A DNA stretch of 64,000 bases from assembly GCA_949285535.1 (NCBI GenBank), contig CASDZP010000004.1, positions 1 to 64,000 on the forward strand, given 5' to 3'. A program made the position numbers and the translations under genes. This document shows positions 1 to 64,000 of this stretch, one piece after another (positions within the stretch are counted from its first letter, which is position 1; the number at the start of each line of letters is the position of its first letter). The DNA comes from an uncultured Alistipes sp. GTDB lineage: Bacteria > Bacteroidota > Bacteroidia > Bacteroidales > Rikenellaceae. The notes under the pieces are model-generated. The model ran no database searches, was not told where the DNA came from, and saw nothing but the letters and a program-made list of their open reading frames with translations.

Positions 1-64
1 TTAATTTTCAAAAAATTGACCCTTGTTTCCCCGTTTTCCTGTTTCCCGAATTTCTATTTTATCC

Positions 65-90
65 TCGACAGGTTGGCAAGCGTACCCCGT
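65..90 (-). repeat. 26-bp motif, copy 1 (element A, distal end)
   Basis: On the minus strand this reads ACGGGGTACGC, two variable bases, then CCAACCTGTCGA after a short gap. Six further copies or near copies occur in the window, all beside the dispersed intergenic element. This copy lies about 57 bp beyond the core of element A, on the side away from the gene. Confidence 0.8.
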
Positions 91-146
91 CACATTCTTT
101 TTCATCTTCTTCATTTTCATTTTTCGAAGGCAATACACTAAGAGAC

Positions 147-250
147 GCTGACTTCTAAAAAGACAATGAACCAAATGAATATGACATGGTCAAAGTAGCT
201 GTGCCCCCGAGGGACAAAGTAACTCCCGCCGAAGGTACCCTCAGAAAACT
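147..250 (-). repeat. Dispersed intergenic element, copy A
   Basis: Copy A of a family with five members here. In family orientation it starts with a CT-GAGGG-like end facing the gene at 411-4370, continues through GTTACTTTGTCCCTCG and the GGGGGCACAG block, and ends with the conserved TTTGACCATGTCA, TTCATTTGG and GAAGTCAGC blocks. It lacks about 18 bases that make the second arm of the internal hairpin in copies C, D and E. It looks like the most decayed copy. No intact protein is encoded. Confidence 0.75.
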
Positions 251-287
251 TCGCAAGAAATAAGTAAAAACGTAATAACAAATATAT

Positions 288-466
288 TTCCTTGGCAGAA
301 AGTACACGATTGCGGTTTCCGTATCGTTGTAGATGAGAAATAGTCGATATCTAAATAAAAAAGACGGCTCAATATAATATTGAGCCGTCTTTTTTTATTT
401 GGATAATCGACTATTCCTCATCTACAACGATACGGAAACCGCAATCGTGTACTTTCTGCCAAGGAA
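288..466. repeat. Long inverted repeat: 3' end of the 411-4370 gene duplicated around its terminator
   Basis: Bases 288-375 are an inverted, nearly exact copy of bases 377-466. The copy includes the last 56 or so coding bases of the gene ending at 411, its stop codon and its trailer, with the terminator hairpin at the centre. Differences are few: one G/A change next to the stop, small changes in the trailer and one base in the A-run. The copied segment is bordered on the outside by element A. Confidence 0.9.
361..391 (-). terminator. Bidirectional rho-independent terminator
   Basis: Stem AAGACGGCTCAATAT with its complement around the centre at about 376, flanked by T-runs on both strands. 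It ends the transcript of the gene at 411-4370 and sits at the centre of the larger inverted repeat. Confidence 0.85.
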
Positions 467-3400
467 GGAAGTGACGACGGGTGTAAGAGGTAGCGTCTTT
501 GGGTCTATCCCACCAAGAACCGCCACGAACTACTTTATAAACCTGTTCGCCTTCGGGAAGTTTCTTGACATCATACGGTTTGTAGTCAGAGCTTGTCCAC
601 TCTTCAACGTTACCAATCATGTCATAGAGACCCCACGGGTTAGCCTCATACATACCACCTTTGGGCTCGAGGAGCATATTACCATCATCCACACCCTCTA
701 CTTTGGGCAGGAAGTTGTAATATTTATACCAGAAGCTTGTTTTGGGCATAGGCTGCGGGTCGATACCTGAAACGGCCATCTTCTCGAGCTGTACGTCTGC
801 AAGGTTGGCATATTTAGAGAAGTCTGTATTGAGGTTACCATACCATGTGGGCTGGTCAGAACCTGCGCGGCAAGCCCATTCCCACTGTTCCTCTGTCGGG
901 AGAGTGACTTTGAAACCTGTCTTTTCAGAGAGCAGACGACAATATTCGACTGCATCTTCGTAAGAGACTCTTGTCACTGCCTGATCGGGAAGGTTAGCGG
1001 GATAACCGGGAGTGGTATGGTCTTTCCACTGCTGAGCGATATATCTGCTGTCATGTTCGGGAACAAGAGCGCAGAACTGTTCGTTTGTTATCTCAAACGC
1101 ACCAATCCAGAACGGTTTGTCTATCTTGGCTTTAACCTCCTTAGCATCGAGACCGTAACGGTTGTCACCCATAACGAATGAACCTGCGGGCACTTTGCGC
1201 AAAACAATCTTCACGCCGGGAGCGACCTCAATCTCTTTGCGTGTTTCACCAAGAGCATCCTGTTTCTCAACAGCCTGTTCTGCCGTGAAGGGCCATCCTT
1301 TGACTTTAACGTCTTTGAGAGTTTCTTTTGTCTCTACGGGAAGTACGGGTTCAACCGGACCTTTGGCTTTAAGATAAGCGGCATAGTCGTCTATCTCTTT
1401 CTGCCAATCGACAACCATGTTGTTGTACTTCTTGGCAAGTTCCATACGACGTTTCACCTGGTCCTGACCTCTAAAGTCGTTCACATTATTGAATGTGCTG
1501 TAATAAGGACAGTTGAAGTCAATCCAGTTATAAAGAGTACGCCACTCTTTGTCTGTGAGTTCCACTCCGTGGTGTCCTTTTTTGAGCATCTGAATCATCG
1601 GAGATGTAGAAGCGTGATATTCGTACGGTTTCATAACGTAAATATCGGCTTCGGGGCCCTGACGACGGAAGTAGGGATGGAACTGGAGATAGCTTTCAGA
1701 GAATCCAAGACGGTCATCGTAACGTCCTGAAGTAAAGTTTATAGAGCTGTTCTCGTTGTGGCAAGCGACGCATGCACGGTCGAGAATGGGCTGTATTTCA
1801 AGTTCGAAAGTGAAAGCTCGTGTACCACCCTCGGGAGCCTCTATTTCGAGAGGTTTCATCTTCTGGGCAATGGTAGATTTAGGCACGGGCATCTGGTTCT
1901 GGTCTTCGTGACATCCGACGCAAGATACCGTTTCACCGGGCATACCTGTAAGCCAGCTTCTCATCCACTGTATCGCACGTCCCTCTGAGTCGAGAGGCTG
2001 AAGCGAGATAGGAGTGTTTGCGGGAATCTTGAAGATAACGGAACCGTCTTCCTGAACGGGTACTTCACCGAGCAGTCGTTTGATATCCCAACCGCTCTGG
2101 ATACCCTGAGCCGCATGGTTAGAGGGAGAGTTCACATAAGCGTATTCGTAAGCGAACACACGCAGTTTCTTAACCTCGCCGCGGGGAACACCGGGAAGAC
2201 CTTCACCTTCATATATATCCTGAATAAAGACTGTCGCATCTTTCTTTGACAAATCAACCTTGTCGGGGATAACGGGAGGAATGGGGCGTTTTTCACGAAG
2301 AATCGGGTTGTTCAAACCTTCGCCTTCAAATTCGGCAATCAGAGTTACGTTGTCGAATACGTCCACCAGATAGATACCCCAAAGAGACTCTTCTTCGAGT
2401 TTTGCAGAAACGAGGAAATATTTGTCAGAGATGGGATAAGGTTTCATGAACTGAGGCCATACACCGTTGACAAGTTCGTCTTTGATTTCGGGAATTACCT
2501 CTCTGTTACGGAACGGAATCTCCTGAACGAGACCTTTCAGCTCTTTACGACCTTTTGCGGGGTCGAAAATCATGAGACGGCCTGTACGGGCGATACCGTG
2601 GTGACCTGAAATGATTGAGATGAACGCAGACGCAGAACCGGGAAGAGGCTGTACGTCAAAGGTACTGTTGGGGAAGTAACCGCCACTACCGTAAAGCGCT
2701 TTGGCTTCGGTTCCGTCAGGGTTCATGTGCATGACGAAACGAGAGAAGTAGTGTGTAAGGTCGGTATATTCCCAACGTACATACATCAACTTACCATTGT
2801 TCATCACGACGGGATTCCAGTTGGCATCCTGGTCGAATGTGATACGTCTGAGGTTGCGGTCTTCGGGATTGTAGAGCACCATGTTACCTACGGCATCCTC
2901 ACCATCGACACAAGGTACACCCTGATAACCGATGTTTGACACTGCCATAATCTTACCGTTGGGAAGATATGCCGCATCGAAGAACTCGAGGTCCTCGTCA
3001 TCGACGGTCACGAGCTCTTTCGCGTTCTTACCATCGACACCCACTTCGAATACGCCCCAGAGACCTTTCTCGTTGATTGCAGAGAACATCATTCTGTCGG
3101 CGTTCCAGTGCAGGTGAAGGTCGGGAACAGAGCTTCCGCCCTCGGGTTTGTAGATAGAACGTGTTGACATGTCGCCTGCCACATCCATGAGTTCGGCAAT
3201 CTCTGCGTCGAAGCCCATACGGGGAGCAGACATCTGGTTAGACCAGTTGTTGGCCTGAGTACCGAGCTGGGGACCCATTGCAGTACGTGCGTTGTCGCCG
3301 AGACGGTAACGTCCCACCAATATGTTACCTGATTTGAGGTAGGGGTTGGCGAGCATTATCTCTCTCTGCAATGAAAGCGCTTTTTCAGCTTTGGCAAGCT

Positions 3401-4370
3401 CCTCTTCTGAACCGTTATAGATATTTATGTTAGAGGCAAGCAAAGACAACAGCTCGTTAACCTTGGGTTCAACAGCAGCAGCGTCGAAACCTTCGATTGT
3501 CTTCATGTCGGCAAAGGCATCTTTTATGCTTGCCGCATTGAGCCATTTGAACTTGCTCTGAACAAACAACACCTTCTTGGCACTGTTGAATATATCAACA
3601 TATTCTTTAGCCGCTTCGGGTTTCGATGCGTCAACTTTTGCCAAAAGAGCATTGAAATAACTCGGGTTGATGAGTTTGCCTACTATGTGTTTGGCTGCGC
3701 TCTTCTCTATATAGGCATTGTCGAGTTCGTTTGCCCATGCGGGAGTGTAAACCAGACCCAGCTTCACGAAATCATTGACCTCCTGATGGTTTATTGCCAA
3801 CAGAGAGTTAAGCACATCGCGAGAAGCCACGTTCTGGAAATCTACGCGAACGGCACCCTCTCTTGACGAGAAGTCGTCAAGACCGAGTTCCAATGTGAGC
3901 GTTTTGTATTTCTTGTCAAGTTTCAGTACGAGTTCGCCGTTGGGGTTCATAACCATACCGTTGTCATAGCGTGTACCGCTAATGGTTATGGGACGGCGAT
4001 ATCTGTTCTGATTGTAACTTATGCCACCGGGGAACATGAAATAATCTTTCTGTGCACGGTCCAAAGTGACTGTCGTTCCGTCTTCGGCCACGAGTTTGCC
4101 GTTGGCCATCACCAACTGGTCATTACCGTTTCCTTTTCCGGTCACGCTGACAAGAACAGCCAGCTTGTCGAGACCTGAAACATCGACGGTAACGCTCTTG
4201 GCGCGTTCTCCTCTGCGCACGATCTCACTCTTGGGCATTCCTGCCTTGGCGAGAGAGGCTGCAACCTCCTTTTTTGCATTCACAACGGCATCGCCCCACT
4301 CCTGCGCAAAGAGAGGAGACCAACACGTCATGGCAGCAAAAAGCATGCACGATAAAATCGTTCTCTTCAT
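411..4370 (-). CDS. Secreted multidomain protein: HzsA-like propeller with two CxxCH motifs and C-terminal FGE-sulfatase domain
   Basis: 1319 residues with an N-terminal signal peptide. Residues about 50-190 form a beta-rich region resembling NPCBM carbohydrate-binding modules. A helical stretch follows, then a propeller-like region (about 410-740) resembling the middle domain of hydrazine synthase alpha subunit homologues. Two c-type haem motifs follow, CVGCH (817-821) and CVACH (867-871). From about 1045 to the end is a formylglycine-generating-enzyme/SUMF1 fold, with GSFVMG, LPTEEQWEWACRAG, GNVEEWTSS and VVRGGSWWDRP. The family suggests a periplasmic or surface redox protein; substrate and reaction are unknown. 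It is the last gene of a minus-strand group with the propeller gene 45 bp upstream. FGE-fold domains often have roles other than sulfatase activation, so that activity should not be assumed. The 3' end is duplicated in inverted form beyond the terminator. Confidence 0.8.
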   Translation of the reverse strand: MKRTILSCMLFAAMTCWSPLFAQEWGDAVVNAKKEVAASLAKAGMPKSEIVRRGERAKSVTVDVSGLDKLAVLVSVTGKGNGNDQLVMANGKLVAEDGTTVTLDRAQKDYFMFPGGISYNQNRYRRPITISGTRYDNGMVMNPNGELVLKLDKKYKTLTLELGLDDFSSREGAVRVDFQNVASRDVLNSLLAINHQEVNDFVKLGLVYTPAWANELDNAYIEKSAAKHIVGKLINPSYFNALLAKVDASKPEAAKEYVDIFNSAKKVLFVQSKFKWLNAASIKDAFADMKTIEGFDAAAVEPKVNELLSLLASNINIYNGSEEELAKAEKALSLQREIMLANPYLKSGNILVGRYRLGDNARTAMGPQLGTQANNWSNQMSAPRMGFDAEIAELMDVAGDMSTRSIYKPEGGSSVPDLHLHWNADRMMFSAINEKGLWGVFEVGVDGKNAKELVTVDDEDLEFFDAAYLPNGKIMAVSNIGYQGVPCVDGEDAVGNMVLYNPEDRNLRRITFDQDANWNPVVMNNGKLMYVRWEYTDLTHYFSRFVMHMNPDGTEAKALYGSGGYFPNSTFDVQPLPGSASAFISIISGHHGIARTGRLMIFDPAKGRKELKGLVQEIPFRNREVIPEIKDELVNGVWPQFMKPYPISDKYFLVSAKLEEESLWGIYLVDVFDNVTLIAEFEGEGLNNPILREKRPIPPVIPDKVDLSKKDATVFIQDIYEGEGLPGVPRGEVKKLRVFAYEYAYVNSPSNHAAQGIQSGWDIKRLLGEVPVQEDGSVIFKIPANTPISLQPLDSEGRAIQWMRSWLTGMPGETVSCVGCHEDQNQMPVPKSTIAQKMKPLEIEAPEGGTRAFTFELEIQPILDRACVACHNENSSINFTSGRYDDRLGFSESYLQFHPYFRRQGPEADIYVMKPYEYHASTSPMIQMLKKGHHGVELTDKEWRTLYNWIDFNCPYYSTFNNVNDFRGQDQVKRRMELAKKYNNMVVDWQKEIDDYAAYLKAKGPVEPVLPVETKETLKDVKVKGWPFTAEQAVEKQDALGETRKEIEVAPGVKIVLRKVPAGSFVMGDNRYGLDAKEVKAKIDKPFWIGAFEITNEQFCALVPEHDSRYIAQQWKDHTTPGYPANLPDQAVTRVSYEDAVEYCRLLSEKTGFKVTLPTEEQWEWACRAGSDQPTWYGNLNTDFSKYANLADVQLEKMAVSGIDPQPMPKTSFWYKYYNFLPKVEGVDDGNMLLEPKGGMYEANPWGLYDMIGNVEEWTSSDYKPYDVKKLPEGEQVYKVVRGGSWWDRPKDATSYTRRHFLPWQKVHDCGFRIVVDEE

Positions 4371-4415
4371 GGTTATTGTTCGTTTGATTTATTTCTTAAT
4401 ATTATATATCGGGTT

Positions 4416-5303
4416 CTATTTGAAAAACTTACCGCCTACGGGTTCAACGGCAGATATGTCGCCTATACCCTTGTCGCTCTTATCGACGCTCCACACCACA
4501 TTGTTCTGTGCATCCAAAAGGAACAACATGGGCTGGGTTTTATCGCCGCCGTGACGGAGCCAGTTGCACACAAGCGTGTTTCCGTCTTTATAACGTACCA
4601 CCTGCGCGACAAAACCGAGTTTTATGCCGACATCCTCAGAGGTGTATTTCTTTACCACCTCGCCTTTCTGCGGGTCATATTCCACAAAACTGTGAGCATC
4701 GCCCTGCGGCACAAGCCATTTGCCGTCAGGAAGCTGAGTGAGCGAGAAAAGACCGCCGCCTACCTCATAGGTTTTGACACACTCGCCCTCTTCGTTCAGT
4801 TCCATAACCTTACCGTTGAGAAGGGGAATCAGATAGTTTCCGTTAGAAGCCACCCTTATCTGACGGAACTGTGCGTGAGGCTGTTTTATTCCTGTCTCAA
4901 ACTCAATGACGCTCTTTTCACCGCCGAAACGGTCGAGCACCACTATTGAAGAAGGGTTACCGCAAACACCAAGGATAAATTTACCCTTGTGTTCCACTAT
5001 CGACTGAACCTCTTCTCCTTCGTCCACTTTGTAATCCCACAGCACACGACCCGTCATATCAACCATTTGCGCGCCTCTGCTGTAAGAGAAAGCCACAGCT
5101 CCGTTTTTAGTGTAAACCACGCTGTTGCATTCGCCGCCCTCGGGCAGTGAGGCAACCCATACCGGTCTTTTGGTTTCGCTGTCGATTATGGCCACCTTAT
5201 CCCATCCCGACCCGGAAACAAGATATTGTTCCCCTTTTGCGAAGAGAGATGACGAACAGAAAAGAGCCAGCGACAGGAACAATATTTTTCTGATATGTTT
5301 CAT
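4416..5303 (-). CDS. Secreted beta-propeller protein (PQQ/WD40-like)
   Basis: 295 residues from the ATG at 5303. A longer reading frame exists upstream, but its first 16 residues lie across the preceding terminator, and the sequence from MKHIRKILFLSLALF is a proper signal peptide. The mature part has repeated blades of the type VAIIDSETKRPVWVASLPEG, MVDMTGRVLWDYKV and VVLDRFGGEKSVIEF, as in arylsulfotransferase-like or PQQ-like propellers. Exact function is unknown. It lies between the LsrF gene terminator and the large haem/FGE protein, so the two secreted proteins probably act together. No enzyme motif was seen. Confidence 0.75.
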   Translation of the reverse strand: MKHIRKILFLSLALFCSSSLFAKGEQYLVSGSGWDKVAIIDSETKRPVWVASLPEGGECNSVVYTKNGAVAFSYSRGAQMVDMTGRVLWDYKVDEGEEVQSIVEHKGKFILGVCGNPSSIVVLDRFGGEKSVIEFETGIKQPHAQFRQIRVASNGNYLIPLLNGKVMELNEEGECVKTYEVGGGLFSLTQLPDGKWLVPQGDAHSFVEYDPQKGEVVKKYTSEDVGIKLGFVAQVVRYKDGNTLVCNWLRHGGDKTQPMLFLLDAQNNVVWSVDKSDKGIGDISAVEPVGGKFFK

Positions 5304-5332
5304 AAGTCTTTTGCTGTGAGTGTTTCTAAAAA

Positions 5333-5363
5333 GACAGACGGCACGGCTCACCGGCCGTCTGTC
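5333..5363 (-). terminator. Rho-independent terminator after the lsrF-like gene
   Basis: Hairpin with stem GACAGACGGC / GCCGTCTGTC, followed on the minus strand by a T-run (5328-5332). It ends the operon that begins at about 12120. The next gene starts only about 30 bp further on, so read-through is likely. Confidence 0.8.
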
Positions 5364-5380
5364 GGATTCTTTAAAATTTA

Positions 5381-6265
5381 TTATTTGGTCTTTTTCGCCA
5401 AATCGAGATACATTTCATAAGCCTGATCTGCGGTCAAGTTGTCATGAACGACACCGCGAACCGCCTGTATCATGGCTTTAGGAGCCTCGCTCTGGAAGAC
5501 ATTGCGACCCATGTCAACACCAGCAGCACCTTCATTGATTGCTTTGTAGCAGAGTTCGAGAGCCTCTTTTTCGGGCAATTTCTTACCACCTGCTATCACG
5601 ATGGGCACGGGGCATGAGTTAACCACTTTGGCAAAGCCGTCGCAGTAGTATGTTTTAACGATGTTGGCACCGTTTTCAGCACATATACGAGAAGCTGTTG
5701 AGAAGTAACGGGCGTCACGCGCCATGTCACGACCGACAGCGGTCACACCCATAACGGGGATACCGTATTTGTAACCGTTATCAACTGCACGGTAGAGGTT
5801 TTCAACCGTCTTGGCTTCAAATGTACCGCCGATTGAAACCATCACAGCCATTGCAGAAGCGTTCAGACGAACAGCGTCAACCGGGTCGATGATGCACTCG
5901 TTGTTAAGTTCGGTAAGCAATGAGCTACCTGCAGAAGAACGAAGGCACACAGCCTTGTTTGATGTGGGAGGAACCACGCTGCGGAGAGAACCTCTCGTAC
6001 ACATGAGCGAGTCGGCATACTCAATCAAAGGCACGATGCTCAAGTCGAGACGCTCAAGACCTGATGTCGGACCCATGATATAACCGTGGTCGAACGCGAG
6101 CATAACGGTACGACCGCTCTTTACATTGAAGATACGCGCAAGACGATCTTTCATACCCCAATCGAGGTTGTCAGCGCCTTTAAGCATGAAGTGCTGTTCT
6201 GCAACGGGAATACCGATACCGTAATCCTTCTCCTTGTTCTCGAGGATACCGTCCAAATCTGCCAT
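5381..6265 (-). CDS. lsrF: LsrF-like class I aldolase / thiolase
   Basis: 294 residues, full length for the LsrF/DhnA aldolase family and close to E. coli LsrF along the whole chain (opening [60 protein letters not shown]). The Schiff-base lysine is expected in IVKTYY near residue 201, and it is present. LsrF cleaves the phosphorylated form of the signal AI-2 (3-hydroxy-5-phosphonooxypentane-2,4-dione) with coenzyme A. Here it is the last gene of an operon with DhaK and DhaL, so its substrate may be a related phosphorylated ketone. The similarity is strong, but no LsrK or LsrB is nearby, so a true AI-2 role is an inference. Confidence 0.85.
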
Positions 6266-6316
6266 TTTATTTTTCTCCTTAATTTAAGTTATATTCAACA
6301 ATTACCGCTCGTCGAT

Positions 6317-6931
6317 TTAAAGAGCCTGAGCGAATGACTCGAACATGCACGCCCATGATGTAGCGCCGCTGTCCGCATAACCTATCGACTTTTCGCCGTA
6401 GTTACGCGCACGACCGAAGTTGGCTTTCATGTTTACAGTGGCTTTGGCGCCTTCAAGAGCAGCTTTTGCTCCAGCGTTCATAATCTCCTTTATATCAGAA
6501 GAGTTGCATGCGCAAATAGCCTCCACGGCGGGGACCAGAGAGTCCATCATGGTTTTGTCGCCGGGCATAGCCTTGGTGTTTTTCTTGACACCTTCCAAGC
6601 CGCCTTTGAACATTGCCTTTACACCTGCCGCGTCAAGCTCTTCGCCAGCCGCGTTGTCGCTCATGCCGAGGAAGAAGCCGCCCAAGAGTGTACTTGTTGA
6701 ACCGCTTGTCTTCATCATGACATTAAAGCCCATGTCATTGAGCATCTGTTTGAACTCGGTGCCTGTCTGCGCTCCTTCGCAAACCGCGCTCATGGCCGTT
6801 ACGATTGCCGTTCCATGGTCACCGTCACCAGTTATGGCGTCGAGTTTCGAGAACTCTTCCTCGCGTGCCGAAATGTTTTTCATTGCCACTTCGAGCATTT
6901 TCTTGAAGTCGGCAACTGTGAGTTTTTCCAT
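6317..6931 (-). CDS. dhaL: Dihydroxyacetone kinase, ADP-binding subunit DhaL
   Basis: 204 residues from the ATG at 6931, giving the usual start MEKLTVADF; 14 more upstream codons are open but lie in the hairpin region. DhaL carries the nucleotide and its divalent ions; the conserved Asp residues are in ITGDGDHG (about 38-45). The SGSTSTLLGGFFLG segment and the DKTMMDSLVPA segment are also family hallmarks. It works with DhaK encoded 69 bp upstream. In PTS-type systems DhaL is re-phosphorylated by DhaM, and no dhaM is present here, so the pair may use ATP directly, as known for two-subunit ATP-dependent enzymes. Confidence 0.9.
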   Translation of the reverse strand: MEKLTVADFKKMLEVAMKNISAREEEFSKLDAITGDGDHGTAIVTAMSAVCEGAQTGTEFKQMLNDMGFNVMMKTSGSTSTLLGGFFLGMSDNAAGEELDAAGVKAMFKGGLEGVKKNTKAMPGDKTMMDSLVPAVEAICACNSSDIKEIMNAGAKAALEGAKATVNMKANFGRARNYGEKSIGYADSGATSWACMFESFAQAL

Positions 6932-6948
6932 CTCTTTTTTATTGAAAA

Positions 6949-6987
6949 TCAATCTCGACAAGGGGTATGACACCCCCTATCGAGATT
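6949..6987 (-). other. Intercistronic hairpin between dhaK and dhaL
   Basis: Stem AATCTCGA...GGGG pairing with CCCC...TCGAGATT between the two genes. There is no clean T-run behind it, so it is more likely an mRNA stability or processing hairpin than a terminator. Confidence 0.5.
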
Positions 6988-7000
6988 TATTGGTTACACA

Positions 7001-8023
7001 TTATTTGCAGCATTTTCCGAGAGTCGTCCAGTAAGGAGCGTTTGACGGAGCGTTCTTGAGAAGATCTTCCTGTCTGTCGTCCAATTTGGCGAGAATCATC
7101 TGGAAACCGGCTTGTTCCTGAACTGTCAATATCTCGGCGATACGTCCCGATACCACATTCACGCCTGCGGCTTCGAGTACCATGGCAGCCTTACGATAAA
7201 CGATTGAGAGCTCCATGTGAGTGGTAGCGCCCACACCGTTGATAATCAGAAGCACCTTGTCACCTGCCGCGGGTTTAACCTTCTTCATGAGCTGGTTGAT
7301 CATGATTTCGGCTGTCGCGTCGGCTGAAACGAGAGGCTGCTGACCACCCTGACCGCCTTCACCGTGCTGACCCATACCTATCTCCATTATACCGTCAGGC
7401 AGAGATGCGATGGTTGCGCCGTTCTGGGGATGGGTACATCCTTTCATTGCAACAGCCAATGTCGCAGTGTTGTCAACGAATTTCTTACCTATCTCGTAAA
7501 TCTCTTCGATAGAGCATCCCTGTTCGGCAGCCGCACCTATGATTTTGAAGAGAGGCACGCATCCTGCAAGACCACGACGATCTTCGTCCGGAGTGTCGAT
7601 ACCTGCGCTTATGTCATCGCAAGTGAGAAGTTTCACCACTTTGATACCCGCACGTTCAGCCAACTGTGTTGCCATATTGGCGCTCATGACGTCACCCGAG
7701 TGGTTGAGGACAACCAACAATATGCCGGCAGGACGTTTGAACATCTGAAGAGCCTGGAAAAGACGCTGTGCACCGGGAGCGGCAAAAATATCGCCCACTA
7801 CAGAGCAGTCGAGCATACCCTCACCAACGAAACCGCTCAATGCGGGTTCATGACCAGAACCGCCGAGGGTCACGATTGCAACCTTGTCTTCAGATTTGGG
7901 GTTTGCACGTACAACTATGTTCTCTCCACCGAGTTTTACAACATCCTTATAAGCCATCGTATAGCCTTCGAGAAGCTCTTTTGTGATGTTTTCGGGGTCG
8001 TTTATGAATTTATGCATTGTCAT
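7001..8023 (-). CDS. dhaK: Dihydroxyacetone kinase, substrate-binding subunit DhaK
   Basis: 340 residues, the normal length for DhaK. It binds dihydroxyacetone or a related small ketose as a hemiaminal to a histidine. Key segments are GGSGHEPA (about 54-61), NHSGD (about 107-111) and the active-site histidine region GMGQHGEGG (about 216-224). The reaction is ketone plus ATP or phospho-DhaM to ketone phosphate; some family members act on erythrulose or other tetruloses. The order dhaK-dhaL-lsrF suggests the phosphorylated product goes straight to the aldolase/thiolase. ATG codons at 8023 and 8017 are both possible. Confidence 0.9.
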   Translation of the reverse strand: MTMHKFINDPENITKELLEGYTMAYKDVVKLGGENIVVRANPKSEDKVAIVTLGGSGHEPALSGFVGEGMLDCSVVGDIFAAPGAQRLFQALQMFKRPAGILLVVLNHSGDVMSANMATQLAERAGIKVVKLLTCDDISAGIDTPDEDRRGLAGCVPLFKIIGAAAEQGCSIEEIYEIGKKFVDNTATLAVAMKGCTHPQNGATIASLPDGIMEIGMGQHGEGGQGGQQPLVSADATAEIMINQLMKKVKPAAGDKVLLIINGVGATTHMELSIVYRKAAMVLEAAGVNVVSGRIAEILTVQEQAGFQMILAKLDDRQEDLLKNAPSNAPYWTTLGKCCK

Positions 8024-8047
8024 GACTTCACTTTTTTGATTTTAACC

Positions 8048-8368
8048 TTATTTGGTGTATTTCATAAGCTCGAGAGCGATACCTTCCTCTTCGATGAAAG
8101 CTATCGTGAGCTCGTCAGAGCATACCGTCTTGTCCATGAGCACTTTTTTGCCCGCCATTTCGGCGTCGAGGTCATCAACCTCATAAGCGAGATGGGTGTG
8201 AGTGAGAATCAGCTCGTGAAGAGGAGATTTTTCGTTACCCACTCTGATAAACTCAAGACGGTTCGGACTTTTGGTAAAGTCGGTGAGATAAACTTTCAGT
8301 CCTTCGTTATAAAATTCACCGGGCTGTGATATGGGTGTGGGAACACCTATGTGATTCAGCTTTCTCAT
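8048..8368 (-). CDS. VOC (glyoxalase/epimerase-like) family protein
   Basis: 106 residues, one glyoxalase-fold unit. It opens MRKLNHIGVPT, which gives the first metal-binding His, and later has THLAYEVDDLD with a His at a second canonical position and LELMKY near the end with the conserved Glu. Such short VOC proteins are often metal-dependent isomerases, epimerases or lyases acting on small carbonyl compounds. The position just upstream of dhaK suggests it processes the same substrate, for example isomerising the ketone before or after phosphorylation. The exact reaction cannot be read from sequence. Confidence 0.7.
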   Translation of the reverse strand: MRKLNHIGVPTPISQPGEFYNEGLKVYLTDFTKSPNRLEFIRVGNEKSPLHELILTHTHLAYEVDDLDAEMAGKKVLMDKTVCSDELTIAFIEEEGIALELMKYTK

Positions 8369-8374
8369 ATCGGT

Positions 8375-9076
8375 TTACATTTTAGCTTTGGGGTTGGTGA
8401 AGCGCAAACCGTCATTGTCATGGTAGTTTGCGTATTCATGAACGATAGCGCCTTCGTCACCTGCATAGAGGAAGTGGAAAGTACCCTCTTCTTTGAGACG
8501 GAGGATTTCGCCACGGTTCTGACGCACGCAGTTTTTAGAAATAGTTGTTGCTTTCTGGCTTTCGGGAACAGCAGGAGCATCAGGAGTGGGTTCGCCTACT
8601 TCGCTGAAGTTATAAGCCCAACCTTCACTAACTTTCCAAGACTCATGTTTGGCGGGATATTTGGTAGCCACATGTTTGTGTTCGGGAATCATCTGACCGG
8701 GAAGCAGATAGATGTCATGTGAGAAGTATCCGTGTTCTGCGTCGTTAATCCAGAAGATACCGCCCATGCCGCAGTTTTCGAAGTCTCCCAATCCGAAGTC
8801 GGTAACCCAAATATTCTCTTTGAGGAACTTAGTCTCAGGAGTGTCATAGAATCTAAGCATCTCCATGATAGCTTCCATTGCTATTGAGTCATTAAACTTA
8901 CCGTCGGTATAGAAATCGGCGTTGGTGTACTTTTTAGAAAACTTTGCTTTCATTTCTTTAGAAGTTGAAGTTGTTGTTTGATTTGCAGCGGCATTGTCAG
9001 CCGTGTTATTACCTCCGCAAGAGGTCAACGTAGCGGCAATGAGAAGTGCCGCAAAAGCTGTCATTGTTTTTCTCAT
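8375..9076 (-). CDS. Cupin lipoprotein, possible sugar isomerase
   Basis: 233 residues. The signal peptide ends in a lipobox (TLTSC), so the protein is probably anchored in the periplasm or on the surface. After a Thr/Ser/Ala-rich linker comes a cupin-type core with a metal-site segment GQMIPEHKHVATKYPAKHE and later KNCVRQNRGEILRL. This arrangement resembles the D-lyxose/D-mannose isomerase branch of cupins, although an extracytoplasmic lipidated version is unusual. Spacing is 6 bp to the VOC gene and 4 bp from the Rid gene, so it is firmly in the operon. Isomerase activity is an inference from fold and context. Confidence 0.65.
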   Translation of the reverse strand: MRKTMTAFAALLIAATLTSCGGNNTADNAAANQTTTSTSKEMKAKFSKKYTNADFYTDGKFNDSIAMEAIMEMLRFYDTPETKFLKENIWVTDFGLGDFENCGMGGIFWINDAEHGYFSHDIYLLPGQMIPEHKHVATKYPAKHESWKVSEGWAYNFSEVGEPTPDAPAVPESQKATTISKNCVRQNRGEILRLKEEGTFHFLYAGDEGAIVHEYANYHDNDGLRFTNPKAKM

Positions 9077-9080
9077 AACT

Positions 9081-10238
9081 CTATTGTTTTTTATTGTTGC
9101 ATTTCATTTCATAAAGCGCCACGCCTTCTATCTCTATCAGAAGCTCGTCACGGCACACATCCGTGTTAAGGAACACAAGAGCGGTCTCGGGGTGATTTTC
9201 TCTCATATATCGGCTCACCCACTCCATGTCGTTCTCTCTCTTCACATACACACGCAACAGCGCATATTTCGGAACTTCAAGCACGGACACCGAACCGCAG
9301 TCGGCAATATTACGCAGAGACATCAGATAATCGATATTCTCCATCGTAACTTTTGTCTGCTCCTCTATGTTGCCAAGTCCGACACTCTCCTCACCTCTTA
9401 TTGAGGCTGTCCCGGAGATGTAACCTAAAGCTCCGCCGTCGCTGACCACGACTTTGCCTCTCTCGAACTTGGGCGTCGTTCTTGACTTCAGCACCTCATC
9501 CTCAGCTCCTATCAGCACATTTTGCGAATAGTCGTGTGCGGGAACCTGAAGCGCGTTATCGAGCGGTGTCACCTCGGCAGCTCCTTTAACGGCATTGAAA
9601 TCGACGACCACACCGCATATACCCGCGCCTATTCCTGTCGCAGCGGGATAACCGTCGGGCCACTCTGCTTTGCCGTAGAATTTTGTCCTTGCGTCGTTGA
9701 ACACCTGATAATTCTGAAATTCACCGACAAATCCGGTTATCTCTTCAATATAATTCCACTGTCGCACGATATTGCCGGGTGTCATTCCCTCGGCATGCAG
9801 CAGCTTCTCCGCCTTGGCGAAAAGCAACGCACACTGTTCAGACAACGCGGTATCTATATCGCCTCTCAAACCTCCGACAAACAGATGTTTGCAATCTGCC
9901 GTCTCTGCGACAATATAATCCGTACCGTCAACGGTCTCATATCGCAACGAGGCATCTCCGTTAATATAATGTGCCTCTATCGCCACTTTTGCGCCGAACG
10001 GCTCTTGAGAGACATAACTGAAAACGGGTTTTCTCTCTCCGAAGGCGTTATCGAGAGCCTCCTCTATAATTTCCAGCTCGGCAAGATACTCTTTCTTGTC
10101 TTTCGGCTTTCCGAAAAAGACACATCTGACGGGAACTCCGCCTTTCTGCGACAATTCCGTCACAGCCTCATTACACGCCTTTTTGAAGGTATCGCCATCA
10201 GCGGCGACTGTTGCGTATTTATATCCGATTGTCATCAT
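9081..10238 (-). CDS. Two-domain Rid/YjgF-family protein
   Basis: 385 residues without a signal peptide. The C-terminal half has the Rid/YjgF pattern: GYISGTASIRGEESVGLGN, then EQTKVTMENIDYLM, then a terminal LIEIEGVALYE. The N-terminal half is also Rid-like but diverged (HLFVGGLRGDID...EQCALLFAKAEKLL), and the middle has YPAATGIGAG, as seen in chorismatase-type relatives. RidA proteins hydrolyse reactive enamines/imines; chorismatase relatives hydrolyse enol ethers. In this operon it may remove a reactive by-product or open an enol intermediate. No precise function can be given. Confidence 0.65.
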   Translation of the reverse strand: MMTIGYKYATVAADGDTFKKACNEAVTELSQKGGVPVRCVFFGKPKDKKEYLAELEIIEEALDNAFGERKPVFSYVSQEPFGAKVAIEAHYINGDASLRYETVDGTDYIVAETADCKHLFVGGLRGDIDTALSEQCALLFAKAEKLLHAEGMTPGNIVRQWNYIEEITGFVGEFQNYQVFNDARTKFYGKAEWPDGYPAATGIGAGICGVVVDFNAVKGAAEVTPLDNALQVPAHDYSQNVLIGAEDEVLKSRTTPKFERGKVVVSDGGALGYISGTASIRGEESVGLGNIEEQTKVTMENIDYLMSLRNIADCGSVSVLEVPKYALLRVYVKRENDMEWVSRYMRENHPETALVFLNTDVCRDELLIEIEGVALYEMKCNNKKQ

Positions 10239-10260
10239 AAAACCCCGTTCCGATATTATC

Positions 10261-12048
10261 TTAAAGAGATTTTACATATTCGGACAAAGCCGCAAGATCT
10301 TTTTTGCTGATCTTACCCTCAATACCGTGTTTATGCACCGAGAAGACCTCTTCTATCGTAGTAGCTCTTCCGTCGAAGAGATAAGGACCTGTTCTCCACA
10401 CCTCTCTGAGTGTCGGTGTATCCCATCCTTTTTCAAACTCTACATCTTCGCCTATAATGTGCATTCTCAAATCGGTATAGTAAGGACCTGAATGACATTC
10501 GTCGCATTTCAGCTCTTCGAACACCTCACGTCCTCTCTGTGCCAAAGGAGAGAGCTGACCATTCACGAGATAGGGGCTCGGTTCGGGTCTCAACGACTTG
10601 AGATATTCATCGACGCACTGCGCATACTCTTCAGGCACGCCATAGAACTGAATAAGATTGAAACCTTTTCTCACGGCAGCCTCGGCATTCTCTCTGATTC
10701 CCGAAATCATTGACGGCGGAGTCACATGAGAGAAAAGCATGCTCTTGCAGTTTTTGGGATTACCTATACCGTCGTTCATGAGGTCCCAGTTCATACCGTC
10801 CGTTCTCGCTTCACCCGGATGACATCCGTTGCAAGACTGCCAGTTCTGGAAGCAATATGTCGCGTCGTTAAAATATTTCTCGCCTCTCTGCTGTATCGTT
10901 TCAAGTCTGTGAGGATTCCACGCCACAACTTTCAAATCATCGTCATTCAGGTTGAGAACGTTCAACGTATCCGAAAAGTATGTGGGAACGAACAATTCAG
11001 AACCGTTCAAAGCCACTCTTCTGGGACCGTTGCCTTTCATTTTCACTCTCTCTCTGATTCCATAAAGGAATTTAAGGTCATACGAGAGAATCGCTCTGTC
11101 TTTTACACCTTCAAACTTCTCGATAAACTTTTTGTAATCTATCACCGACACGTCATGCGTTCCCGACTGCGCAACAATCAATTTATCTCCGTTGCAAGCG
11201 AGACCCCATACACCTGCCGCACCTCGCTCAGGCTCGTCAACTACAACCGTTCCCACAAACGACTGCGAAGCCACATCCACCAGGCTCACAGCCGATGTAT
11301 TCATCCAACCCTGCTGCAACTGAGAGGTAGGCACCTGGAAACGGCCGAGATTATGACTGACGATTACATATTTACCGTCAGGTGTTATGCAGATGTCTCT
11401 CAACGCATTACTGCCATTATCGAGTTTTATGTCTTTAACCTTGGTCATCGTACGCACGTCTATGACAGAAACATCCGCTGCCACATAATCGAGATCCGCA
11501 CGCTGATAAGGAAGGAAATTGTTTACGAAAAGATAATTACCGTCAAGTGAAAGCACCGCAGCGCAAGGCTCTCTGAGGACCTGCACCTCACCTACTTTCT
11601 CCAATGACGAAACATCTATTTTTGACACGGTAGCTTTAAATCTATTGAGGACATAGATATATTTGCCATCCTTGTCGAGTATCGGCGAACAAGCACCCTG
11701 ACCGCTCTCAACGTTACCTATAACATCCCCTGACGAAAGATTGACTTCTGTCAATTCACCTTTCCCGTCAAGATTTGAAGTAACATACGCCTTGTCACCC
11801 TTAACGGCAACGCCCGTAAGAGGTTTTCCCACCTCTATTTCTGAAGACAACGCGCCGTCACGGTCATACACAAACAATTTGTTATGTCCTTTAGACGAAA
11901 CGAACAATTTGCCGTCCGCAACCTTTATATCCGTCGGAAACATGGGCGACGAACCATTTTTTTCCTCGGCAGGCACGAAAGCCACAACCGCCACGGTCGA
12001 TACGGCCAACAATGCCGCAGCAACCGCTCCCCGTATCTTTATATTCAT
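10261..12048 (-). CDS. Propeller-fused dihaem cytochrome c peroxidase-like protein
   Basis: 595 residues with an N-terminal signal peptide. Residues about 35-385 form a YVTN/YncE-type seven-bladed propeller (LFVSSKGHNKLFVYD, YIYVLNRFKATVSKID, KLIVAQSGTHDVSVID). The C-terminal third resembles cytochrome c peroxidase/MauG proteins, with haem motifs CNGCH (406-410) and CDECH (515-519) and the WDTPTLREVWRTGPYLFDGR region typical of this family. It is probably a periplasmic electron-transfer or oxidising enzyme. It is the first gene of the dhaKL-lsrF operon, directly behind a good promoter. That suggests oxidation outside the inner membrane before or during uptake. Substrate unknown. Confidence 0.8.
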   Translation of the reverse strand: MNIKIRGAVAAALLAVSTVAVVAFVPAEEKNGSSPMFPTDIKVADGKLFVSSKGHNKLFVYDRDGALSSEIEVGKPLTGVAVKGDKAYVTSNLDGKGELTEVNLSSGDVIGNVESGQGACSPILDKDGKYIYVLNRFKATVSKIDVSSLEKVGEVQVLREPCAAVLSLDGNYLFVNNFLPYQRADLDYVAADVSVIDVRTMTKVKDIKLDNGSNALRDICITPDGKYVIVSHNLGRFQVPTSQLQQGWMNTSAVSLVDVASQSFVGTVVVDEPERGAAGVWGLACNGDKLIVAQSGTHDVSVIDYKKFIEKFEGVKDRAILSYDLKFLYGIRERVKMKGNGPRRVALNGSELFVPTYFSDTLNVLNLNDDDLKVVAWNPHRLETIQQRGEKYFNDATYCFQNWQSCNGCHPGEARTDGMNWDLMNDGIGNPKNCKSMLFSHVTPPSMISGIRENAEAAVRKGFNLIQFYGVPEEYAQCVDEYLKSLRPEPSPYLVNGQLSPLAQRGREVFEELKCDECHSGPYYTDLRMHIIGEDVEFEKGWDTPTLREVWRTGPYLFDGRATTIEEVFSVHKHGIEGKISKKDLAALSEYVKSL

Positions 12049-12494
12049 AACATTATTTTTAACATACCAGCTATTTCGGTTTCATATATAAAACACGCCA
12101 ACCGAAAAGGCACACTTTTATCATTACAAAGATACATTATTTCATTAATTATTCCAACTGTTTTATAATAAAAAAATCCTTAAAAAGGATAAAAATCCGA
12201 AGTCAAACCAAAGCAAAAACCTAAAAATCCTAACTTTATATTGTAAGTTATCACACAGCTGACAGTTAAAGCATTTTCGCAAATTAACAGCTACTGATAT
12301 ATCTATAAAAACAGTTTTATTTCCATCAATTCTTGTATTACAACCTACCCAGCAGAAAGGACTACCATAAACGGGCAAACATAAAAATCACAGATTCTGT
12401 AATCTATTAAAATTCCTCAAACTTTAAACAAGACAAAATAAACGCTACACTATCTGAAACAACCTTAAAAAAGGAGATAAAAAGGCATAAAAAA
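12049..12494. other. AT-rich intergenic region between susD and the cytochrome operon
   Basis: About 450 bp holding the operon promoter (12127-12157) and, at its right edge, the susD terminator. The rest is AT-rich. A 71-codon reading frame at 12163-12378 shows no recognisable features and is not called. Confidence 0.6.
12127..12157 (-). promoter_or_regulatory. Bacteroidetes-type promoter for the cytochrome/dhaKL/lsrF operon
   Basis: On the minus strand: TTG (12157-12155), 20 bp spacer, TATCTTTG (12134-12127). This matches the -33/-7 consensus of the Bacteroidetes primary sigma factor. Transcription should start near 12120, about 70 bp ahead of the ATG at 12048, so the operon need not depend on susCD transcription. 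Confidence 0.75.
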
Positions 12495-12519
12495 GGCGAC
12501 CGCCCAATGAGCGGTCGCC
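12489..12519 (-). terminator. Rho-independent terminator after susD
   Basis: Stem GGCGACCGC / GCGGTCGCC (12495-12519) followed on the minus strand by a T-run (12494-12489), 22 bp past the susD stop codon. Confidence 0.9.
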
Positions 12520-12541
12520 GTAAGGATATTAGGACTTAATT

Positions 12542-14224
12542 CTAATAGCCGGGATTCTGTTCGAGGTTAACACCATTCTGTTTAGCCTGGTCGATTTCTG
12601 TCTGAGGAATAGGCCAGTCATAGTGAGCGGGGTTAACAACTACATTGTAAGTACCAGCAACAGAGGGGTCCTGAGGTTTACCATTCATGGTACCGAGGAG
12701 TCTCCAACGTTTCATATCGAAGTAACGCTGACCTTCGAAGCAGGTTTCGAGACGGATCTCTTCACGGAGCTGATCGCGAGTAAGACCGCTTACACCTGTC
12801 ATGCCGTAGTTGGTACGAATGTCATTGATATAACCTTCAGCAGCAGAAACATTGCCTGATTCGAAAGCGGCTTCGGCTTTCATGAGGAGAACGTGAGCCC
12901 AACGCATCAAGACAACATCCTGGTCGCCCTGCCATGTGTAACCGTTATCCCAAGCACCGGGATCTTCGTTGCTGATGGGAGTAACAAGTTTACGAACATT
13001 GAAGTATGTTTTGGTGTTACCTGCAACTACGTTGTTTGAAGGTTTGTTTGTAACATACTCAGAGAAGTCGTAACGGTTGTTGTGAGAGAAGAACTTCTTC
13101 ACACGCGGGTCACGGTTTGCGAAGATGGCATCATAGATAACCTTTCTGTCAGCTTCGGTAATTGTCTTCTTAGCATCATCAGTAGTTTCGCCGGTTGCGT
13201 AATACATTCTGTTGATGTTGGGAATGCTTGTCGGATCAAAAGCTGTACCGTCAGCATTGGGATATGCATAGATAAGGCTCTGTGAAGGACAAGGAACTGA
13301 CCAACTACCGACAAAGAGGTCAACCTGGTTACGGAAGTTAGGTTTCAGGAACTTGAGAGAGAACATGATTTCAGAAGAACCTTCCTGAGTGTCTGAATGG
13401 AAGTTCGTCAAAACGTCGCTTTCAAGAGTGTAGAGACCTGTCGGAATCTGGTTGAGTTCTGTCAGGATTTCACCCATTTCGGTCGCATTTGCAGTACCGT
13501 TCTCATCATATGCGTGATAAAGACGAGTTCTTGCACGGAAAGCGATAACGGCAGCTTTAGTGAAATGGCCGGGATTTGCGCTGTAAGCCTGACCGTCAGG
13601 AAGCAAATTGGCTGCATCCTGGAGGTCGTCAATAGCTCTCTTGTAAACGTCTTCTTTGCTAGATTTTTCTTTGTACATGTTTTCAACGGTAAGAGCTTCT
13701 GTTACGATAGGCACTGCACCGTAGCATGTGTAAAGATAGTGGTAAAGAAGACCGCGAGCCGCGAGAGCTTCACCTTTGAACTGTTTATAGTCGGCTTCCT
13801 GAAGTGCACCTTTAGCCTCTTCGAGTTTACCGAGGAAGATATTGACACGGGCAATACCTGTGTAGCAGAAAGGATAAACGGCACCAACGAAACCGGGGTT
13901 GTTTGACGGAGTGATAATATCTTTCAAGATATCCTCAGAACCATCCATTGACGTGTTACCGCTGACAGAGTTGTCCGTAAGGTTATCCAACGCAAACTGC
14001 ATTGTTGAAAGGAAGTTACTCTGAGTACTGTAACTCTGTTTGTAATAGATAGGACCGCGAAGATATGCATAGATACCTGTCAGCGCCTGATCGAAGTCGC
14101 TTTTAGACTGCCAGAAGATGGCATCCGACGGTACATCCGTAGGGTCTTTCTGCAGGAAGTCTTTGCACGAAGGAGCAGCAAAAAGCATTGCGCAACCTAA
14201 CGCCAAGAATAATATTTTTTTCAT
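12542..14224 (-). CDS. SusD/RagB-family outer-membrane nutrient-binding lipoprotein
   Basis: 560 residues. The signal peptide MKKILFLALGCAMLFAAPSC ends in a lipobox Cys. The opening DFLQKDPTDVPSDAIFWQSKSDFDQALTGIY is the SusD N-terminal signature, and the end (ETCFEGQRYFDMKRW...NPAHYDWPIPQTEID...NPGY) is the typical SusD C-terminus. SusD forms the lid on the SusC barrel and binds the ligand at the cell surface. The gene follows susC by 34 bp. No glycoside hydrolase or lyase lies in this group, so the ligand is perhaps a small or already-processed compound rather than a polysaccharide. Confidence 0.95.
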   Translation of the reverse strand: MKKILFLALGCAMLFAAPSCKDFLQKDPTDVPSDAIFWQSKSDFDQALTGIYAYLRGPIYYKQSYSTQSNFLSTMQFALDNLTDNSVSGNTSMDGSEDILKDIITPSNNPGFVGAVYPFCYTGIARVNIFLGKLEEAKGALQEADYKQFKGEALAARGLLYHYLYTCYGAVPIVTEALTVENMYKEKSSKEDVYKRAIDDLQDAANLLPDGQAYSANPGHFTKAAVIAFRARTRLYHAYDENGTANATEMGEILTELNQIPTGLYTLESDVLTNFHSDTQEGSSEIMFSLKFLKPNFRNQVDLFVGSWSVPCPSQSLIYAYPNADGTAFDPTSIPNINRMYYATGETTDDAKKTITEADRKVIYDAIFANRDPRVKKFFSHNNRYDFSEYVTNKPSNNVVAGNTKTYFNVRKLVTPISNEDPGAWDNGYTWQGDQDVVLMRWAHVLLMKAEAAFESGNVSAAEGYINDIRTNYGMTGVSGLTRDQLREEIRLETCFEGQRYFDMKRWRLLGTMNGKPQDPSVAGTYNVVVNPAHYDWPIPQTEIDQAKQNGVNLEQNPGY

Positions 14225-14258
14225 AAGAAATTACTTTTTAGTTTGTTCAAAACCCTGA

Positions 14259-17200
14259 TTAGAACTGGAGGTTGACACCGAATGAGCATACACGGCTGAT
14301 CGGGTAGTTCACACCATAGTTACCTGCGTTACGCTCGGGGTCGAGACCGTCGAATTTAGTTGCAGTTGCAAGGTTGTCACCTGAGAAGTAAACACGGAGT
14401 TTCTGAACGCCTATTTTCTGAGTCAGGTGTTTGGGAATAGTGTAACCTACAGTGAGGTTTTTCAGACGCATGAAACCTGCATCTTTGAGGTAGAATGTAC
14501 TGTTAACAGAGTTTTTGTAACCACCTGAGTCACCATAATAGAGTTTCGGATATTTGGCGTTAGTGGGATTTTCTGCAGTCCACATACCAGCGATATAATC
14601 TTTGGTGGGAGCAGCACCTTGAACGAAGGGAACAGTACCGAAGCCCATGTAACCTCTATCGAGAAGTTTGAGACCTGCACGACCCTGAAGCATAACTGAG
14701 AAGTCGAAACCTTTCCAGTCGAAGCCGAGGTTGATAGTGTAGTTGAATTTCTCGTATGCGCCATCCTGAACGGTCAAGTCGTTTTCGTCGATAGTACCGT
14801 CACCGTCAACGTCGCGGTAGATGATATCACCTGCCTGAACAGTATTGTCGATGGGGGCAATCTTAACACCGTTGAGTTCTCTCTGAGCAACCTGAGCGTC
14901 GCTTTCGTAGATACCCACAGCTTCGTACATATAGAAGCTACCGTAGGGAAGACCTTCCTGATAGATACGAGCGTAGCTACCATATTCACCCTGTGAACCG
15001 TACTGAGTAGTACCGAATTTCACGAGTTCGTTTTTGTTACGTGCAATGAAGAAGTTTGCGAAGTAACCGAAATCTTTGAATACACCGTCAGAGATACGGT
15101 CGTTCCAACCGATTGAGAATTCAACACCTTTGTTGATCATCTCACCGTCGTTGATGGTAGGTGCAGAAAGACCGAGAAGTGCGTTCACCTGAGCGGTACG
15201 GAGGATGTCGTAAGTTCTCTTCTTGTACCAGTCGAATGTGATGTTCAAACCACGGAAGAGCTGCAAGTCAACACCGAAGTCACCGATAGCGGTTGTTTCC
15301 CATTTAAGGTTACGGTTAACAGCTGCTGTCTGAGCGGCACCTGAAGTGATGTTTGCGTTATCGTAAACATAAGCATAACCTGAACCTACCTGGATAACTG
15401 CCTGATAAGGATAAGTACCTACATCCTGGTTACCGAGGAGACCCCATGAACCACGGAACTTAACGTTGTTGAGCCATGAGAGGTTCAAATCTTTCATGAA
15501 CTGCTCTTCAGTAAGTCTCCAACCTGCAGAGAATGAGGGGAACACACCCCAACGGCTCTCTTTTGCAAGACGAGAAGTACCGTCGTAACGTACGTTAGCT
15601 TCAATGAGGTAACGTTCTTTGTAGTTGTAGTTTACACGACCGAATGCTGACATCAAAGCCCAGTCATAAGAAGTACCTGAGTTGGTCATGTTGTCTGTAC
15701 CACCGGCATTAAGCTCATAGAGGGGGAAGTTGTAGGTCTTACGATAACCGCTCAAAGAGCGATAGTTGTAAGATTCCTGGCTGTAACCACCCATGATTGA
15801 GAAGTTGTGAGCTTCGTTTTTGCTTGAGTACTGATACTGCAGATAAGTGTAAAGGTTGGTGTAGAGAGTCGTGTTGGCTGAAGCCTCGAGACCTGCCTTA
15901 GCAACCTCAATAGTTGTTGAACCATAAACTGCCGGCTGACCTGTGATATAGTCGTAAGTCGGAACACCTGCATTACCCCACATTCTGCTGTCGTGGCTAC
16001 GATAGTTAACCGCAGCTTTGGTGTGCCATGTAAGACCTTTCACGATGTTGGCATCGAAATAAGCCTGTGCATTAACACCAAAGTGTCTTGCTTTAACGAA
16101 AGAGTTATCGATTACACCGACGATGTTCTTGTTTGAACCGAAGAATTTCTGTTCGTTCTGGAAAGCGTATGCGGTGTAACGAAGCTCGCCGTCATTGTTG
16201 TCAACCAACCAAGGTTTGTAAGTCGGAGCCTGTGCGAGAGTTGCGAGGTAACCGTCTTCAGGACCTGCTGCAACGGCGTCACGAGTACCGTGAGTCAACG
16301 CGATGTTGGTACCGACTTTCAACCAAGGTTTGATCTGTGACTGCAATGCAGTTGTCACGTTGTAACGCTGGAAGTCGTAACCGCGCATCGTACCTTCCTG
16401 GTTCATGTAAGAAAGGTTGATGTTGTATGAAGTGTTACCTGACTGACCTGCGATACCGATGTTGTGGTTCTGAACAAGAGCAGTGTTGAACATGTAATCC
16501 TGCCAGTCGAAACCAGAATATTTATCACTCTTGGGATTACGATAAAGATTAATCTGCTCTTCAGTATAAAGAGGAGTACTTGCGGTAACGTCACCAGAGT
16601 TTGTCATGGCGATATTTTTCAACTCCATATACTGAACGGGGTCGGTAACCAAATCATAGAGTTTGGCAGCTGAATGGAAACCGATGTTCATATTATATGA
16701 AATAGCCACTTTCTGGTCGGTACCTGTACCGTTTTTGGTAGTGATAAGGATCACACCGTTGGCAGCACGAGAACCGTAGATTGATGCAGAAGCGGCGTCT
16801 TTCAACACAGAGATGCTTTCAACAGTATTCGGGTCAACGTCAGAGATGTTACCTTCGACACCGTTGATAAGAACGAGGGGAGAGGTACCTGCACCGTAAG
16901 AACCGGCACCACGGACGTTCATTGAGATTGACTCAGCACCCGGCTGGTTGGTTGACACCTGGATGTTCAAACCGGGAATCTGACCCTGAAGCATCTGCTG
17001 GATGTCGGCAACAGGACGTTTCAGAAGTTCTTCGCTGTCAACTGAAGCGACAGCACCTGTCAAGTTGACTTTTTTCTGAGTACCGAAACCTACGACTACG
17101 ACGTCTTCCACTTTAAGAGCGTCCTCTTCGAGAGTAACGGTGATGTTTGTTTCTGTTCCCACGGGAACGAGTTTGGTCACATAGCCGATGAATGAAACCT

Positions 17201-17483
17201 CGAGGTTTTCACCGACTTTAACCCCTTCGATGCGGAATGTACCTTCTGCAGTGGTGATATCACCTCTCGAAGTGTTCTGAACGATTACAGTAGCACCGAT
17301 GACGGGCTGTCCTTTTGCGTCCACAACAGTACCGGTGATCGTCTTTGTCTGAAGGAAATCAGACACAGCTGTCAAAGGAGTCGTTTCTGCTGCACTCGAC
17401 ATTGCCGGAACCATTGCTGCTCCCGAGAACAATGCGGCGAACAAAAAGCCTCTTTTGAGCTGATTGTGTAAACCGTTTTTCAT
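14259..17483 (-). CDS. SusC/RagA-family TonB-dependent outer-membrane transporter
   Basis: 1074 residues. A signal peptide is followed by a carboxypeptidase-D-like regulatory domain (TITGTVVDAKGQPVIGATVIVQ), a TonB-box-type segment (EDVVVVGFGTQKK near 125-137), a plug domain (LLKRPVADIQQMLQGQIPGL; YGSRAANGVILITTK) and a large beta-barrel ending in aromatic QF. No extra N-terminal STN domain is seen, so there is no sign of direct anti-sigma signalling by this protein. It imports the ligand bound by the SusD partner encoded downstream. Its length is usual for SusC proteins. Confidence 0.95.
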   Translation of the reverse strand: MKNGLHNQLKRGFLFAALFSGAAMVPAMSSAAETTPLTAVSDFLQTKTITGTVVDAKGQPVIGATVIVQNTSRGDITTAEGTFRIEGVKVGENLEVSFIGYVTKLVPVGTETNITVTLEEDALKVEDVVVVGFGTQKKVNLTGAVASVDSEELLKRPVADIQQMLQGQIPGLNIQVSTNQPGAESISMNVRGAGSYGAGTSPLVLINGVEGNISDVDPNTVESISVLKDAASASIYGSRAANGVILITTKNGTGTDQKVAISYNMNIGFHSAAKLYDLVTDPVQYMELKNIAMTNSGDVTASTPLYTEEQINLYRNPKSDKYSGFDWQDYMFNTALVQNHNIGIAGQSGNTSYNINLSYMNQEGTMRGYDFQRYNVTTALQSQIKPWLKVGTNIALTHGTRDAVAAGPEDGYLATLAQAPTYKPWLVDNNDGELRYTAYAFQNEQKFFGSNKNIVGVIDNSFVKARHFGVNAQAYFDANIVKGLTWHTKAAVNYRSHDSRMWGNAGVPTYDYITGQPAVYGSTTIEVAKAGLEASANTTLYTNLYTYLQYQYSSKNEAHNFSIMGGYSQESYNYRSLSGYRKTYNFPLYELNAGGTDNMTNSGTSYDWALMSAFGRVNYNYKERYLIEANVRYDGTSRLAKESRWGVFPSFSAGWRLTEEQFMKDLNLSWLNNVKFRGSWGLLGNQDVGTYPYQAVIQVGSGYAYVYDNANITSGAAQTAAVNRNLKWETTAIGDFGVDLQLFRGLNITFDWYKKRTYDILRTAQVNALLGLSAPTINDGEMINKGVEFSIGWNDRISDGVFKDFGYFANFFIARNKNELVKFGTTQYGSQGEYGSYARIYQEGLPYGSFYMYEAVGIYESDAQVAQRELNGVKIAPIDNTVQAGDIIYRDVDGDGTIDENDLTVQDGAYEKFNYTINLGFDWKGFDFSVMLQGRAGLKLLDRGYMGFGTVPFVQGAAPTKDYIAGMWTAENPTNAKYPKLYYGDSGGYKNSVNSTFYLKDAGFMRLKNLTVGYTIPKHLTQKIGVQKLRVYFSGDNLATATKFDGLDPERNAGNYGVNYPISRVCSFGVNLQF

Positions 17484-17880
17484 AAGTGTTTAGTTTAATT
17501 AAACAAAGTTCTCATTAAAAAGGGGACTCACGTCCTTTTCTTGAAAGAAAATTTACCGCACGATAAGCGGGAACGCCTCGAGACCCGACTCGTCCCGAAT
17601 GCACTCCCTTAATCGGCCGTAAAACTTCCGATACACTCGACAACATTGTATATCAACACCTTCGCTTACGATTCAAAAGCAAACCGCCGACAAAAAACAT
17701 CAATACACAAATTGAAGAATGATATAAAAAGAACTTTTCCTTCAATTATTGTAACGCAAATTAATATTATTTTTCTTTAATCTCCAAATAATTTATCACT
17801 TTTTAACACCTTATGACAAAAAATTATTAGAACGACAAAAACAATTTAACTTATAACATATCGTTACATAAAAAGTTACC
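17484..17880. other. Divergent intergenic region between susC and smpB
   Basis: About 400 bp of increasingly AT-rich sequence between divergent genes. It must contain the susC promoter, but I found no clear TTG-N20-TAnnTTTG match for the minus strand. No hairpin or repeat stands out. Confidence 0.5.
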
Positions 17881-17910
17881 TTAGCAGTTATGCTTTTTTT
17901 ATTATCTTTG
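17881..17910 (+). promoter_or_regulatory. Probable smpB promoter
   Basis: A perfect -7 box TATCTTTG at 17903-17910, with only a weak -33 match (TTAG at 17881-17884, 18 bp spacer). The start codon is 21 bp past the -7 box. Confidence 0.55.
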
Positions 17911-17930
17911 TCTTTAAAGAAGAGTAAAAA

Positions 17931-18383
17931 ATGGCATTAAAGAATATAAACATAAAGAACAAAAAAGCTCTTTTCGACTACGAGATAATCGAGAAGTTCA
18001 CGGCGGGGATAGTCCTCACGGGAACAGAGATAAAGTCGATTAGAGCGTCGAAAGCGTCGCTTGTCGATTGTTACTGCTACCTGCACAGAAACGAGGTTTT
18101 CGTACGCGGCATGAACATCGCCCTCTACGAATGGGGAACCTATAACAACCACACCCCGAAAAGAGACCGAAAACTGCTTCTTAACAGGAAGGAGATTTCG
18201 AGAATAGAACGTGCGCTTCAGGACAAGGGGATTACACTCGTGGGTCTGCGCCTTTTCATTAACGACAGAGGGCTGGCAAAGCTTGAGATAGGGTTGGCGA
18301 GAGGCCGCAAGAAGTATGACAAACGTGAATATCTGAAAGAGAAAGACGCGAAACGTCAAATCGACAGAGCAATGAAAATCTGA
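17931..18383 (+). CDS. smpB: SsrA-binding protein SmpB
   Basis: 150 residues, normal length. It binds tmRNA and brings it to stalled ribosomes for trans-translation. Family features are the N-terminal [29 protein letters not shown], the [25 protein letters not shown] segment, and the C-terminal [23 protein letters not shown] helix that mimics codon-anticodon interaction. First gene of a plus-strand run; apbE starts 11 bp after its stop. The tmRNA gene itself is not in the window. Confidence 0.97.
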
Positions 18384-18394
18384 AACCGTAAAAG

Positions 18395-19402
18395 ATGCAA
18401 AACAGAATAATCGTAACATTGACACTTCTATGCGCCGTGACCGCATTCGGATGTAAAGACAACGACGCACTTCCAAGACACACAATCGACGGAGTGGCGC
18501 AGGGCACCACATACCATATAGTATATAATCATCCCGAAAAAATAGTGACTCAGGCGCAAACCGATTCGTTGCTCGACGAATTTGACAAGTCGTGTTCGCT
18601 GTGGGATTCTACATCGCTTATTTCGAGGATAAACAGAAACCTCACAGACACGGTCGATAAAAACATAAAGACATGCGTCGAGTTGGCACTCAGACTCTCA
18701 CGCGAAAGCAACGGCCTATATGACATAACGGTCGCACCGTTGGCTGAAGCGTACGGTTTCGGCACGGAAGAGGCTGTCGAGAAGCCGAATATCGACTCCA
18801 TAATGCAGTTCGTAGGTTATGAGAAGATAAATCTCGCGGGGTGGATACTGACCAAAAGCGATCCGAGAGTCAGAATAGATCTCAACTCGATAGCGCAGGG
18901 ATACAGCGCCGACATCATGGCAAAATATCTCGAAAAGAGAGGTATTAAAGAGTATCTTGTCGAGATTGGGGGTGAAATAAGATGCAGCAAATCAAACAAC
19001 GGCAAAAAATGGAAGGTAGGCATCGACCGACCGATAGAGGGTAACTACACGCCGGGTGCCGATTTGCAGGTTGTCGTGAATCTGTCGGACGCGGGACTCG
19101 CCACATCGGGAAACTATCGTAAATTCCATAAGGACAAGGACGGTAAACCCGTTCACCACTCGATAAACCCCAAAACGGGACAGAGTACCACCAACGAGAT
19201 GCTTTCGGCAACGGTGATTGCACCTACCGCTGTGGAGGCGGACGCTTACGCAACGCTCATGATGATATCAGGTCTCGAAGAGAGCAAAAAAATCATAGAG
19301 CGTAACAAAAAACTATCCGCATACATTGTCTATGCCGACGACAACGGCGACATGAAAGTCTATGCCGACCCCAAGATGATGACGCTGACAGACGGGGAGT
19401 AA
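18395..19402 (+). CDS. apbE: FAD:protein FMN transferase (ApbE)
   Basis: 335 residues with a lipoprotein signal peptide (TAFGC). ApbE attaches FMN covalently to Thr/Ser of exported flavoproteins such as NqrB/NqrC and RnfG. Family motifs seen: GTTYHIVY near residue 38, SLISRIN, GLYDITVAPLAEAYGFG, RIDLNSIAQGYSADIMA (FAD site), EIGGEIRCS, and the metal-site region near LSATVIAPTAVEADAYATLMMI. It is periplasmic and membrane-anchored in this group. No Nqr or Rnf genes are in the window, so its client must be encoded elsewhere. Confidence 0.95.
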   Translation: MQNRIIVTLTLLCAVTAFGCKDNDALPRHTIDGVAQGTTYHIVYNHPEKIVTQAQTDSLLDEFDKSCSLWDSTSLISRINRNLTDTVDKNIKTCVELALRLSRESNGLYDITVAPLAEAYGFGTEEAVEKPNIDSIMQFVGYEKINLAGWILTKSDPRVRIDLNSIAQGYSADIMAKYLEKRGIKEYLVEIGGEIRCSKSNNGKKWKVGIDRPIEGNYTPGADLQVVVNLSDAGLATSGNYRKFHKDKDGKPVHHSINPKTGQSTTNEMLSATVIAPTAVEADAYATLMMISGLEESKKIIERNKKLSAYIVYADDNGDMKVYADPKMMTLTDGE

Positions 19403-19444
19403 CAGAAACGCTGTCTGTCCGAAACTCATTTCAAAACCAATGTC

Positions 19445-20410
19445 ATGAAAAGAGTCTGTTACATATATAATCCCTATTCGGGAGAGAAAAAAGCCCGCAG
19501 GTATCTCGACTACATGATAAAATGTTATCAGAAAGAGGGTTTTCTGGTCGAGCCTTTCAGGGTTGAGAAAGACGGTGACATAGACACCGCCGCGAAACGG
19601 ATAGGTGATGAACATGTGAGAATTGTTGTGGCGGGCGGCGACGGAACGATAAACTCCGTTGTCAACTGCATGAAACGAAACAACATAGACCTGCCTTTGG
19701 CGATAATACCCACAGGCACGGCAAACGACCTCGCCAACCTGCTCGGATATTCGAACAACATAAAGGCGGCTATCAGACAGGGTGCTACGGGTGTAGAACG
19801 GAAAATGGACATCGGCAGGTGCGGCGACAGATATTTCGTCAACGTCCTGAGCGCGGGGCTATTCACCGACATATCGCAGAAGACGCCAACGGTACTGAAA
19901 AACACCTTCGGAAAACTGGCGTACTATTTCACCTCTTACGTCAACTCGATACAGGAACTGCCGAAATTCAAACTCACGCACATATCCATAGAGGCGGACG
20001 AGGTTAAGTTTGAAGGCAACTCGATAGTCTTTTTCGTCTTCAACGGCAAGACGGCGGGAAACATGAAGCTCGCATCTCTGTCTAACCCGCAGGACGGACT
20101 GCTCGACGTGATAATAGTCAAGGGCGACAACATCGCCGAAACCATAAGGACGGTATTTCATTTCCTCGCGCGACAGCTGTCGGGCGTAAACACGGAGTAC
20201 CCCAAAGGGGTGGTTCACTTCAAGACCAAACGGTTGAGACTGTCGAGCAAGGAGAGCATAAACATAGACATAGACGGCGAACACGGTCCTGCCACTCCAT
20301 TCGACATAGAGTGTCTTCCCTCGGCGTTGAAAGTGATTGTTCCCGACGGTCTGTGGGACGATGTCGATGACGACGCCGACATGGAAGCGGACGATGATAT
20401 TTTCGACTGA
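19445..20410 (+). CDS. YegS/DagK-family lipid kinase
   Basis: 321 residues. The N-terminal catalytic domain has the diacylglycerol-kinase signature VVAGGDGTINSVVN (about 60-73), followed by LAIIPTGTANDLA. The second domain carries LFTDIS and the QDGLLDVIIVKG strand and ends in an acidic tail (DDVDDDADMEADDDIFD). The family phosphorylates lipids such as diacylglycerol or sphingoid bases with ATP; the exact lipid is unknown. It is cytoplasmic or membrane-peripheral. It lies 42 bp after apbE and 31 bp before the GH97 gene. Confidence 0.9.
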   Translation: MKRVCYIYNPYSGEKKARRYLDYMIKCYQKEGFLVEPFRVEKDGDIDTAAKRIGDEHVRIVVAGGDGTINSVVNCMKRNNIDLPLAIIPTGTANDLANLLGYSNNIKAAIRQGATGVERKMDIGRCGDRYFVNVLSAGLFTDISQKTPTVLKNTFGKLAYYFTSYVNSIQELPKFKLTHISIEADEVKFEGNSIVFFVFNGKTAGNMKLASLSNPQDGLLDVIIVKGDNIAETIRTVFHFLARQLSGVNTEYPKGVVHFKTKRLRLSSKESINIDIDGEHGPATPFDIECLPSALKVIVPDGLWDDVDDDADMEADDDIFD

Positions 20411-20441
20411 TTAATTTAACGCAACAAACATAACCCACATC

Positions 20442-22541
20442 ATGAAAAAACTGATACTATCGACACTCGTCTTTTCATCGGCGGCTGTTGTCTCGGCGCA
20501 GGAGCTGACCTCCCCCGACAACAACCTGAAACTGACATTCATGCTCGACTCTAACGGCGTTCCCGCCTATACACTCACCTATAAGGACAAAACGGTCGTG
20601 AAGCCCGGACGTATGGGGTTCATCATTAAAGACGGCATATCACTTGCCGACGGTTTCGAGATGACAGAATGCGACTACGACAGCGTGGATACCGTGTGGA
20701 ACACCGTATGGGGACAGAGCTCCACGGTGAGAGACAACCACAAGGAGATGTTCGTATCGCTGACGCGCAAAGACAACGGACTCAAAATGGGCATACGCTT
20801 CAGACTCTTCAATGACGGTCTGGGATTCAGGTATGAGTTTCCCGTACAGCCGTCGCTCCGCCACTTCACGATAGAGAACGAGGTGACGCAGTTTGTGCTC
20901 ACGGGCGACCACAAGGCGTTCTGGATACCCGCCGACTATGACACCAACGAGTTTCAGACAACCACATCGAAGCTGTCGGAGGTATTCGAACTGTCGAAAG
21001 GTGTGATAAAGAACCCGCCCGCCACAAACGAGCCGCTGCCCTACCCCGCGGTACAGACGCCTCTCATGCTCAAATCTGACGACGGGCTCTATATAAACAT
21101 CCACGAGGCGGCACTGATAGATTTTCCTGGCATGCACCTTAACCTCGACGACGAGAATTTCGTGCTCAGCTCACACCTTACCCCCGACAGAAACGGCGAC
21201 AGAGGACACATACAGACAGGAAGTGTCTCTCCGTGGAGGACGATAGTGGTGAGCGACGACGCGCGTGACATCCTCGCATCCAACCTTATACTGAACCTCA
21301 ACGAGCCGTCCAAAATTGAGGACACATCATGGATAAAACCGATAAAATATGTCGGCGTATGGTGGGAATACTTCACGGGTCAGGGCTCTACATGGGCATA
21401 CTCTGACGAGAAAGACATTGTGATAGGCGTGACCGACTACAACAAGGTTAAACCCAACGGTCACCATGGTGCCAACACGGAGCATGTGAAAGAGTACATC
21501 GACTTTGCCGCCGAGCATGGTTTCGACGCCGTGCTTGTTGAAGGCTGGAACCAAGGCTGGGAAGACAATCAGGCGTACCTGAAAGAGAAGATATACAGCT
21601 TTACCACTCCCTACCCCGACTTCGACGTCGAGTATCTGAGCGACTACGCGGCGAAGAAAGGCGTTAAGATAATAATGCACCACGAGACGACCTCATCGGT
21701 GATAGACTACGAGCGGCAGCTCCACGACGCCTTCAAGTTCATGAACAAATACGGCTACGAGGCTGTCAAGACGGGTTATGTCGGCAGTATCATTCCCCGA
21801 AGCGAGCATCACGACGGTCAGTGGATGGTTAACCACTATAACTATGTGGCGGAGACAGCCGCCAAATACCATATCATGGTTGACTCTCACGAGGCTGTCC
21901 GCCCCACAGGTCTATACAGAACCTATCCCAACTGGCTGGCGCAGGAGTCTGCACGAGGCACGGAGTACGACAGTTTCAACGGCAACAACCCCGACCACCA
22001 CACCATTCTGCCGTTCACGCGTCTCATGGGCGGTCCCATGGACTACACGCCGGGTATATTCGAGGGTGACCTCTCGGTATATGGTCCCAACAAGGCTAAA
22101 CTCAGCACAACGCTCGCCAAACAGCTCGCTCTCTACATCACGATGTACAGCCCGTTCCAGATGGCGGCTGACCTGAAAGAGAATTACATGAAGTATCCCG
22201 ACGCCTTCCAGTTCATAAAAGACGTTGCTGTCGATTGGGATGCGACCTATGTTCTTGAGGCTGAGCCAGGCGATTACATCACGATGGCGCGTAAAGAGCG
22301 TGGAGCCGACCGTTGGTTTGTCGGAGCGATAACCGACGAGAATGCCCGCACCGCGACTGTCTCTTTCGACTTCCTCCCGAAAGGCAAAACCTACACCGCC
22401 ACCATATACGCCGACGGCAAAAACGCCCACTGGCTTGACAACCCGAAAGAGTATCGCATATACACCAAGAAGGTGACATCCAAAGACAAAATTGAGATAC
22501 CTTTGGCATGTAGCGGTGGTGCGGCAATCAGCATAGAGTAA
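20442..22541 (+). CDS. Glycoside hydrolase family 97 (SusB-type alpha-glucosidase)
   Basis: 699 residues with a signal peptide (cleavage after VVSAQ). All three GH97 domains are present: an N-terminal beta-sandwich (about 20-270), a TIM barrel (about 280-560; YVGVWWEYFTGQGSTW, AAEHGFDAVLVEGWNQGW) and a C-terminal beta domain. The segment MHHETTSS has Glu where inverting SusB-type members carry a catalytic Glu, and VDSHEAVRPTGL supplies a second conserved Glu. This favours the inverting alpha-glucosidase subgroup over the retaining alpha-galactosidases, which use Asp. The action is release of glucose from alpha-glucans in the periplasm. The last part of the gene is duplicated in inverted form beyond its terminator. 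Confidence 0.92.
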   Translation: MKKLILSTLVFSSAAVVSAQELTSPDNNLKLTFMLDSNGVPAYTLTYKDKTVVKPGRMGFIIKDGISLADGFEMTECDYDSVDTVWNTVWGQSSTVRDNHKEMFVSLTRKDNGLKMGIRFRLFNDGLGFRYEFPVQPSLRHFTIENEVTQFVLTGDHKAFWIPADYDTNEFQTTTSKLSEVFELSKGVIKNPPATNEPLPYPAVQTPLMLKSDDGLYINIHEAALIDFPGMHLNLDDENFVLSSHLTPDRNGDRGHIQTGSVSPWRTIVVSDDARDILASNLILNLNEPSKIEDTSWIKPIKYVGVWWEYFTGQGSTWAYSDEKDIVIGVTDYNKVKPNGHHGANTEHVKEYIDFAAEHGFDAVLVEGWNQGWEDNQAYLKEKIYSFTTPYPDFDVEYLSDYAAKKGVKIIMHHETTSSVIDYERQLHDAFKFMNKYGYEAVKTGYVGSIIPRSEHHDGQWMVNHYNYVAETAAKYHIMVDSHEAVRPTGLYRTYPNWLAQESARGTEYDSFNGNNPDHHTILPFTRLMGGPMDYTPGIFEGDLSVYGPNKAKLSTTLAKQLALYITMYSPFQMAADLKENYMKYPDAFQFIKDVAVDWDATYVLEAEPGDYITMARKERGADRWFVGAITDENARTATVSFDFLPKGKTYTATIYADGKNAHWLDNPKEYRIYTKKVTSKDKIEIPLACSGGAAISIE

Positions 22542-22730
22542 CCGTATAACGACATAAAACATAAAATTTCAGGGTGAGGTTTAGGATTCAAACCTCACCT
22601 TGAAATTTTATGCTTTATGTCGTTATACGGTTACTCTATGCTGACTTGTCGTACCACCACATGTCAAAAGTATCTCAATTTTGTCTTTGGACGTCACCTT
22701 CTTGGTGCATATACGATACTCTTTCGGGTT
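22440..22730. repeat. Inverted duplication of the GH97 gene 3' end around its terminator
   Basis: Bases 22587-22730 are an inverted copy of 22440-22580 or so, covering the last 100 bases of the GH97 reading frame, its stop and its trailer. The two arms differ by nine substitutions, all transitions, plus a 3-base and a 1-base indel. The terminator hairpin is at the centre. The outer edge of the copy meets element B. The divergence shows this is not a sequencing or assembly fold-back. Confidence 0.92.
22564..22611 (+). terminator. Terminator of the GH97 gene
   Basis: Stem made of AAATTTCAGGGTGAGGTTT and AAACCTCACCTTGAAATTT around a short loop, AT-rich on both flanks. It lies at the centre of the inverted duplication. 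Confidence 0.75.
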
Positions 22731-22735
22731 ACATG

Positions 22736-22850
22736 CTCCCGGGGGCACAGCCCCTTTTGACCATGTCACATTCATTTGGCTCATTATCTTCCACGAAGTC
22801 AGCATCTCCCCGCACTCGCCTTCCGCTTTTTCGACCCTCACCCATGACAC
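22736..22850 (+). repeat. Dispersed intergenic element, copy B (5'-truncated)
   Basis: Begins at CTCCC, so it lacks the first half with the GTTACTTTGTC hairpin. It keeps GGGGGCACAGCCCC, TTTTGACCATGTCACATTC, TTTGGCTCATTATCTT and GAAGTCAGCATC. The orientation relative to the neighbouring gene end is the same as in the other copies. Confidence 0.8.
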
Positions 22851-22882
22851 CAAAGTCCACCGCCCCTCCCGATATTAACAGA

Positions 22883-22945
22883 TGACGACAACAACACGAC
22901 AACAACACGACAACAACATAACAACAACATAACAACAAAAAAAAG
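22883..22945 (+). repeat. ACAAC-rich simple tandem repeat
   Basis: Tandem units of ACGACAACAAC and ATAACAACA followed by an A-rich run, lying between element B and the first 26-bp motif. Probably prone to length change. Confidence 0.7.
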
Positions 22946-22956
22946 AAAAATAAACG

Positions 22957-22982
22957 ACGGGGTACGCATGCCAACCTGTTGA
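22957..22982 (+). repeat. 26-bp motif, copy 2
   Basis: ACGGGGTACGCATGCCAACC followed by TGTTGA. Distal to element B, same orientation as the element. Confidence 0.8.
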
Positions 22983-23043
22983 ATAAGCATTCCAAAAAAG
23001 AAAAAACAAAAGGAGAAAAGAAAGTTGGGTAGGAAAAGAGGAG

Positions 23044-23069
23044 CTGGGGTACGCGTGCCAACCTGTCGA
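23044..23069 (+). repeat. 26-bp motif, copy 3
   Basis: Second motif distal to element B, GGGGTACGCGTGCCAACC followed by TGTCGA, 61 bp after the previous copy and in the same orientation. The spacer is A/G-rich. Confidence 0.8.
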
Positions 23070-23188
23070 AAAATATCTTTTGATTTACTTTTCACGTATG
23101 ATTCCATAATTCACACAATATACGGATGTTTTATATTGTTGTATGAGTGAAATGAACCTATATACGGCAATGTATTAAAATAAATGAT

Positions 23189-23196
23189 TATCTTTG
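23189..23196 (+). promoter_or_regulatory. -7 box upstream of the Ig-like lipoprotein gene
   Basis: TATCTTTG, 19 bp before the ATG at 23216. No convincing -33 TTG is seen, so only the -7 element is supported. Confidence 0.45.
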
Positions 23197-23215
23197 TCTG
23201 CTATAATGTGTTAAG

Positions 23216-25297
23216 ATGAAACGTTTATTGAAATATACAGCGATATTGTTGTTCTTCGCCTGCGGGTTCCTGTTCTATACGGGTTGCGCCAATCCTGCCG
23301 CACCCACGGGAGGACCTAAAGACACTCTGCCGCCGAGAGTGCTGGGCATGACACCCGATAACTACTGCACCAACTTCAAAGGCGGTAAGGTGATAATATA
23401 TTTTGACGAGTACATCCAGCTTAAAGATGTGCAGAAAGAGGTTATAATATCGCCACCGCTCCAGCGAAGACCGCAAATGACCGTAAAAGGACGCACGGTA
23501 CAGATATCTTTCGACAAAGTGGAGCTCGACTCCGCCACAACATACAAGATTGACTTCGGCAAAGCGATTGTAGATAACAACGAAGGTAACGTTCTGTACG
23601 GTTTCTCGTATGTATTCTCCACAGGAGACTATATCGACTCGTTGGTAATGTCCGGACAGATTACGGACGCCTTTCTGTGCGACTCGCTTTTCAACGTGAC
23701 CATGATGTTCTATGACGCCAAGGCGGACAGCATGAGCTACGACTCCACCTTGTTCATCGGTAAACCGCTCTCGACGGCGAGAACGGACAGCATGGGTGTC
23801 TTTTTGGCTACCAATCTGAAAGCCATGGACTACAAGGTCTATGCAATCGTCGATGACAACGGAAACGGACAATATGAACCAGGCGTGGACAAGACGGCGT
23901 TCTCCGACTCTGTCTATAACCCCGCCACTATGCAGCCGTTCAAGGTGTGGTGGAACAGAAAGCGCATGAGAATAGAGGCGACGCCGCAGTTCAACATGAA
24001 AGCTTTCGGCGAAATTAACCAAAGACGCCAGACGGCTACAAAAATATCCCGCCCCGAACCCAACCGCATAAGCATAGAGTTTGCGGCTCGTGAGCCTGAA
24101 AGCATGCGTGTGGTTGTCAACGGCGTGGACTCGTCGGCGTTCATATTCAACACAACCTACTACCGTGATACCGTCGATTTGTGGATTGATACGCTCGTGG
24201 AACGCAACATGCCCGACACTCTCGAAGGCTACGTCGAATTCATGACCGTTGATACACTCGGCAATGACACTCTCGGTTCGAGAAAATTCAAATTACCGCC
24301 GCTCCGAGTTCCGCGTAAAGAGCCGAAAAAGGACGAGATAAAGAAAAATCCGTTCAAAGTCAACGTAAAGGCTACCAACCCGTTGAGTCCCTACTCGTCG
24401 ATAGATATGCTCTTCTCCGTACCGTTAAGAAAAGTTACTCTTGACAGCATATCGTTACTCGGAGAGGAGAAAGAGCTTGTCAAGGACGGGCCCCGTGGTG
24501 ACCGAAGGCTGGAGAAAGCGGAAGAGCAACAGAAAGAGGCGGAGTTCAAGCCCGCAAAATTCACTTTCGAGAGAGACAGCGTAAACATACTTCTGTGGCA
24601 TCTGAAAAGCGAATGGCGTCCGGGCATGAGATACAGGCTCGAAATATTACCGGGTACATTCAATAACATATACGGAGAATCCAACGATACCCTGAAGTCT
24701 GACTTCTCGATAATGAACCCCGAGGATTACGCCACAATCGTGTTAAAGACCATTGGCGACTCGCTCACGAACTACATAATTCAGTTGACCGACCAGAAAG
24801 GCAACATGAAGTATGAGAAGAAGTTTTTAAAGGGCGGAGCGTCGGTTACGTTCGACTATGTGGCGTCGTCACAGGATTACAGAATACGCATAATTGAGGA
24901 CGCCAACGGCAACGGTGTATGGGACAGCGGCGATTTGGTGAACAGACGCCAACCCGAACGTGTCGTTTTCTTCAAGGACGACGCGGGCAACGGACTGATG
25001 TCAACAAAGGCGAACTGGAGTAACGAGCTGACCCTCGACATGCCGCATCTGTTCGACGGAGCCGCCACATCCGTGACAAACACACTTGTCAAGCCGGGTG
25101 AGGCTACCGAGACGGAGAAAGAGTTATCGTTGAGCGACGAGGACGACCCCGAACCGACGGAAAAGCCGATAGAAAAGCCGACGGAGCAACCTACTGACAA
25201 TGGAGGAGAAACAGCGGCAGCGGCGGAAATGGCGCAAACGACAGATAAGGAAACAACAGAAACGAACACGGTTACACAAACAGAGCAGAGACAATGA
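23216..25297 (+). CDS. Ig-like domain lipoprotein (SbsA-like Ig fold)
   Basis: 693 residues. The signal peptide ends in a lipobox (FYTGC), followed by ANPAAPTGGPKDTLPPRV, the standard opening of a large Bacteroidetes lipoprotein family with an SbsA-type Ig-like domain (about 35-140; VIIYFDEYIQLKDVQKEVIISPPL). Several further beta-sandwich segments follow, with two calcium-loop-like stretches (DDNGNGQYEPGVD, DANGNGVWDSGD). The C-terminal 60 residues are rich in Glu, Thr and Pro and look disordered. It is an envelope protein of unknown function and overlaps the next gene by 4 bp (ATGA), so the two are translationally coupled. Confidence 0.8.
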   Translation: MKRLLKYTAILLFFACGFLFYTGCANPAAPTGGPKDTLPPRVLGMTPDNYCTNFKGGKVIIYFDEYIQLKDVQKEVIISPPLQRRPQMTVKGRTVQISFDKVELDSATTYKIDFGKAIVDNNEGNVLYGFSYVFSTGDYIDSLVMSGQITDAFLCDSLFNVTMMFYDAKADSMSYDSTLFIGKPLSTARTDSMGVFLATNLKAMDYKVYAIVDDNGNGQYEPGVDKTAFSDSVYNPATMQPFKVWWNRKRMRIEATPQFNMKAFGEINQRRQTATKISRPEPNRISIEFAAREPESMRVVVNGVDSSAFIFNTTYYRDTVDLWIDTLVERNMPDTLEGYVEFMTVDTLGNDTLGSRKFKLPPLRVPRKEPKKDEIKKNPFKVNVKATNPLSPYSSIDMLFSVPLRKVTLDSISLLGEEKELVKDGPRGDRRLEKAEEQQKEAEFKPAKFTFERDSVNILLWHLKSEWRPGMRYRLEILPGTFNNIYGESNDTLKSDFSIMNPEDYATIVLKTIGDSLTNYIIQLTDQKGNMKYEKKFLKGGASVTFDYVASSQDYRIRIIEDANGNGVWDSGDLVNRRQPERVVFFKDDAGNGLMSTKANWSNELTLDMPHLFDGAATSVTNTLVKPGEATETEKELSLSDEDDPEPTEKPIEKPTEQPTDNGGETAAAAEMAQTTDKETTETNTVTQTEQRQ

Positions 25298-26070
25298 GGA
25301 CAAGAATTTTGATTGCCACACTCGTCATGTTCCTTTGTGGCGGGACTATTTTCGCCCAAGGGCACTATATCGGTGTCAGGGCGGGAGCAGGAGCGGCGTC
25401 GGTACGTTTCTACCCGCAGAAAGAGACGGCATGGATGTTGCCCAACCCGACATTCGGTGTGGTTTACAAATATCTGGGAGGCGACCGTTTCGTTGGCGGC
25501 ATAGAGGTTGACGCCAACTATGTGGAGAAAGGTTACAAATATCTGTTGAAGACCGATTCGGACACATCGTTTCACCGTAAGGTAACGGCGATAGAGATAC
25601 CGTTCATGTGGCAGCCGCACGTATGGATGTTCAAGAACAGGGCGCGATTCTTCATCAACGCGGGTCCCTATCTCTCTTATATCCTGAAAAGCGGTGACGA
25701 GAAAATGGTCTCGAAAAAGAAAGGGGTACTCGAAGTTTATGATTACAAACTCGACAAACTGCGTGACAACAGGTTTGAGTACGGTTTGAGCATGGGCGCC
25801 GGTTACGGTGTCACGATAGCTCAACGAGTGGAGGTGTTGGCGGAGTTCAGGTATGTGCTCGGCTTCTCCGACATGGTAAAAAACCCCAACAAATACCCGT
25901 TGAGCAACATTCAGGAGTCGCCTATGGACCAGATGAACGTGACGATAGGGGTACACTATCTGTTCAACCGCAAGAATCTGGAGCCGAGAGTAAAACCGAT
26001 TAAGGAGCGGGCAGCGAAAGGAGCTGAAGAGCGACCCGCCAAACAGAAGAAACAGAAAAACAAGGAATAA
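25294..26070 (+). CDS. Outer-membrane beta-barrel protein (porin family)
   Basis: 258 residues. A signal peptide (cleavage after IFAQ) is followed by alternating hydrophobic strands typical of a small barrel of the PF13568 type: YIGVRAGAGAASVRF, RFVGGIEVDANYVEKGYKY, RFFINAGPYLSYIL, FEYGLSMGAGYGV, VEVLAEFRYVLGFSDM, MNVTIGVHYLF. A Lys-rich tail after the last strand is unusual, as barrels normally end at an aromatic residue. Function unknown; probably works with the lipoprotein encoded just upstream. Confidence 0.75.
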   Translation: MRTRILIATLVMFLCGGTIFAQGHYIGVRAGAGAASVRFYPQKETAWMLPNPTFGVVYKYLGGDRFVGGIEVDANYVEKGYKYLLKTDSDTSFHRKVTAIEIPFMWQPHVWMFKNRARFFINAGPYLSYILKSGDEKMVSKKKGVLEVYDYKLDKLRDNRFEYGLSMGAGYGVTIAQRVEVLAEFRYVLGFSDMVKNPNKYPLSNIQESPMDQMNVTIGVHYLFNRKNLEPRVKPIKERAAKGAEERPAKQKKQKNKE

Positions 26071-26072
26071 TA

Positions 26073-26423
26073 ATGGAAGAGACAATGTCACCGAGAGCGC
26101 AAAAGCTCTCACGTCAGATACAGCGCGACATAAGCGATATTTTTCAGCGTGAGCCGTCGTTTCTGATACACGGAACGATGACTTCGGTAACGGTGGTCAG
26201 GATAAGCCCCGACCTCTCGTTCGCGAAGATATATGTGAGCGTATTCCCGTTCGACAGACACAAAGAGGTGCTCGACAAGCTGAAGAGCAACACATGGAGC
26301 ATACGCAAGATGCTTGCCGCCAAGATGAAAAACCAGATTAAGGCGATTCCGGAGATTGCCTTCTACCTCGACGACTCGCTCGAATACGCCGATTCGATTG
26401 AGAATATTTTCAGAAAGCTCTGA
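26073..26423 (+). CDS. rbfA: 30S ribosome-binding factor RbfA
   Basis: 116 residues, the usual length. RbfA binds the 30S subunit near helix 1 of 16S rRNA and aids late maturation and cold adaptation. Family pattern: SRQIQRDISDIFQRE near the N-terminus, MTSVTVVRISPDLSFAKIYVSVFP in the middle, and the KH-like end IAFYLDDSLEYADSIENIF. It starts 2 bp after the barrel gene and ends 5 bp before the permease gene. Confidence 0.93.
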   Translation: MEETMSPRAQKLSRQIQRDISDIFQREPSFLIHGTMTSVTVVRISPDLSFAKIYVSVFPFDRHKEVLDKLKSNTWSIRKMLAAKMKNQIKAIPEIAFYLDDSLEYADSIENIFRKL

Positions 26424-26428
26424 CAGAA

Positions 26429-27646
26429 ATGCCGTCTAAAGGTGTCTCATACATCGCGGCTCGTTATCTTTTCTCACGCAAGTCGCACTCGATAATCAAT
26501 GTCATATCGATATTGAGTGCCATTGCCGTTGCCGTTCCCACGGCGGCGATGATTATATTGCTGTCGATATACAACGGTTTGGACGATGTGTTGAGGAGCA
26601 TGTACGGACACTTCGACCCCGAATTGAAGATAAGTTCGGCGGACGGACGCCTTTTCGACGCCTCGTCGGCGTTTATGGACTCGCTCTCTGACGTCGAGGG
26701 TGTAAAGGTCGTGTCGGGTGTACTCGACGAGAATCTTTTTGTAACCTATGGTGACCGCAGCGCGGTTGTGACGGCGAGGGGTGTCGATTCGCTCTATGAC
26801 AGGCTGGTATCTATCGACACGATGATGATTCGGGGCAGTTACTCGCCACAGCTCGGCGATTTGGACAGAGCCGTGATAGGGGCGGGGATAGCGTATAATC
26901 TGGGCGTCAACATCGGTTTGAGGCGTAAAATGACGCTCTACGCCTATGACACGTCGAACAAGGGGCTGTCGTTCCTGCCGACATCGTTCTACCGCTCCGA
27001 GGAGATTCAACCGACGGGGGTCTATCAGCTCGACGCCGAGACGGACAGCCGTTACATGATTGTACCGCGACGTTTCATCGAGAGACTTACGGACAAGGCG
27101 GGAAAGGTATCGTTTGTAGGGGTCAAGCTGAACACGGACACAGACGAAAAAACGGTCAGGAAGAAGCTCGGCGACATACTCGGAGAGTGTTTCAAGATTG
27201 AGAACCGTTTTGAGCAGAAAGAGACGATATACAGGATAATGGCATACGAGAAGATAGGTATCTTCTTCATCGTGCTGATGGTTGCGGCAATATCGTCGCT
27301 CACGCTTGTGGCGTCGGTCGTAATGCTTGTGGCGGACAAGGAGGAGCAGCTGTTCATTCTCGGAAGCATGGGAGCGACACGCTCTTACATGAGAAACATA
27401 TTTTTCATGCAAGGGGTATTCATATCGCTTGCGGGTGCGGCTGTCGGTCTGATATTGGGATTGGCGTTCGCTTTCGCGCAACAACATCTCGGTTTGATAA
27501 AGATAGGCGGAGGAACGCTGATAATAGACACCTACCCCGTGAGGGTTGCTACGGTCGATGTGATTGTGGCGTTGGTTGCCGTTTTGTCGCTGAACACAGC
27601 GATTGCGTTCCTGACATCGCGTAAAGTCGTAAAAACGAAAAGATGA
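26429..27646 (+). CDS. LolC/LolE-type lipoprotein-releasing permease (FtsX family)
   Basis: 405 residues with four membrane segments: one at about 20-45, then a long periplasmic domain, then three near 270-295, 320-345 and 365-395. N-terminal ARYLFSRKSHSIINVISILS is a LolC/E hallmark. The complex, with a LolD ATPase encoded elsewhere, extracts lipoproteins from the inner membrane for transfer to the outer membrane. It fits the lipoprotein genes on either side. It overlaps the next gene by 4 bp (ATGA). Confidence 0.9.
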   Translation: MPSKGVSYIAARYLFSRKSHSIINVISILSAIAVAVPTAAMIILLSIYNGLDDVLRSMYGHFDPELKISSADGRLFDASSAFMDSLSDVEGVKVVSGVLDENLFVTYGDRSAVVTARGVDSLYDRLVSIDTMMIRGSYSPQLGDLDRAVIGAGIAYNLGVNIGLRRKMTLYAYDTSNKGLSFLPTSFYRSEEIQPTGVYQLDAETDSRYMIVPRRFIERLTDKAGKVSFVGVKLNTDTDEKTVRKKLGDILGECFKIENRFEQKETIYRIMAYEKIGIFFIVLMVAAISSLTLVASVVMLVADKEEQLFILGSMGATRSYMRNIFFMQGVFISLAGAAVGLILGLAFAFAQQHLGLIKIGGGTLIIDTYPVRVATVDVIVALVAVLSLNTAIAFLTSRKVVKTKR

Positions 27647-28539
27647 AAAAGTTTTTGATATTTATTTCGGTTGTTTTGTGCATTACAGGTTGCAGGGATA
27701 AGAATATGATTCCCGACGACGATTTAATGGGCATAATATCTGACGCCTACATGGCGGACGCCTATCTGCGTGAGTTCGCCGACAACTACGACCGCGACAC
27801 GCTCACGTTCATGCAGCCTATACTGGACAAATACGGATACACCATAGACCAAATGGAATATACATTCCGTAAGATGTCCACCCGTAAGACGAGCCCGCTC
27901 CCCCGCCTTATCGACAAGGTGGTGACAGACTATGCCGAGAGGCTCAAGCGTTACAGACGAGGCTATGAGATAAGCCTCCGATGGGATACTCTCGCCAACA
28001 AACGCGCGACACTCGAACTTATGCTCGACTCGATGTACGCGAGCAAGGTCGAAGACCTGAAAAAGACACATTTCGAGCTTCCGATGTACCGAAGCGGCAT
28101 ATATACGATAACGATGAGTTACAGGATAGACTCCGCCGACAACAACAGGGGTTATCTGATTCGTTACACGCTCAAGGACACCACCGACGCCAAGACACGC
28201 ATGGTCGGGTCGGTATGGCTCGGCAAAATGGGTCGCAGGGCGTTCAGCGTTACCGACGTGGAGGTTGACGCGCGCAAATACAACTTAATGGACATCACAT
28301 TCCTCTCGCCCAACAACTCGATGAAATTCGTGGGTGACCCGAAAGTGAGCATCGACACCATGATGGTGACCTACCGCCCGCCGATAGAGAAAGCGAGAGA
28401 ACTGAACTATGAACACTATTTCGGCATATTCAACAGACATGCCGACAATTTCAAGGTATATGAAAACAAGAAAGATAGCAGCGCATTACGCCCTGGTTTC
28501 AGGGTCCCTTACGCCATCGACAATAATAACCGTCGATGA
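27643..28539 (+). CDS. DUF4296 lipoprotein
   Basis: 298 residues with a lipobox (CITGC) at the end of the signal peptide. The DUF4296 pattern follows: IPDDDLMGIISDAYMADAYLREF, then a motif with YGYTIDQMEYTFRKMS. The C-terminal half is beta-rich. The family is confined to Bacteroidetes and its function is unknown. Its 3' end overlaps the start of the amidohydrolase gene by 80 bp in another frame. Confidence 0.8.
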   Translation: MKKFLIFISVVLCITGCRDKNMIPDDDLMGIISDAYMADAYLREFADNYDRDTLTFMQPILDKYGYTIDQMEYTFRKMSTRKTSPLPRLIDKVVTDYAERLKRYRRGYEISLRWDTLANKRATLELMLDSMYASKVEDLKKTHFELPMYRSGIYTITMSYRIDSADNNRGYLIRYTLKDTTDAKTRMVGSVWLGKMGRRAFSVTDVEVDARKYNLMDITFLSPNNSMKFVGDPKVSIDTMMVTYRPPIEKARELNYEHYFGIFNRHADNFKVYENKKDSSALRPGFRVPYAIDNNNRR

Positions 28540-29596
28540 ACAGGGCGTCATTCTCTCGGTAGAGACGAATGTCGAGGACATGGACTCACGACAGGATGTC
28601 GAATTTTACGGCGGCATTCTGATACCGGGCATGTCCGACTGTCACAGCCACATAGAGTACTCCTATGTCAAAGGTATGATTCCGCGCGGCGGAGGACTCC
28701 CCGAATTCATACGCTCGATAATAAAGATAAAATACGAGAACGCCACTCCCGATGAGGAGAAGCTGGCGGCGGCACTCAAATGGAGCCGTAAGCTCCATGC
28801 AGACGGCGTTGTGGCAGTGGGCGACCACAACAACAACGACTATGTCTATCCCGTGAAACAGGAGGGCGGTATCTTCTGGCGCACATTCGTGGAGCTTTTC
28901 GACGTTGACGGACAGAGCGACGACGAGACATTCCTCGACGGCTTGAAACGTGCCGAACACCACCGCACGCTGTCGCTTCCCGCGAGTGTCATCCCCCACG
29001 CCTGCTACACCATGACGGACGGTCTCATGGCTCTGACTGGCGGTAGTGCCAAGGCTCATTGCGGAGCGTCGGCGGATGGTATAGTGTCGATACACTATAA
29101 AGAGTCTGTCGAGCTGGGCGGCGAGAAAGAGCGTGAACGCGTACTCGCGACGTTGGGCGAAAACAGAGACGGTGTGCTGTTGGTTCACTGCATCTACGCC
29201 AACGAGGGCGACATCGACTGCATGATAGAGAAGTTCGGCGACAAACTGACGGTTGTACCCTGCCCTCTCTCCAACATATACATAGAGAACAAGCTCGCCG
29301 ACATCGACATGTTAAGACGCAAAGGGGTGCGTATAGCAATCGGTACGGACAGCCTGAGCTCCAACGACACGCTCTCTATGATTGAGGAGATGAAATGTCT
29401 CCAGAAACACCTGCCCCATCTGCCTCTCGAAGAGATTTTGGGCTGGGCGACAATCAACGGCGCGGAAGCTCTCGGAATAACCGATTTTGCGGGCAGTTTC
29501 GAGGTTGGCAAACGCCCCGGCATAGTACAGCTGGAGAATGTTGACCTCAAACAGATGAAACTGACCGACTCATCGACATCACGCAGAATCGTTTAA
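28460..29596 (+). CDS. Amidohydrolase (cytosine deaminase/chlorohydrolase-like)
   Basis: 378 residues from the ATG at 28460; this start gives MKTRKIAAHYALVSGSLTPS, the usual opening of the Bacteroidetes family. An ATG at 28409 lies deeper in the upstream gene and is less likely. Metal-site motifs of the amidohydrolase fold: DCHSHIEYS, VVAVGDHNNN, VHCIYANEGD and GTDSLSSNDTLSM. The fold and motifs place it among deaminases acting on aromatic bases or nucleosides such as S-adenosylhomocysteine or aminofutalosine. The substrate is not determined by sequence alone. Confidence 0.85.
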   Translation: MKTRKIAAHYALVSGSLTPSTIITVDEQGVILSVETNVEDMDSRQDVEFYGGILIPGMSDCHSHIEYSYVKGMIPRGGGLPEFIRSIIKIKYENATPDEEKLAAALKWSRKLHADGVVAVGDHNNNDYVYPVKQEGGIFWRTFVELFDVDGQSDDETFLDGLKRAEHHRTLSLPASVIPHACYTMTDGLMALTGGSAKAHCGASADGIVSIHYKESVELGGEKERERVLATLGENRDGVLLVHCIYANEGDIDCMIEKFGDKLTVVPCPLSNIYIENKLADIDMLRRKGVRIAIGTDSLSSNDTLSMIEEMKCLQKHLPHLPLEEILGWATINGAEALGITDFAGSFEVGKRPGIVQLENVDLKQMKLTDSSTSRRIV

Positions 29597-29789
29597 AAGC
29601 GAGCAAACGAGGGATAACTATTACCAAGGGTATATTATTTACCCTGCAAACACATAACGGAAAGCGTATTTACGGCAAAACGGATTGTTTTGCCGTAAAA
29701 TATATACCGACCAATAAAAGGATACCAAGTAATGACACGAAGCACCTTAAAACGGGTTATTTGAGTCAAAAAGTTTTCAAATCTTTGTT

Positions 29790-30569
29790 ATGAGTACCAT
29801 ACTTTTCGGCGACATAGTCTTCGGACCGATAAAAAGCAGACGATTGGGACGCTCACTGGGTGTCAATCTCCTTCCGCTGGAGGCGAAACTGTGCAATTTC
29901 AACTGTATATATTGCGAATGCGGCTGGACGGGAGTCGGCGACAAGAGCAAGATGCGTTACAATCCGCGCGAAGAGGTATCGAAAGCGCTTGAAAAGCGTC
30001 TTTCGGAGATGCGTGCGACGGGTGAGGAACTGGATGTGATAACCTTTGCGGGCAATGGCGAACCGACCATGCACCCTCACTTTGCGGAGATAATAGATGA
30101 TGTCACCGCCTTGAGGAACACCTATTTCCCGTCTGCCAAGATTGCCGTATTGAGCAATGCCACCATGTTGGGACGGGAGAATGTTAGGAAAGCCCTTGAA
30201 AAGGTTGACAAAGCCATATTGAAGATAGACTCCGGAATCCCCGAAACTATCAAGGTTGTTGACGCTCCCCTGTTCGACTACTCTCTTGAAGATGTAATAT
30301 CGAACATGAACGCTTTTAAAGGCGATATAATAATACAGACAATGTTTCTCCGTGGCGAGAAAGACGGTTACAGGATTGACAACACCACTGACACGGAGGT
30401 AGAGGCATGGCTTAATGTTCTCGACCGTATAAAGCCCTCTCTTGTAATGTTATACTCTCTCGACCGTGAGACCCCTTACGACAAGCTCTCCAAAGTAAGC
30501 GGCGACGAACTCGAAGCAATAGCCGCCAAAGCCTCCGCCCGCGGCTACGAATGCGAGTTCACGAAATAG
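29790..30569 (+). CDS. Radical SAM protein (COG0731-like)
   Basis: 259 residues. The Fe4S4-binding motif CNFNCIYC with a further Cys two residues on is at about 35-44, followed by the SAM-site glycine motif TFAGNGEPTMHP (about 89-100). The start is typical (FGDIVFGPIKSRRLGRSLGVNLLP). The family includes TYW1-like and other small radical SAM enzymes; the reaction is unknown. Unlike other junctions, the region beyond this gene has only a symmetric hairpin before element C. Confidence 0.9.
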   Translation: MSTILFGDIVFGPIKSRRLGRSLGVNLLPLEAKLCNFNCIYCECGWTGVGDKSKMRYNPREEVSKALEKRLSEMRATGEELDVITFAGNGEPTMHPHFAEIIDDVTALRNTYFPSAKIAVLSNATMLGRENVRKALEKVDKAILKIDSGIPETIKVVDAPLFDYSLEDVISNMNAFKGDIIIQTMFLRGEKDGYRIDNTTDTEVEAWLNVLDRIKPSLVMLYSLDRETPYDKLSKVSGDELEAIAAKASARGYECEFTK

Positions 30570-30571
30570 CT

Positions 30572-30620
30572 CACATCGGGGTCATAACCCTTTATCGGTT
30601 AGGGTTATGACCCCGATGTG
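30572..30620 (+). terminator. Long hairpin beyond the radical SAM gene, abutting element C
   Basis: A perfect 20-bp stem (30572-30591 with 30601-30620) and a 9-base loop, starting 3 bp after the stop codon. There is no T-run behind it; element C begins at the next base. It is probably the original terminator, with its T-run side replaced by the element. Confidence 0.75.
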
Positions 30621-30790
30621 GCTCTCCGAGGGCGCTCCCGCGGGGGTCTGCCGACGGCGTTACTTTGTCCCTCGACAAAGTAACCAAAACGAGGGGGCAC
30701 AGCCCCTTTTGACCATGTCACATTCATTTGGCTCATTATCTCTTTGGAAGTCAACATCGAACCGTTTATCGCCTCATGTCCGCTCATACC
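30621..30790 (+). repeat. Dispersed intergenic element, copy C
   Basis: A full copy. It opens with CTCCGAGGGCG, has an 11-bp-arm hairpin GTTACTTTGTC / GACAAAGTAAC (30659-30684), a GGGGC-ACA-GCCCC hairpin (30694-30706), then TTTTGACCATGTCACATTC, TTTGGCTCATTATCTC and GAAGTCAACATC. The minus strand happens to be open for 60 codons, but copies A, B and E do not preserve that frame. Confidence 0.85.
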
Positions 30791-30848
30791 CCAGTTACGC
30801 CATAAATAACCGCATCTTTTATAAAAAATTTATAAAAAATAAAGAGAT

Positions 30849-30874
30849 ACGGGGTATGCTTACCAACCTGTCTA
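30849..30874 (+). repeat. 26-bp motif, copy 4
   Basis: ACGGGGTATGCTTACCAACC followed by TGTCTA, about 60 bp beyond element C in the same orientation. Confidence 0.75.
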
Positions 30875-30956
30875 AAAGAATAGGAAAAACAATAATGTTG
30901 TCCATTGACTTTCGTTAATCCAATAAACGGCATTATAATATACAAAAAGAAAAATA

Positions 30957-31030
30957 TTACGGGGTACGCTAACCGACTTTTCGAATGATTTTATAAAATA
31001 ATCCGACAAATTGATTAGCGTACCCCGTAA
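30957..31030. repeat. 26-bp motif, copies 5 and 6, as an inverted pair
   Basis: Copy 5 (30959-30984, plus) and copy 6 (31003-31028, minus) face away from each other around an AT-rich centre. Their outer 16 bp (30957-30972 and 31015-31030) are perfectly complementary. Both are diverged in their second half compared with copies 1-4. Confidence 0.75.
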
Positions 31031-31161
31031 CATTTTTATCCCCCCTTAACATCAGATATTTGTTAACCCAGCCTCAAACATCACTTAACATCATATATCA
31101 TTCATATTTTTACATATTTAAAACCCACAATTTATATAACGTCAAACAAGCATAAAATAAA

Positions 31162-31195
31162 AAAGAGACACGGCATAAACCGTGTCTCTTTTTTT
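31162..31195 (-). terminator. Terminator of the exb operon
   Basis: Stem AAAAGAGACACGG / CCGTGTCTCTTTT with T-runs on both sides, 17 bp beyond the stop codon of the last exbD gene. Confidence 0.88.
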
Positions 31196-31211
31196 ATGGG
31201 TTTTGAAAAAA

Positions 31212-31691
31212 CTAATTGTTTTCTTTTCTAAGTTTTTTCTGAGCCGCATAGCTGATTTTAAGGGCGTTCGCTTTACGAAGTTCCTGTTTTACGTCAGTTA
31301 TAAGACCCATACGCATGTCTTTATGCGCTTTGATGTTCACTGTCATGAAAGGACGATCCGCTTCGCTCACTTTGTCGCGTTCCGCCGCGATGAAGTCGAG
31401 AATCTCAGCCTCTGTTTTATAAGAGTCGTTGAGCTGGATACGAGGTGAGTCACCCCATTTTTTGGCGAATACCTGTGTGGGGGGGCCTATGTAAATATAG
31501 CTCACCAGCGATTTTTTCTCCAGTTTCTGAACTTCAGTCGCTTCAGGAAGCTGCACCTGAACCTTCATCTCCACTTCACGCATAACCGTTGTGGTCATGA
31601 AGAAGAACAAGAGCATGAAGATAACGTCAGGGAGTGACGAAGTCGAAATTGCGGGGACCTCTTTGCCCCCTTTTTTCTTCATTACTGCCAT
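31212..31691 (-). CDS. ExbD/TolR-family biopolymer transport protein (second copy)
   Basis: 159 residues. A short cytoplasmic N-terminus is followed by one membrane segment (about 20-40; SSLPDVIFMLLFFFMTTT) with the proton-path Asp at the start of the helix, then a periplasmic domain. ExbD works with ExbB and TonB to power SusC-type transporters. The stop/start codons of the two exbD genes overlap by one base (31691), so they are co-translated. Two ExbD proteins per operon is common in this phylum. Confidence 0.93.
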   Translation of the reverse strand: MAVMKKKGGKEVPAISTSSLPDVIFMLLFFFMTTTVMREVEMKVQVQLPEATEVQKLEKKSLVSYIYIGPPTQVFAKKWGDSPRIQLNDSYKTEAEILDFIAAERDKVSEADRPFMTVNIKAHKDMRMGLITDVKQELRKANALKISYAAQKKLRKENN

Positions 31692-32284
31692 TATTTCTTT
31701 CCTCCTGATGTCATGTCACGCGGCTCTGCCTCTGATATACGCTGAGGTATCGCCTTCTGAATGGCTTTCTTCTCGTCTTCTGAAAGGTCGTCGAATTTCT
31801 TTCCGAAACCATCGGGAGCGGGAAGCATCGCCAATTCTTCACGTAACTCGTTAAACGCTCTGACCAACTCATTCTGTACTCGCATATACATATCGTAGCT
31901 GGTCGCACGGTCATTCTGAAGCGAAACTATACCTTTACTTACCGGATATTCTCCGAGCAGGTCGATTTTCTCAATCTCTTTCTCCGGCATGTCTTCGCGG
32001 TTCTGAGGATTGGAGATGAATTCTTTTACGATATCCTTCAACTCTCCAACCTGCACCATCTTAGACTGCACCATAAGACGGTCATGTGCGTCGACAAATA
32101 CCAAGAGGGTGTTCCTCTTATTGACCTTACTTGTCTGCTGATCCGAAGGATCGACATAGGGAGGCAACATTCGCTGCAAACCCGAATCGACGTTCATCGT
32201 TGTTGAGACCAAGTAGAAAATCAAAAGCAAGAAAGCGATGTCGGCCATTGAACCTGCGTTGATTTCTTGAACTTTTTTTGCCAT
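31691..32284 (-). CDS. ExbD/TolR-family biopolymer transport protein (first copy)
   Basis: 197 residues, longer than usual ExbD because of a C-terminal extension of about 60 residues rich in charged residues (FDDLSEDEKKAIQKAIP). One membrane segment at about 10-32, with the key Asp in NAGSMADIAFLLLIFYLVSTT. The first residues match the Bacteroidetes ExbD class AKKVQEINAGSM. It lies between the small membrane-protein gene and the second exbD. Confidence 0.93.
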   Translation of the reverse strand: MAKKVQEINAGSMADIAFLLLIFYLVSTTMNVDSGLQRMLPPYVDPSDQQTSKVNKRNTLLVFVDAHDRLMVQSKMVQVGELKDIVKEFISNPQNREDMPEKEIEKIDLLGEYPVSKGIVSLQNDRATSYDMYMRVQNELVRAFNELREELAMLPAPDGFGKKFDDLSEDEKKAIQKAIPQRISEAEPRDMTSGGKK

Positions 32285-32320
32285 TTATCTTGGTATTTTT
32301 AAGCCTTTTCAGGCATTTCG

Positions 32321-32740
32321 CTATTTAAACAATTTGTAGGCTTCCGTAACTACGATTGAAAGAACTGCAACACCCAAAGCGATATAGGTCGTAATCAAAC
32401 CTGTGTCGCTGAGTTTCAGCTCCATCGCGTCGGTGTAGCCTTCGGGATTACCGGGTGTGTAGATAGGTGTCGCGTCTGAAAGCGAGTAAGCTACCAACAC
32501 TACTACTGCTACAATAGCCAAACCGATGAGAGAACGTATCGCTGATTTGGGATTCTTTGCGACATTGAACAAGGGAAGCAATATTACTGATGCCAAACCA
32601 AGGCCAACCATCGCATAAGTCCATCTCAGCATAGTGTCAACTTCGGGCTGGGGCGCAGAACCCTGTGTCATGAAAGGAACTGCGACAACCACGACTGAGA
32701 TCACTATCAATACGATTCTTATGATTGATAAGTATTTCAT
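32321..32740 (-). CDS. Small membrane protein of the exb operon
   Basis: 139 residues with four hydrophobic segments (about 5-25, 40-60, 70-90, 112-135). It is a protein regularly found between exbB and exbD in Bacteroidales, by my recollection of the operon; no named domain was recognised. Probably an accessory part of the ExbB/ExbD motor. Confidence 0.7.
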   Translation of the reverse strand: MKYLSIIRIVLIVISVVVVAVPFMTQGSAPQPEVDTMLRWTYAMVGLGLASVILLPLFNVAKNPKSAIRSLIGLAIVAVVVLVAYSLSDATPIYTPGNPEGYTDAMELKLSDTGLITTYIALGVAVLSIVVTEAYKLFK

Positions 32741-32797
32741 AATTAAGTGGTGGTTTTTAAAGTAAAAACTTTAAATCATGCCGTAAGGCATCGTTAA

Positions 32798-33619
32798 TTA
32801 ACGGTTTTTCTGGTTGTATTTGGTGATGATGTCCATCAATGAGATAGAAGAGTCTTCCATGCTCAATACAAGACCGTCAACTTTTGATACAAGGTAGTTG
32901 TAGAACAACTGAAGAATGATGGCAACGATAAGACCACCGACAGTAGTAAGGAGGGCGATTTTGATACCGCTCGCAACAAGAACCGGAGAAACGTCACCTG
33001 CAACAGCGATTGAGTCGAACGCCTGAATCATACCAACCACTGTTCCCAAGAAACCGAGCATGGGGGCAAGGGCGATGAAAAGTGAAATCCAAGAAAGACC
33101 GCTTTCGAGCTGACCCATCTGAACCGAACCGTAAGAAACAACTGATTTCTCTACTACTTCGAGACCTTCGTTGTAACGGTCGAGACCCTGGAAGAAGATG
33201 CTTGCAACGGGACCGCGAGTGTTGCGGCAAACGTCTTTGGCTGCTTCAACGCCACCGTTGTTGAGAGCCTCTTCAACTTTTGCAAGAAGTTTTTTGGTGT
33301 TGGTCGTAGCGAGGTTGAGGTAAATCACACGCTCAATTACGATTGCAAGACCGATTATAAGACAGAGAAGAATGGGGGCCATCCACATCGCACCACCATC
33401 GAGGAACTGAGTCTTCAATACCTGGTGCATGGGTTCGCCTTCCACGTCAACTTCTTCGTCGATAGTTGCTTCAGCAACTACTGCTGCTGACTCGTCAGCT
33501 GCGGGAGCTGCCTGTTCTGTAGCAGCGGGAGCTGCTGACTCTTCACTTTGTGCGAAAGCCGACGCAGTCGAGAAGGTAAGTGCACCAACAACTGTCAAGA
33601 TTGCAAAAAGCTTTTTCAT
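32798..33619 (-). CDS. exbB: ExbB/TolQ/MotA proton-channel family protein
   Basis: 273 residues. An N-terminal signal peptide and an Ala/Glu-rich periplasmic stretch (about 22-65) come first, then three membrane segments (about 75-100, 180-205, 220-250). The MotA/TolQ signature is at LSWISLFIALAPMLGFLGTVVGMIQAFDSIA. It forms the pentameric channel that couples proton flow to TonB. Likely partners are the two ExbD proteins encoded downstream; no tonB is in the window. Confidence 0.93.
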   Translation of the reverse strand: MKKLFAILTVVGALTFSTASAFAQSEESAAPAATEQAAPAADESAAVVAEATIDEEVDVEGEPMHQVLKTQFLDGGAMWMAPILLCLIIGLAIVIERVIYLNLATTNTKKLLAKVEEALNNGGVEAAKDVCRNTRGPVASIFFQGLDRYNEGLEVVEKSVVSYGSVQMGQLESGLSWISLFIALAPMLGFLGTVVGMIQAFDSIAVAGDVSPVLVASGIKIALLTTVGGLIVAIILQLFYNYLVSKVDGLVLSMEDSSISLMDIITKYNQKNR

Positions 33620-34041
33620 GATAAAAACACTTGTTTTGAATTAGTACTTTTTTTGTTTGATTGTTATTTTTAATTAAGTTTTTCAATACATCGTATCGGG
33701 AAACCCCGACTATTGCATCTGTTTCAAACTAACGTAAATCTCATTAAAGAGAAATAGCTGGATAGAAACAATAAGCAAAGATACGATTATTTATAATAAC
33801 TCGTATCTCTTGTGTCAATATTTTTTCGATTTTGTAATCTTTTATTGATTTCAGACCACAAAATGTGCAATATTTAACATTTACACCCCAAAAAACAGCA
33901 AAATATAACAACTATTCGCGTGAATCTTCGGTTTCAAATCGAAAAAAACTGAAATTCTATTTCGCAAATCTATTCATTTTTCTTCAAAAATCATCGTTTT
34001 AATTCACATTTTTAATTTTCGAAGCCGTTTTTTTCACATCT
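33620..34041. other. AT-rich intergenic region upstream of exbB
   Basis: A -7 box TATCTTTG reads on the minus strand at 33783-33776, about 155 bp ahead of exbB, without a clear -33 partner. The rest is AT-rich with no repeat or hairpin that I can support. Confidence 0.45.
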
Positions 34042-35079
34042 CTACATTTGACCGTGTGTCATTTCCCCCCGCAAAGGAATAGAAAGCTGTTTTTTAACCT
34101 CTTCTTTATCAAGTGATTTTCCCAGAAGATACATCATCTTCGTCACGGCGGTCTCAAATGTCATGTCGCCTCCGCCGACAACACCTATCGCACCGAGAGC
34201 GCGTCCTGTGTCGTATATGCCCATATTGACGGTTCCGACAGAACATTGCGTGATATTCAATATTATCACGCCTCTCTCGACAGCCTCCCTGACGGAATCG
34301 AGGAACCAGTCGAACATCGGCGCGTTACCCGAACCGTATGTTTCGAGAATGACGCCTTCGATGTCGGGATTGCCGAGTATCGAATCGACGGATGCTTTAG
34401 ATATTCCCGGGTAGAGCCTCAACACGGCTATATTCTCGGACATCTCTGTGACAACGTCGAAGTGCGGACGGAACGGATCGACCGCGCGGATATATGGAAT
34501 ATTGTATTTGATGTCTATCCCTGCCTCCGCCAACGGTGGATAGTTATATGAACGGAATGCGTTAAAATGGTCGGCGCTGTATTTTGAGGTTCTGTTGCCT
34601 CGGAAAAGGTGGTTTTCAAAATAGATGCACACTTCGGGCACTATCGCTTTTTCGTCGTTGCGTTTTGCCGCCGCAATCTCCACGGATGTGATGAGATTCT
34701 CCTTGCCGTCGGTTCTGGGCACACCTATCGGAATCTGACTACCTGTCAGAATCACGGGCTTGTCGAGATTCTGGAGCATGAAGCTGAGCGCGGACGCAGA
34801 ATAGGACATCGTGTCGGTGCCGTGCAACACGACGAATCCGTCATATTTGTCGTAGTTTTCCTTTATAGCCAAAGCCATGCGCACCCACTCGGCGGGAGTT
34901 ATGTTGGACGAGTCGATAAGCGGCGAGAAGGTTATGGTATCGACCTTTATGCCGAACTTTTTAAGTTCAGGCACCTCCGCCTCTATCTGATCGAAGTTGA
35001 ACGGAGCTAGAGTCCCAGTTGCGGGATTGGTCTTCATACCTATCGTACCGCCCGTATATATCAAGAGCACTGAATTCAT
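34042..35079 (-). CDS. ansA: Type I L-asparaginase
   Basis: 345 residues. It hydrolyses L-asparagine to aspartate and ammonia. Both catalytic threonine motifs are present: IYTGGTIGM (about 7-15) and VLHGTDTMSYSA (about 84-95), with Lys in the TDGKENL region. No signal peptide, so it is the cytoplasmic type I form. It follows the S24-type regulator gene by 22 bp and is probably co-transcribed with it. Confidence 0.95.
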   Translation of the reverse strand: MNSVLLIYTGGTIGMKTNPATGTLAPFNFDQIEAEVPELKKFGIKVDTITFSPLIDSSNITPAEWVRMALAIKENYDKYDGFVVLHGTDTMSYSASALSFMLQNLDKPVILTGSQIPIGVPRTDGKENLITSVEIAAAKRNDEKAIVPEVCIYFENHLFRGNRTSKYSADHFNAFRSYNYPPLAEAGIDIKYNIPYIRAVDPFRPHFDVVTEMSENIAVLRLYPGISKASVDSILGNPDIEGVILETYGSGNAPMFDWFLDSVREAVERGVIILNITQCSVGTVNMGIYDTGRALGAIGVVGGGDMTFETAVTKMMYLLGKSLDKEEVKKQLSIPLRGEMTHGQM

Positions 35080-35101
35080 GACTTTATCTGTTTTGTTTGT
35101 T

Positions 35102-35734
35102 TCACGCCTTTATGGTGATTACGCCGCGCACTAAAAAAAGATGTTTTATTTTGGATGTCGAAACGGTCATGGTGTCGTACTTCTCTCTGTTCACGGGCAC
35201 CAGTGACAGTTTTTTACGTCTGCCCTCGACAGGCTGCACATCCCTGACAACGATACACTTGTCCGTAACCACAAGATAACGCTCACCGAAATCTATATAT
35301 CCCGCGTCAACCTCCTTCAAAAGCAGTATGGAGCCCGAATCTATCTCGGGAGACATGGAGTCGCCCGATATTGTGAGGGCCAAATCGCAATCGCTTATGA
35401 CAGGAAGTTTTATGTATGAATGCGGCTCCATCTCCTTGAATGAGGTTATCACCTCGGTCAGCTCACCGCTGAAAAACGGGATTCCCTTATTGGAGGTCTC
35501 ATAGCATACGGGCTCGGAGTTGAGCATATAGCCTTCGCCTGTCAATATCCAGTTAAGATTTATCTCGGGGAAACACCTTACAATACGGTTGGCAAGGTCG
35601 AGACTGATGCCGTTTCTGCCACGTTTTATCTGATAGAGATTCTCGGAACGGTTGAGTCCGATGCGCATGGCGAAAGAGTGAACGGACATGTCCGCCCATT
35701 TGATAATCTCTTCCAATCGACTCCAATTACTCAT
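35102..35734 (-). CDS. XRE-HTH / S24 peptidase-like repressor
   Basis: 210 residues from the ATG at 35734 (MSNWSRLEEIIKWADM); an upstream ATG eight codons earlier is also possible. N-terminal helix-turn-helix (about 5-65; HSFAMRIGLNRSENLYQIKRGRNGISLDLANRI). C-terminal LexA/CI-like S24 domain with the nucleophile in ISGDSMSPEIDSG. Such proteins regulate stress, phage or competence genes and may undergo self-cleavage. It is divergent from the ATPase/DUF4435 operon and could regulate it; that is inference from position. Confidence 0.85.
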   Translation of the reverse strand: MSNWSRLEEIIKWADMSVHSFAMRIGLNRSENLYQIKRGRNGISLDLANRIVRCFPEINLNWILTGEGYMLNSEPVCYETSNKGIPFFSGELTEVITSFKEMEPHSYIKLPVISDCDLALTISGDSMSPEIDSGSILLLKEVDAGYIDFGERYLVVTDKCIVVRDVQPVEGRRKKLSLVPVNREKYDTMTVSTSKIKHLFLVRGVITIKA

Positions 35735-35859
35735 GCTTTTAATCCCGTTGACCTGCACAAAATTATGAAAAATGTTTTAAAAACCGTTTAAAAGGTAAAG
35801 AAACATGAAATTTAAACAAAAAAGATTCTTTTGAGATAACTTCTCATCATATAAAATCG

Positions 35860-35867
35860 TATATTTG
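35860..35867 (+). promoter_or_regulatory. -7 box of the ATPase/DUF4435 operon
   Basis: TATATTTG, which would start transcription near 35874. No good -33 TTG at the normal distance, which may mean the promoter is weak or regulated. Confidence 0.4.
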
Positions 35868-35955
35868 TAATAAATCGTTCCGACAATTCAGGTGATTTTG
35901 TTGGTAGATGTTGGTAGGCTCTGGTCGTTTTTATATTTGTGTAAATGTTAATAAC

Positions 35956-36213
35956 ATGAAAGACTGCATGAAGGACAGAGAGATTCCTGAATGTGTAAAA
36001 AACATACAGCATAAGTATAGTTGTAACGCAGCTGAATATATTACATCTATTGATAATGAAGATGTCTATTCTATCTATTCAGTTGATAGCAACGGCTTTG
36101 AATTACCCATAGGATTACCTGTATTTGTTTTTGTTAAAGATATTCATACTTGTACTACTATTGAAGGAAAAGAAGCTCTCGAATTAAGCTGTAAATTATT
36201 TACTGATGAATAA
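35956..36213 (+). CDS. Small hypothetical protein
   Basis: 85 residues from the ATG at 35956 (MKDCMKDREIPECVKNIQHKY). A start 48 bp further upstream is open but contains no typical leader. Base composition is much richer in A and T than the following ATPase gene. No domain recognised; Cys and Asp/Glu residues are frequent. It lies 23 bp ahead of the ATPase gene in the same direction, so it may belong to the same unit. Confidence 0.55.
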   Translation: MKDCMKDREIPECVKNIQHKYSCNAAEYITSIDNEDVYSIYSVDSNGFELPIGLPVFVFVKDIHTCTTIEGKEALELSCKLFTDE

Positions 36214-36236
36214 ATCTTTTTTATTTACACATTGCC

Positions 36237-37112
36237 ATGCGGACATTAGGATACATAGATAAGATAGAGGTCAGCGGATTGCGTGGTTATCAGAAGATGG
36301 TCTGGCATCTCCGTCACGGGGTCAACATTCTCTCCGGAATCAACGGCAGCGGCAAGAGCACACTGCTTCAAGCGCTCTCGGAGCTGTTGAGATACGGCGA
36401 CTACCGCCCCAATCCGATAAAACCGCTCGAACGCATCACCGTAACTTTCGATGACGGGAGCGTAATCGACTCGGCATCGCCGTCACTCTCGGCGGGTGAA
36501 GCGCGCAATGTCGATGTGGTCAGCACATTCGACAACAAGCTGAAGATGCTTGAGGCACTCCAGAAACTCTCCGACAACAGAGTACGTTCCGACCTCGACT
36601 GGCAGCTCTATATCGCCTGCGAACGTTTCCTTAGGTATCAGGTCAGGATAGGCAAAAAGGCAATCGAGATAATGATAAACGGCGGCGACCGCGAAGAGGT
36701 GCACAAGCTGATGAACGCAAAGGAGAAATTCTTTGACATCATGGACTCGTTGCTGGAACCGTCGGGCAAAAAGACAATCAGAGAGAGCGACGAGATTGGT
36801 TTCAAGTTCGGCTCGCTGCAACTTTCGCCATATCAGCTCTCGTCGGGAGAAAAACAGCTCGTCATAATATTGATAACGGCACTCACACAGGACTCGCGCC
36901 CATATATATTCATCATGGACGAGCCCGAAATCTCCCTGCACTTCGACTGGCAGAAAAAACTGATAGGCTCTGTCGTCGAGCTTAATCCCAACGCCCAACT
37001 TATCGTCTCGACACACTCGCCCGCAATGATAATGGACGGATGGGTCGATTGCGTTGAGGACATCGAAGACCTGATTGTGGAAGAGCCGCAAAAAGAGACG
37101 GAAAAACAGTAG
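36237..37112 (+). CDS. ABC-type ATPase, PARIS AriA-like / OLD-like
   Basis: 291 residues. Walker A GINGSGKST (about 34-42), ABC-like signature QLSSGEKQ, Walker B YIFIMDEPE and the H-loop STHSP near the C-terminus. There is no coiled-coil arm of SMC length. Together with the DUF4435 protein encoded 27 bp downstream, this forms the pair typical of PARIS anti-phage systems (AriA + AriB) and related ATPase-TOPRIM pairs. The protein is shorter than AriA of enterobacteria as I remember it, so it may be a reduced relative. Confidence 0.8.
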   Translation: MRTLGYIDKIEVSGLRGYQKMVWHLRHGVNILSGINGSGKSTLLQALSELLRYGDYRPNPIKPLERITVTFDDGSVIDSASPSLSAGEARNVDVVSTFDNKLKMLEALQKLSDNRVRSDLDWQLYIACERFLRYQVRIGKKAIEIMINGGDREEVHKLMNAKEKFFDIMDSLLEPSGKKTIRESDEIGFKFGSLQLSPYQLSSGEKQLVIILITALTQDSRPYIFIMDEPEISLHFDWQKKLIGSVVELNPNAQLIVSTHSPAMIMDGWVDCVEDIEDLIVEEPQKETEKQ

Positions 37113-37139
37113 CCGCAAACCAAACAACAGTCGCACACC

Positions 37140-38135
37140 ATGAGCAAACTCGTCAAAAATCTCAACTCCGACTATATAGCCAAGGCAAGAGCCATAGCGG
37201 GGCGCAGAGAACGCGGCCGCAGGGTGGTTCACGCCTTTGTGGAGGGTTATGAGGACATAGCCTTCTGGCGAAGCGTTTTGACAGAGTTCGAAAGCGACAC
37301 GTTGCGGTTCGAGATAGGCATTCCCTCGCGCGACGACCTCGCAAAAGGCAAAAAGGTATTGTTATCCATGGCGGAAGGATGCGGCAAGGAGATGATTCTC
37401 TGCATGGACAGCGACTTCGATTACCTGTTCGGCAACGCCAACGCGCAATCGTCAACCGTCAACAACAACAAATATATATTCCACACATACGTCTATGCGA
37501 TAGAGAACTACTACTGTTATCCCCCGTCACTTCGCCCCGCATGCGTGAGAGCCACAAACAACGACTCGTTTCTATTCGACTTCGAGACGTTCATGGCGGA
37601 ATATTCAGAGATTGTCTATCCGCTGTTCGTGTGGTATGTCTATTCAGCCTACTCAGGCAAGGTGAACATGCTTCCGCTCAGCGATTTCAGAAGCGCCGTC
37701 AGCATAAATTTCCTCGTCGTTGAGAACAACGGCCGCGACACCCTCGAATGGGTACGCAGAAATTGCGAACGCAAACTCAAAGGCGTGGAGGCAAAACACA
37801 AACGCCACAAAGAGGCAGTAGCCAACTTTGAAAAGAGACTTCTTGAAAAGGGTGTAACCAAAAGAAATGTTTTTCTGTTCATGCACGGTCACACACTCTT
37901 CGACAATGTGATATCGGTCATGACCGACACCGTGTGCGAACTGCTCAAACTTATGACGATAGAGAACATCCGCAGCAGTTCCCGTGTCGGCGTCACCCTT
38001 TCCAACGAATTGAGCAACTATAAAAACTCCCTGCGCTCACCCGAAGAGGTACTTAAAGACTCGACCGAGTACCGCTCATCCGAAATGTTCAAACGCCTGC
38101 ACAAGGATATAGAGGAATTTGTCCGCTCATTATGA
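37140..38135 (+). CDS. DUF4435 protein, TOPRIM nuclease-like (AriB-like)
   Basis: 331 residues. The N-terminal TOPRIM-type core has an acidic residue in HAFVEGYEDIAFWRSVL (about 30-46) and a DxDxD motif in ILCMDSDFDYL, as expected for Mg2+-dependent cleavage. The family DUF4435 includes AriB, which is released from AriA on phage sensing and then cleaves tRNA or nucleic acid, stopping growth. Here it follows the ATPase gene and precedes a broken nuclease gene, which supports a defence locus. Activity is inferred. Confidence 0.8.
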   Translation: MSKLVKNLNSDYIAKARAIAGRRERGRRVVHAFVEGYEDIAFWRSVLTEFESDTLRFEIGIPSRDDLAKGKKVLLSMAEGCGKEMILCMDSDFDYLFGNANAQSSTVNNNKYIFHTYVYAIENYYCYPPSLRPACVRATNNDSFLFDFETFMAEYSEIVYPLFVWYVYSAYSGKVNMLPLSDFRSAVSINFLVVENNGRDTLEWVRRNCERKLKGVEAKHKRHKEAVANFEKRLLEKGVTKRNVFLFMHGHTLFDNVISVMTDTVCELLKLMTIENIRSSSRVGVTLSNELSNYKNSLRSPEEVLKDSTEYRSSEMFKRLHKDIEEFVRSL

Positions 38136-38194
38136 TTAATGGTGACAAAACCGACAAAATCTTATAAAAGCCTCAACAACCCGAATTTAAATAC

Positions 38195-38975
38195 ATGAAC
38201 AGATTTAGTAACAAAACAATAGACGAACTTGGATATTATGTATATGCCCTCACAGACCCCCGAGACGGAAAAATTTTCTATATAGGAAAGGGGTGCGGGA
38301 ACAGAGTGTTTTATCATTGTGAAGCCGCCATACGAGAGGAGCATGACTACTTAAAACTCAATTTGATTCGTGAAATAATCGCGTCCGGAGCAGAAATAGG
38401 ACATTACATATGCGACACAAGTTATCCGAAGAAGAGGCATTCAAAATAGAATCGACACTCATCGACCTATTGACATACAATAAATTCAACACTAAACATA
38501 TACTGACAAACATACAATCAGGGCACCACAGATGGGACGAAGGCATAAAAACGGTAGAAGAAATCAACTCCACCTATGATTGTGAGAAAATCATTGTAAA
38601 CCCGAATGACCGTTTACTATTATTAGTAAATCTGAACAAAAGTTTCGACGATAAAAAAGCATACGACATATACCGACGACCGAACATATACGAAAAACTC
38701 GAAAATATTGGGTAATATCGAAAGAGCGTGCAGATAAAGTGGATTATGTATTAGGAGTGTATCACAATGTCGTGCGAGCGGTTATAAAAGTAAAAAGTCA
38801 TGAATGGACTAACCATAATGACGAAGGCATCTCTTTCAAACAAGAAAGATGCTGCTTTATCGGAGATTTACTGAACGAAACGGAATCGCCTTATCTCAAC
38901 AAAGATGTAAGTGACTATCCTTTTGGATCAGGAGGCGCAATCAGATATATCCCAACAAATAAAAACGATTGGTAA
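38195..38975 (+). pseudogene. Frameshifted GIY-YIG (LEM-3-like) nuclease gene
   Basis: Three adjacent reading pieces in successive frames together give one protein of about 255 residues. Piece 1 (38195-) has the GIY-YIG core YYVYALTDPRDGKIFYIGKG and the catalytic Arg in GNRVFYH. Piece 2 (to about 38712) continues LSEEEAFKIESTLIDLLTYN. Piece 3 (to 38975) gives YWVISKERADKVDYVLGVY. Each change is equivalent to loss of one base, near 38412-38430 and 38700-38712. It is AT-rich compared with neighbours. Either a decayed gene or two sequencing/assembly indels; no A-run explains them clearly. Confidence 0.75.
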
Positions 38976-39032
38976 ACAAGCATCCAAATCTAAAGACAAA
39001 CGTAAACCATATTTTTTGAATAAAACACAAAA

Positions 39033-39062
39033 CGGGAGGACGGCAATCATGTCGTCCTCCCG
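39033..39062 (-). terminator. Terminator of the EF-G2 gene
   Basis: Stem CGGGAGGACG / CGTCCTCCCG with T-rich sequence following on the minus strand. Confidence 0.85.
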
Positions 39063-39097
39063 TCAAGTTTAAAGCGTATGGAATTGCACTAACTACG

Positions 39098-41251
39098 CTA
39101 TTCTTCGTCGGTATCCTGGTACTCTTTAAGCAGTTTGGTCTGAACATCAGAGGGCACCTGCTCGTAGCACAAGAATTTCATATTGTAACTTGCCCTACCG
39201 TTAGAGAGTGAGCTGAGTACGGTTGAGTAGCGGTAAAGTTCCGCCAGAGGCACACGAGCCGTAATAAGCTCGAATCCTTTTTCGGATGTCATGCCCTCGA
39301 TGATTGCACGACGGTTCTGTAAATCGCTCATCACGTCACCCATACGGTCAGAGGGCGTAAGCACCTCAATCATGTATATCGGCTCCATGATTTTCGGACC
39401 CGCATTGCGGAACGCCTCCTTGAAAGCGTTACGCGCCGCCAGTTTGAACGATATTTCATTTGAATCGACGGGGTGCATCTTACCGTCATAAAGAGCCACA
39501 CGTATGTCACGGGCGTAAGAACCGGTCAAAGGACCGTTTTCCATTTTCTCCTGGATACCCTTGATTACAGCGGGGATGAAACGGGCGTCTATCGCTCCGC
39601 CCACGATGCAATTATGGAACACCAGCTTGCCGCCCCATTCGAGGTCTATCTCTTCGGTGCTTCTGACGTTGAGAACGATATCCTTACCGTCTATCTTGAA
39701 TTTGCTCGGAACTGGCGCGCCGTCATAATAAGGCTCTATGACGATATGAACCTCGCCGAACTGTCCCGCACCGCCCGACTGTTTTTTGTGACGATAGTCC
39801 GCAGCGGCGGCTTTCGTGATTGTCTCGCGATAGGGTATTCTCGGCGGCATAAACTCGACATCCAATTTGAGGTTGTTGGTCAGATGCCATTTCAATATAT
39901 TGAGATGATGCTCGCCCTGACCGTGGATAATCGTCTGTTTAAGCTCTTTAGAGTATTCCACAACGATTGTCGGGTCTTCGAGAGAGGCTTTTGCCAGAGC
40001 CTCGCCGAGTTTCTCGTCGTCGCTGTTCTTCACTGCCTTTACAGCCGTTCTGAAACGGTGTTCGGGGAATTTTATCGGTTCAATCACACCCTCAAATCCG
40101 GCGGTAGCCAATGTACGGTTGATTTTCGGGTTTTTAAGTTTCACGACACATCCGATGTCGCCCGCGCAAAGTTCATCCACCTTGACACGATTTTTACCGA
40201 CGGGTATGAATATCTGTCCAATCTTCTCTTTAGAGCCGTTCTGCGTATCGGTCAGTTCCATCCCTTCGGTCAGAGTACCCGTAATCACACGGAAAAACGA
40301 GACCTCACCCAAATGGGGTTCGCTATGCGTCTTGTAAACAAAAATAACGGTCGGTCCGTCAACTTTCGGCTCAACCTCTTCGCCGTCAACCGTTTTCACG
40401 TTGGGAGCCTTAACGGGACCCGGAGCGACACGGCAACAGAACTCCATGAGTCGTTTTGTACCTATGTCTTTCTTTGCCGAACCGCAGAAAACGGGAATCA
40501 GGTCACGGCGTGAGATACCCCACTTCAGACCGCTTCTGATTTCATCCTCGGTGAGCTCGCCTTTCTCGAAATAGAGCTCCATGAGCGACTCGTCATTTTC
40601 AGCCGCAGCCTCCACAAGTTTGTTGTGCAGTTCCGCCGCACGCGCTTTTTCGCTTTCGGGAATCGGCTCCTCTATTCTCGTTCCGTTATCGTCGGTGAAA
40701 CGGAAACATTTCATCAGCAACACGTCGATTATGGCATTGAAACCGACACCGGGGTTAAGCGGATATTGAACCACCACAGGTTTTACATGAGAGTTATGCT
40801 CCATCGATTCGAGGGTGTTCTCCCACGAAGCCTTTTCGCTGTCGAGCTTGTTGACAAAGAAGATTATCGGTTTCATGTGCTTGCGGGCATAACGAGCCTG
40901 TATCTCGGTTCCCGCCTCGAAGCCCTCCTCCGCGTTTATTGTCAGAATACCCACGTCGGCTATCTTGAAAGCAGAAAAAAGACCGCCGCAGAAGTCATCC
41001 GAACCGGGCGGGTCTATTATGTTGAGCTTGTAGCCGTTAAACTCGGCAAACATCTGTGACGGATATATGCTTCGTTTATAGGTATGCTCGATGTCGGTAT
41101 TGTCTGAGAGGGTTGAGTCGTTCTCGACACTACCGCGACGTTCGATTACTTTACCTTCGAAAGCCATCGCTTCCGAAAGAGTTGTCTTGCCGGAACCCGA
41201 AGCCCCGAGCAACACAATGTTTTTGATTTCGTTAGGGAGGTACTTCTTCAT
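39098..41251 (-). CDS. fusA2: Elongation factor G paralogue EF-G2 with altered GTPase site
   Basis: 717 residues, all EF-G domains present. The G1 loop is GASGSGKTT in place of AHIDAGKTT. The usual switch I RGITI is missing, with YKRSIYPS in the equivalent region. G3 is DPPGSDDF in place of DTPGHVDF, so the catalytic His is replaced by Ser. G4 is NKLD, and G5 keeps GSAKK. A Bacteroides EF-G2 paralogue has been reported to support translation without GTP hydrolysis and to matter in gut colonisation; the residue changes here fit that class. It is a single gene with its own terminator; the canonical fusA must be elsewhere. Confidence 0.9.
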   Translation of the reverse strand: MKKYLPNEIKNIVLLGASGSGKTTLSEAMAFEGKVIERRGSVENDSTLSDNTDIEHTYKRSIYPSQMFAEFNGYKLNIIDPPGSDDFCGGLFSAFKIADVGILTINAEEGFEAGTEIQARYARKHMKPIIFFVNKLDSEKASWENTLESMEHNSHVKPVVVQYPLNPGVGFNAIIDVLLMKCFRFTDDNGTRIEEPIPESEKARAAELHNKLVEAAAENDESLMELYFEKGELTEDEIRSGLKWGISRRDLIPVFCGSAKKDIGTKRLMEFCCRVAPGPVKAPNVKTVDGEEVEPKVDGPTVIFVYKTHSEPHLGEVSFFRVITGTLTEGMELTDTQNGSKEKIGQIFIPVGKNRVKVDELCAGDIGCVVKLKNPKINRTLATAGFEGVIEPIKFPEHRFRTAVKAVKNSDDEKLGEALAKASLEDPTIVVEYSKELKQTIIHGQGEHHLNILKWHLTNNLKLDVEFMPPRIPYRETITKAAAADYRHKKQSGGAGQFGEVHIVIEPYYDGAPVPSKFKIDGKDIVLNVRSTEEIDLEWGGKLVFHNCIVGGAIDARFIPAVIKGIQEKMENGPLTGSYARDIRVALYDGKMHPVDSNEISFKLAARNAFKEAFRNAGPKIMEPIYMIEVLTPSDRMGDVMSDLQNRRAIIEGMTSEKGFELITARVPLAELYRYSTVLSSLSNGRASYNMKFLCYEQVPSDVQTKLLKEYQDTDEE

Positions 41252-41419
41252 AATCTATCCTTTTTTTGGTGTTATGAAAGTTATGTACTTTAGAATTTAA
41301 AGTTTCTAAATATAAGTAAAAAAGTTTTTATATGCAAATATTTTCCCCACAAGGCGCAATATAACCTCTAACTGGAATATTCTCAATGAAGTAGCAAACA
41401 ATAAAAAGTGTAAATTTTC

Positions 41420-41450
41420 TTGCATATATGCCAAACTTAATATACATTTG
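41420..41450 (+). promoter_or_regulatory. Strong Bacteroidetes-type promoter of the small lipoprotein gene
   Basis: TTG (41420-41422), 20 bp spacer, TACATTTG (41443-41450). Transcription should start near 41457, about 36 bp before the ATG. Confidence 0.75.
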
Positions 41451-41492
41451 CGCACTCAAAATAAAGAACACACTTAAATTAATTTAGGAGAA

Positions 41493-41699
41493 ATGAAAAA
41501 GATTTTTACTTTGATGGCTGCTTGCTCTATGCTCGCGCTCGCTTCATGCGGTGGTTCAAACTCATCTAAACCCGCTGCAGAAACTGCTGCTGACTCAACT
41601 GTTGTTACTGTTGACTCTGCTGCCGTTGCTACTGTTGATTCAGCTGCTGTTGCTGTTGATTCAGCTGCCGTTGCTGTTGATTCAGTTGCTACAAAATAA
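41493..41699 (+). CDS. Small repeat lipoprotein
   Basis: 68 residues. Signal peptide with lipobox LASCGG, then a short Ser/Ala linker and tandem seven-residue units VDSAAVA, three to four times, ending VDSVATK. The DNA shows matching 21-bp repeats, so the number of units may vary. It resembles the very abundant short Ala/Asp-rich lipoproteins of Bacteroidetes envelopes. It has its own strong promoter and its own terminator, so it is a single-gene transcript. Function unknown; a structural or spacer role in the envelope is a guess. Confidence 0.8.
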   Translation: MKKIFTLMAACSMLALASCGGSNSSKPAAETAADSTVVTVDSAAVATVDSAAVAVDSAAVAVDSVATK

Positions 41700-41723
41700 T
41701 TATAGCAGCCCAAACAAGCAAAA

Positions 41724-41774
41724 ACAAACAGACGACTTAAAACATTGTTTTAGGTCGTCTGTTTGTTTTTTTTT
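41724..41774 (+). terminator. Terminator of the small lipoprotein gene
   Basis: Stem ACAAACAGACGACTTAAAAC with its near-complement, loop ATT, then a run of nine or more T. Confidence 0.9.
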
Positions 41775-41828
41775 ATTTTATAACAATTATTTCTTGAGTC
41801 GAAGTCGGGATACTCTTAACACAAAAAA

Positions 41829-41858
41829 CCTCCCGACAGACATTCGCCGTTCGGGAGG
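41829..41858 (-). terminator. Terminator of the QueD-like gene
   Basis: Stem CCTCCCGA...CG with its complement and a T-run on the minus strand (41823-41828), 27 bp past the stop codon. Confidence 0.85.
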
Positions 41859-41885
41859 AAAAGCACTTTCACTTATCAGTGTCGA

Positions 41886-42452
41886 TTATTTCTTTCTGTA
41901 ACCGCACTTGGGACATACACCCTCTTCGTTGAGTGATATGCCGCAGAGAGGACAACGGTCGATGTTGTTCTTTGTCTCAAACTCCGCAGAAGCCGCGTTC
42001 ACGCCGCTGGTGAATGTTATCTTGGCGATATTGAGTTTGTCTTTCAACAAATCATACACGATTTTTATCATTCCCTCGACAGTCATGGTCTCTTTTGTAA
42101 CCACCAGACGCGCGTCGGGATAAGCGGTAGCCAATTCTGTCTTGAACGCCTCGCCTTTCATCTGGTTCTGGGGATGTCCGTTGCGGATACCCTGTTTCTC
42201 ATACACGTCGAGGATAGCAGGCAACAGGGGGTCATCCTCTCTCAATATCAGCGAATGGTCGAAATTTTTCAATACCGCCCAAGCTGTTTTCTGAATCTCG
42301 TTGCAGGGGAACACCATGTTCACACCTTCATTAATGGTATCTTCAACCTCGATGGTCAAAACACCAGTATGTCCGTGAAGGTACTGCGCCTCACCTTTGA
42401 ATCCGTAGAATCTGTGGGCATACTGCAAATCGAATGTCGTGATACTTCTCAT
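41886..42452 (-). CDS. QueD/PTPS-like protein with C-terminal zinc ribbon
   Basis: 188 residues. Zinc-binding His residues of the 6-pyruvoyl-tetrahydropterin synthase fold are present (YAHRF near 11-15; LHGHTG near 25-30), as are FDHSLIL and the C-terminal Glu region AEFET. The catalytic Cys of QueD, four residues before the HGH, is replaced by Ala (EAQYLHGH). After the fold comes a zinc ribbon CPLCG...CPKCG (about 167-184). QueD makes 6-carboxy-tetrahydropterin for queuosine; without the Cys this protein may catalyse another pterin reaction. No other queuosine genes are close by. Confidence 0.8.
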   Translation of the reverse strand: MRSITTFDLQYAHRFYGFKGEAQYLHGHTGVLTIEVEDTINEGVNMVFPCNEIQKTAWAVLKNFDHSLILREDDPLLPAILDVYEKQGIRNGHPQNQMKGEAFKTELATAYPDARLVVTKETMTVEGMIKIVYDLLKDKLNIAKITFTSGVNAASAEFETKNNIDRCPLCGISLNEEGVCPKCGYRKK

Positions 42453-42529
42453 AGCTCAATGGTTTTAAGTTATTGATTGATTTAATTGTTTCTATTCTTT
42501 TTATGTCGGATTTTCCGACGTTACAATTT

Positions 42530-42985
42530 TTAATTCCTGTTCTTTTCAAGAGCGTGTTTCTTGTCGTCGTCTCTGACGGTTATCTGTACCTGTATTCTGT
42601 TTATATCCGCCGACGCCAGATTCTTATATCTCGGGTCTTTTCTCTTTTCATGCAGATATTTGCGAATCACCTCTGTCAACTCGGGGTCGTTATAGTCAAC
42701 TATTCCGCCGTCCGAGAACATGTGGTGGTGTTCTTCTACCGTTATGTCGTAATAGCACTTTCCCGTTTCGGGGTGACATATCAGCGACAACAGGTTCGCC
42801 TTACAAAAAGAGTCAAGTATCCTATAAACCGTAGAGACGGTTATTCCGCTGTCTTTTTCAGCCACACGGGAGATTATCTCCTCCATTGAGGCGTGACGAA
42901 GTTCAATCATAGCCTCATAAACGACTTTACGTTGCGGAGTGAGTTTCAAGCCCGCCTCTTTTATTCTGTCAACCGTTTCAATCAT
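42530..42985 (-). CDS. Fur-family transcriptional regulator
   Basis: 151 residues from the ATG at 42985. An upstream TTG start at 43009 is ruled out because it overlaps the -7 promoter box. Winged helix with LTPQRKVVYEAM and GITVSTVYRILDSFCKANLL, then the metal region CHPETGKCYYD and EEHHHMFSDGGIVDYND. No C-terminal CXXC pair, so the structural zinc site of many Fur/PerR proteins is absent. It could be a Fur, Zur or PerR type; target genes cannot be read. It has its own promoter and sits next to an orphan cobalamin riboswitch. Confidence 0.88.
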   Translation of the reverse strand: MIETVDRIKEAGLKLTPQRKVVYEAMIELRHASMEEIISRVAEKDSGITVSTVYRILDSFCKANLLSLICHPETGKCYYDITVEEHHHMFSDGGIVDYNDPELTEVIRKYLHEKRKDPRYKNLASADINRIQVQITVRDDDKKHALEKNRN

Positions 42986-43006
42986 CCTTTCGATATCTTT
43001 TCGATA

Positions 43007-43037
43007 CAAATGTAATGCAAAAAATTATTATTTGCAA
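43007..43037 (-). promoter_or_regulatory. Promoter of the Fur-family gene
   Basis: On the minus strand: TTG (43037-43035), 20 bp spacer, TACATTTG (43014-43007). Direct and inverted TTTGCAAA-like words surround the -33 region (TTTGCAAATTTTTTGCAA), a possible operator for autoregulation. Confidence 0.75.
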
Positions 43038-43181
43038 ATTTTTTGCAACAAATTTTCATGCAATTTTTATTCACCGCCTCTACACCACCCTCTCGGCGGT
43101 ATTAAGGAGACATATTGAAACATGTTGATAAGATGTCGGTTATTTTGGATTATCGGATGATGTTCGTTATCCTTTTTTTTA

Positions 43182-43189
43182 TATTTTTG
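43182..43189 (+). promoter_or_regulatory. -7 box ahead of the cobalamin riboswitch
   Basis: TATTTTTG, about 20 bp upstream of the aptamer, matches TAnnTTTG. No -33 TTG at the expected spacing. Confidence 0.4.
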
Positions 43190-43204
43190 TAGTGTTGTGG
43201 TTTT

Positions 43205-43380
43205 GACGGAAGGCAATTCGAGCCGTTCCGCGAACGAAAGAGGGAATCACGTGAGAGTCGTGAACAGTACCCGCTGCTGTAAGCCACGCGAACCGAGCTT
43301 CGACATTACGACATGCCACTGTCCTCACGGGGATGGGAAGGCGGAAGCGAGGGTGGCGAGTCAGAATACCTGCCGCAATG
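43205..43380 (+). ncRNA. Cobalamin (AdoCbl-type) riboswitch, without a downstream gene
   Basis: Highly recognisable: AGAGGGAATCACGTGAGAGT, then CCCGCTGCTGTAAGCC (B12 core), GCCACTG, GGGAAGGCGG and the closing TCAGAATACCTGCC. It reads on the plus strand. Such switches normally control TonB-dependent B12 receptors or cobalamin genes. Downstream on the plus strand there is no gene before rpmE, which runs the other way. See the following region for a possible remnant. Confidence 0.92.
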
Positions 43381-43740
43381 TATAAAAATGCTTTCGGGAA
43401 CAGGGGCGCACATCTTCAATTTTATTTCCCCAATCCCTCAGGTGCATAAAACCGACCCTTGAGAGGTCTGTGCCACGAACACGGACGGACGGGGCGACAA
43501 GAGAGTTTCTGCCATACTGTTTTTTACCCTTTTACTCTTGTCTTTTTCGGTTTGTGCACCTTTTTTATTTACACTTTCACAACTTTACAACCTTATATTT
43601 TTACACACATATACGCATACACCCATTAATTTCACACATCCAACATATTCAACATATCCTATATATCTAACTATATCTAACACATATCCTATATATACTC
43701 TTATATACTCTATTATCCTATTTTCTAAAATTACACTTGA
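43381..43740 (+). other. Non-coding stretch after the riboswitch, with a signal-peptide-like remnant
   Basis: From about 43496 one frame reads DKRVSAILFFTLLLLSFSVC, like a bacterial signal peptide, but there is no ATG, GTG or TTG start ahead of it and the rest of the frame is low-complexity Tyr/Pro/Thr. Bases 43560-43740 are AT-rich, with repeated ACATATCCTATATAT-like words. This fits a riboswitch-controlled exported protein whose gene has been lost or replaced. Confidence 0.5.
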
Positions 43741-43751
43741 AACTCCGACAC

Positions 43752-43777
43752 TCGACAAGTTGGCAAACGTACCCCGT
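43752..43777 (-). repeat. 26-bp motif, copy 7 (element D, distal end)
   Basis: On the minus strand ACGGGGTACGTTTGCCAACT followed by TGTCGA. Same orientation as element D, about 108 bp beyond it. Confidence 0.8.
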
Positions 43778-43884
43778 AGCTTTTTTTATTATTGTTTTTA
43801 TTATTGTTTTTACTACCGTTTTTATTAGTGCCGTCAACATTTTATATCAAGAAGGACATTAAACTATGGTGTAATGGGTGAATC

Positions 43885-44050
43885 ATGGGAAAGCGGGAGG
43901 CGACAAACGGTGAGATACCGACTTCCAAAAAGATAATGAACCAAATGCGTATGACATGGTCAAAAGGGGCTGTGCCCCCTCGTTTTGGTTACTTTGTCGA
44001 GGGACAAAGTAACTCCCACGGAAGGCGCCGTCGGAGACCCCTCGGAGAGA
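43885..44050 (-). repeat. Dispersed intergenic element, copy D
   Basis: A full copy in reverse: on the minus strand it opens CTCTCCGAGGGGTCTCC, has GTTACTTTGTC / GACAAAGTAAC, the GGGGC-ACA-GCCCC hairpin, TTTTGACCATGTCA and GAAGTCGGTATC. It lies between rpmE (via an inverted terminator copy) and the orphan riboswitch region. Confidence 0.85.
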
Positions 44051-44051
44051 T

Positions 44052-44107
44052 GCTCTTTTTTGTATGTTATCGGTTTAGGTCAAAACCGATAACATACAAA
44101 AAAGAGC
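44052..44107. repeat. Inverted copy of the rpmE terminator trailer
   Basis: Arms 44052-44076 and 44083-44107 are perfectly complementary (25 bp, 6-base loop). The right arm is the T-run and last bases of the rpmE terminator plus its trailer; the left arm is the inverted copy, bordered at once by element D. Confidence 0.85.
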
Positions 44108-44132
44108 GCGACCCGATGTTCGGGTCGCGCTC
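44104..44132 (-). terminator. Terminator of rpmE
   Basis: Stem GAGCGCGACCCGA / TCGGGTCGCGCTC with a T-run on the minus strand (44103-44098). Confidence 0.92.
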
Positions 44133-44147
44133 TCATGCAGAGTAGGA

Positions 44148-44417
44148 TTACTGCTGCTGTTTCTTTTTATCGTAGTGCTTTTGGTAGCGGCTCATAAACT
44201 TATCAACACGTCCTGCGGTGTCCACGAGTTTCATCTTACCTGTGTAGAAGGGGTGTGATGAACTTGAGACTTCGACTTTGAAAACGGGATAGGTTTCGCC
44301 ATTCACTTCAATTTCTTCTTTTGTCTGAACAGCGGCCCTGCACAAAAACGTAGCGTCATTTGACATGTCTTTGAACGCTACAATACGATAATTTTCGGGG
44401 TGAATACCTTTTTTCAT
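44148..44417 (-). CDS. rpmE2: 50S ribosomal protein L31, type B
   Basis: 89 residues from the ATG at 44417 (MKKGIHPENYRIVAFKDMSN). The upstream open frame to 44486 is rejected because it crosses the promoter. L31 type B lacks the zinc-binding CxxC of type A; only one Cys (FLCRAAV) is present here. It sits on the central protuberance of the 50S subunit. It is the only gene of its transcript, with promoter at 44444-44473 and terminator at 44104-44132. Confidence 0.95.
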   Translation of the reverse strand: MKKGIHPENYRIVAFKDMSNDATFLCRAAVQTKEEIEVNGETYPVFKVEVSSSSHPFYTGKMKLVDTAGRVDKFMSRYQKHYDKKKQQQ

Positions 44418-44443
44418 CGCTATTGTTTTTTTGTTTTCAGCTG

Positions 44444-44473
44444 CAAAGGTAAGCAAGTTATTCGAACTACCAA
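44444..44473 (-). promoter_or_regulatory. Promoter of rpmE
   Basis: On the minus strand TTG (44473-44471), 19 bp spacer, TACCTTTG (44451-44444). The start of transcription near 44437 gives a leader of only about 20 bases and fixes the rpmE start codon. Confidence 0.75.
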
Positions 44474-44627
44474 AATATAACAACACTTTTTGTCCTCAAA
44501 CTCACTTTTATCCTTTACATTCCGACATTTTTACTTTCGCATCTTTATCCTTGCGGATTACGTTCATTCCGCATTTACTTGCGTAAATGCTCCTTGCGTA
44601 CGCAATTTCCATACGCAACTCATTATC

Positions 44628-46013
44628 CTACTTCGACTTTATATACTCATCTATCGCACGAGCCGCCTTTCGACCCGCACCCATGGCAAGTATAACAGTC
44701 GCGGCACCCGTCACGGCGTCACCACCCGCAAATATACCCTCGCGAGACGTCACACCGTTCTCGTCAGCCACAAGACAACCTCTCCTGTTGACATCAAGTC
44801 CTTTAGTGGTCGATGCAATCAGCGGGTTCGGCGATGTACCGAGCGCCATTATCACCACGTCGCACTCGACATCAAACTCCGAGCCTTCGACAACCACGGG
44901 CGAGCGTCGTCCCGACTCGTCGGGCTCACCCAGCTCCATGCGCACGCAACGGATACCCTTGACCCAACCTTTGTCATCGCCCAACACCTCCACGGGGTTG
45001 GTGAGCATACGAAACTCTATGCCCTCCTCTTTGGCGTGATGCACCTCCTCACGACGCGCGGGCAGTTCCGCCTCACTGCGGCGATAGACAATCACCGCCT
45101 CGGCACCCAGACGCTTCGCCGTTCTGACGGCATCCATAGCCACGTTACCGCCGCCGACAACCACAACCTTGCTACCCGTATATATGGGTGTGTCGTAGCT
45201 CTCGTCATAGGCGTGCATAAGGTTGGCGCGTGTCAGAAACTCGTTCGCCGACACCACACCGTTAAGATTCTCTCCGGGTATGTTCATGAATCGGGGCAGA
45301 CCCGCTCCCGACCCTATGAAGACAGCCTCGTAACCCTCCTCGTCCATAAGCGAATCGACAGTCACCGTCCTGCCCACCACAACGTCCGTCTCTATCTCAA
45401 CGCCAAGACGTTTCACGTTCTCTATCTCAGGCGCAACAACCCTCTCCTTGGGCAGACGGAACTCGGGAATACCGTACTCAAGCACGCCTCCCGCCTTGTG
45501 GAGCGCCTCGAATATCTTAACCTCATAACCAAGTTTAGCCAGGTCGGCGGCACACGCCAGCGATGACGGACCGCTACCCACTATCGCCACACGGTGACCG
45601 TTTGCGGGAGCTTTCACCACCTTCACGGCGTTATTCTCACGACCCCAGTCGCTCACGAAGCGTTCGAGCTTGCCTATCGCTACCGACTCACCCTTGACGC
45701 CGAGCACGCACGCGCCCTCACATTGAGTCTCTTGCGGGCAGACCCTGCCGCAGACAGAGGGCAGAGAGGAGTCCTCCGCTATTATGTTAGCCGCACCAGC
45801 GATGTCGCCCGCGCTTATGCGCTCTATGAACGACGGTATCTTCAGCGAGACGGGGCACGCCTCAACACAACGCGGTTTTTTGCAGTGGAGACAACGGCTC
45901 GCTTCGAGCGTAGCCTCTTCGAGGTTGTAGCCGTAACAAACCTCTTCAAAATTCGTAGCCCTGACAGCGGGCTCCTGTTCCCGCACGGGGGTGCGGGGTA
46001 TCTTGTTTGCCAT
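44628..46013 (-). CDS. NADPH-dependent glutamate synthase small subunit-like / NfnB
   Basis: 461 residues from the ATG at 46013, preceded by GGAAAG; a longer start at 46037 is possible. The N-terminal cluster-binding region has CLHCKKPRCVEACPV and CGRVCPQETQCEGAC for two [4Fe-4S] clusters. Then come an FAD site VAIVGSGPSSLACA and an NADPH site VVVVGGGNVAMDAV. With the adjacent FAD/[2Fe-2S] protein, this is the subunit pair of NfnAB-type transhydrogenases (NADH, ferredoxin, NADP+). No large glutamate synthase subunit is present, so Nfn-like function is favoured over GOGAT. Confidence 0.88.
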   Translation of the reverse strand: MANKIPRTPVREQEPAVRATNFEEVCYGYNLEEATLEASRCLHCKKPRCVEACPVSLKIPSFIERISAGDIAGAANIIAEDSSLPSVCGRVCPQETQCEGACVLGVKGESVAIGKLERFVSDWGRENNAVKVVKAPANGHRVAIVGSGPSSLACAADLAKLGYEVKIFEALHKAGGVLEYGIPEFRLPKERVVAPEIENVKRLGVEIETDVVVGRTVTVDSLMDEEGYEAVFIGSGAGLPRFMNIPGENLNGVVSANEFLTRANLMHAYDESYDTPIYTGSKVVVVGGGNVAMDAVRTAKRLGAEAVIVYRRSEAELPARREEVHHAKEEGIEFRMLTNPVEVLGDDKGWVKGIRCVRMELGEPDESGRRSPVVVEGSEFDVECDVVIMALGTSPNPLIASTTKGLDVNRRGCLVADENGVTSREGIFAGGDAVTGAATVILAMGAGRKAARAIDEYIKSK

Positions 46014-46039
46014 ATCTTTCCTTTTTATCTCCGTCACTA

Positions 46040-46918
46040 TCAGTGAAGACCCACTTTACATTTATGTCCCGCCAACGCCTCTTCCGCGGCTTTGGCTTTA
46101 CGGCTCTCTATCGTCTTATATTGAGCCTGTCGGCGCATCGCCTCGTCGAAATCGACCTGATGACCGTCGAACTCGGGACCCTCGACGCAGGTGAAATATG
46201 TCTTTCCGCCCACCGTCACACGACACGCTCCGCACATGCCCGTACCGTCCACCATAAGCGAGTTGAGACTCACAATCGTCTTTATGCCGTACTTGGCTGT
46301 CGTCAGAGAGACGAATTTCATCATTATCATCGGGCCTATCGCCACAACCACGTCATACATTTTGCCTTCGGCAATCAGTTTCTCGAAAAGCTGTGTCACC
46401 AACCCGTGGAATCCCTCCGAGCCGTCGTCGGTAGCCACATAAAGGTTACCCGCCACCGCACGCATCTCATCCTGCATGATAAGCAGATTCTTACTCTTGG
46501 CACCCACTATCACATCGGCTTTCACACCCTGCTCCGAGAGCCATTTGACCTGCGGATAGACGGGAGCGGTACCCAGACCGCCCGCTATGAACATTATACG
46601 CTTGCCGCGCAGTTCCTCGATGTTCTCATAGACAAACTCCGAGGGTCTGCCGAGCGGTCCCACGAAGTTTTCTATATACTCGCCCTCTTCAAGAGCGCAT
46701 ATACGTGCCGACGAAGCGCCGACCACCTGTGTCACTATCGTGACCGTGCCGCGCTCTCTGTCGTAGTCGCATATCGTCAGGGGCACCCTCTCCCCCTTCT
46801 CATCGACCCTCACGATGACAAACTGTCCCGGACGAGCCGAGTGCGCCACACGGGGCGCCTCAACATCCATAAGGCAGATATTCTCTGCCAGCATCTTTTT
46901 CTTTACAATCTTAAACAT
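46040..46918 (-). CDS. FAD/NAD-binding [2Fe-2S] subunit, NfnA / sulfide dehydrogenase-like
   Basis: 292 residues. A ferredoxin-reductase fold with RPGQFVIVRVDEKGERVPLTI for FAD, GGLGTAPVYPQ for NAD(H), and a C-terminal [2Fe-2S] motif GTGMCGACRV...TCVEGPEFDG (about 229-250). It pairs with the NfnB-like protein encoded 26 bp downstream. The complex would link NADH and reduced ferredoxin to NADP+ reduction by electron bifurcation. Confidence 0.88.
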   Translation of the reverse strand: MFKIVKKKMLAENICLMDVEAPRVAHSARPGQFVIVRVDEKGERVPLTICDYDRERGTVTIVTQVVGASSARICALEEGEYIENFVGPLGRPSEFVYENIEELRGKRIMFIAGGLGTAPVYPQVKWLSEQGVKADVIVGAKSKNLLIMQDEMRAVAGNLYVATDDGSEGFHGLVTQLFEKLIAEGKMYDVVVAIGPMIMMKFVSLTTAKYGIKTIVSLNSLMVDGTGMCGACRVTVGGKTYFTCVEGPEFDGHQVDFDEAMRRQAQYKTIESRKAKAAEEALAGHKCKVGLH

Positions 46919-46964
46919 CGTTATCTCTGTTGTCGGACGGGTCGGTCCCGCCCGTTTCGTTTTC

Positions 46965-48050
46965 TCACTTCACGTTTGCCGCCATTCTCAACCTCAACAC
47001 GGGTTCTGTCGGGTCGTTGGTCACAACAGTCAGCTCCTCGCTGCATCTGCCAGCCGACGATGGTTTAAGTCGCGCCCTTATCACACATTTCTCTCCCGGA
47101 GCGAGCTCTTTTGTCGAGACGCTGAACTCTATCTGCGACGATGAAGGCGTGACACTCTCTACGACAAGCGTCCTTCCGCCTCCGTTGGTCAACACAAAAT
47201 CATGCGTAATAGGCTCTTTCATCGACGCCTTCTCAAAATAGCGGAACGACGACGAGATGTCGGCTCTCGGTATCACCCTTCTCTGTTCGGGAGTCAGGGA
47301 TGTGAAATCGGGTGTCGCCACACCCTCTCCCCTTATCGTCGCCACACGTGTCCCGTCCGCAGACAAATCGACCCGCAACGAGAAGGGCCCGTAAACAGGC
47401 GCGGTCTTTAGGTCGTAGGTTATCAGAAGCTGTCCTTTCGCTTTGGGTGCGAGAACGGCAGGCACCGACACCGAACAACGCCCCGACGAGGTGGCGGCGG
47501 AAAGACGTATGCTCTTGTCGGTGGGGTTATAGAGGCTCACCGCCTTGGTGTGACGATAACCCACAGGAATGTTACCGTAATAGACCGAGTTGCTCTCGCC
47601 CCTCAACGCCGAAGGAGTAAAGACAACGGGGTGATCGTCGAGCACATTGCGCGGACGACCCTCAACCGTACCCGTAACCGTTATTATGTCGGTGGCACGG
47701 CGGTCGTTACTTATTATATATATGTCTTTCTTGAAATATCCCGGTCTGTCGGCGGGGTCGTAGCTTATCGTTATAGACGTCTCACGTCCCGGCATCAACG
47801 GCGCCTTGTCATAAGAGAGCGTTGTGCATCCACAACTCGTAGAGATAAAATTTATTACAAAAGGCCTGTTACTTACATTCTTGTATTTCACCCGACAGGT
47901 CACAACCCCGTCACTCTCCTTTATCGTGCCGAAGTCATATACCTGCGGCGTTATCTCAATCTGTCCGGACGGCTTGTTCTGGGCGTAAAGTCCGCCCCCC
48001 GTCACGACAGAGACAAAAAACATCAGGACAGAAAAAACAAATCCTCTCAT
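46965..48050 (-). CDS. DUF1573 secreted protein
   Basis: 361 residues with a signal peptide (cleavage after LYAQ). An N-terminal DUF1573 domain (about 30-130; VYDFGTIKESDG, FISTSCGCTTLSYD, PLMPGRETSITISYDPADRPG) is followed by two more Ig-like ASH-type domains, the last ending TVVTNDPTEPVLRLRM. The CGC pair in STSCGCT is conserved in the family. The family is very common in Bacteroidetes and is exported; function unknown. It lies 15 bp after mnmA and so is probably co-transcribed with it. Confidence 0.85.
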   Translation of the reverse strand: MRGFVFSVLMFFVSVVTGGGLYAQNKPSGQIEITPQVYDFGTIKESDGVVTCRVKYKNVSNRPFVINFISTSCGCTTLSYDKAPLMPGRETSITISYDPADRPGYFKKDIYIISNDRRATDIITVTGTVEGRPRNVLDDHPVVFTPSALRGESNSVYYGNIPVGYRHTKAVSLYNPTDKSIRLSAATSSGRCSVSVPAVLAPKAKGQLLITYDLKTAPVYGPFSLRVDLSADGTRVATIRGEGVATPDFTSLTPEQRRVIPRADISSSFRYFEKASMKEPITHDFVLTNGGGRTLVVESVTPSSSQIEFSVSTKELAPGEKCVIRARLKPSSAGRCSEELTVVTNDPTEPVLRLRMAANVK

Positions 48051-48065
48051 CGTTTCCGCTTAAAA

Positions 48066-49277
48066 CTATTTCAATATGACCGCCGAGCCGACAAGTTCAC
48101 CGTCTTCGGCGTACCATGTGGCAAACTGCCCAGGAGTGATACCCCTCTGCGGAGTGTCGAAAACCATATAGAGACCTTCGGGGCGCAAATAGAGCGTACC
48201 CTCCTGCAAAGGCTGGCGGTAGCGTATTCTCATACTGTATCTGCGCTTCTCTCCCTCACGCATTCTCTGCGACTCTCTTATCCAATGGATGTCATGCCCC
48301 ATGAACAGAGCCCTGCGCAACAATCCGGGGTGAGAGTGTCCCTGACCCGTATATATGATGTTGTTCTCCACATCCACGCCTATCACGAACAGCGGTTCAG
48401 CCTTTCCGCCCACGTTGAGCCCCTTACGCTGTCCCACCGTGAAGAAGTGAGCGCCGTTATGCGTTCCCACCACCTTGCCGTCCTCAGGACGATAGCTGTA
48501 AGGCCCCGCCGCCGACGCCAACAGCTCCGTGTCGAAGTCGAACGAGTCGATAACCGATTCGGGGGTCAACGGCTCTGCATATACGGGCGAGTCTGCCGCA
48601 ATCTCTATGATGTCGCCTTTCTTGGCTTTCAGTTTCTGCTGTAAGAATACGGGCAAATCGACCTTGCCGACAAAACAGATACCCTGCGAGTCTTTTCGCT
48701 TCGCCGTAGCCAACCCCATATCCGCCGCAATCTCACGGACACGGCTCTTTTGCAGGTCGCCGATAGGAAATAACGCCGTCGAGAGCTGTTCCTGCGACAG
48801 CTGGCAGAGGAAATAGCTCTGGTCCTTATTGGGGTCGAGCCCCGCCAAGAGCTTATACTCCACGCCGCCATTTCCGTCAGTAACCGTCTCCTTGCGGCAA
48901 TAGTGTCCCGTAGCCACATAGTCCGCGCCCAGCTTCAAAGCCTCCTGAACAAAGGCGTCGAACTTTATCTCCCTGTTACACAGAACGTCGGGGTTGGGTG
49001 TGCGTCCGTGCTCATACTCCGAGAACATATAATCGACCACGCGTTTACGGTACTGTTCGCTCAAATCGACAAAATGGAAAGGTATATCCAGTTTTCTCGC
49101 CACAAGCTCCGCAAAAACCCTGTCCTCCTCGTATGAACAATCGCCCGACAGCGTACCCTCCGTCTCATGCCAGTTACGCATGAACAGCGCCACCACATCA
49201 TACCCCTCTTTCTGAAGCAGATATGCCGCCACACTCGAATCGACACCGCCGGACAAGCCGACAACTACTCGTTTCAT
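48066..49277 (-). CDS. mnmA: tRNA-specific 2-thiouridylase MnmA
   Basis: 403 residues. ATP-PP loop [14 protein letters not shown] (about 4-17), catalytic Cys in [11 protein letters not shown] and second Cys in SQGICFVG, which form the persulfide relay. The C-terminal beta domain is complete. It thiolates U34 of tRNA for Lys, Glu and Gln. A -7 box TATCTTTG on the minus strand (49313-49306) lies about 30 bp ahead of the ATG. Confidence 0.97.
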
Positions 49278-49382
49278 CTGTATAATTCTCAGTTACAAAT
49301 TATCACAAAGATAATTTATTTATTCATAAAAAATCGTCACTACCGACGAAAATATTACAAATCGCACCGTCACACGCCACAA

Positions 49383-49427
49383 AAAAGGAGAGATTTTCCG
49401 AGAACCCTCCGAAAACCTCTCCTTTAA
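49383..49427 (-). terminator. Terminator of the pyrE-SRPBCC transcript
   Basis: Stem AAAGGAGAG...TTTTC with its complement and a T-run on the minus strand, 20 bp past the stop of the SRPBCC gene. Confidence 0.75.
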
Positions 49428-49446
49428 CAATCCTTTTCGACACGAA

Positions 49447-49848
49447 TCAAATCGAGTTGAAACCGAAAGCTATCTTCTCGGCAACCTCATCGAGTGCCTT
49501 TTGCAATTTATTACCAATAATCATCTTCATCATCATGTTAAGCTCCGTGCGCAGGGTGAGCAGCATACGCGTATCGTCCGCTGCCAACCCCTTGAGCTGA
49601 ATCCAGAAGGTGAATTCGAAAGGCATGTCGTCTCCCGTTATCTTTATGGTCTTGAACGGCTCCTTGTCAACCATACGGAGTTTCACGGTAAAACCTTTCG
49701 CCTTGAAACTGCACGTATCCTCGGTCGCCTGCCACTCCTCGACCTTATCCTGAATAATGGGAGTGAAATTGCTGAAATTCGACAGAACGGTATATATCGT
49801 CTGGTCTGGCTTGTTTATCTTGACCTGCTTGCTTTTATATTCCGCCAT
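49447..49848 (-). CDS. SRPBCC-family protein
   Basis: 133 residues. A START/SRPBCC-type lipid- or ligand-binding fold is suggested by the N-terminal strand YKSKQVKINKPDQTIYTVLSNFSNFTPII and the long C-terminal helix LNMMMKMIIGNKLQKALDEVAEKIA. No catalytic residues can be named. It follows pyrE by 3 bp in a two-gene transcript, a pairing I remember from other Bacteroidales. Confidence 0.75.
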   Translation of the reverse strand: MAEYKSKQVKINKPDQTIYTVLSNFSNFTPIIQDKVEEWQATEDTCSFKAKGFTVKLRMVDKEPFKTIKITGDDMPFEFTFWIQLKGLAADDTRMLLTLRTELNMMMKMIIGNKLQKALDEVAEKIAFGFNSI

Positions 49849-49851
49849 ACG

Positions 49852-50481
49852 CTATTTCCTCCATGTATCGGGAGAGTTACGCCACTCTTTGAGAGTCTCG
49901 AGCTCGTCAGAAGAGACATATCCACGTTCAACGGCAACCTCTATCAGAGCGTTATAGTCGCTCAACGTGTCGAGACGACAACCGGCAGCCTCAAAGCGAG
50001 AAGCCGCCTCGGGGAATCCGTATGTGAATATGGCGACCATGCCAAGCACACGACAACCCGCCTGACGGAGAGCGTCAACGGCTTTCAGACTGCTGCCGCC
50101 CGTAGAGACGAGGTCTTCGACAACGACAACCTTGTCGCCGGGTTTGTAGTAACCCTCAATCTGGTTTGTCAGACCGTGGTCCTTTGCCGCAGAACGGACA
50201 TAGATGAACGGTTTGCCCATCTCCTCCGCCGCCAGAACGCCGTGAGCGATGGCTCCTGTCGCAACACCCGCAATAATATCGGCATTAGGATAAAGTTCTC
50301 CTATGATTTTGGCAAAACTTTTGTAAATTTGCTTTCGTACTTCGGGAAACGAGAGCGTCTTGCGGTTGTCGCAATAGATAGGTGAATTCCAGCCCGATGC
50401 CCATGTGAAAGGTTTGTCGGGGCTAAGTTTCACCGCCTCTATCTCAAGCAACGAGGTGGCTATTTGACTTTTTGTATCCAT
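49852..50481 (-). CDS. pyrE: Orotate phosphoribosyltransferase
   Basis: 209 residues. It joins orotate and PRPP to give OMP in pyrimidine synthesis. PRPP motif VVVVEDLVSTGGSSLKAVDALR (about 117-138), and the orotate-loop region FIYVRSAAKDHGLTNQIEGYY. It is divergently arranged with the NUDIX gene, with only 18 bp between the start codons. Confidence 0.96.
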   Translation of the reverse strand: MDTKSQIATSLLEIEAVKLSPDKPFTWASGWNSPIYCDNRKTLSFPEVRKQIYKSFAKIIGELYPNADIIAGVATGAIAHGVLAAEEMGKPFIYVRSAAKDHGLTNQIEGYYKPGDKVVVVEDLVSTGGSSLKAVDALRQAGCRVLGMVAIFTYGFPEAASRFEAAGCRLDTLSDYNALIEVAVERGYVSSDELETLKEWRNSPDTWRK

Positions 50482-50499
50482 ATCAAAAAATTTAACGAA

Positions 50500-51105
50500 A
50501 TGTACACTGTTTATTACGCCGAGAAGAAAATCGTGTTCGATGTTTCTCCAGACAAATATAGTAATTGTAATTTAATTTTTCATTTTTCTCGCACCGATAA
50601 GTTCACTTCACGCACACTTCTGTTCGACGCGCTGAACAACGGAGACACCATTGTATATGTCTGCGAGGATGTAGAGAGGGCGTTCGCCTCGTTCTGCGAG
50701 ATGTTCAAGCGGGTAACGGCTGCCGGCGGCGTTGTCACCGACACGAAGGGACGTACCCTCATGATATTCCGAAACGGCCGCTGGGACATGCCCAAAGGCA
50801 AACGCGAGTCGGGCGAGTCGATAGAGGAGTGCGCCGTAAGAGAGGTAGGCGAAGAGTGCGGCATTTCGGGTCACCGATGCGGCAAGCTGATAACCACCAC
50901 ATGGCACCTCTATATCCTGCGCGGCGAGATGATACTCAAAGACACCTACTGGTTCGAGATGAGCTACGACAGCGACGAAACACTCAAACCGCAGACCGAA
51001 GAGGGTATCACCGAAATCGAGTGGTGCACACCCGAAGAGACTGCCGCCAACGTGGCACGCTCATACTTCACCATACAGGACCTCTTCGCCGCACGACGCC
51101 GATAA
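50500..51105 (+). CDS. NUDIX hydrolase
   Basis: 202 residues from the ATG at 50500 (MYTVYYAEKKIVFDVS); an ATG at 50464 lies inside the pyrE gene. The NUDIX box is complete: GKRESGESIEECAVREVGEECGI (about 105-127). An N-terminal extension of about 70 residues precedes the catalytic domain. The substrate (nucleotide or diphosphate) cannot be read. Confidence 0.88.
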   Translation: MYTVYYAEKKIVFDVSPDKYSNCNLIFHFSRTDKFTSRTLLFDALNNGDTIVYVCEDVERAFASFCEMFKRVTAAGGVVTDTKGRTLMIFRNGRWDMPKGKRESGESIEECAVREVGEECGISGHRCGKLITTTWHLYILRGEMILKDTYWFEMSYDSDETLKPQTEEGITEIEWCTPEETAANVARSYFTIQDLFAARRR

Positions 51106-51111
51106 TTGCAA

Positions 51112-51945
51112 TTACAGCGAAGCTATCATGTTCGCAAAGAGCAGCGAGAGCTTCTCGGCAGAGGCGTTACCCACCTCAAGCACCTCTTCATGCGACGGTC
51201 CTTTCGGCGCGTCGGGGGTGTTGACATTGGTTATGAGCGACGCCGCAAACACCTCCACGCCCTGATGACGCGCAGCTATCACCTCGGGAGTTGTTGACAT
51301 TCCGACAGCATCGCCACCGATTGTGCGATAGAAACGCACCTCGGCGGATGTCTCATAAGAGGGTCCCGTAACAGCCACATAAACACCCTCTTTAAGAGCT
51401 ATTCCGAGTTTTGACGCCGATGCGGCGGCAACGGCACGAAGACGCGGCGAATAGGCATCCGTAAGCGAGGGGAAACGTGGTCCGAGCGTGTCATCATTGG
51501 GACCAATCAAAGGATTGGGTATAAAGCTGATGTGATCCTTTATCATCATTATGTCACCGGGTGTAAAATCAGGATTTATGCCGCCCGCCGCATTCGACAA
51601 CATAATCACCGACACACCCATTGCCGCCATAAGACGTGCGGGAAGCGCCGTAACGGAGGCGGGATGACCCTCATAGTAATGAAACCTACCGTCCATGACA
51701 ACCACCTTCTTGTCGGCTATCCTGCCAAGTATCATTCGTCCCTTGTGACCCGCCACAGTAGTACGAGGAAAGCCGGGTATCGACTCGTACGGTATCTCGA
51801 CGGGTGACTCTATATGGGTCGTAAGTTTTCCGAGTCCCGAACCCAGCACGATACCAACGGCAGGCTCGAAACCGTCACTCTTTTTCAATGCCGAAGCGAT
51901 TGCGGGAACAACGCAATCGGACAAAACCATCTCCTCACCTTTCAT
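51112..51945 (-). CDS. punA: Purine nucleoside phosphorylase I
   Basis: 277 residues. It splits inosine or guanosine with phosphate in purine salvage. Motifs: IVLGSGLGKL near the N-terminus, GHKGRMILGRI, MDGRFHYYEG, MLSNAAGGIN, and the base-contacting VAVTGPSYET and GMSTTPEVIAARHQG. It is convergent with the NUDIX gene, 6 bp apart. The first start (MKGEEMVLSD) is adopted. Confidence 0.95.
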   Translation of the reverse strand: MKGEEMVLSDCVVPAIASALKKSDGFEPAVGIVLGSGLGKLTTHIESPVEIPYESIPGFPRTTVAGHKGRMILGRIADKKVVVMDGRFHYYEGHPASVTALPARLMAAMGVSVIMLSNAAGGINPDFTPGDIMMIKDHISFIPNPLIGPNDDTLGPRFPSLTDAYSPRLRAVAAASASKLGIALKEGVYVAVTGPSYETSAEVRFYRTIGGDAVGMSTTPEVIAARHQGVEVFAASLITNVNTPDAPKGPSHEEVLEVGNASAEKLSLLFANMIASL

Positions 51946-51975
51946 TGCAATCTCTCCTTAACCATAAAATCATAA

Positions 51976-52002
51976 AAAAGCCCGAAACGTCGGTTTCGGG
52001 CT
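51976..52002 (-). terminator. Terminator of hpf
   Basis: Stem AAGCCCGAAAC / GTTTCGGGCTT with a T-run on the minus strand; 9 bp past the stop. Confidence 0.88.
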
Positions 52003-52010
52003 TCGGTTTG

Positions 52011-52304
52011 TTATTTCTCTCTGGCTTTATATTTTTCAAGCTGTTTTTTCAGTGCGTCTATGGCTGAATCAACCGATTCCTCGAACGACTTGGTCTGACG
52101 TTCAGCCACCAGCGACTCACCCGGAACCTCCAACTCGATGAGAGCTATCTTGTTTCCGTGCTCGTCGTCCTTATCGAGCTTCAGAGTCACGTTTGCAGAG
52201 GTTATCTTGTCAGTGAATCGTTCTATCTTGTTTAATTTCGCTTCGATGAAATCCAATAATTTTTTGTCGGCATCGAATTTGACCGACTGAATCTTTACGT
52301 TCAT
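52011..52304 (-). CDS. hpf: Ribosome hibernation promoting factor (HPF/RaiA short form)
   Basis: 97 residues, the short HPF/YfiA form without the C-terminal dimerisation domain. It binds the 30S A/P site and inactivates ribosomes in stationary phase. Pattern: MNVKIQSVKFDADKKLLDFIEAKL, ANVTLKLDKD, and the basic SFEESVDSAIDALKKQLEKYK end. Linked with the Xer and rpsU genes upstream. Confidence 0.93.
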   Translation of the reverse strand: MNVKIQSVKFDADKKLLDFIEAKLNKIERFTDKITSANVTLKLDKDDEHGNKIALIELEVPGESLVAERQTKSFEESVDSAIDALKKQLEKYKAREK

Positions 52305-52423
52305 GATTAAATCTTTTTATAAGATATTAAACAATTACATCCGCCCGCCCGTCACGATTCCGAGAGTCGTTTTTATAATGGACGGCGATTGTCGTTACTA
52401 AAAATCCGTCGGCTGCGTTCCTC

Positions 52424-53311
52424 CTATTTTCGGCTTCTCGGGTGAGCCGAGCGATAGGCCTTTATCAGTTCATCGACCGTAGAGTGGGTGTATATCTGTG
52501 TGGTCGAGAGATTGGAGTGCCCCAACAGCTCTTTGACCGTCTCGATACCCGCTCCCTCCGAGAGCAGATGTGTGGCGAAAGTATGCCTCAACACGTGGGG
52601 GCTTTTCTTTCCCTCGACACCTATAAGTTCGAGAACCTCCCTTACGGTTCGATAAACCTCGGAACGGCTTATCCGTTCGGATTTGTTTGATAAAAATAAA
52701 AAATTATTATCGGATTTGCAAATTTCCGCACGAATTTTCAAGTAATTTTTCAACCTTTCGGCGACGAAAGGGAGTATCGGCACGATTCTCTGCTTGTTAC
52801 CCTTACCCGTAACTTTCAGCGACATCTCTTCGAGCGACAGGTCGGCAAGGGTTATGTCCACAAGTTCCGAAAGCCTCAACCCGCAACCGTAAAAGAGCAA
52901 CAGAATCATAGACCTCTTCTCGGTCACGAAGTCGTCCGACGGCTCAAGCACATCGACAAGCGAGCTCATGCGGCTCTTTTCGACAAAAGAGGGAATGCGC
53001 GAGGGCTTTCGCAACGAGCCTATCTTCGCCACGGGGCTTTTCTCGACAATGCCTCGGCGCAGCAGATAATGATAGAACGATTTGAGCGACGATATTTTTC
53101 TGTTTATGGTCGTGGCGCCGTCGCCCGCCTCCGAAAGAGACATAATCCACCCTCTCACGTCGGAGTGGGTGACCGACGCGGGGTCGAACTCCTCCTCGGA
53201 GAGGCCGTAATATAAAAGAAACTGACGAAGATCGTCGCCATAGGCTCTCTTCGTCAGTTCTGAATAACGTTTCTCCGATTCGATGTAATCGAGAAAATCC
53301 TCTATAATCAT
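52424..53311 (-). CDS. Tyrosine recombinase, XerC/XerD family
   Basis: 295 residues. SAM-like N-terminal domain (FLDYIESEKRYSELTKRAYGDDL), then the catalytic domain with Arg in YGCGLRLSELVD, Lys in VTGKGNKQRIVP, HVLRH, the LLGHSNLSTTQIYTH segment, and the Tyr in TQIYTH. It resembles the chromosomal dimer-resolution recombinases; XerC versus XerD cannot be told. It is next to rpsU and hpf, so it is a housekeeping gene and not a phage integrase. Confidence 0.92.
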   Translation of the reverse strand: MIIEDFLDYIESEKRYSELTKRAYGDDLRQFLLYYGLSEEEFDPASVTHSDVRGWIMSLSEAGDGATTINRKISSLKSFYHYLLRRGIVEKSPVAKIGSLRKPSRIPSFVEKSRMSSLVDVLEPSDDFVTEKRSMILLLFYGCGLRLSELVDITLADLSLEEMSLKVTGKGNKQRIVPILPFVAERLKNYLKIRAEICKSDNNFLFLSNKSERISRSEVYRTVREVLELIGVEGKKSPHVLRHTFATHLLSEGAGIETVKELLGHSNLSTTQIYTHSTVDELIKAYRSAHPRSRK

Positions 53312-53332
53312 AAGAAACGGTGTCGCTTCGGA

Positions 53333-53524
53333 TTACTCCTCTGTGCGCTGGAGGTGGTTGATGTAGATTGCGCGGAGTTTCTGTTTGCGTTTAACGACAG
53401 AAGGTTTGGTGAACTGCTGACGTGCGCGAAGCTCTTTCAAGACACCTGTTTTTTCGAATTTTCTTTTGAATTTTTTGAGAGCTTTTTCGATGTTTTCGCC
53501 CTCTTTGATCGGCATGATAATCAT
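53333..53524 (-). CDS. rpsU: 30S ribosomal protein S21
   Basis: 63 residues, normal length, basic. Pattern IKEGENIEKALKKFKRKFEKTG, then LKELRARQQFTKPSVVKRKQK. bS21 helps base pairing with mRNA at initiation; in Bacteroidetes it is part of the group that occludes the anti-SD. The Xer gene starts 21 bp downstream. Confidence 0.96.
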   Translation of the reverse strand: MIIMPIKEGENIEKALKKFKRKFEKTGVLKELRARQQFTKPSVVKRKQKLRAIYINHLQRTEE

Positions 53525-53847
53525 TGCTGTATTTTTTTAAATTTTAAAACTCTTTTTTGTATGCCGACAAACGTCCGCTTGCGAAACATTCGTCGGACTT
53601 TCATTTATGTTTATGTCGGATAATCAGTCTTTTAAACGATTAAGACAAACCCCCTTTCAGTTAAAAAATTCATTCAAGCGGTTGCAAATATAATCATATT
53701 TACCGACAAATCAACAATTTCTGAAAAAAACATTGAAAATATCGCTCCGAGAGTCACTTCACCGTCATGCCGTTAACCTATTTGCGGGAAAATGTTTATC
53801 TTTGTCAAAATTGAAAGAAATACGAAATAAAAACTTAAAATAAACCA
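53525..53847. other. Divergent intergenic region between rpsU and the S9 peptidase gene
   Basis: It holds a minus-strand promoter (53685-53714) and a plus-strand -7 box TATCTTTG (53797-53804) with only a weak -33 (TTAA). Nothing else stands out. Confidence 0.5.
53685..53714 (-). promoter_or_regulatory. Promoter of rpsU
   Basis: On the minus strand TTG (53714-53712), 19 bp spacer, TATATTTG (53692-53685). The leader before rpsU would be about 150 bases. Confidence 0.6.
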
Positions 53848-56061
53848 ATGAAAACACTATTTACGGTCATGGCAATGACTTTAGCTTCGTTTTTCGGTTG
53901 TCAGGACAAGGGCGACGACTCATACGTTCCCAAACTGACCGACGCCGAAAAGAAGGCGGGAGTTTTCACCACCGACGTGATGCTCAAGATGAAGCGTCTC
54001 GGCGAGGTTCGTCTCTCTCCCGACGGAACAAAGGCTCTCTATTCGGTAACCGTCTATAACGTCGAAAAGAACGTAGGTTACACCAACCTATGGATTAAAC
54101 CCATGGACGGCGGCGAGGCGGTCAAGATAACCAAGGGCGACTTCAAGGATTATAATGCCCGCTGGGCGGAGAGAGGCGAGAAGATATATTTCCTCTCCAA
54201 CCGTAGCGGCAAAACCGCAATATGGAGCGTATCACCCGACGGCGAGAACCTGAAAATGGTGACCGAGCCGGCAGACCAGATAAACGCGTTCGAGCTTTCT
54301 CCCGTGGGAGGCAAGATTCTCTACACCACACAGGTGAAGGTTGACACCACAGCGCAGGACCTCTACCCCGCATACGACAAAGCCAACGTCAAGATATACG
54401 ACGACCTCATGGCGCGTCACTGGGATTACTGGCTCGACGGCACATTCAGCCACATAAAGGTTGCCGACTTCAACGACAAAAACGGTATCACCTCCGCAAA
54501 GGACATCATGGAGGGTGAGGCGTGGGATTCACCCCTGGCTCCCTATTTCGACATAGCGGAGATAACATGGAACAACGAGGGCACGCAGATAGCCTACACG
54601 GCGAAGAAACTGCACGGTTATGACTATGCGATAAGTACCAATTCGGACATCTACCTCTATGACCTTGCATCAGGCAAGACACGCAACCTCACCGAGGGGA
54701 TGCCGGGATATGACCGTGTACCCGTCTTCTCTCCCTCCGACAGCCGCATAGCATGGTGCAGCATGGAGCGCGCAGGCAACGAGGCAGACAAGGAGCGTCT
54801 CTTTGTCATGGACCTGGCGACTGGCGAGAAGAGCTACATAACAAAAGATTTCGATTATAACGCGGGTTCGGTGCAGTGGGCGGACAACAACACTCTCTAC
54901 TTCATCGCGCCTATCGAGGCGACACATCAGATATGCCGTGCCACGGTCGAGCCGCAGGGTAACGTTGAGGTGCTGACCGAAGGATTGCACGACTTCGTGT
55001 CGATGTCGATGCAGAGCGGCAAGATAGCGGCGGCGAAGACTACGCTTCTCATGGCGGACGAGCTTTTCGCTGTTGACGCGCGTGACGGTGAGGAGACACA
55101 GCTCAGCTTCCTTAACAAGAACATATACGACAGCATCAAGATGGCACGTGTGGAGAAACGTTGGATCAAAACCACCGACGACAAGAAGATGCTCACATGG
55201 GTTGTTCTTCCTCCTGATTTCGACTCTACAAAGACCTACCCCACCCTGCTCTACTGTCAGGGCGGTCCGCAGAGCGTGGTTAGCCAGCGTTGGAGCTACC
55301 GTTGGAACCTTGCGCTCATGGCGTCGCAGGGTTATGTGGTTGTCGCCCCCAACCGAAGAGGTCTCCCCTCGTTCGGACAGGAGTGGCTCGACCAGATTTC
55401 AGGTGATTACAGCGGTCAGAACATAAAAGACTACCTCAGCGCGATAGACGCCGTAAGCCGTGAGAAATGGGTTGACAAAAACAGACTCGGATGCGTCGGC
55501 GCAAGCTACGGCGGTTATTCGGTTTACTATCTGGCGGGACATCACGACAAACGTTTCAAGGCGTTCATAGCGCATTGCGGCATGTTCAACCTCGAAAGCT
55601 TCTACGGAAGCACCGAAGAGCTGTGGTTCCCGAGAAACGACCTCGGAGGTCCATACTGGAGCGAGAACAAGACGGCGAAACGCTCTTACGCGAACTCTCC
55701 GCATAAATCGGTGGCTGAATGGGATACGCCCATACTTATAATGGTGGGTCAGCTCGACTACCGCATACCCTACACCGAGAGTCTTCAGGCATTCACGGCG
55801 GCACGTTCGAGAGGTCTCGACTCAAGGCTCGTGTTCTTCGAGGACGAGGGTCATCAGGTATTCAAACCGCAAAACTCACTCGTATGGCACAGCGAATTCT
55901 TCAACTGGCTCGACAAGTATGTCAAAAATCCCGTCGATGTGAAGCCTCAGCCACGTCCCGAAGACGAGGTGAAAGATAAAAAAGAGGACAAAAAAGAAGA
56001 TAAGAAGAAAGACGAGGACAAGGATAGAAAAGAGAGACGCGAGAGAGACAGAGAAGAGTAA
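53848..56061 (+). CDS. S9-family peptidase (DPP5/DPP4-like)
   Basis: 737 residues. A signal-peptide-like N-terminus with a lipobox-like FFGC. A seven-bladed propeller (about 45-420) is followed by an alpha/beta hydrolase with the catalytic triad: Ser in GASYGGY, Asp in GQLDYRIPY, His in DEGHQVF. Such peptidases release dipeptides from peptide N-termini in the periplasm and feed peptide uptake, which fits the POT transporter further along. The last 30 residues are almost all Lys, Asp, Glu and Arg, a low-complexity tail beyond the family's normal end. Confidence 0.92.
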   Translation: MKTLFTVMAMTLASFFGCQDKGDDSYVPKLTDAEKKAGVFTTDVMLKMKRLGEVRLSPDGTKALYSVTVYNVEKNVGYTNLWIKPMDGGEAVKITKGDFKDYNARWAERGEKIYFLSNRSGKTAIWSVSPDGENLKMVTEPADQINAFELSPVGGKILYTTQVKVDTTAQDLYPAYDKANVKIYDDLMARHWDYWLDGTFSHIKVADFNDKNGITSAKDIMEGEAWDSPLAPYFDIAEITWNNEGTQIAYTAKKLHGYDYAISTNSDIYLYDLASGKTRNLTEGMPGYDRVPVFSPSDSRIAWCSMERAGNEADKERLFVMDLATGEKSYITKDFDYNAGSVQWADNNTLYFIAPIEATHQICRATVEPQGNVEVLTEGLHDFVSMSMQSGKIAAAKTTLLMADELFAVDARDGEETQLSFLNKNIYDSIKMARVEKRWIKTTDDKKMLTWVVLPPDFDSTKTYPTLLYCQGGPQSVVSQRWSYRWNLALMASQGYVVVAPNRRGLPSFGQEWLDQISGDYSGQNIKDYLSAIDAVSREKWVDKNRLGCVGASYGGYSVYYLAGHHDKRFKAFIAHCGMFNLESFYGSTEELWFPRNDLGGPYWSENKTAKRSYANSPHKSVAEWDTPILIMVGQLDYRIPYTESLQAFTAARSRGLDSRLVFFEDEGHQVFKPQNSLVWHSEFFNWLDKYVKNPVDVKPQPRPEDEVKDKKEDKKEDKKKDEDKDRKERRERDREE

Positions 56062-56077
56062 AAAGCCTCCATATACT

Positions 56078-56117
56078 TCAGACCTTTACTCCGATGTTTG
56101 GGGTAAAGGTCTGAAAT
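56078..56117 (+). terminator. Terminator of the S9 peptidase gene
   Basis: Stem TTCAGACCTTTACTCC with its near-complement, a short loop, then a T-rich end; 17 bp past the stop. Confidence 0.8.
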
Positions 56118-56158
56118 TTTATATTTTCGCGGTCAAAAGTTAAAAAAGACAAAAGCGC

Positions 56159-57478
56159 ATGACGACACAAGAGGCATTGGACTACCTGATGAGCATACCG
56201 ATGTTCCAGCAGGCGGGTAGCGTCGCCTACAATCCGGGCACGGAGCGTATAGAGGCGTTCTGCCGGTTTCTCGGTGACCCGCAGAAGCGGTACAGGACAA
56301 TACACGTGGCGGGCACCAACGGCAAAGGCTCCGTCAGTCATATGGCAGCCTCGCTGTTGATGACAAAGGGATTCCGCACGGGACTATACACTTCGCCGCA
56401 CATACACCATGTAGGCGAACGTGTCAGGGTTGACGGCGTGGCGATGAACGACGGGCAGATAGCGGACTTTATATGCCGCGCCAAACCGTTCATCGACGAG
56501 CATTTGCCCTCGTTCTTCGAGGTGACCACGGCAATGGCGTTCGACTTCTTCGCACAACAGGGGGTGGATGCGGCTGTTATCGAGACGGGTCTTGGCGGCA
56601 GACTCGACGCCACCAACATAATAACGCCCGCCTTGAGCGTAATCACAAACATCAGCTTCGACCATACTGCCATACTCGGCGACACCATATCGAAGATAGC
56701 CGCAGAGAAAGCGGGCATCATAAAAGAGAGCGTTCCCGTTGTCATAGGCGAGAGTGACCCCGAAAGCGCGGTCGTCTTCATAGAGGCGGCTCACGCATGC
56801 GGCTCCCGCATAGTGTTCGCCGACAAGATGTACAGGACGGATAGTGTCGATTATCACCGTGACGGTTCGGCGAGCTACACGCTTTCGAGTCTGTTGGACG
56901 GCTACCGTTTCACACTTTCGAGCGACCTCGGCGGAGAGTGTCAGCGTCTAAACATACCGACATTCCTAACGGTGGCGGAGCAGTTACGTGAACAGGGTCT
57001 CGACATTACAAAAGAAGATATAGAGGATGCGTTGGGTCACGCCGCCGCTCGTACGGGGCTGACGGGTCGCTGGCAGGTGTTGCGAGAGAGACCGCTTGTC
57101 GTATGCGACACGGGTCACAACCCTGCGGGGATAGAGACGGTAACGAAACAGATAGAGGCGATGCGACAAGCGGGTCTCTTCTCCGAGCTTACAATGATAT
57201 TCGGCGTGGTGGCGGACAAGGACCTCGAACACATACTGCCGCTTCTTCCGCACAACGTACGATATATATTCACACGCCCCTCTTCGGCACGCGGTCTCGA
57301 CGCAGAGACGCTGCGACAGAGCGCGCGTAATCACGGTCTCGACGGCACAACATCACCCGATGTGAACACCGCGATAAAAGAGGCTCTCGAAACGGCGTCA
57401 CCCGATGATATGATATTCATAGGCGGGAGCAGCTACCTTGTGGGCGACATATCGCCCGAATACATGCAGAGACGATAG
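56159..57478 (+). CDS. folC: Bifunctional folylpolyglutamate synthase/dihydrofolate synthase
   Basis: 439 residues. It adds glutamate to dihydropteroate and folates with ATP. P-loop HVAGTNGKGSVSHM (about 50-63), LGGRLDATN, the ITNISFDHTAILGDT loop, AEKAGIIKE and DTGHNPAG. N-terminal ALDYLMSIPMFQ is typical of Bacteroidetes FolC. The Dcu transporter gene follows 62 bp downstream. Confidence 0.95.
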   Translation: MTTQEALDYLMSIPMFQQAGSVAYNPGTERIEAFCRFLGDPQKRYRTIHVAGTNGKGSVSHMAASLLMTKGFRTGLYTSPHIHHVGERVRVDGVAMNDGQIADFICRAKPFIDEHLPSFFEVTTAMAFDFFAQQGVDAAVIETGLGGRLDATNIITPALSVITNISFDHTAILGDTISKIAAEKAGIIKESVPVVIGESDPESAVVFIEAAHACGSRIVFADKMYRTDSVDYHRDGSASYTLSSLLDGYRFTLSSDLGGECQRLNIPTFLTVAEQLREQGLDITKEDIEDALGHAAARTGLTGRWQVLRERPLVVCDTGHNPAGIETVTKQIEAMRQAGLFSELTMIFGVVADKDLEHILPLLPHNVRYIFTRPSSARGLDAETLRQSARNHGLDGTTSPDVNTAIKEALETASPDDMIFIGGSSYLVGDISPEYMQRR

Positions 57479-57540
57479 GTTATGCCTACATTTTCGGCTC
57501 ATGTAAATTCTTTGACTGAAAAAACGAAAAACAACAACAA

Positions 57541-58851
57541 ATGGTAATACAGCTTTTGGTCGTCCTTGTGGCGATAATAATAGGGGCACGACTCGGCGGC
57601 ATAGGGTTGGGAGTGTTCGGAGGTGTAGGACTTGCGGTGCTGGTCTTCATCTTTGGACTCACACCCACATCGCCTCCGATAGACGTGATGCTGATGATTG
57701 TGGCGGTCATTGCGGCGGCGGCATGTATGCAGGCGGCGGGCGGTCTCAACCTCATGGTACATTGGGCGGAGAAAATCCTGCGCAACAACCCGCAGAGGAT
57801 AACGATACTCAGTCCGCTTGTGACATACACGTTCACATTCATAGCGGGAACGGGTCACGTGGCATATTCAGTGTTACCCGTGATAGCGGAGGTGGCGTCC
57901 GAGACGGGGATACGTCCCGAACGACCGTTGTCGATAGCGGTGATAGCCTCGCAGCAGGCAATAACGGCGAGCCCCATATCGGCGGCGACCGTGGCGTTAC
58001 TCAGCATGCTCGGCGCGCAGGGCTTTGACATAACCCTCGGCGATATTTTGCTGATATCCATTCCCTGCACCCTGATAGGCGTAATCGTCGGAGCGATATG
58101 CTCTCTCCGTGTAGGTAAGGAGTTGAAAGACGACCCCGAATATCTGCGTCGCCTCAAAGAGGGAGAGATAAAGAAAGAGACGACTACAACAGACGGTATG
58201 AACAACAAGCGCGCCGCGCTCACATCCGTGATATTATTCCTCGCCGCGACAGCAGGCATAATAGTATTCGGTTCGTTTCCCGAACTTCGCCCCTCATTCG
58301 ACGGCAACTCGATGTCCATGTCATACATAATCGAGATACTGATGCTCTCTGCGGCGGCATTAATCCTTATATCGACGCGTACCGACGGCATAAAGGCGGC
58401 GCAAGGCTCTGTCTTCTCCGCAGGCATGCAGGCTGTGGTGGCGATATTCGGTATTGCGTGGATGGGTGACACCTTCATAGGCGGCAACATGGCGGAGATA
58501 AAGAGTTCGATAGAGGAGACCGTTACGGCGATGCCGTGGCTTTTCGGCGTAGCGCTCTTCGTGATGTCCATACTGCTATTCAGTCAGGCGGCAACCATCA
58601 GAGCCTTGCTCCCTCTCGGCATGGCATTAGGCATATCGCCCTACATGTTGATAGCTCTTTTCCCCGCTGTCAACGGCTATTTCTTCATCCCCAACTACCC
58701 CACCGTCGTAGCGGCGATAAACTTCGACAAGACAGGAACAACCCGCATCGGCAAATACATCCTCAACCACTCCTTCATGATGCCCGGCATGGTCGCAACA
58801 GTCACGGCAGTTGTCTTGGGTATCGTAATGGTAAATATCCTTTATCTGTAA
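57541..58851 (+). CDS. Anaerobic C4-dicarboxylate transporter (DcuA/DcuB family)
   Basis: 436 residues with about 10-11 membrane segments. DcuA/B exchange fumarate, malate or aspartate for succinate in anaerobic respiration. Family patterns: ARLGGIGLGVFGGVGLAVLVF, SPLVTYTFTFIAGTGH, RPLSIAVIASQQAITASPIS. No signal peptide. The last 52 coding bases are the left edge of a perfect palindrome with element E beyond. Confidence 0.93.
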   Translation: MVIQLLVVLVAIIIGARLGGIGLGVFGGVGLAVLVFIFGLTPTSPPIDVMLMIVAVIAAAACMQAAGGLNLMVHWAEKILRNNPQRITILSPLVTYTFTFIAGTGHVAYSVLPVIAEVASETGIRPERPLSIAVIASQQAITASPISAATVALLSMLGAQGFDITLGDILLISIPCTLIGVIVGAICSLRVGKELKDDPEYLRRLKEGEIKKETTTTDGMNNKRAALTSVILFLAATAGIIVFGSFPELRPSFDGNSMSMSYIIEILMLSAAALILISTRTDGIKAAQGSVFSAGMQAVVAIFGIAWMGDTFIGGNMAEIKSSIEETVTAMPWLFGVALFVMSILLFSQAATIRALLPLGMALGISPYMLIALFPAVNGYFFIPNYPTVVAAINFDKTGTTRIGKYILNHSFMMPGMVATVTAVVLGIVMVNILYL

Positions 58852-58978
58852 GGGATTAAAAAACGATTTACGGAGTATATGTGTCGGATTATGACACATA
58901 TACTCCGTAAATCGTTTTTTAATCCCTTACAGATAAAGGATATTTACCATTACGATACCCAAGACAACTGCCGTGACT
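58800..58978. repeat. Perfect 86-bp-arm palindrome spanning the dcu gene end and terminator
   Basis: Arms 58800-58885 and 58893-58978 are identical as reverse complements over 86 bp, with a 7-base loop. The left arm holds the last 52 coding bases of the dcu gene, the stop, and half of its terminator; the right arm is the inverted copy. Element E starts at the next base. With no mismatch, the duplication is either very recent or actively kept. Confidence 0.93.
58862..58918 (+). terminator. Terminator of the dcu gene
   Basis: Stem AACGATTTACGGAGTATAT plus GTGTC with its complement, loop GGATTAT, then a T-run. It forms the core of the palindrome. Confidence 0.85.
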
Positions 58979-59156
58979 CTCCGAGGGGTCTCCCGACGAG
59001 CTCTCCGAGGGCGCCTTCCGCGGGAGTTACTTTGTCACTCGACAAAGTAACCAAAACGAGGGGGCACAGCCCCTTCTGACCATGTCACACCCCGTTGGCT
59101 CATTATCTTTCAGGAAGTCGGCATCCAAACGGCGCCTCGCCTCTCGCATGGGCTTA
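58979..59156 (+). repeat. Dispersed intergenic element, copy E
   Basis: A full copy. CTCCGAGGGGTCTCC, CTCCGAGGGCGCC, CGGGAGTTACTTTGTC with the matching arm GACAAAGTAAC, GGGGC-ACA-GCCCC, then TGACCATGTCACAC, TTGGCTCATTATCTTT and GAAGTCGGCATC. It runs up to the stop codon of the exchanger gene, so no 26-bp motif is present on the far side. CTCCGAGGG occurs twice. Confidence 0.85.
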
Positions 59157-60110
59157 TCAGGAGCCTTGTGATATGAGATAGACGGTGTAAACGATATAGC
59201 AGATAATCAAGGCAATACCCTCAAGGCGTGTTATGGTACGCTTCTTGAACGCCAAGGCAACAAGCCAGAAAAGAACGCTCGAAGCGACAAGAACAGCCAT
59301 GTCAATCATCGTGATACCACCCAGATTCAACGGAGCGACAGTCGCGCTGACACCGAGAACTCCGAATATGTTGAACAGATTGGAACCGACAACATTGCCT
59401 ATCGCTATGCCCGAATTTTTCTTATATGCGGCGACAACACTCGTGGCAAGTTCGGGAAGAGACGTGCCGCCCGCAACAAGCGTCAGACCTATGACAGACT
59501 CGCTGACACCCATCATGCGCGCTATACCCGACGCCCCGTCAACAAACAGACGAACACCCGCTACAAGCGCAACAAGTCCGAGTACAATATAAAGCGTAGA
59601 TTTAAATACGCTCATCTCCTTGGGTGACGGTTCGTCGTCGTTTCCGTTTTTTGCGATTGCAAAAGTATAACCGAGGAAAATGGCGAAGAAACAGAGCATC
59701 ACGATACCGTCGCCACGGCTCAGAACATTGGTCGTCTGCGAAGCGAACAGCGTATCGAAAGCACATACGGACAACACAACCGATGCCAATATACAGAGAG
59801 GCAATTCTCGGGTGAGAGTACCCTTACCCACAGATATGGGCATCACCAACGCCGTCGCGCCTATTATCATCAACGTATTGAATATGTTGGAACCGACAAC
59901 ATTACCGATCGCTATCTCCGGATTACCGTTGATAGACGATATGAGGCTCACCGTAAATTCTGGCGCAGATGTTCCGAAAGCGACAATGGTCAAACCTATC
60001 ACCAGATTGGAGATTTTAAAACGCTTTGCGACAGAAGCCGCTCCGTCTGTAAGGCCGTTGGCACCGACCAATATCAACACCAACCCCAAAATCAGAAACA
60101 AAAAGTCCAT
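59157..60110 (-). CDS. Na+/Ca2+ exchanger family protein (YrbG-like)
   Basis: 317 residues with about 10 membrane segments in two homologous halves. The alpha repeats are seen as TIVAFGTSAPEFTVSL...GNVVGSNIFNTLMIIG and LVAGGTSLPELATSVVA...GNVVGSNLFNIFGVLG, with the ion-binding Glu in each. Its stop codon borders element E directly. Confidence 0.95.
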   Translation of the reverse strand: MDFLFLILGLVLILVGANGLTDGAASVAKRFKISNLVIGLTIVAFGTSAPEFTVSLISSINGNPEIAIGNVVGSNIFNTLMIIGATALVMPISVGKGTLTRELPLCILASVVLSVCAFDTLFASQTTNVLSRGDGIVMLCFFAIFLGYTFAIAKNGNDDEPSPKEMSVFKSTLYIVLGLVALVAGVRLFVDGASGIARMMGVSESVIGLTLVAGGTSLPELATSVVAAYKKNSGIAIGNVVGSNLFNIFGVLGVSATVAPLNLGGITMIDMAVLVASSVLFWLVALAFKKRTITRLEGIALIICYIVYTVYLISQGS

Positions 60111-60191
60111 TATTCAATTTTTTAGTTATCGCAATCGTAAAAAATACCCTGACAGGTCTTTCACTCCTAAATCGCGAATAGAAAACCAATG

Positions 60192-60220
60192 CAAATATAG
60201 CAACTATCGTCAGACGACAA
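60192..60220 (-). promoter_or_regulatory. Probable promoter of the exchanger gene
   Basis: On the minus strand TTG (60220-60218), 18 bp spacer, TATATTTG (60199-60192). Spacing is slightly short. Confidence 0.5.
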
Positions 60221-60734
60221 AATTAATCGCAAGCAATTCTCCCCTGCCGACAATAATAATAAAACGATAAAATTTGCTTTAAAAAGAATATTTGTGTAAA
60301 TTATTATTGTCGTTCTGAAACATCAGCTACCCATAACAAAATGAAAAACACAAAATTAAAGCACTCTAAACAATCAGATTCAGACTGTTCGGAACATGTC
60401 GGCAAATGCACGAAAACATAAACGCATCGTCTCTCCAGATTTCACCTTTAATCCGATAGAAACCGTTCACGAACAGGAGATTCAATATCTCCACTCACGC
60501 ACCGCAATCGCCAAAACAAAATAACGACACGAAAGAACCGTTTCTAAAGGAGATGAAAACAAGAAACCTCACCGCTGATATGGAGAGCGTTGCATTGGTG
60601 CTAATCAATAAATATTCTTCAGGAAATATTTTTTAACAACTGCTCTTGAGGCGATGAGGTTATGCTGAGATATTATTTAAAAAGAGAAATGGTATTGCAG
60701 TAACGGTTCGTGTGGAAATTTTAGAACAAAAAAC
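60221..60734. other. Gene-free AT-rich stretch
   Basis: No reading frame of note. A 26-codon frame at 60341 is too short and featureless to call. A small hairpin of AAATATT words lies at about 60610-60632 and could be the end of the candidate RNA transcript. Confidence 0.4.
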
Positions 60735-60982
60735 AAGTGTGGAACAACTAGTCCGTTCTAAGGGAACTGCTAGGAAACCTTTATTACGACAAGTTGTGCC
60801 CACACTTTTACCGAAACATGTGGGGCAAAACTGTATTCCGTAATAATTAATATGTCCGATTGTTTAGCAGTTGATTTTCGAACGGAGAATACAAATTCGC
60901 TATGTGTTTATACCGTCTCTGTCAGTGTTATACTATGTTTTTTGTTTGTTATTATTGTCTTTTTAACCTTTTATGTTAATTA
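60735..60982 (-). ncRNA. Candidate structured RNA, rod-like (possible 6S RNA)
   Basis: A gene-free stretch behind a perfect promoter. It can fold into one long irregular hairpin: 60753-60758 with 60880-60885, 60765-60772 with 60865-60872, 60781-60788 with 60839-60846, and 60789-60804 with 60819-60834 (imperfect), with an 8 x 18 internal loop and a 14-base terminal loop. A single rod with a large central bulge is the layout of 6S RNA, which binds RNA polymerase. The exact ends are unknown; no covariance support was available to me. Confidence 0.5.
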
Positions 60983-60988
60983 GGCGTA

Positions 60989-61019
60989 CAAAAGTAACAT
61001 TATTTTGAATCAAAAACAA
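60989..61019 (-). promoter_or_regulatory. Promoter of the candidate ncRNA
   Basis: On the minus strand TTG (61019-61017), 20 bp spacer, TACTTTTG (60996-60989), a full match to the Bacteroidetes consensus, with no protein gene following for about 880 bp. Start of transcription near 60982. Confidence 0.7.
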
Positions 61020-61104
61020 CATTATTCACTTATTTTTACAAACTCTTTGGAAGAGCGTTAAAAACATTTACATACATCATATTGATAATCAACAAATAAC
61101 ACAA

Positions 61105-61130
61105 AGAGGGCGACATTACTGCCGCCCTCT
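61105..61130 (-). terminator. Terminator of the POT transporter gene
   Basis: Stem AGAGGGCG / CGCCCTCT with only a short T-run on the minus strand; 25 bp past the stop. Confidence 0.65.
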
Positions 61131-61155
61131 CGATGTTATAAAAAGTGAAAATCGC

Positions 61156-62865
61156 CTATGCGTTGTTTGTCACTCTTTCGAGTCGTTTCATTATCGAGAA
61201 TATGAATATCGCCGATATGAGACAGCAAACGACAAGCACTGTCCAGAGCTGCCACAATTCGAGGACACCCCACAGTTTACCGATGATTGCCACAAGGTAG
61301 TTACCGATTGCGGTAGCCGCCAACCAACCGCCCTGCATGAGACCTTTGTACTTGGGAGGAGCCACGCGAGAGACGAACGACAGACCCATCGGGCTGAGGA
61401 AGAGCTCGGCTATGGTAAGAGTGAAATATGTACCTATCAACCAGTTGTCAGAAACGAGTTTATCGCTGACACCGCCTGTGCTTGCGAGCTGTGAGGGAGC
61501 CTCCAGACCGAACGAACCAATCATGAGGATGGTGAAACCGACAGCGGCGATAAACATACCGATACCGATTTTACGCGGAGCAGAGGGTTCTTTACCTTTT
61601 GACGCCAGCTTCGTGAAGAAAGCGAGAATCACAGGTGTGAGGACGATTATAAAGAAGGGATTGAACTGCTGGAATATCTCGGGAGTTATCTTGAGAGCGC
61701 CGTCGCCCATTCCGAAGAAGTACAGCAGGCATACGCCCAACAGACCCACAGCAGTCACGATTCCCGCAATAGCTTTAGATTTAGCCTCTTTAGACTGGAA
61801 GATATTGAGAATGCCATAGAACGCTATAATGATGAAAATCATCGCGGGAAGCGAGTACCACAGTCTGCTCAAACCGCTGACGGTGTCGGTGGTATAGTCA
61901 CGGGCAAAGAATGTCATCGTAAGACCGTTCTGGTGGAACGACATCCAAAAGAAGATTACCACGGCGAAAACGAGGCAGAGAGCAGTTACTCTCTCTTTCA
62001 CCTGTGCGGGAGTGAGTTCAACGACATGAGTATCTGATTTACCCTCTTTCTCGGCTTTTTCCTGCTGTGCAGCTGTAACGTCAGCATATTTGTATGTCTT
62101 GCGGAAGCCGAGGAATATAGCCATTGATATTACCAGAGATACGCACGCCACACCGAAGCCCCAGTTGTAGGCTCCTGAAAGACGTGTGATATAGTGTTCA
62201 GAGAACTCGAGCAGAGCGGGAGTGTCCGTAACGGCGTGGCCCTGAGCGGCAGCCAATGAGGTCAGCTGTGCCATACCGTCAGAGGTGATTGTGCCGTCCA
62301 TGAGCTGATGTGCCAAAGCAGGTATCTGCGGGCTATAGAAAAGACCTTCCTGACCGAGGAAGAAGTCGGTTACGGTAGTAGCAGCAGAGGGTGCGAAGAA
62401 AGCACCGATGTTGATACACATGTAGAAGATACTGAACGCAAGGTCGCGTTTAGAGCTGTATTTGGGATCATCATAGAGATTACCCATGAGCGCCTGAACG
62501 TTACCCTTGAACAGACCTGTACCGAGAGCTATGAGTGCCAGCGAACCGAACATCGCCAGTTTGGCGGGAAGGTCGGTTCCTGTCGGTATGGCGAGCAGGA
62601 AGTAACCGATAAACATCACGGTGATACCGATTACGATAGTCTTGCCGTAACCGAGCCATTTGTCGGCGATAAGACCGCCAATCAACGGCAGAAAATAGAC
62701 AGACGCAAGGAAGATACCGAAAATATCGCTGGTCTGACTCGATGTGAAGCCGAACTTAGCCTGAATAAACAGGACAAAGATCGCCAACATGGTGTAATAG
62801 CCGAATCGTTCGCCCATATTGGCTAACGACAGGATAAATAGACCTTTGGGGTGTCCTTTGAACAT
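61156..62865 (-). CDS. POT/PTR-family proton-coupled peptide transporter
   Basis: 569 residues with about 14 membrane segments. N-terminal MGERFGYYTMLAIFVLF matches the ExxERFxYY motif of proton-coupled oligopeptide transporters. The GLIADKWLGYGKTIVIG loop and the QIPALAHQL region of the long Bacteroidetes form are also seen. It brings di- and tripeptides in with protons, a natural partner for the S9 peptidase encoded in this window. A -7 box TATATTTG reads on the minus strand at 62959-62952. Confidence 0.94.
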   Translation of the reverse strand: MFKGHPKGLFILSLANMGERFGYYTMLAIFVLFIQAKFGFTSSQTSDIFGIFLASVYFLPLIGGLIADKWLGYGKTIVIGITVMFIGYFLLAIPTGTDLPAKLAMFGSLALIALGTGLFKGNVQALMGNLYDDPKYSSKRDLAFSIFYMCINIGAFFAPSAATTVTDFFLGQEGLFYSPQIPALAHQLMDGTITSDGMAQLTSLAAAQGHAVTDTPALLEFSEHYITRLSGAYNWGFGVACVSLVISMAIFLGFRKTYKYADVTAAQQEKAEKEGKSDTHVVELTPAQVKERVTALCLVFAVVIFFWMSFHQNGLTMTFFARDYTTDTVSGLSRLWYSLPAMIFIIIAFYGILNIFQSKEAKSKAIAGIVTAVGLLGVCLLYFFGMGDGALKITPEIFQQFNPFFIIVLTPVILAFFTKLASKGKEPSAPRKIGIGMFIAAVGFTILMIGSFGLEAPSQLASTGGVSDKLVSDNWLIGTYFTLTIAELFLSPMGLSFVSRVAPPKYKGLMQGGWLAATAIGNYLVAIIGKLWGVLELWQLWTVLVVCCLISAIFIFSIMKRLERVTNNA

Positions 62866-63064
62866 GATTTATTTTATTTGTTGGTTAATTAATTTCGGGT
62901 TTATCCTTTTCAGAAACCTGCGGTACAGCTTCCCGCAGACCACCATGAATGCAAATATATTAATTTTTAATCAAAAAGAATGTACGAATGAAATCTTTTT
63001 TGTTAAAATTGTGACAAGTATCAAAAAAAGTTCGTATATTTAGTTCAATAAAATAGTTTCACCC

Positions 63065-64000
63065 ATGGAAAAGAGATGCCTTGCAATGATAATGCGCGAC
63101 GGCTGGCTTGAACCCGTCGCCGACAAGATAAAAGAACGCGAAGACAGGGTTGACGCTCGTCTGGATGACATAAAGGCTCGTTTCGGGTCGCTTTCGGCAT
63201 ACGCCGACTCCTACAAGTTTTTCGGCTTCAACCGTGACGAACAGAAGAAAGGCTGGTGGTTCCGCGAGTGGGCACCAGGAGCGCACGACGTATATATATG
63301 CGGCGACTTCAACAACTGGCACAAAAGCAGCATCCGCCTGACAAAAGGCGACGGCGGCGTATGGTCATACTTCTTCGACGACGAAATGTGGGGCGACAAG
63401 CTCGTCCACGGTTCATTATATAAAATCGTGGTCAACGGCGACAACGGAATGCACGAGCGTCTGCCCGCCTACACGTTCCGTGCAATAGAAGAACCCATAT
63501 CACACGACTTCTCCGCCCAGCTGTGGGCACCCGAACCTTTCGACTGGGAGGGAGACAATTTTGACCCCGCAACGGTAGGTTCCCCCATAATATATGAGTG
63601 CCACGTCGGCATGGCGCAGGAGCAGGAGCGAGTAGGACTATATCGCAAATTTACACGCGACATACTTCCCCGTGTCAAACGTCTCGGATACAACACGATA
63701 CAACTCATGGCGATAGCCGAACATCCATACTACGGAAGTTTCGGTTATCATGTATCCAACTTCTTCGCCCCCTCGTCTCGATTCGGCACACCCGAAGAGC
63801 TCAAACAGCTCATCCGTGAGGCACACAAGTTAGGCATAGCCGTTATCATGGACCTTGTCCACGCCCATTACGTCAAGAACTTCAACGAGGGTCTCAACGA
63901 ACTGGACGGAACCAATTACCATTACAGCAAACCGGGTGAGGCTGGACGTCAGCCCTATTGGGACTCGATGACCTTCGACTACGGCAAACACGAAGTCGAG
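63065..64000 (+). CDS. glgB: 1,4-alpha-glucan branching enzyme, 5' part (runs off the window)
   Basis: 312 residues seen; the rest lies outside. N-terminal helical part, then a CBM48 domain (about 60-160; KGWWFREWAPGAHDVYICGDFNNWH), then the start of the GH13 barrel with YECHVGMAQEQERVGLYRKF, QLMAIAEHPYYGSFGYHVSNFFAPSSRFGTPEEL and VIMDLVHAHYVKN. The close spacing of these motifs is that of the GH13_8 eukaryote-like type found in Bacteroidetes. It makes alpha-1,6 branches in glycogen. ATG at 63065, no upstream gene within 190 bp. Confidence 0.93.
   Translation, partial: MEKRCLAMIMRDGWLEPVADKIKEREDRVDARLDDIKARFGSLSAYADSYKFFGFNRDEQKKGWWFREWAPGAHDVYICGDFNNWHKSSIRLTKGDGGVWSYFFDDEMWGDKLVHGSLYKIVVNGDNGMHERLPAYTFRAIEEPISHDFSAQLWAPEPFDWEGDNFDPATVGSPIIYECHVGMAQEQERVGLYRKFTRDILPRVKRLGYNTIQLMAIAEHPYYGSFGYHVSNFFAPSSRFGTPEELKQLIREAHKLGIAVIMDLVHAHYVKNFNEGLNELDGTNYHYSKPGEAGRQPYWDSMTFDYGKHEVE

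What the first reader, a model, noticed from the sequence alone, without database searches (positions are those of the whole stretch)
30572..31030. Dispersed terminator-associated element with constant architecture, five copies in 64 kb
Five intergenic copies (A 147-250, B 22736-22850, C 30621-30790, D 43885-44050, E 58979-59156) share conserved blocks: CTCCGAGGG, an 11-bp-arm hairpin GTTACTTTGTC, a GGGGC-ACA-GCCCC hairpin, TTTTGACCATGTCA and GAAGTC. Each sits directly beyond a gene's terminator and always points the same way from it. Four of five carry a 26-bp motif further out. No transposase or conserved frame is inside. Hairpins at the ends and a preference for terminators recall elements moved as single strands by Y1 transposases (REP/RAYT, IS200/IS605). 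Several genes in this window could be insulated by it.
Basis: partly seen in the sequence, partly recalled or inferred. Interest (0 to 1): 0.9.

Follow-up and report, generated by a model that had tools for sequence, protein, structure and literature searches.

The report
Hairpin repeats beside back-copied gene ends
An uncultured gut-type bacterium (family Rikenellaceae) carries about 134 copies of a small hairpin-rich DNA repeat, and nearly every copy examined sits next to a private, backwards copy of the neighbouring DNA, usually the end of a gene; this footprint suggests the repeat spreads by a fold-back copying route that I know of in no described bacterial mobile element.

Summary
The repeat is real and larger than reported: 134 copies in the 2.05-Mb genome, 66 on one strand and 68 on the other, with none for the reversed control pattern. 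Sequence-level copies occur only in this genus of Rikenellaceae; G003 has 11 and G002 one diverged copy.

It is mostly something else: a long, near-perfect inverted repeat whose outer arm is the host gene's own 3' end, often deep inside the coding sequence (59 of 73 gene-end copies; median 78 nt, maximum 132). It is followed directly by the repeat. All 67 long hairpins in 562 kb adjoin a copy. Orthologous genes in sister species lack both repeat and inverted arm at 12 of 17 sites.

The repeat is an array of 3-bp mini-hairpins (1-8 units, 296 of 342 self-complementary against 99 expected), then two hairpins supported by covariation, then a tail.

Best reading: a non-autonomous element whose insertion is coupled to fold-back copying of the target's 3' end, then a template switch into the element. 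The footprint is shown; the enzyme and order of events are inferred. Y1/RAYT is not supported: no Y1 gene was found, and target inversion is not expected.

The parts
288..466 (-). Copy A: long palindrome; outer arm inside the CDS of the 411-4370 (-) gene (56 nt of CDS), inner arm its inverted copy
   Evidence: (179 bp, near-perfect)
133..287 (-). Copy A: decayed element (hairpin 1 has lost its distal arm, hairpin 2 altered)
65..90 (-). Copy A: distal 26-bp motif
   Evidence: exact match
22440..22730 (+). Copy B: 291-bp palindrome; outer arm covers the last 102 nt of the GH97 glycosidase gene (20442-22541)
22731..22817 (+). Copy B: element, 5'-short (lacks hairpin 1), hairpin 2 and tail present
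22957..23066 (+). Copy B: two 26-bp motifs in A-rich sequence
30572..30620 (+). Copy C: 49-bp palindrome starting 3 nt after the stop of a radical-SAM gene (29790-30569)
30621..30658 (+). Copy C: array of three mini-hairpin modules (CTC-TCC-GAG, CGC-TCCC-GCG, GTC-TGCC-GAC)
30659..30684 (+). Copy C: hairpin 1, GTTACTTTGTC-CCTC-GACAAAGTAAC
30694..30706 (+). Copy C: hairpin 2, GGGGC-ACA-GCCCC
30707..30781 (+). Copy C: tail TTTTGACCATGTCA..GAAGTCAACATC..CGCCTC
30849..30875 (+). Copy C: 26-bp motif (further copies, one inverted, to about 31030)
44052..44107 (-). Copy D: 56-bp palindrome centred about 20 nt past the rpmE terminator (44102-44134)
43885..44051 (-). Copy D: element (modules, hairpins 1 and 2, long tail)
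43752..43778 (-). Copy D: 26-bp motif
58800..58978 (+). Copy E: 179-bp palindrome, 77-bp perfect stem, 7-nt loop; outer arm covers the last 52 nt of a DcuA/DcuB-type transporter gene (57541-58851)
58979..59143 (+). Copy E: element (modules, hairpins 1 and 2, short tail), ending 14 nt before the convergent Na/Ca exchanger gene

Best explanation
A non-autonomous mobile DNA repeat whose insertion is coupled to fold-back copying of its target. Proposed order: (1) a 3' end forms, most often in an intergene next to a gene's end; (2) that strand folds back on a short local inverted repeat with a 3-12 nt loop and is extended along itself for tens of nucleotides up to about 150, making an inverted copy of the gene end; (3) the growing end switches onto the element, entering at the mini-hairpin array, and copies hairpin 1, hairpin 2 and the tail; (4) the end is rejoined to the downstream flank. 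SHOWN by sequence: the outcome (gene end - short loop - inverted gene end - element - flank), its near-universality, absence at most orthologous sites, hairpin covariation, and strong conservation of the element block. INFERRED: the order of steps, the strand, whether the template is RNA or single-stranded DNA, and the enzyme. A polymerase with snap-back and microhomology-switching activity is needed; the genome's one reverse transcriptase is only a weak candidate.
For: All 67 long ungapped hairpins (score 25 or more) in 562 kb lie beside a copy, the 67th belonging to decayed copy A. Palindrome score just upstream of copies: quartiles 100/136/182, against 10/13/16 downstream and 10/11/16 at random sites. 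90 of 104 inner arms end within 20 nt of the first module; 59 of 73 gene-end copies run 10 nt or more into CDS (median 78, max 132). Centres have 3-12 nt loops, mode 7. Arms are local: the sequence differs at every site and matches the adjoining gene. In relatives, 12 of 17 orthologous gene ends have no element, and their palindrome scores are 9-30 (examples). The same layout occurs in the independently assembled sister MAG G003 (8 of 10 copies), but not in G001/G002, whose related repeat lacks hairpin 1. The coding arm is as close or closer to the ortholog than the inverted arm in nearly every pair, and the inverted arm carries more gaps (107 against 25), so it is the copy. Some arms overlap the entered module by several nt. 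Snap-back DNA synthesis with microhomology use by a bacterial group II-like RT is documented (PMC12337344).
Against: No machinery identified: no Y1 transposase; the RT is found only in G000 and G002, not in G003, which has the fold-back. Arm age does not correlate with element divergence (Spearman -0.11), so arms might form or be renewed after insertion. No strain-level empty site could be found. Several arms are separated from the element by 10-80 nt of unexplained filler. The junction microhomology was seen by eye and not tested statistically.
Confidence: 0.55

Rival explanations
1. Replication-roadblock version: the element inserts by an ordinary route, and its hairpin array then stalls replication, so the nascent strand folds back at the nearest hairpin and copies itself (quasipalindrome-type template switching), growing an inverted arm that always abuts the element.
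For: Needs no dedicated enzyme; arm age and element divergence are uncorrelated; near-perfect arms next to decayed copy A; template switching at inverted repeats is a documented process (listing).
Against: Essentially every copy away from a contig end has an arm, whereas a later stochastic process should leave many without one. Known quasipalindrome changes improve existing short repeats and, to my knowledge, do not routinely add 80-150 nt.
Confidence: 0.2
2. Target-primed reverse transcription by the genome's own RT: a nick near a terminator-like hairpin primes self-copying and then reverse transcription of an element RNA.
For: One RT gene is present with group II/DGR-like sequence; two length classes with a constant module-side start resemble RNA-template effects; group IIC introns insert next to terminator hairpins (PMC3240598); G2L4 RT performs snap-back synthesis (PMC12337344).
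Against: No RT found in G003. The RT lies beside an array of variable-domain repeats typical of a DGR. Arm mismatches show no excess at template A, as a mutagenic DGR RT would give (A 3.9%, C 6.3%, G 6.1%, T 4.3%).
Confidence: 0.12
3. One reading: single-strand transposition by a Y1/HUH enzyme (REP-RAYT or IS200/IS605-like).
For: Small covarying hairpins and high copy number; a weak layout similarity to putative oriT regions of Bacteroidota plasmids.
Against: No PF01797 match and no Mob_Pre match, whose control did not ring; one relaxase in G000 but none in G003. HUH insertion is not expected to leave an inverted copy of the target. Copies are not arranged as inverted pairs around a transposase gene.
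Confidence: 0.06
4. Selected function: the long hairpin plus element is a host-maintained 3'-end device (terminator or mRNA stabiliser), and the inverted arm is kept for function.
For: Gene-end and convergent-intergene bias. The 62-nt element block stays at about 0.8% mismatches while neighbouring arms diverge up to 8%.
Against: Arms decay like neutral sequence, with mostly transitions and excess gaps in the inverted arm. There is no functional need for 50-130 nt of antisense CDS, and orthologous genes do without it.
Confidence: 0.07

Closest known systems
REP/BIME repeats with RAYT (Y1) transposases
   Same: High-copy, intergenic, species-restricted, non-coding, hairpin-built, compensatory changes keep stems (PMC2817692)
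   Different: No Y1 gene; 110-300 nt element with module array; every insertion has an inverted copy of the target, which REPs are not known to have
IS200/IS605 and derived small repeats
   Same: Subterminal hairpins, terminator neighbourhoods
   Different: No TnpA; target inversion not expected from its known mechanism
Group IIC introns
   Same: Insert next to terminator hairpins (PMC3240598)
   Different: No ribozyme or Rfam match, no intron-encoded RT, target sequence not inverted
G2L4-type RT snap-back synthesis and MMEJ
   Same: The biochemical step invoked here: 3' end folds on a short microhomology and is extended (PMC12337344)
   Different: A repair enzyme in Pseudomonas; no associated dispersed repeat in the passages read
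Quasipalindrome template-switch mutation
   Same: Hairpin-templated copying makes inverted repeats
   Different: To my knowledge small corrections at existing repeats, not element-coupled 50-150 nt copies at over 100 sites
Double-hairpin elements of mitochondrial genomes
   Same: Small mobile hairpin repeats of unknown mobilisation mechanism (my knowledge; papers listed, not read)
   Different: Organellar; no target inversion that I know of
Sister repeat family of G001/G002
   Same: Shared mini-hairpin modules and a GGGGTC-GACCCC hairpin in the same order
   Different: No hairpin 1, no inverted gene copy (0 of the sampled copies)

Membership tests
REP/RAYT | Cognate Y1 (RAYT) transposase in the genome | tested here: not met
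   PF01797: 0 matches in G000, 88% complete; the control rings in 5 of 14 genomes
REP/RAYT | Short palindrome with a conserved foot, copies as inverted pairs | tested here: not met
   Asymmetric 110-300 nt element in single oriented copies
IS200/IS605 derivative | Y1 TnpA and insertion 3' of a fixed short target | tested here: not met
   No TnpA; junctions vary and follow the gene's own inverted copy
MITE (DDE transposon derivative) | Terminal inverted repeats and target-site duplication | tested here: not met
   No terminal inverted repeats in the element; the inverted repeat is host sequence on one side only. Target-site duplication not tested
Group II intron / RNA of a known family | Match to a covariance model | tested here: not met
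   Rfam: nothing at gathering over the window except a cobalamin riboswitch; element alone: no credible match
DGR-driven retrohoming | Adenine-specific mutagenesis of the copied strand | tested here: not met
   Mismatch rate by template base shows no A excess
DGR-driven retrohoming | RT present wherever the fold-back occurs | tested here: inconclusive
   RT in G000 and G002, not found in G003, which is 82% complete
Plasmid oriT (MOBV) derivative | Sequence homology to oriT and a MOBV relaxase | tested here: inconclusive
   36 nt at 92% to pFB1, E 3e-3, similar layout; Mob_Pre: no match but its control did not ring
Intrinsic terminator | GC stem followed by a T-run at the palindrome centre | tested here: not met
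   36 of 92 centres have T5 or longer within 32 nt; D has a separate true terminator

The most novel reading that the evidence does not exclude
A new class of bacterial mobile element that inserts by fold-back priming: the target's own 3' end is copied back on itself and then joined by template switch to a hairpin-array element, leaving an inverted target copy at each insertion.
Probability: 0.45. Interest if true: 0.92.

Novelty: categorically new. Interest (0 to 1): 0.8.

Why it matters
Known bacterial insertion routes leave direct target duplications, clean joints or homing events. An element that leaves a one-sided inverted copy of its target at over a hundred sites would point to a different priming chemistry. 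Its arms (one coding and constrained, one drifting) record events that can be read in sequence data. It also makes a testable case for how species-specific intergenic repeats arise without a visible transposase, and shows long palindromes persisting in a genome that has an sbcD gene.

Tried and rejected
Y1 transposase: none. DGR RT as maker of the arms: RT found, but no A-biased mismatches and not detected in G003. Loss of palindrome-cutting SbcD as permissive cause: sbcD present in G000-G003. Replication-strand bias of copies: none seen, small sample. Arm age against element age: no correlation, inconclusive. Element in phages, plasmids or viral contigs: no direct match except the 36-nt plasmid lead. 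Named genomes: only the G003 MAG. Rfam with relaxed threshold: one sub-threshold chance-level hit. Relaxases: one MOBP-type in G000, none in the other genus members. Assembly artefact: rejected, because arms carry substitutions and indels and an independent MAG shows the same layout. Literature: eight searches found no description of this footprint; the library is open-access only.

Full report
WHAT WAS CLAIMED AND WHAT IS THERE. The five copies and their conserved blocks are real. The window is 64 kb of a 77-kb contig of a 2.05-Mb metagenome-assembled genome, 88% complete. The only named genome hit by the hairpin-1 pattern is a sister species, an uncultured Rikenellaceae bacterium. The core pattern GGGGCACAGCCCCTTnTGACCATGTCA with up to 3 mismatches occurs 134 times, 66 on one strand and 68 on the other; the reversed pattern occurs 0 times.

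ANATOMY OF THE ELEMENT. 5' to 3': (i) an array of 1-8 mini-hairpin modules, each a 3-nt arm, a short loop (TCC, TCCC, TGCC, CTTCC) and the reverse complement of the arm. Of 342 candidate modules 296 are self-complementary, against a mean of 99 and a maximum of 120 in 500 shuffles. Modules such as GTC-TCC-GAC, CGC-TCC-GCG and TGC-TCC-GCA lie almost only in first position. (ii) Hairpin 1, GTTACTTTGTC-nCTC-GACAAAGTAAC; all four Watson-Crick pairs occur at its second position across species. (iii) Hairpin 2, GGGGC-ACA-GCCCC, with two compensated changes. The two hairpins give 98% paired cells and a covariation score of 0.124, against 0.034 shuffled and at most 0.044 when slid. (iv) TTTTGACCATGTCA and a more variable tail ending near GCCT(C). 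(v) In a minority of copies, a longer tail and one or more 26-bp motifs: 38 of 40 motif occurrences lie downstream of an element, 34 on the same strand, and 30 of 105 copies have one. No frame or transposase was noticed inside.

Directly upstream of the module array lies a long palindrome. Its outer arm is the host sequence already there, usually the 3' end of the gene; its inner arm is an inverted copy of it; the loop is 3-12 nt, most often 7. In the window: A 288-466, B 22440-22730, C 30572-30620, D 44052-44107, E 58800-58978; A, B and E reach 56, 102 and 52 nt into coding sequence. In 562 kb sampled around copies, all 67 ungapped hairpins scoring 25 or more lie beside an element. With gaps allowed, palindrome score quartiles are 100/136/182 upstream of copies, 10/13/16 downstream and 10/11/16 at random sites. 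90 of 104 inner arms end within 20 nt of the first module. Of 73 copies whose 5' neighbour gene points at them, 59 palindromes run 10 nt or more into its CDS, median 78, maximum 132. The few copies without a full palindrome are mostly cut by contig ends. The centre is not generally a terminator: 36 of 92 have a run of five T, and copy D's palindrome lies beyond a separate terminator.

WHICH ARM IS THE COPY. The coding arm is as close or closer to the orthologous gene than the inverted arm in nearly every tested locus. The inverted arm carries more gaps (107 against 25), mismatches are mostly transitions, and median arm identity is 95%. So the coding arm is original and the inverted arm is a recent, drifting copy. 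The adjoining 62-nt element block stays at about 0.8% mismatches even where arms have diverged by 8%, so it is under constraint or homogenised. Caution: copies were found with this block, which favours conserved ones, though the independent hairpin scan found only one long palindrome (A) beside a decayed block.

PLACEMENT. The gene on the 5' side points toward the element in 74 of 97 cases; 45 intergenes are convergent, 38 tandem, 5 divergent, against 81 convergent, 261 tandem and 57 divergent among all sampled neighbours (genes called by simple longest ORF). Gene 3' ends are favoured, by targeting or by selection, but not required: C6 and C9 copies lie beside gene 5' ends.

RELATIVES. Hairpin 1 to hairpin 2 occurs in G000 (118 hits), G003 (11) and G002 (1 diverged) and in no other of 268 family genomes. 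In G003, 8 of 10 copies have the palindrome, and all 5 long hairpins in 248 kb lie beside module arrays. G001 (249 kb) and G002 (68 kb) have none. 19 other family genomes (335 kb excluding a masked contig) have two short unrelated ones. G001 and G002 carry a related repeat with other modules and no hairpin 1, often soon after a stop codon and without fold-back. At 17 orthologous gene ends, 12 have no element in the relative; palindrome scores there are 9-30 (sequences). The rpsN (S14) gene end has an element with a different inverted arm in G000 and G003, so some ends may be repeat targets.

HOW IT PROBABLY WORKS. The footprint says that a strand ending in the intergene folded back on a short local repeat, was extended along itself into gene sequence, and then continued as the element, entering at the module array. 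A few junctions overlap the entered module by several nucleotides, as expected of template switching; this was not tested statistically. The reverse direction of synthesis (element primes on the gene strand, then turns at a local repeat) gives the same product and cannot be told apart from sequence. A different order, with the element inserted first and the arm grown later at a replication block, is the main rival; the lack of correlation between arm age and element divergence keeps it alive, while the near-absence of arm-less copies speaks against it.

MACHINERY. No Y1 transposase. One RT of 456 aa with group II/DGR-like similarity is shared at 70% identity with G002 but not found in G001 or G003. 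It lies beside a tandem array of about ten variable-domain-like repeats, and the arms show no adenine mutagenesis. Precedent for the required chemistry exists in the G2L4 RT, which does snap-back synthesis (PMC12337344). DGR and group IIC elements both use hairpins at their targets (PMC3240598). sbcD is present, so the palindromes are not explained by its loss. One relaxase occurs in G000 only.

NOVELTY. Defining features of REP/RAYT, IS200/IS605, MITE, group II intron and DGR homing were tested and not met (table). I know of no described bacterial element that leaves a one-sided inverted copy of its target at essentially every insertion, and eight searches of an open-access library found none. 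I rate the footprint categorically new; the mechanism is inferred and could prove to be a known repair pathway acting at a new kind of repeat.

Noticed in passing
L092 10194-13872 (G000:C12:26000-45000): About ten tandem 315-440 bp repeats beside the RT gene (8818-10188, -), encoding ends that look like DGR variable domains (one weak Fib_succ_major match); possibly a DGR with an array of variable cassettes.
   Followed up: partly
L151-L157 (Bacteroidota plasmids, several upstream of mob genes): Putative oriT regions read hairpin - CTCTCCGAGGGC - GGGGC..GCCCC - TTGACC, the same order as the element's start; homology or convergence is unclear.
   Followed up: partly
L101, L103, L104, L106, L107 (G001/G002): Sister repeat family with GGnACTGCC modules, often soon after stop codons, without fold-back; some copies carry a further imperfect palindrome (GTCTGAGTCATAAATGTG..) in the tail.
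   Followed up: partly
window 30849-31030: Three 26-bp motifs after copy C, the last in inverted orientation; function unknown.
   Followed up: partly
window 43181-43391: Cobalamin riboswitch on the + strand (Rfam RF00174, 91.9 bits).
   Followed up: no
L117 near 1500-1700 (G002): Diverged hairpin 1/hairpin 2 copy followed, not preceded, by a palindrome (AGCAAAGCAACCCCCTC..GAGGGGGTTGCTTTGCT).
   Followed up: no
G000 contigs C1, C5, C7, C8, C13, C14, C18, C25, C26, C29, C35, C37: Many contigs end within a few hundred bases of an element copy, as expected of assembly breaks at repeats and palindromes.
   Followed up: no

Follow-up and report, generated by a model that had tools for sequence, protein, structure and literature searches.

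Template switching at hairpins has usually been inferred from single mutations or reporter constructs. In quasipalindrome mutation in Escherichia coli (Ripley, Lovett; thyA hotspot), a polymerase halted at an imperfect inverted repeat takes the nascent strand as its template and then goes back, so that the palindrome becomes more perfect (PMC7202029). One such event can make whole stems, as in RNA hairpins, where pairing is then maintained (PMC8794818). The palindromes described here resemble quasipalindrome mutations in that an inverted copy is anchored at a hairpin and imperfect repeats turn perfect, presumably by a strand that templates itself and then returns, but the copies are approximately 30 to 146 nt long, extend into coding sequence at dozens of loci in a genome, and require a particular repeat on one flank. 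They share perfect stems with the RNA hairpins, but that work concerns RNA genes and ancestral reconstruction, whereas here a dispersed element and the 3' ends of protein genes are involved. REP/BIME sequences and their RAYT partners (PMC3733652, PMC6006769) are likewise short hairpin repeats with many intergenic copies, sometimes in inverted pairs; the repeat described here differs in being ∼150 bp long and in carrying an array of mini-hairpins. Nematomorph mitochondrial genes contain perfect inverted repeats that overlap coding sequence and reach 284 bp (PMC6649704), but these are organelle genes with coding sequence in both arms, and the part of that report considered here mentions no flanking element.

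The window, the whole stretch of 64,000 nt analyzed here, comes from a metagenome-assembled genome (MAG; G000) that is 88% complete, and contains a palindrome made from the 3' end of dcu (Table 1). The two arms are complementary at all 86 positions, as an initial annotation had stated, and a perfect inverted match of this length is far out of reach of chance alone. The annotation counted 52 copied coding bases plus the stop; the gene end is indeed copied, but the stop had been counted twice, and the true figure is 49 coding nucleotides plus TAA. The repeat it placed directly after the palindrome, here called element E, does start at the next base, 58979 (CTCCGAGGGG...). The hairpin that follows dcu is probably the dcu terminator, judging by its A-tract and T-run. 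When the dcu locus was compared with its orthologues in three related genomes (G001, G002, and G003), neither E nor a palindrome was found there.

Table 1. Features of the window, numbered from its first nucleotide
Feature	Position	Strand	Basis or remark
Second gene-end palindrome, 50-bp arms	288..466		E at ~123-246 (-), degenerate, part of core hairpin lost
Third palindrome, 31-bp perfect arms	22528..22644		E at ~22702-22806 (+)
Short palindrome, 20-bp arms, without coding copy	30572..30620		Abuts E at ~30621-30761 (+)
Short palindrome, 25-bp arms, without coding copy	44052..44107		Abuts E at ~43914-44050 (-)
dcu (gene A), anaerobic C4-dicarboxylate transporter; 3' end copied	57541..58851	+	ORF; TIGR00770 (Dcu)/NF006927
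Left arm: 49 final coding nt and stop (TAA) of dcu, left half of putative terminator	58800..58885	+	Sequence
Hairpin loop GGATTAT, 7 nt, presumed original terminator loop	58886..58892		Terminator role suggested by stem and T-run
Right arm, perfect inverted copy of 58800-58885	58893..58978	-	86/86
E, 5' part: mini-hairpin units of 10-13 nt in an array, their 3-bp stems covarying (CTC-TCC-GAG, GTC-TCCC-GAC, CGC-CTTCC-GCG)	58979..59025	+	
E, core hairpin GTTACTTTGTC-ACTC-GACAAAGTAAC	59026..59051	+	Near-invariant across 73 copies
E, second hairpin AGGGGGCACAGCCCCTT, terminator-like	59059..59075	+	
E, tail: conserved blocks CCATGTCA, TTGGCTCATT, GAAGTC	59076..59130	+	3' boundary approximate
Gene B, calcium/sodium antiporter, convergent; own end without fold-back copy	59157..60110	-	Copy score 10 = background

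At least 40 sequences in G000 match E strongly, and the core hairpin of E occurs there in 116 copies, 58 per strand. E is found on the 3' side of a gene oriented toward it, often between convergent genes. The array at its 5' end has one to about six units per copy, with stems GTC-TCC-GAC, CTC-TCC-GAG, CGC-TCC-GCG, and CAC-TCC-GTG. In 73 to 78 copies, the core hairpin (GTTACTTTGTC-NCTC-GACAAAGTAAC) and the second hairpin (GGGGGCACAGCCCC, followed by TT) are both close to invariant, while the tail consists of conserved blocks amid freely varying columns. The core is invariant even though nearby columns vary by up to 56%, and an unchanged core in old copies indicates selection on each copy; E is an old dispersed element that is selectively conserved. 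It had no match in plasmids or viral contigs. We considered whether E could be the coding tail of a minus-strand gene (ending ...SFWLLCRVTK and a stop), but variation among copies at the three codon positions (0.08/0.13/0.17) was not convincing, since second positions vary too. A RAYT transposase was also rejected as a partner of E, as none was found in the genus: Y1_Tnp was not found in the four genus genomes (82 to 88% complete), and it was found in 5 of 14 controls. There is no GTAG/CGTC tag beside the E core GGGAGTTACTTTGTC...GTAACCAAA, and, to our knowledge, inverted copies of gene ends are not a feature of REP sequences. Group IIC introns insert after terminators; no Rfam intron model matched the window or E at the gathering score. 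Across the window, Rfam identified only a cobalamin riboswitch (RF00174, 43181-43391, 91.9 bits).

The dcu palindrome is one of many. We searched 796 kb of G000 for the last 60 coding bases of each gene in inverted form within 350 bp downstream, taking a score of at least 25 as positive; the gene counts are approximate because open reading frames were called mechanically. Among gene ends facing E, 35 of 44 have an inverted copy of their own end between the terminator and E, compared with 0 of 536 gene ends without E (top score 15.8) and 0 of 22 genes that flank E on its opposite side (top score 11.4) in the same 796 kb (Fisher, 4e-48 and 1e-10, respectively). The copies thus depend on E and are polar with respect to it. 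The earlier suggestion of fold-back copying that is anchored at a terminator hairpin and linked to E is supported. The coding part copied has a median length of 73 nt and ranges from 33 to 146 nt.

A search for palindromes themselves gives the same picture. All five in the window whose perfect arms are 20 bp or longer are on the 5' side of an E copy, and in three contigs (C1, C2, and C4; 433 kb) the same is true of 29 of 34, with one of the other five located at a contig end. The gene beside the palindrome at 288..466 (411-4370) encodes a protein with an FGE-sulfatase domain. We examined approximately 80 of the 116 E copies of G000 and found an inverted repeat, spanning ∼45 to 340 bp, 5' of nearly every one. 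Arm identity is graded, from 100% down to ∼80%; the centers are short loops with well-matched inner stems; and in most copies the right arm reaches the unit array of E, or nearly so. These observations point to one genome-wide series tied to E, not a single odd insertion. In some stretches (L011, L024, L028, and L034), E occurs in convergent pairs ∼280 to 660 bp apart with a palindrome on each outer side, and the inner segments of such pairs share repeated motifs, e.g., GACGGGGTACGCTTGCCAACTTGTCG.

A second, independent Rikenellaceae MAG (G003) has the same anatomy, running from the gene end through a hairpin and the inverted gene end to the unit array and core of E. In G000 and G003 alike, E and a palindrome are present at four gene ends, which from reading the sequences we take to be those of rplQ, rpsN, oadB, and mutB. 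These shared E sites could be old or could be independent insertions. At each of them, the right arm fits the gene end of its own species far better than that of the other; for the G000 right arms, the scores are 111 versus 24, 78 versus 21, 72 versus 13, and 65 versus 18. The arms were therefore copied after the species split.

If a palindrome were made when E arrived, young palindromes should lie beside young copies of E, and the initial annotation had indeed proposed that fold-back copying was part of the insertion of E. We compared 69 of the 116 E copies, a sample from an incomplete MAG in which a close sibling of some copies could be missed; the identity of each to its nearest neighbor is mostly 0.91 to 0.96 and shows no correlation with the identity of the arms (Spearman 0.00, p 0.99). 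Mean pairwise identity is 0.873 (maximum, 0.936) among the 15 copies next to palindromes whose arms mismatch at no more than 2% of positions, 0.877 among the 19 next to palindromes above 8%, and 0.875 between the two groups. Among the copies compared, none beside a perfect palindrome has a near-identical sibling. E beside young palindromes is as diverged as E beside old ones, so E is older than the young palindromes. Palindromes thus arise at resident E, and their age is independent of its age. The link to insertion was not borne out, while the proposal that the dcu right arm is recent is supported.

We consider it probable, though well short of certain, that the series arose as DNA synthesis repeatedly switched template between the hairpin of the terminator and the hairpin array of E. 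According to this model, E, as an old conserved element just 3' of terminators, would stall a DNA strand at or near its array; the strand would then fold or jump at the terminator hairpin, make an inverted copy of ∼30 to 150 nt from the gene A end, and return at the edge of E, where the junction would show little or no homology. Each event would overwrite the spacer between terminator and E, giving a perfect palindrome that would then decay by mutation until the next event. The strand could come from the gene, fold back at the hairpin, and return at E, or it could come from E, jump to the opposite strand within the gene end, and run back at the hairpin. Either route would leave little of the old spacer and would never copy the far gene. 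Fold-back is seen at both orientations of E inside single contigs, so the outcome is not set by replication fork direction alone. As at quasipalindrome hotspots, the arms have gained complementarity by copying, with perfect and near-perfect arms at many loci and right arms that match their own species, and the central hairpin appears as the switch point. The template is likely a replicating DNA strand and not RNA, the palindrome centers are likely terminators, and E may either stall synthesis or receive the returning strand. More tentatively, E could be a polar barrier or docking site for the replication fork, perhaps protein-bound, and so a genome-wide programmed hotspot that rewrites its own 5' spacer with inverted copies of the neighboring gene; we see this as possible but somewhat doubtful.

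Several observations count against template switching. The laboratory quasipalindrome events known to us are much shorter than the copies here. A comparison of inner and outer parts of the arms gave no gradient of renewal outward from the hairpin (p = 0.26), and partial renewal was not clearly evident from a change-point test within arms. SbcCD is a hairpin nuclease expected to attack such palindromes, and both SbcD and SbcC are encoded in all four genomes (G000 to G003), so loss of SbcCD was rejected as the reason that the palindromes are tolerated.

Other explanations have to account for the same series. E might insert at terminators, with the fold-back copy made in the same event by a self-primed strand joined to E. 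This would fit the tight linkage of E and palindrome, the right arm that abuts E without leftover spacer in most copies, and the lack of both at dcu in the relatives; however, the ages of E and palindromes are unrelated, and copies of E beside perfect palindromes are neither mutually close nor accompanied by a close sibling, making such an origin unlikely. The annotation had also allowed for an RNA template, which would mean that a reverse transcriptase primed at the terminator copied the 3' end of the gene A mRNA. The copied stretch does run from the hairpin to the gene end, and the target genes include several of a kind that is usually expressed at a high level (rpoC, dnaK, yidC, rplQ, and rpsN; dnaK and yidC by Pfam, rpoC and others presumed from C-terminal sequence). 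Yet the sole reverse transcriptase found in G000, which matched no curated diversity-generating retroelement (DGR) model and which we take to be of DGR type from its motifs LPIGNLTSQ and GRYVDDF, lies beside variable-repeat cassettes. G001 has the enzyme but no fold-back at sampled repeats, and it was not found in G003, where fold-backs occur (all of these MAGs are incomplete). Since its distribution (G000 and G001, not G003) does not track with the trait, the enzyme was rejected as the driver. Mismatch rates in the arms are 0.056 for A, 0.084 for C, 0.060 for G, and 0.048 for T, and transitions dominate; the adenine-specific mutation expected of DGR activity is not seen, and DGR copying is an unlikely source of the palindromes. 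Copying from RNA would also leave unexplained the 536 gene ends that lack both E and copies. The inverted copying in the earlier proposal stands; its RNA option is unneeded and, in our judgment, quite unlikely.

Selection could also keep the arms identical without recopying, if a long hairpin or cruciform were useful, e.g., as a bidirectional terminator between convergent genes. The frequent position of E between such genes and its conserved core are consistent with this, but the copies include a median of 73 coding nt, far beyond the needs of termination, arm identity is continuous from ∼80% to 100%, and compensatory change across 86 bp without a switch event is improbable; we think it very unlikely that selection alone maintains the arms. 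Finally, the window comes from a MAG, where chimeric fold-back reads from assembly or amplification are a concern. Chimeric reads would yield only perfect copies, whereas here the arms have diverged to differing degrees at dozens of loci, each linked to E on one side and lying in a contig that runs on into the next gene. Together with the same anatomy in the independent MAG, the graded arms indicate that the series is not an amplification artefact, and we give an artefact of either kind hardly any credence.

The separate ingredients all have precedent. In the open-licence papers searched, we found no precedent for a dispersed element accompanied by dozens of long, inverted copies of gene ends, all of them on the same side of it. 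One genome here offers dozens of natural events of graded age with the same anchoring element and the same polarity. With such a series one can test what makes polymerases change strands and at which sites, whether that change can be directed by a repeat, and for how long palindromes persist while the cell retains SbcCD. The series also represents a route for repeated copying of coding sequence into noncoding DNA. More generally, long perfect palindromes in MAGs are not necessarily artefacts.

The E2 repeats of G001 and G002 had no fold-back on the side tested in the copies sampled. These genomes carry a short repeat that is unrelated to E (CTTCCGGGGGAGGGGTCNCGGACCCC; 168 and 126 copies, e.g., in stretches L066-L095), followed by a hairpin with a variable stem and a conserved loop, which is inverted in 2 of 25 cases. 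Such loop inversion is reported to be a mark that template switching leaves when it occurs between the two arms of a repeat (PMC8604942). The motif GTTACTTT-N-AAAGTAACCAAA is present in 20 of 395 Bacteroidota genomes (e.g., G546, G460, and G505), and copies sampled outside this genus showed no gene-end fold-back; it sits in otherwise different repeats, sometimes in convergent pairs a few hundred base pairs apart. The DGR-type reverse transcriptase of G000 (456 aa) is located beside nfo on contig C12 at ∼34.8 to 40 kb (L064:6818-12001). The multi-cassette layout next to it is unusual, with at least 10 variable-repeat cassettes (...WSSTQYDxxxGYxMNFNSSGVNPSNxNxKSNGLSVRCVRREFA) that are arranged in tandem and partly degenerate.
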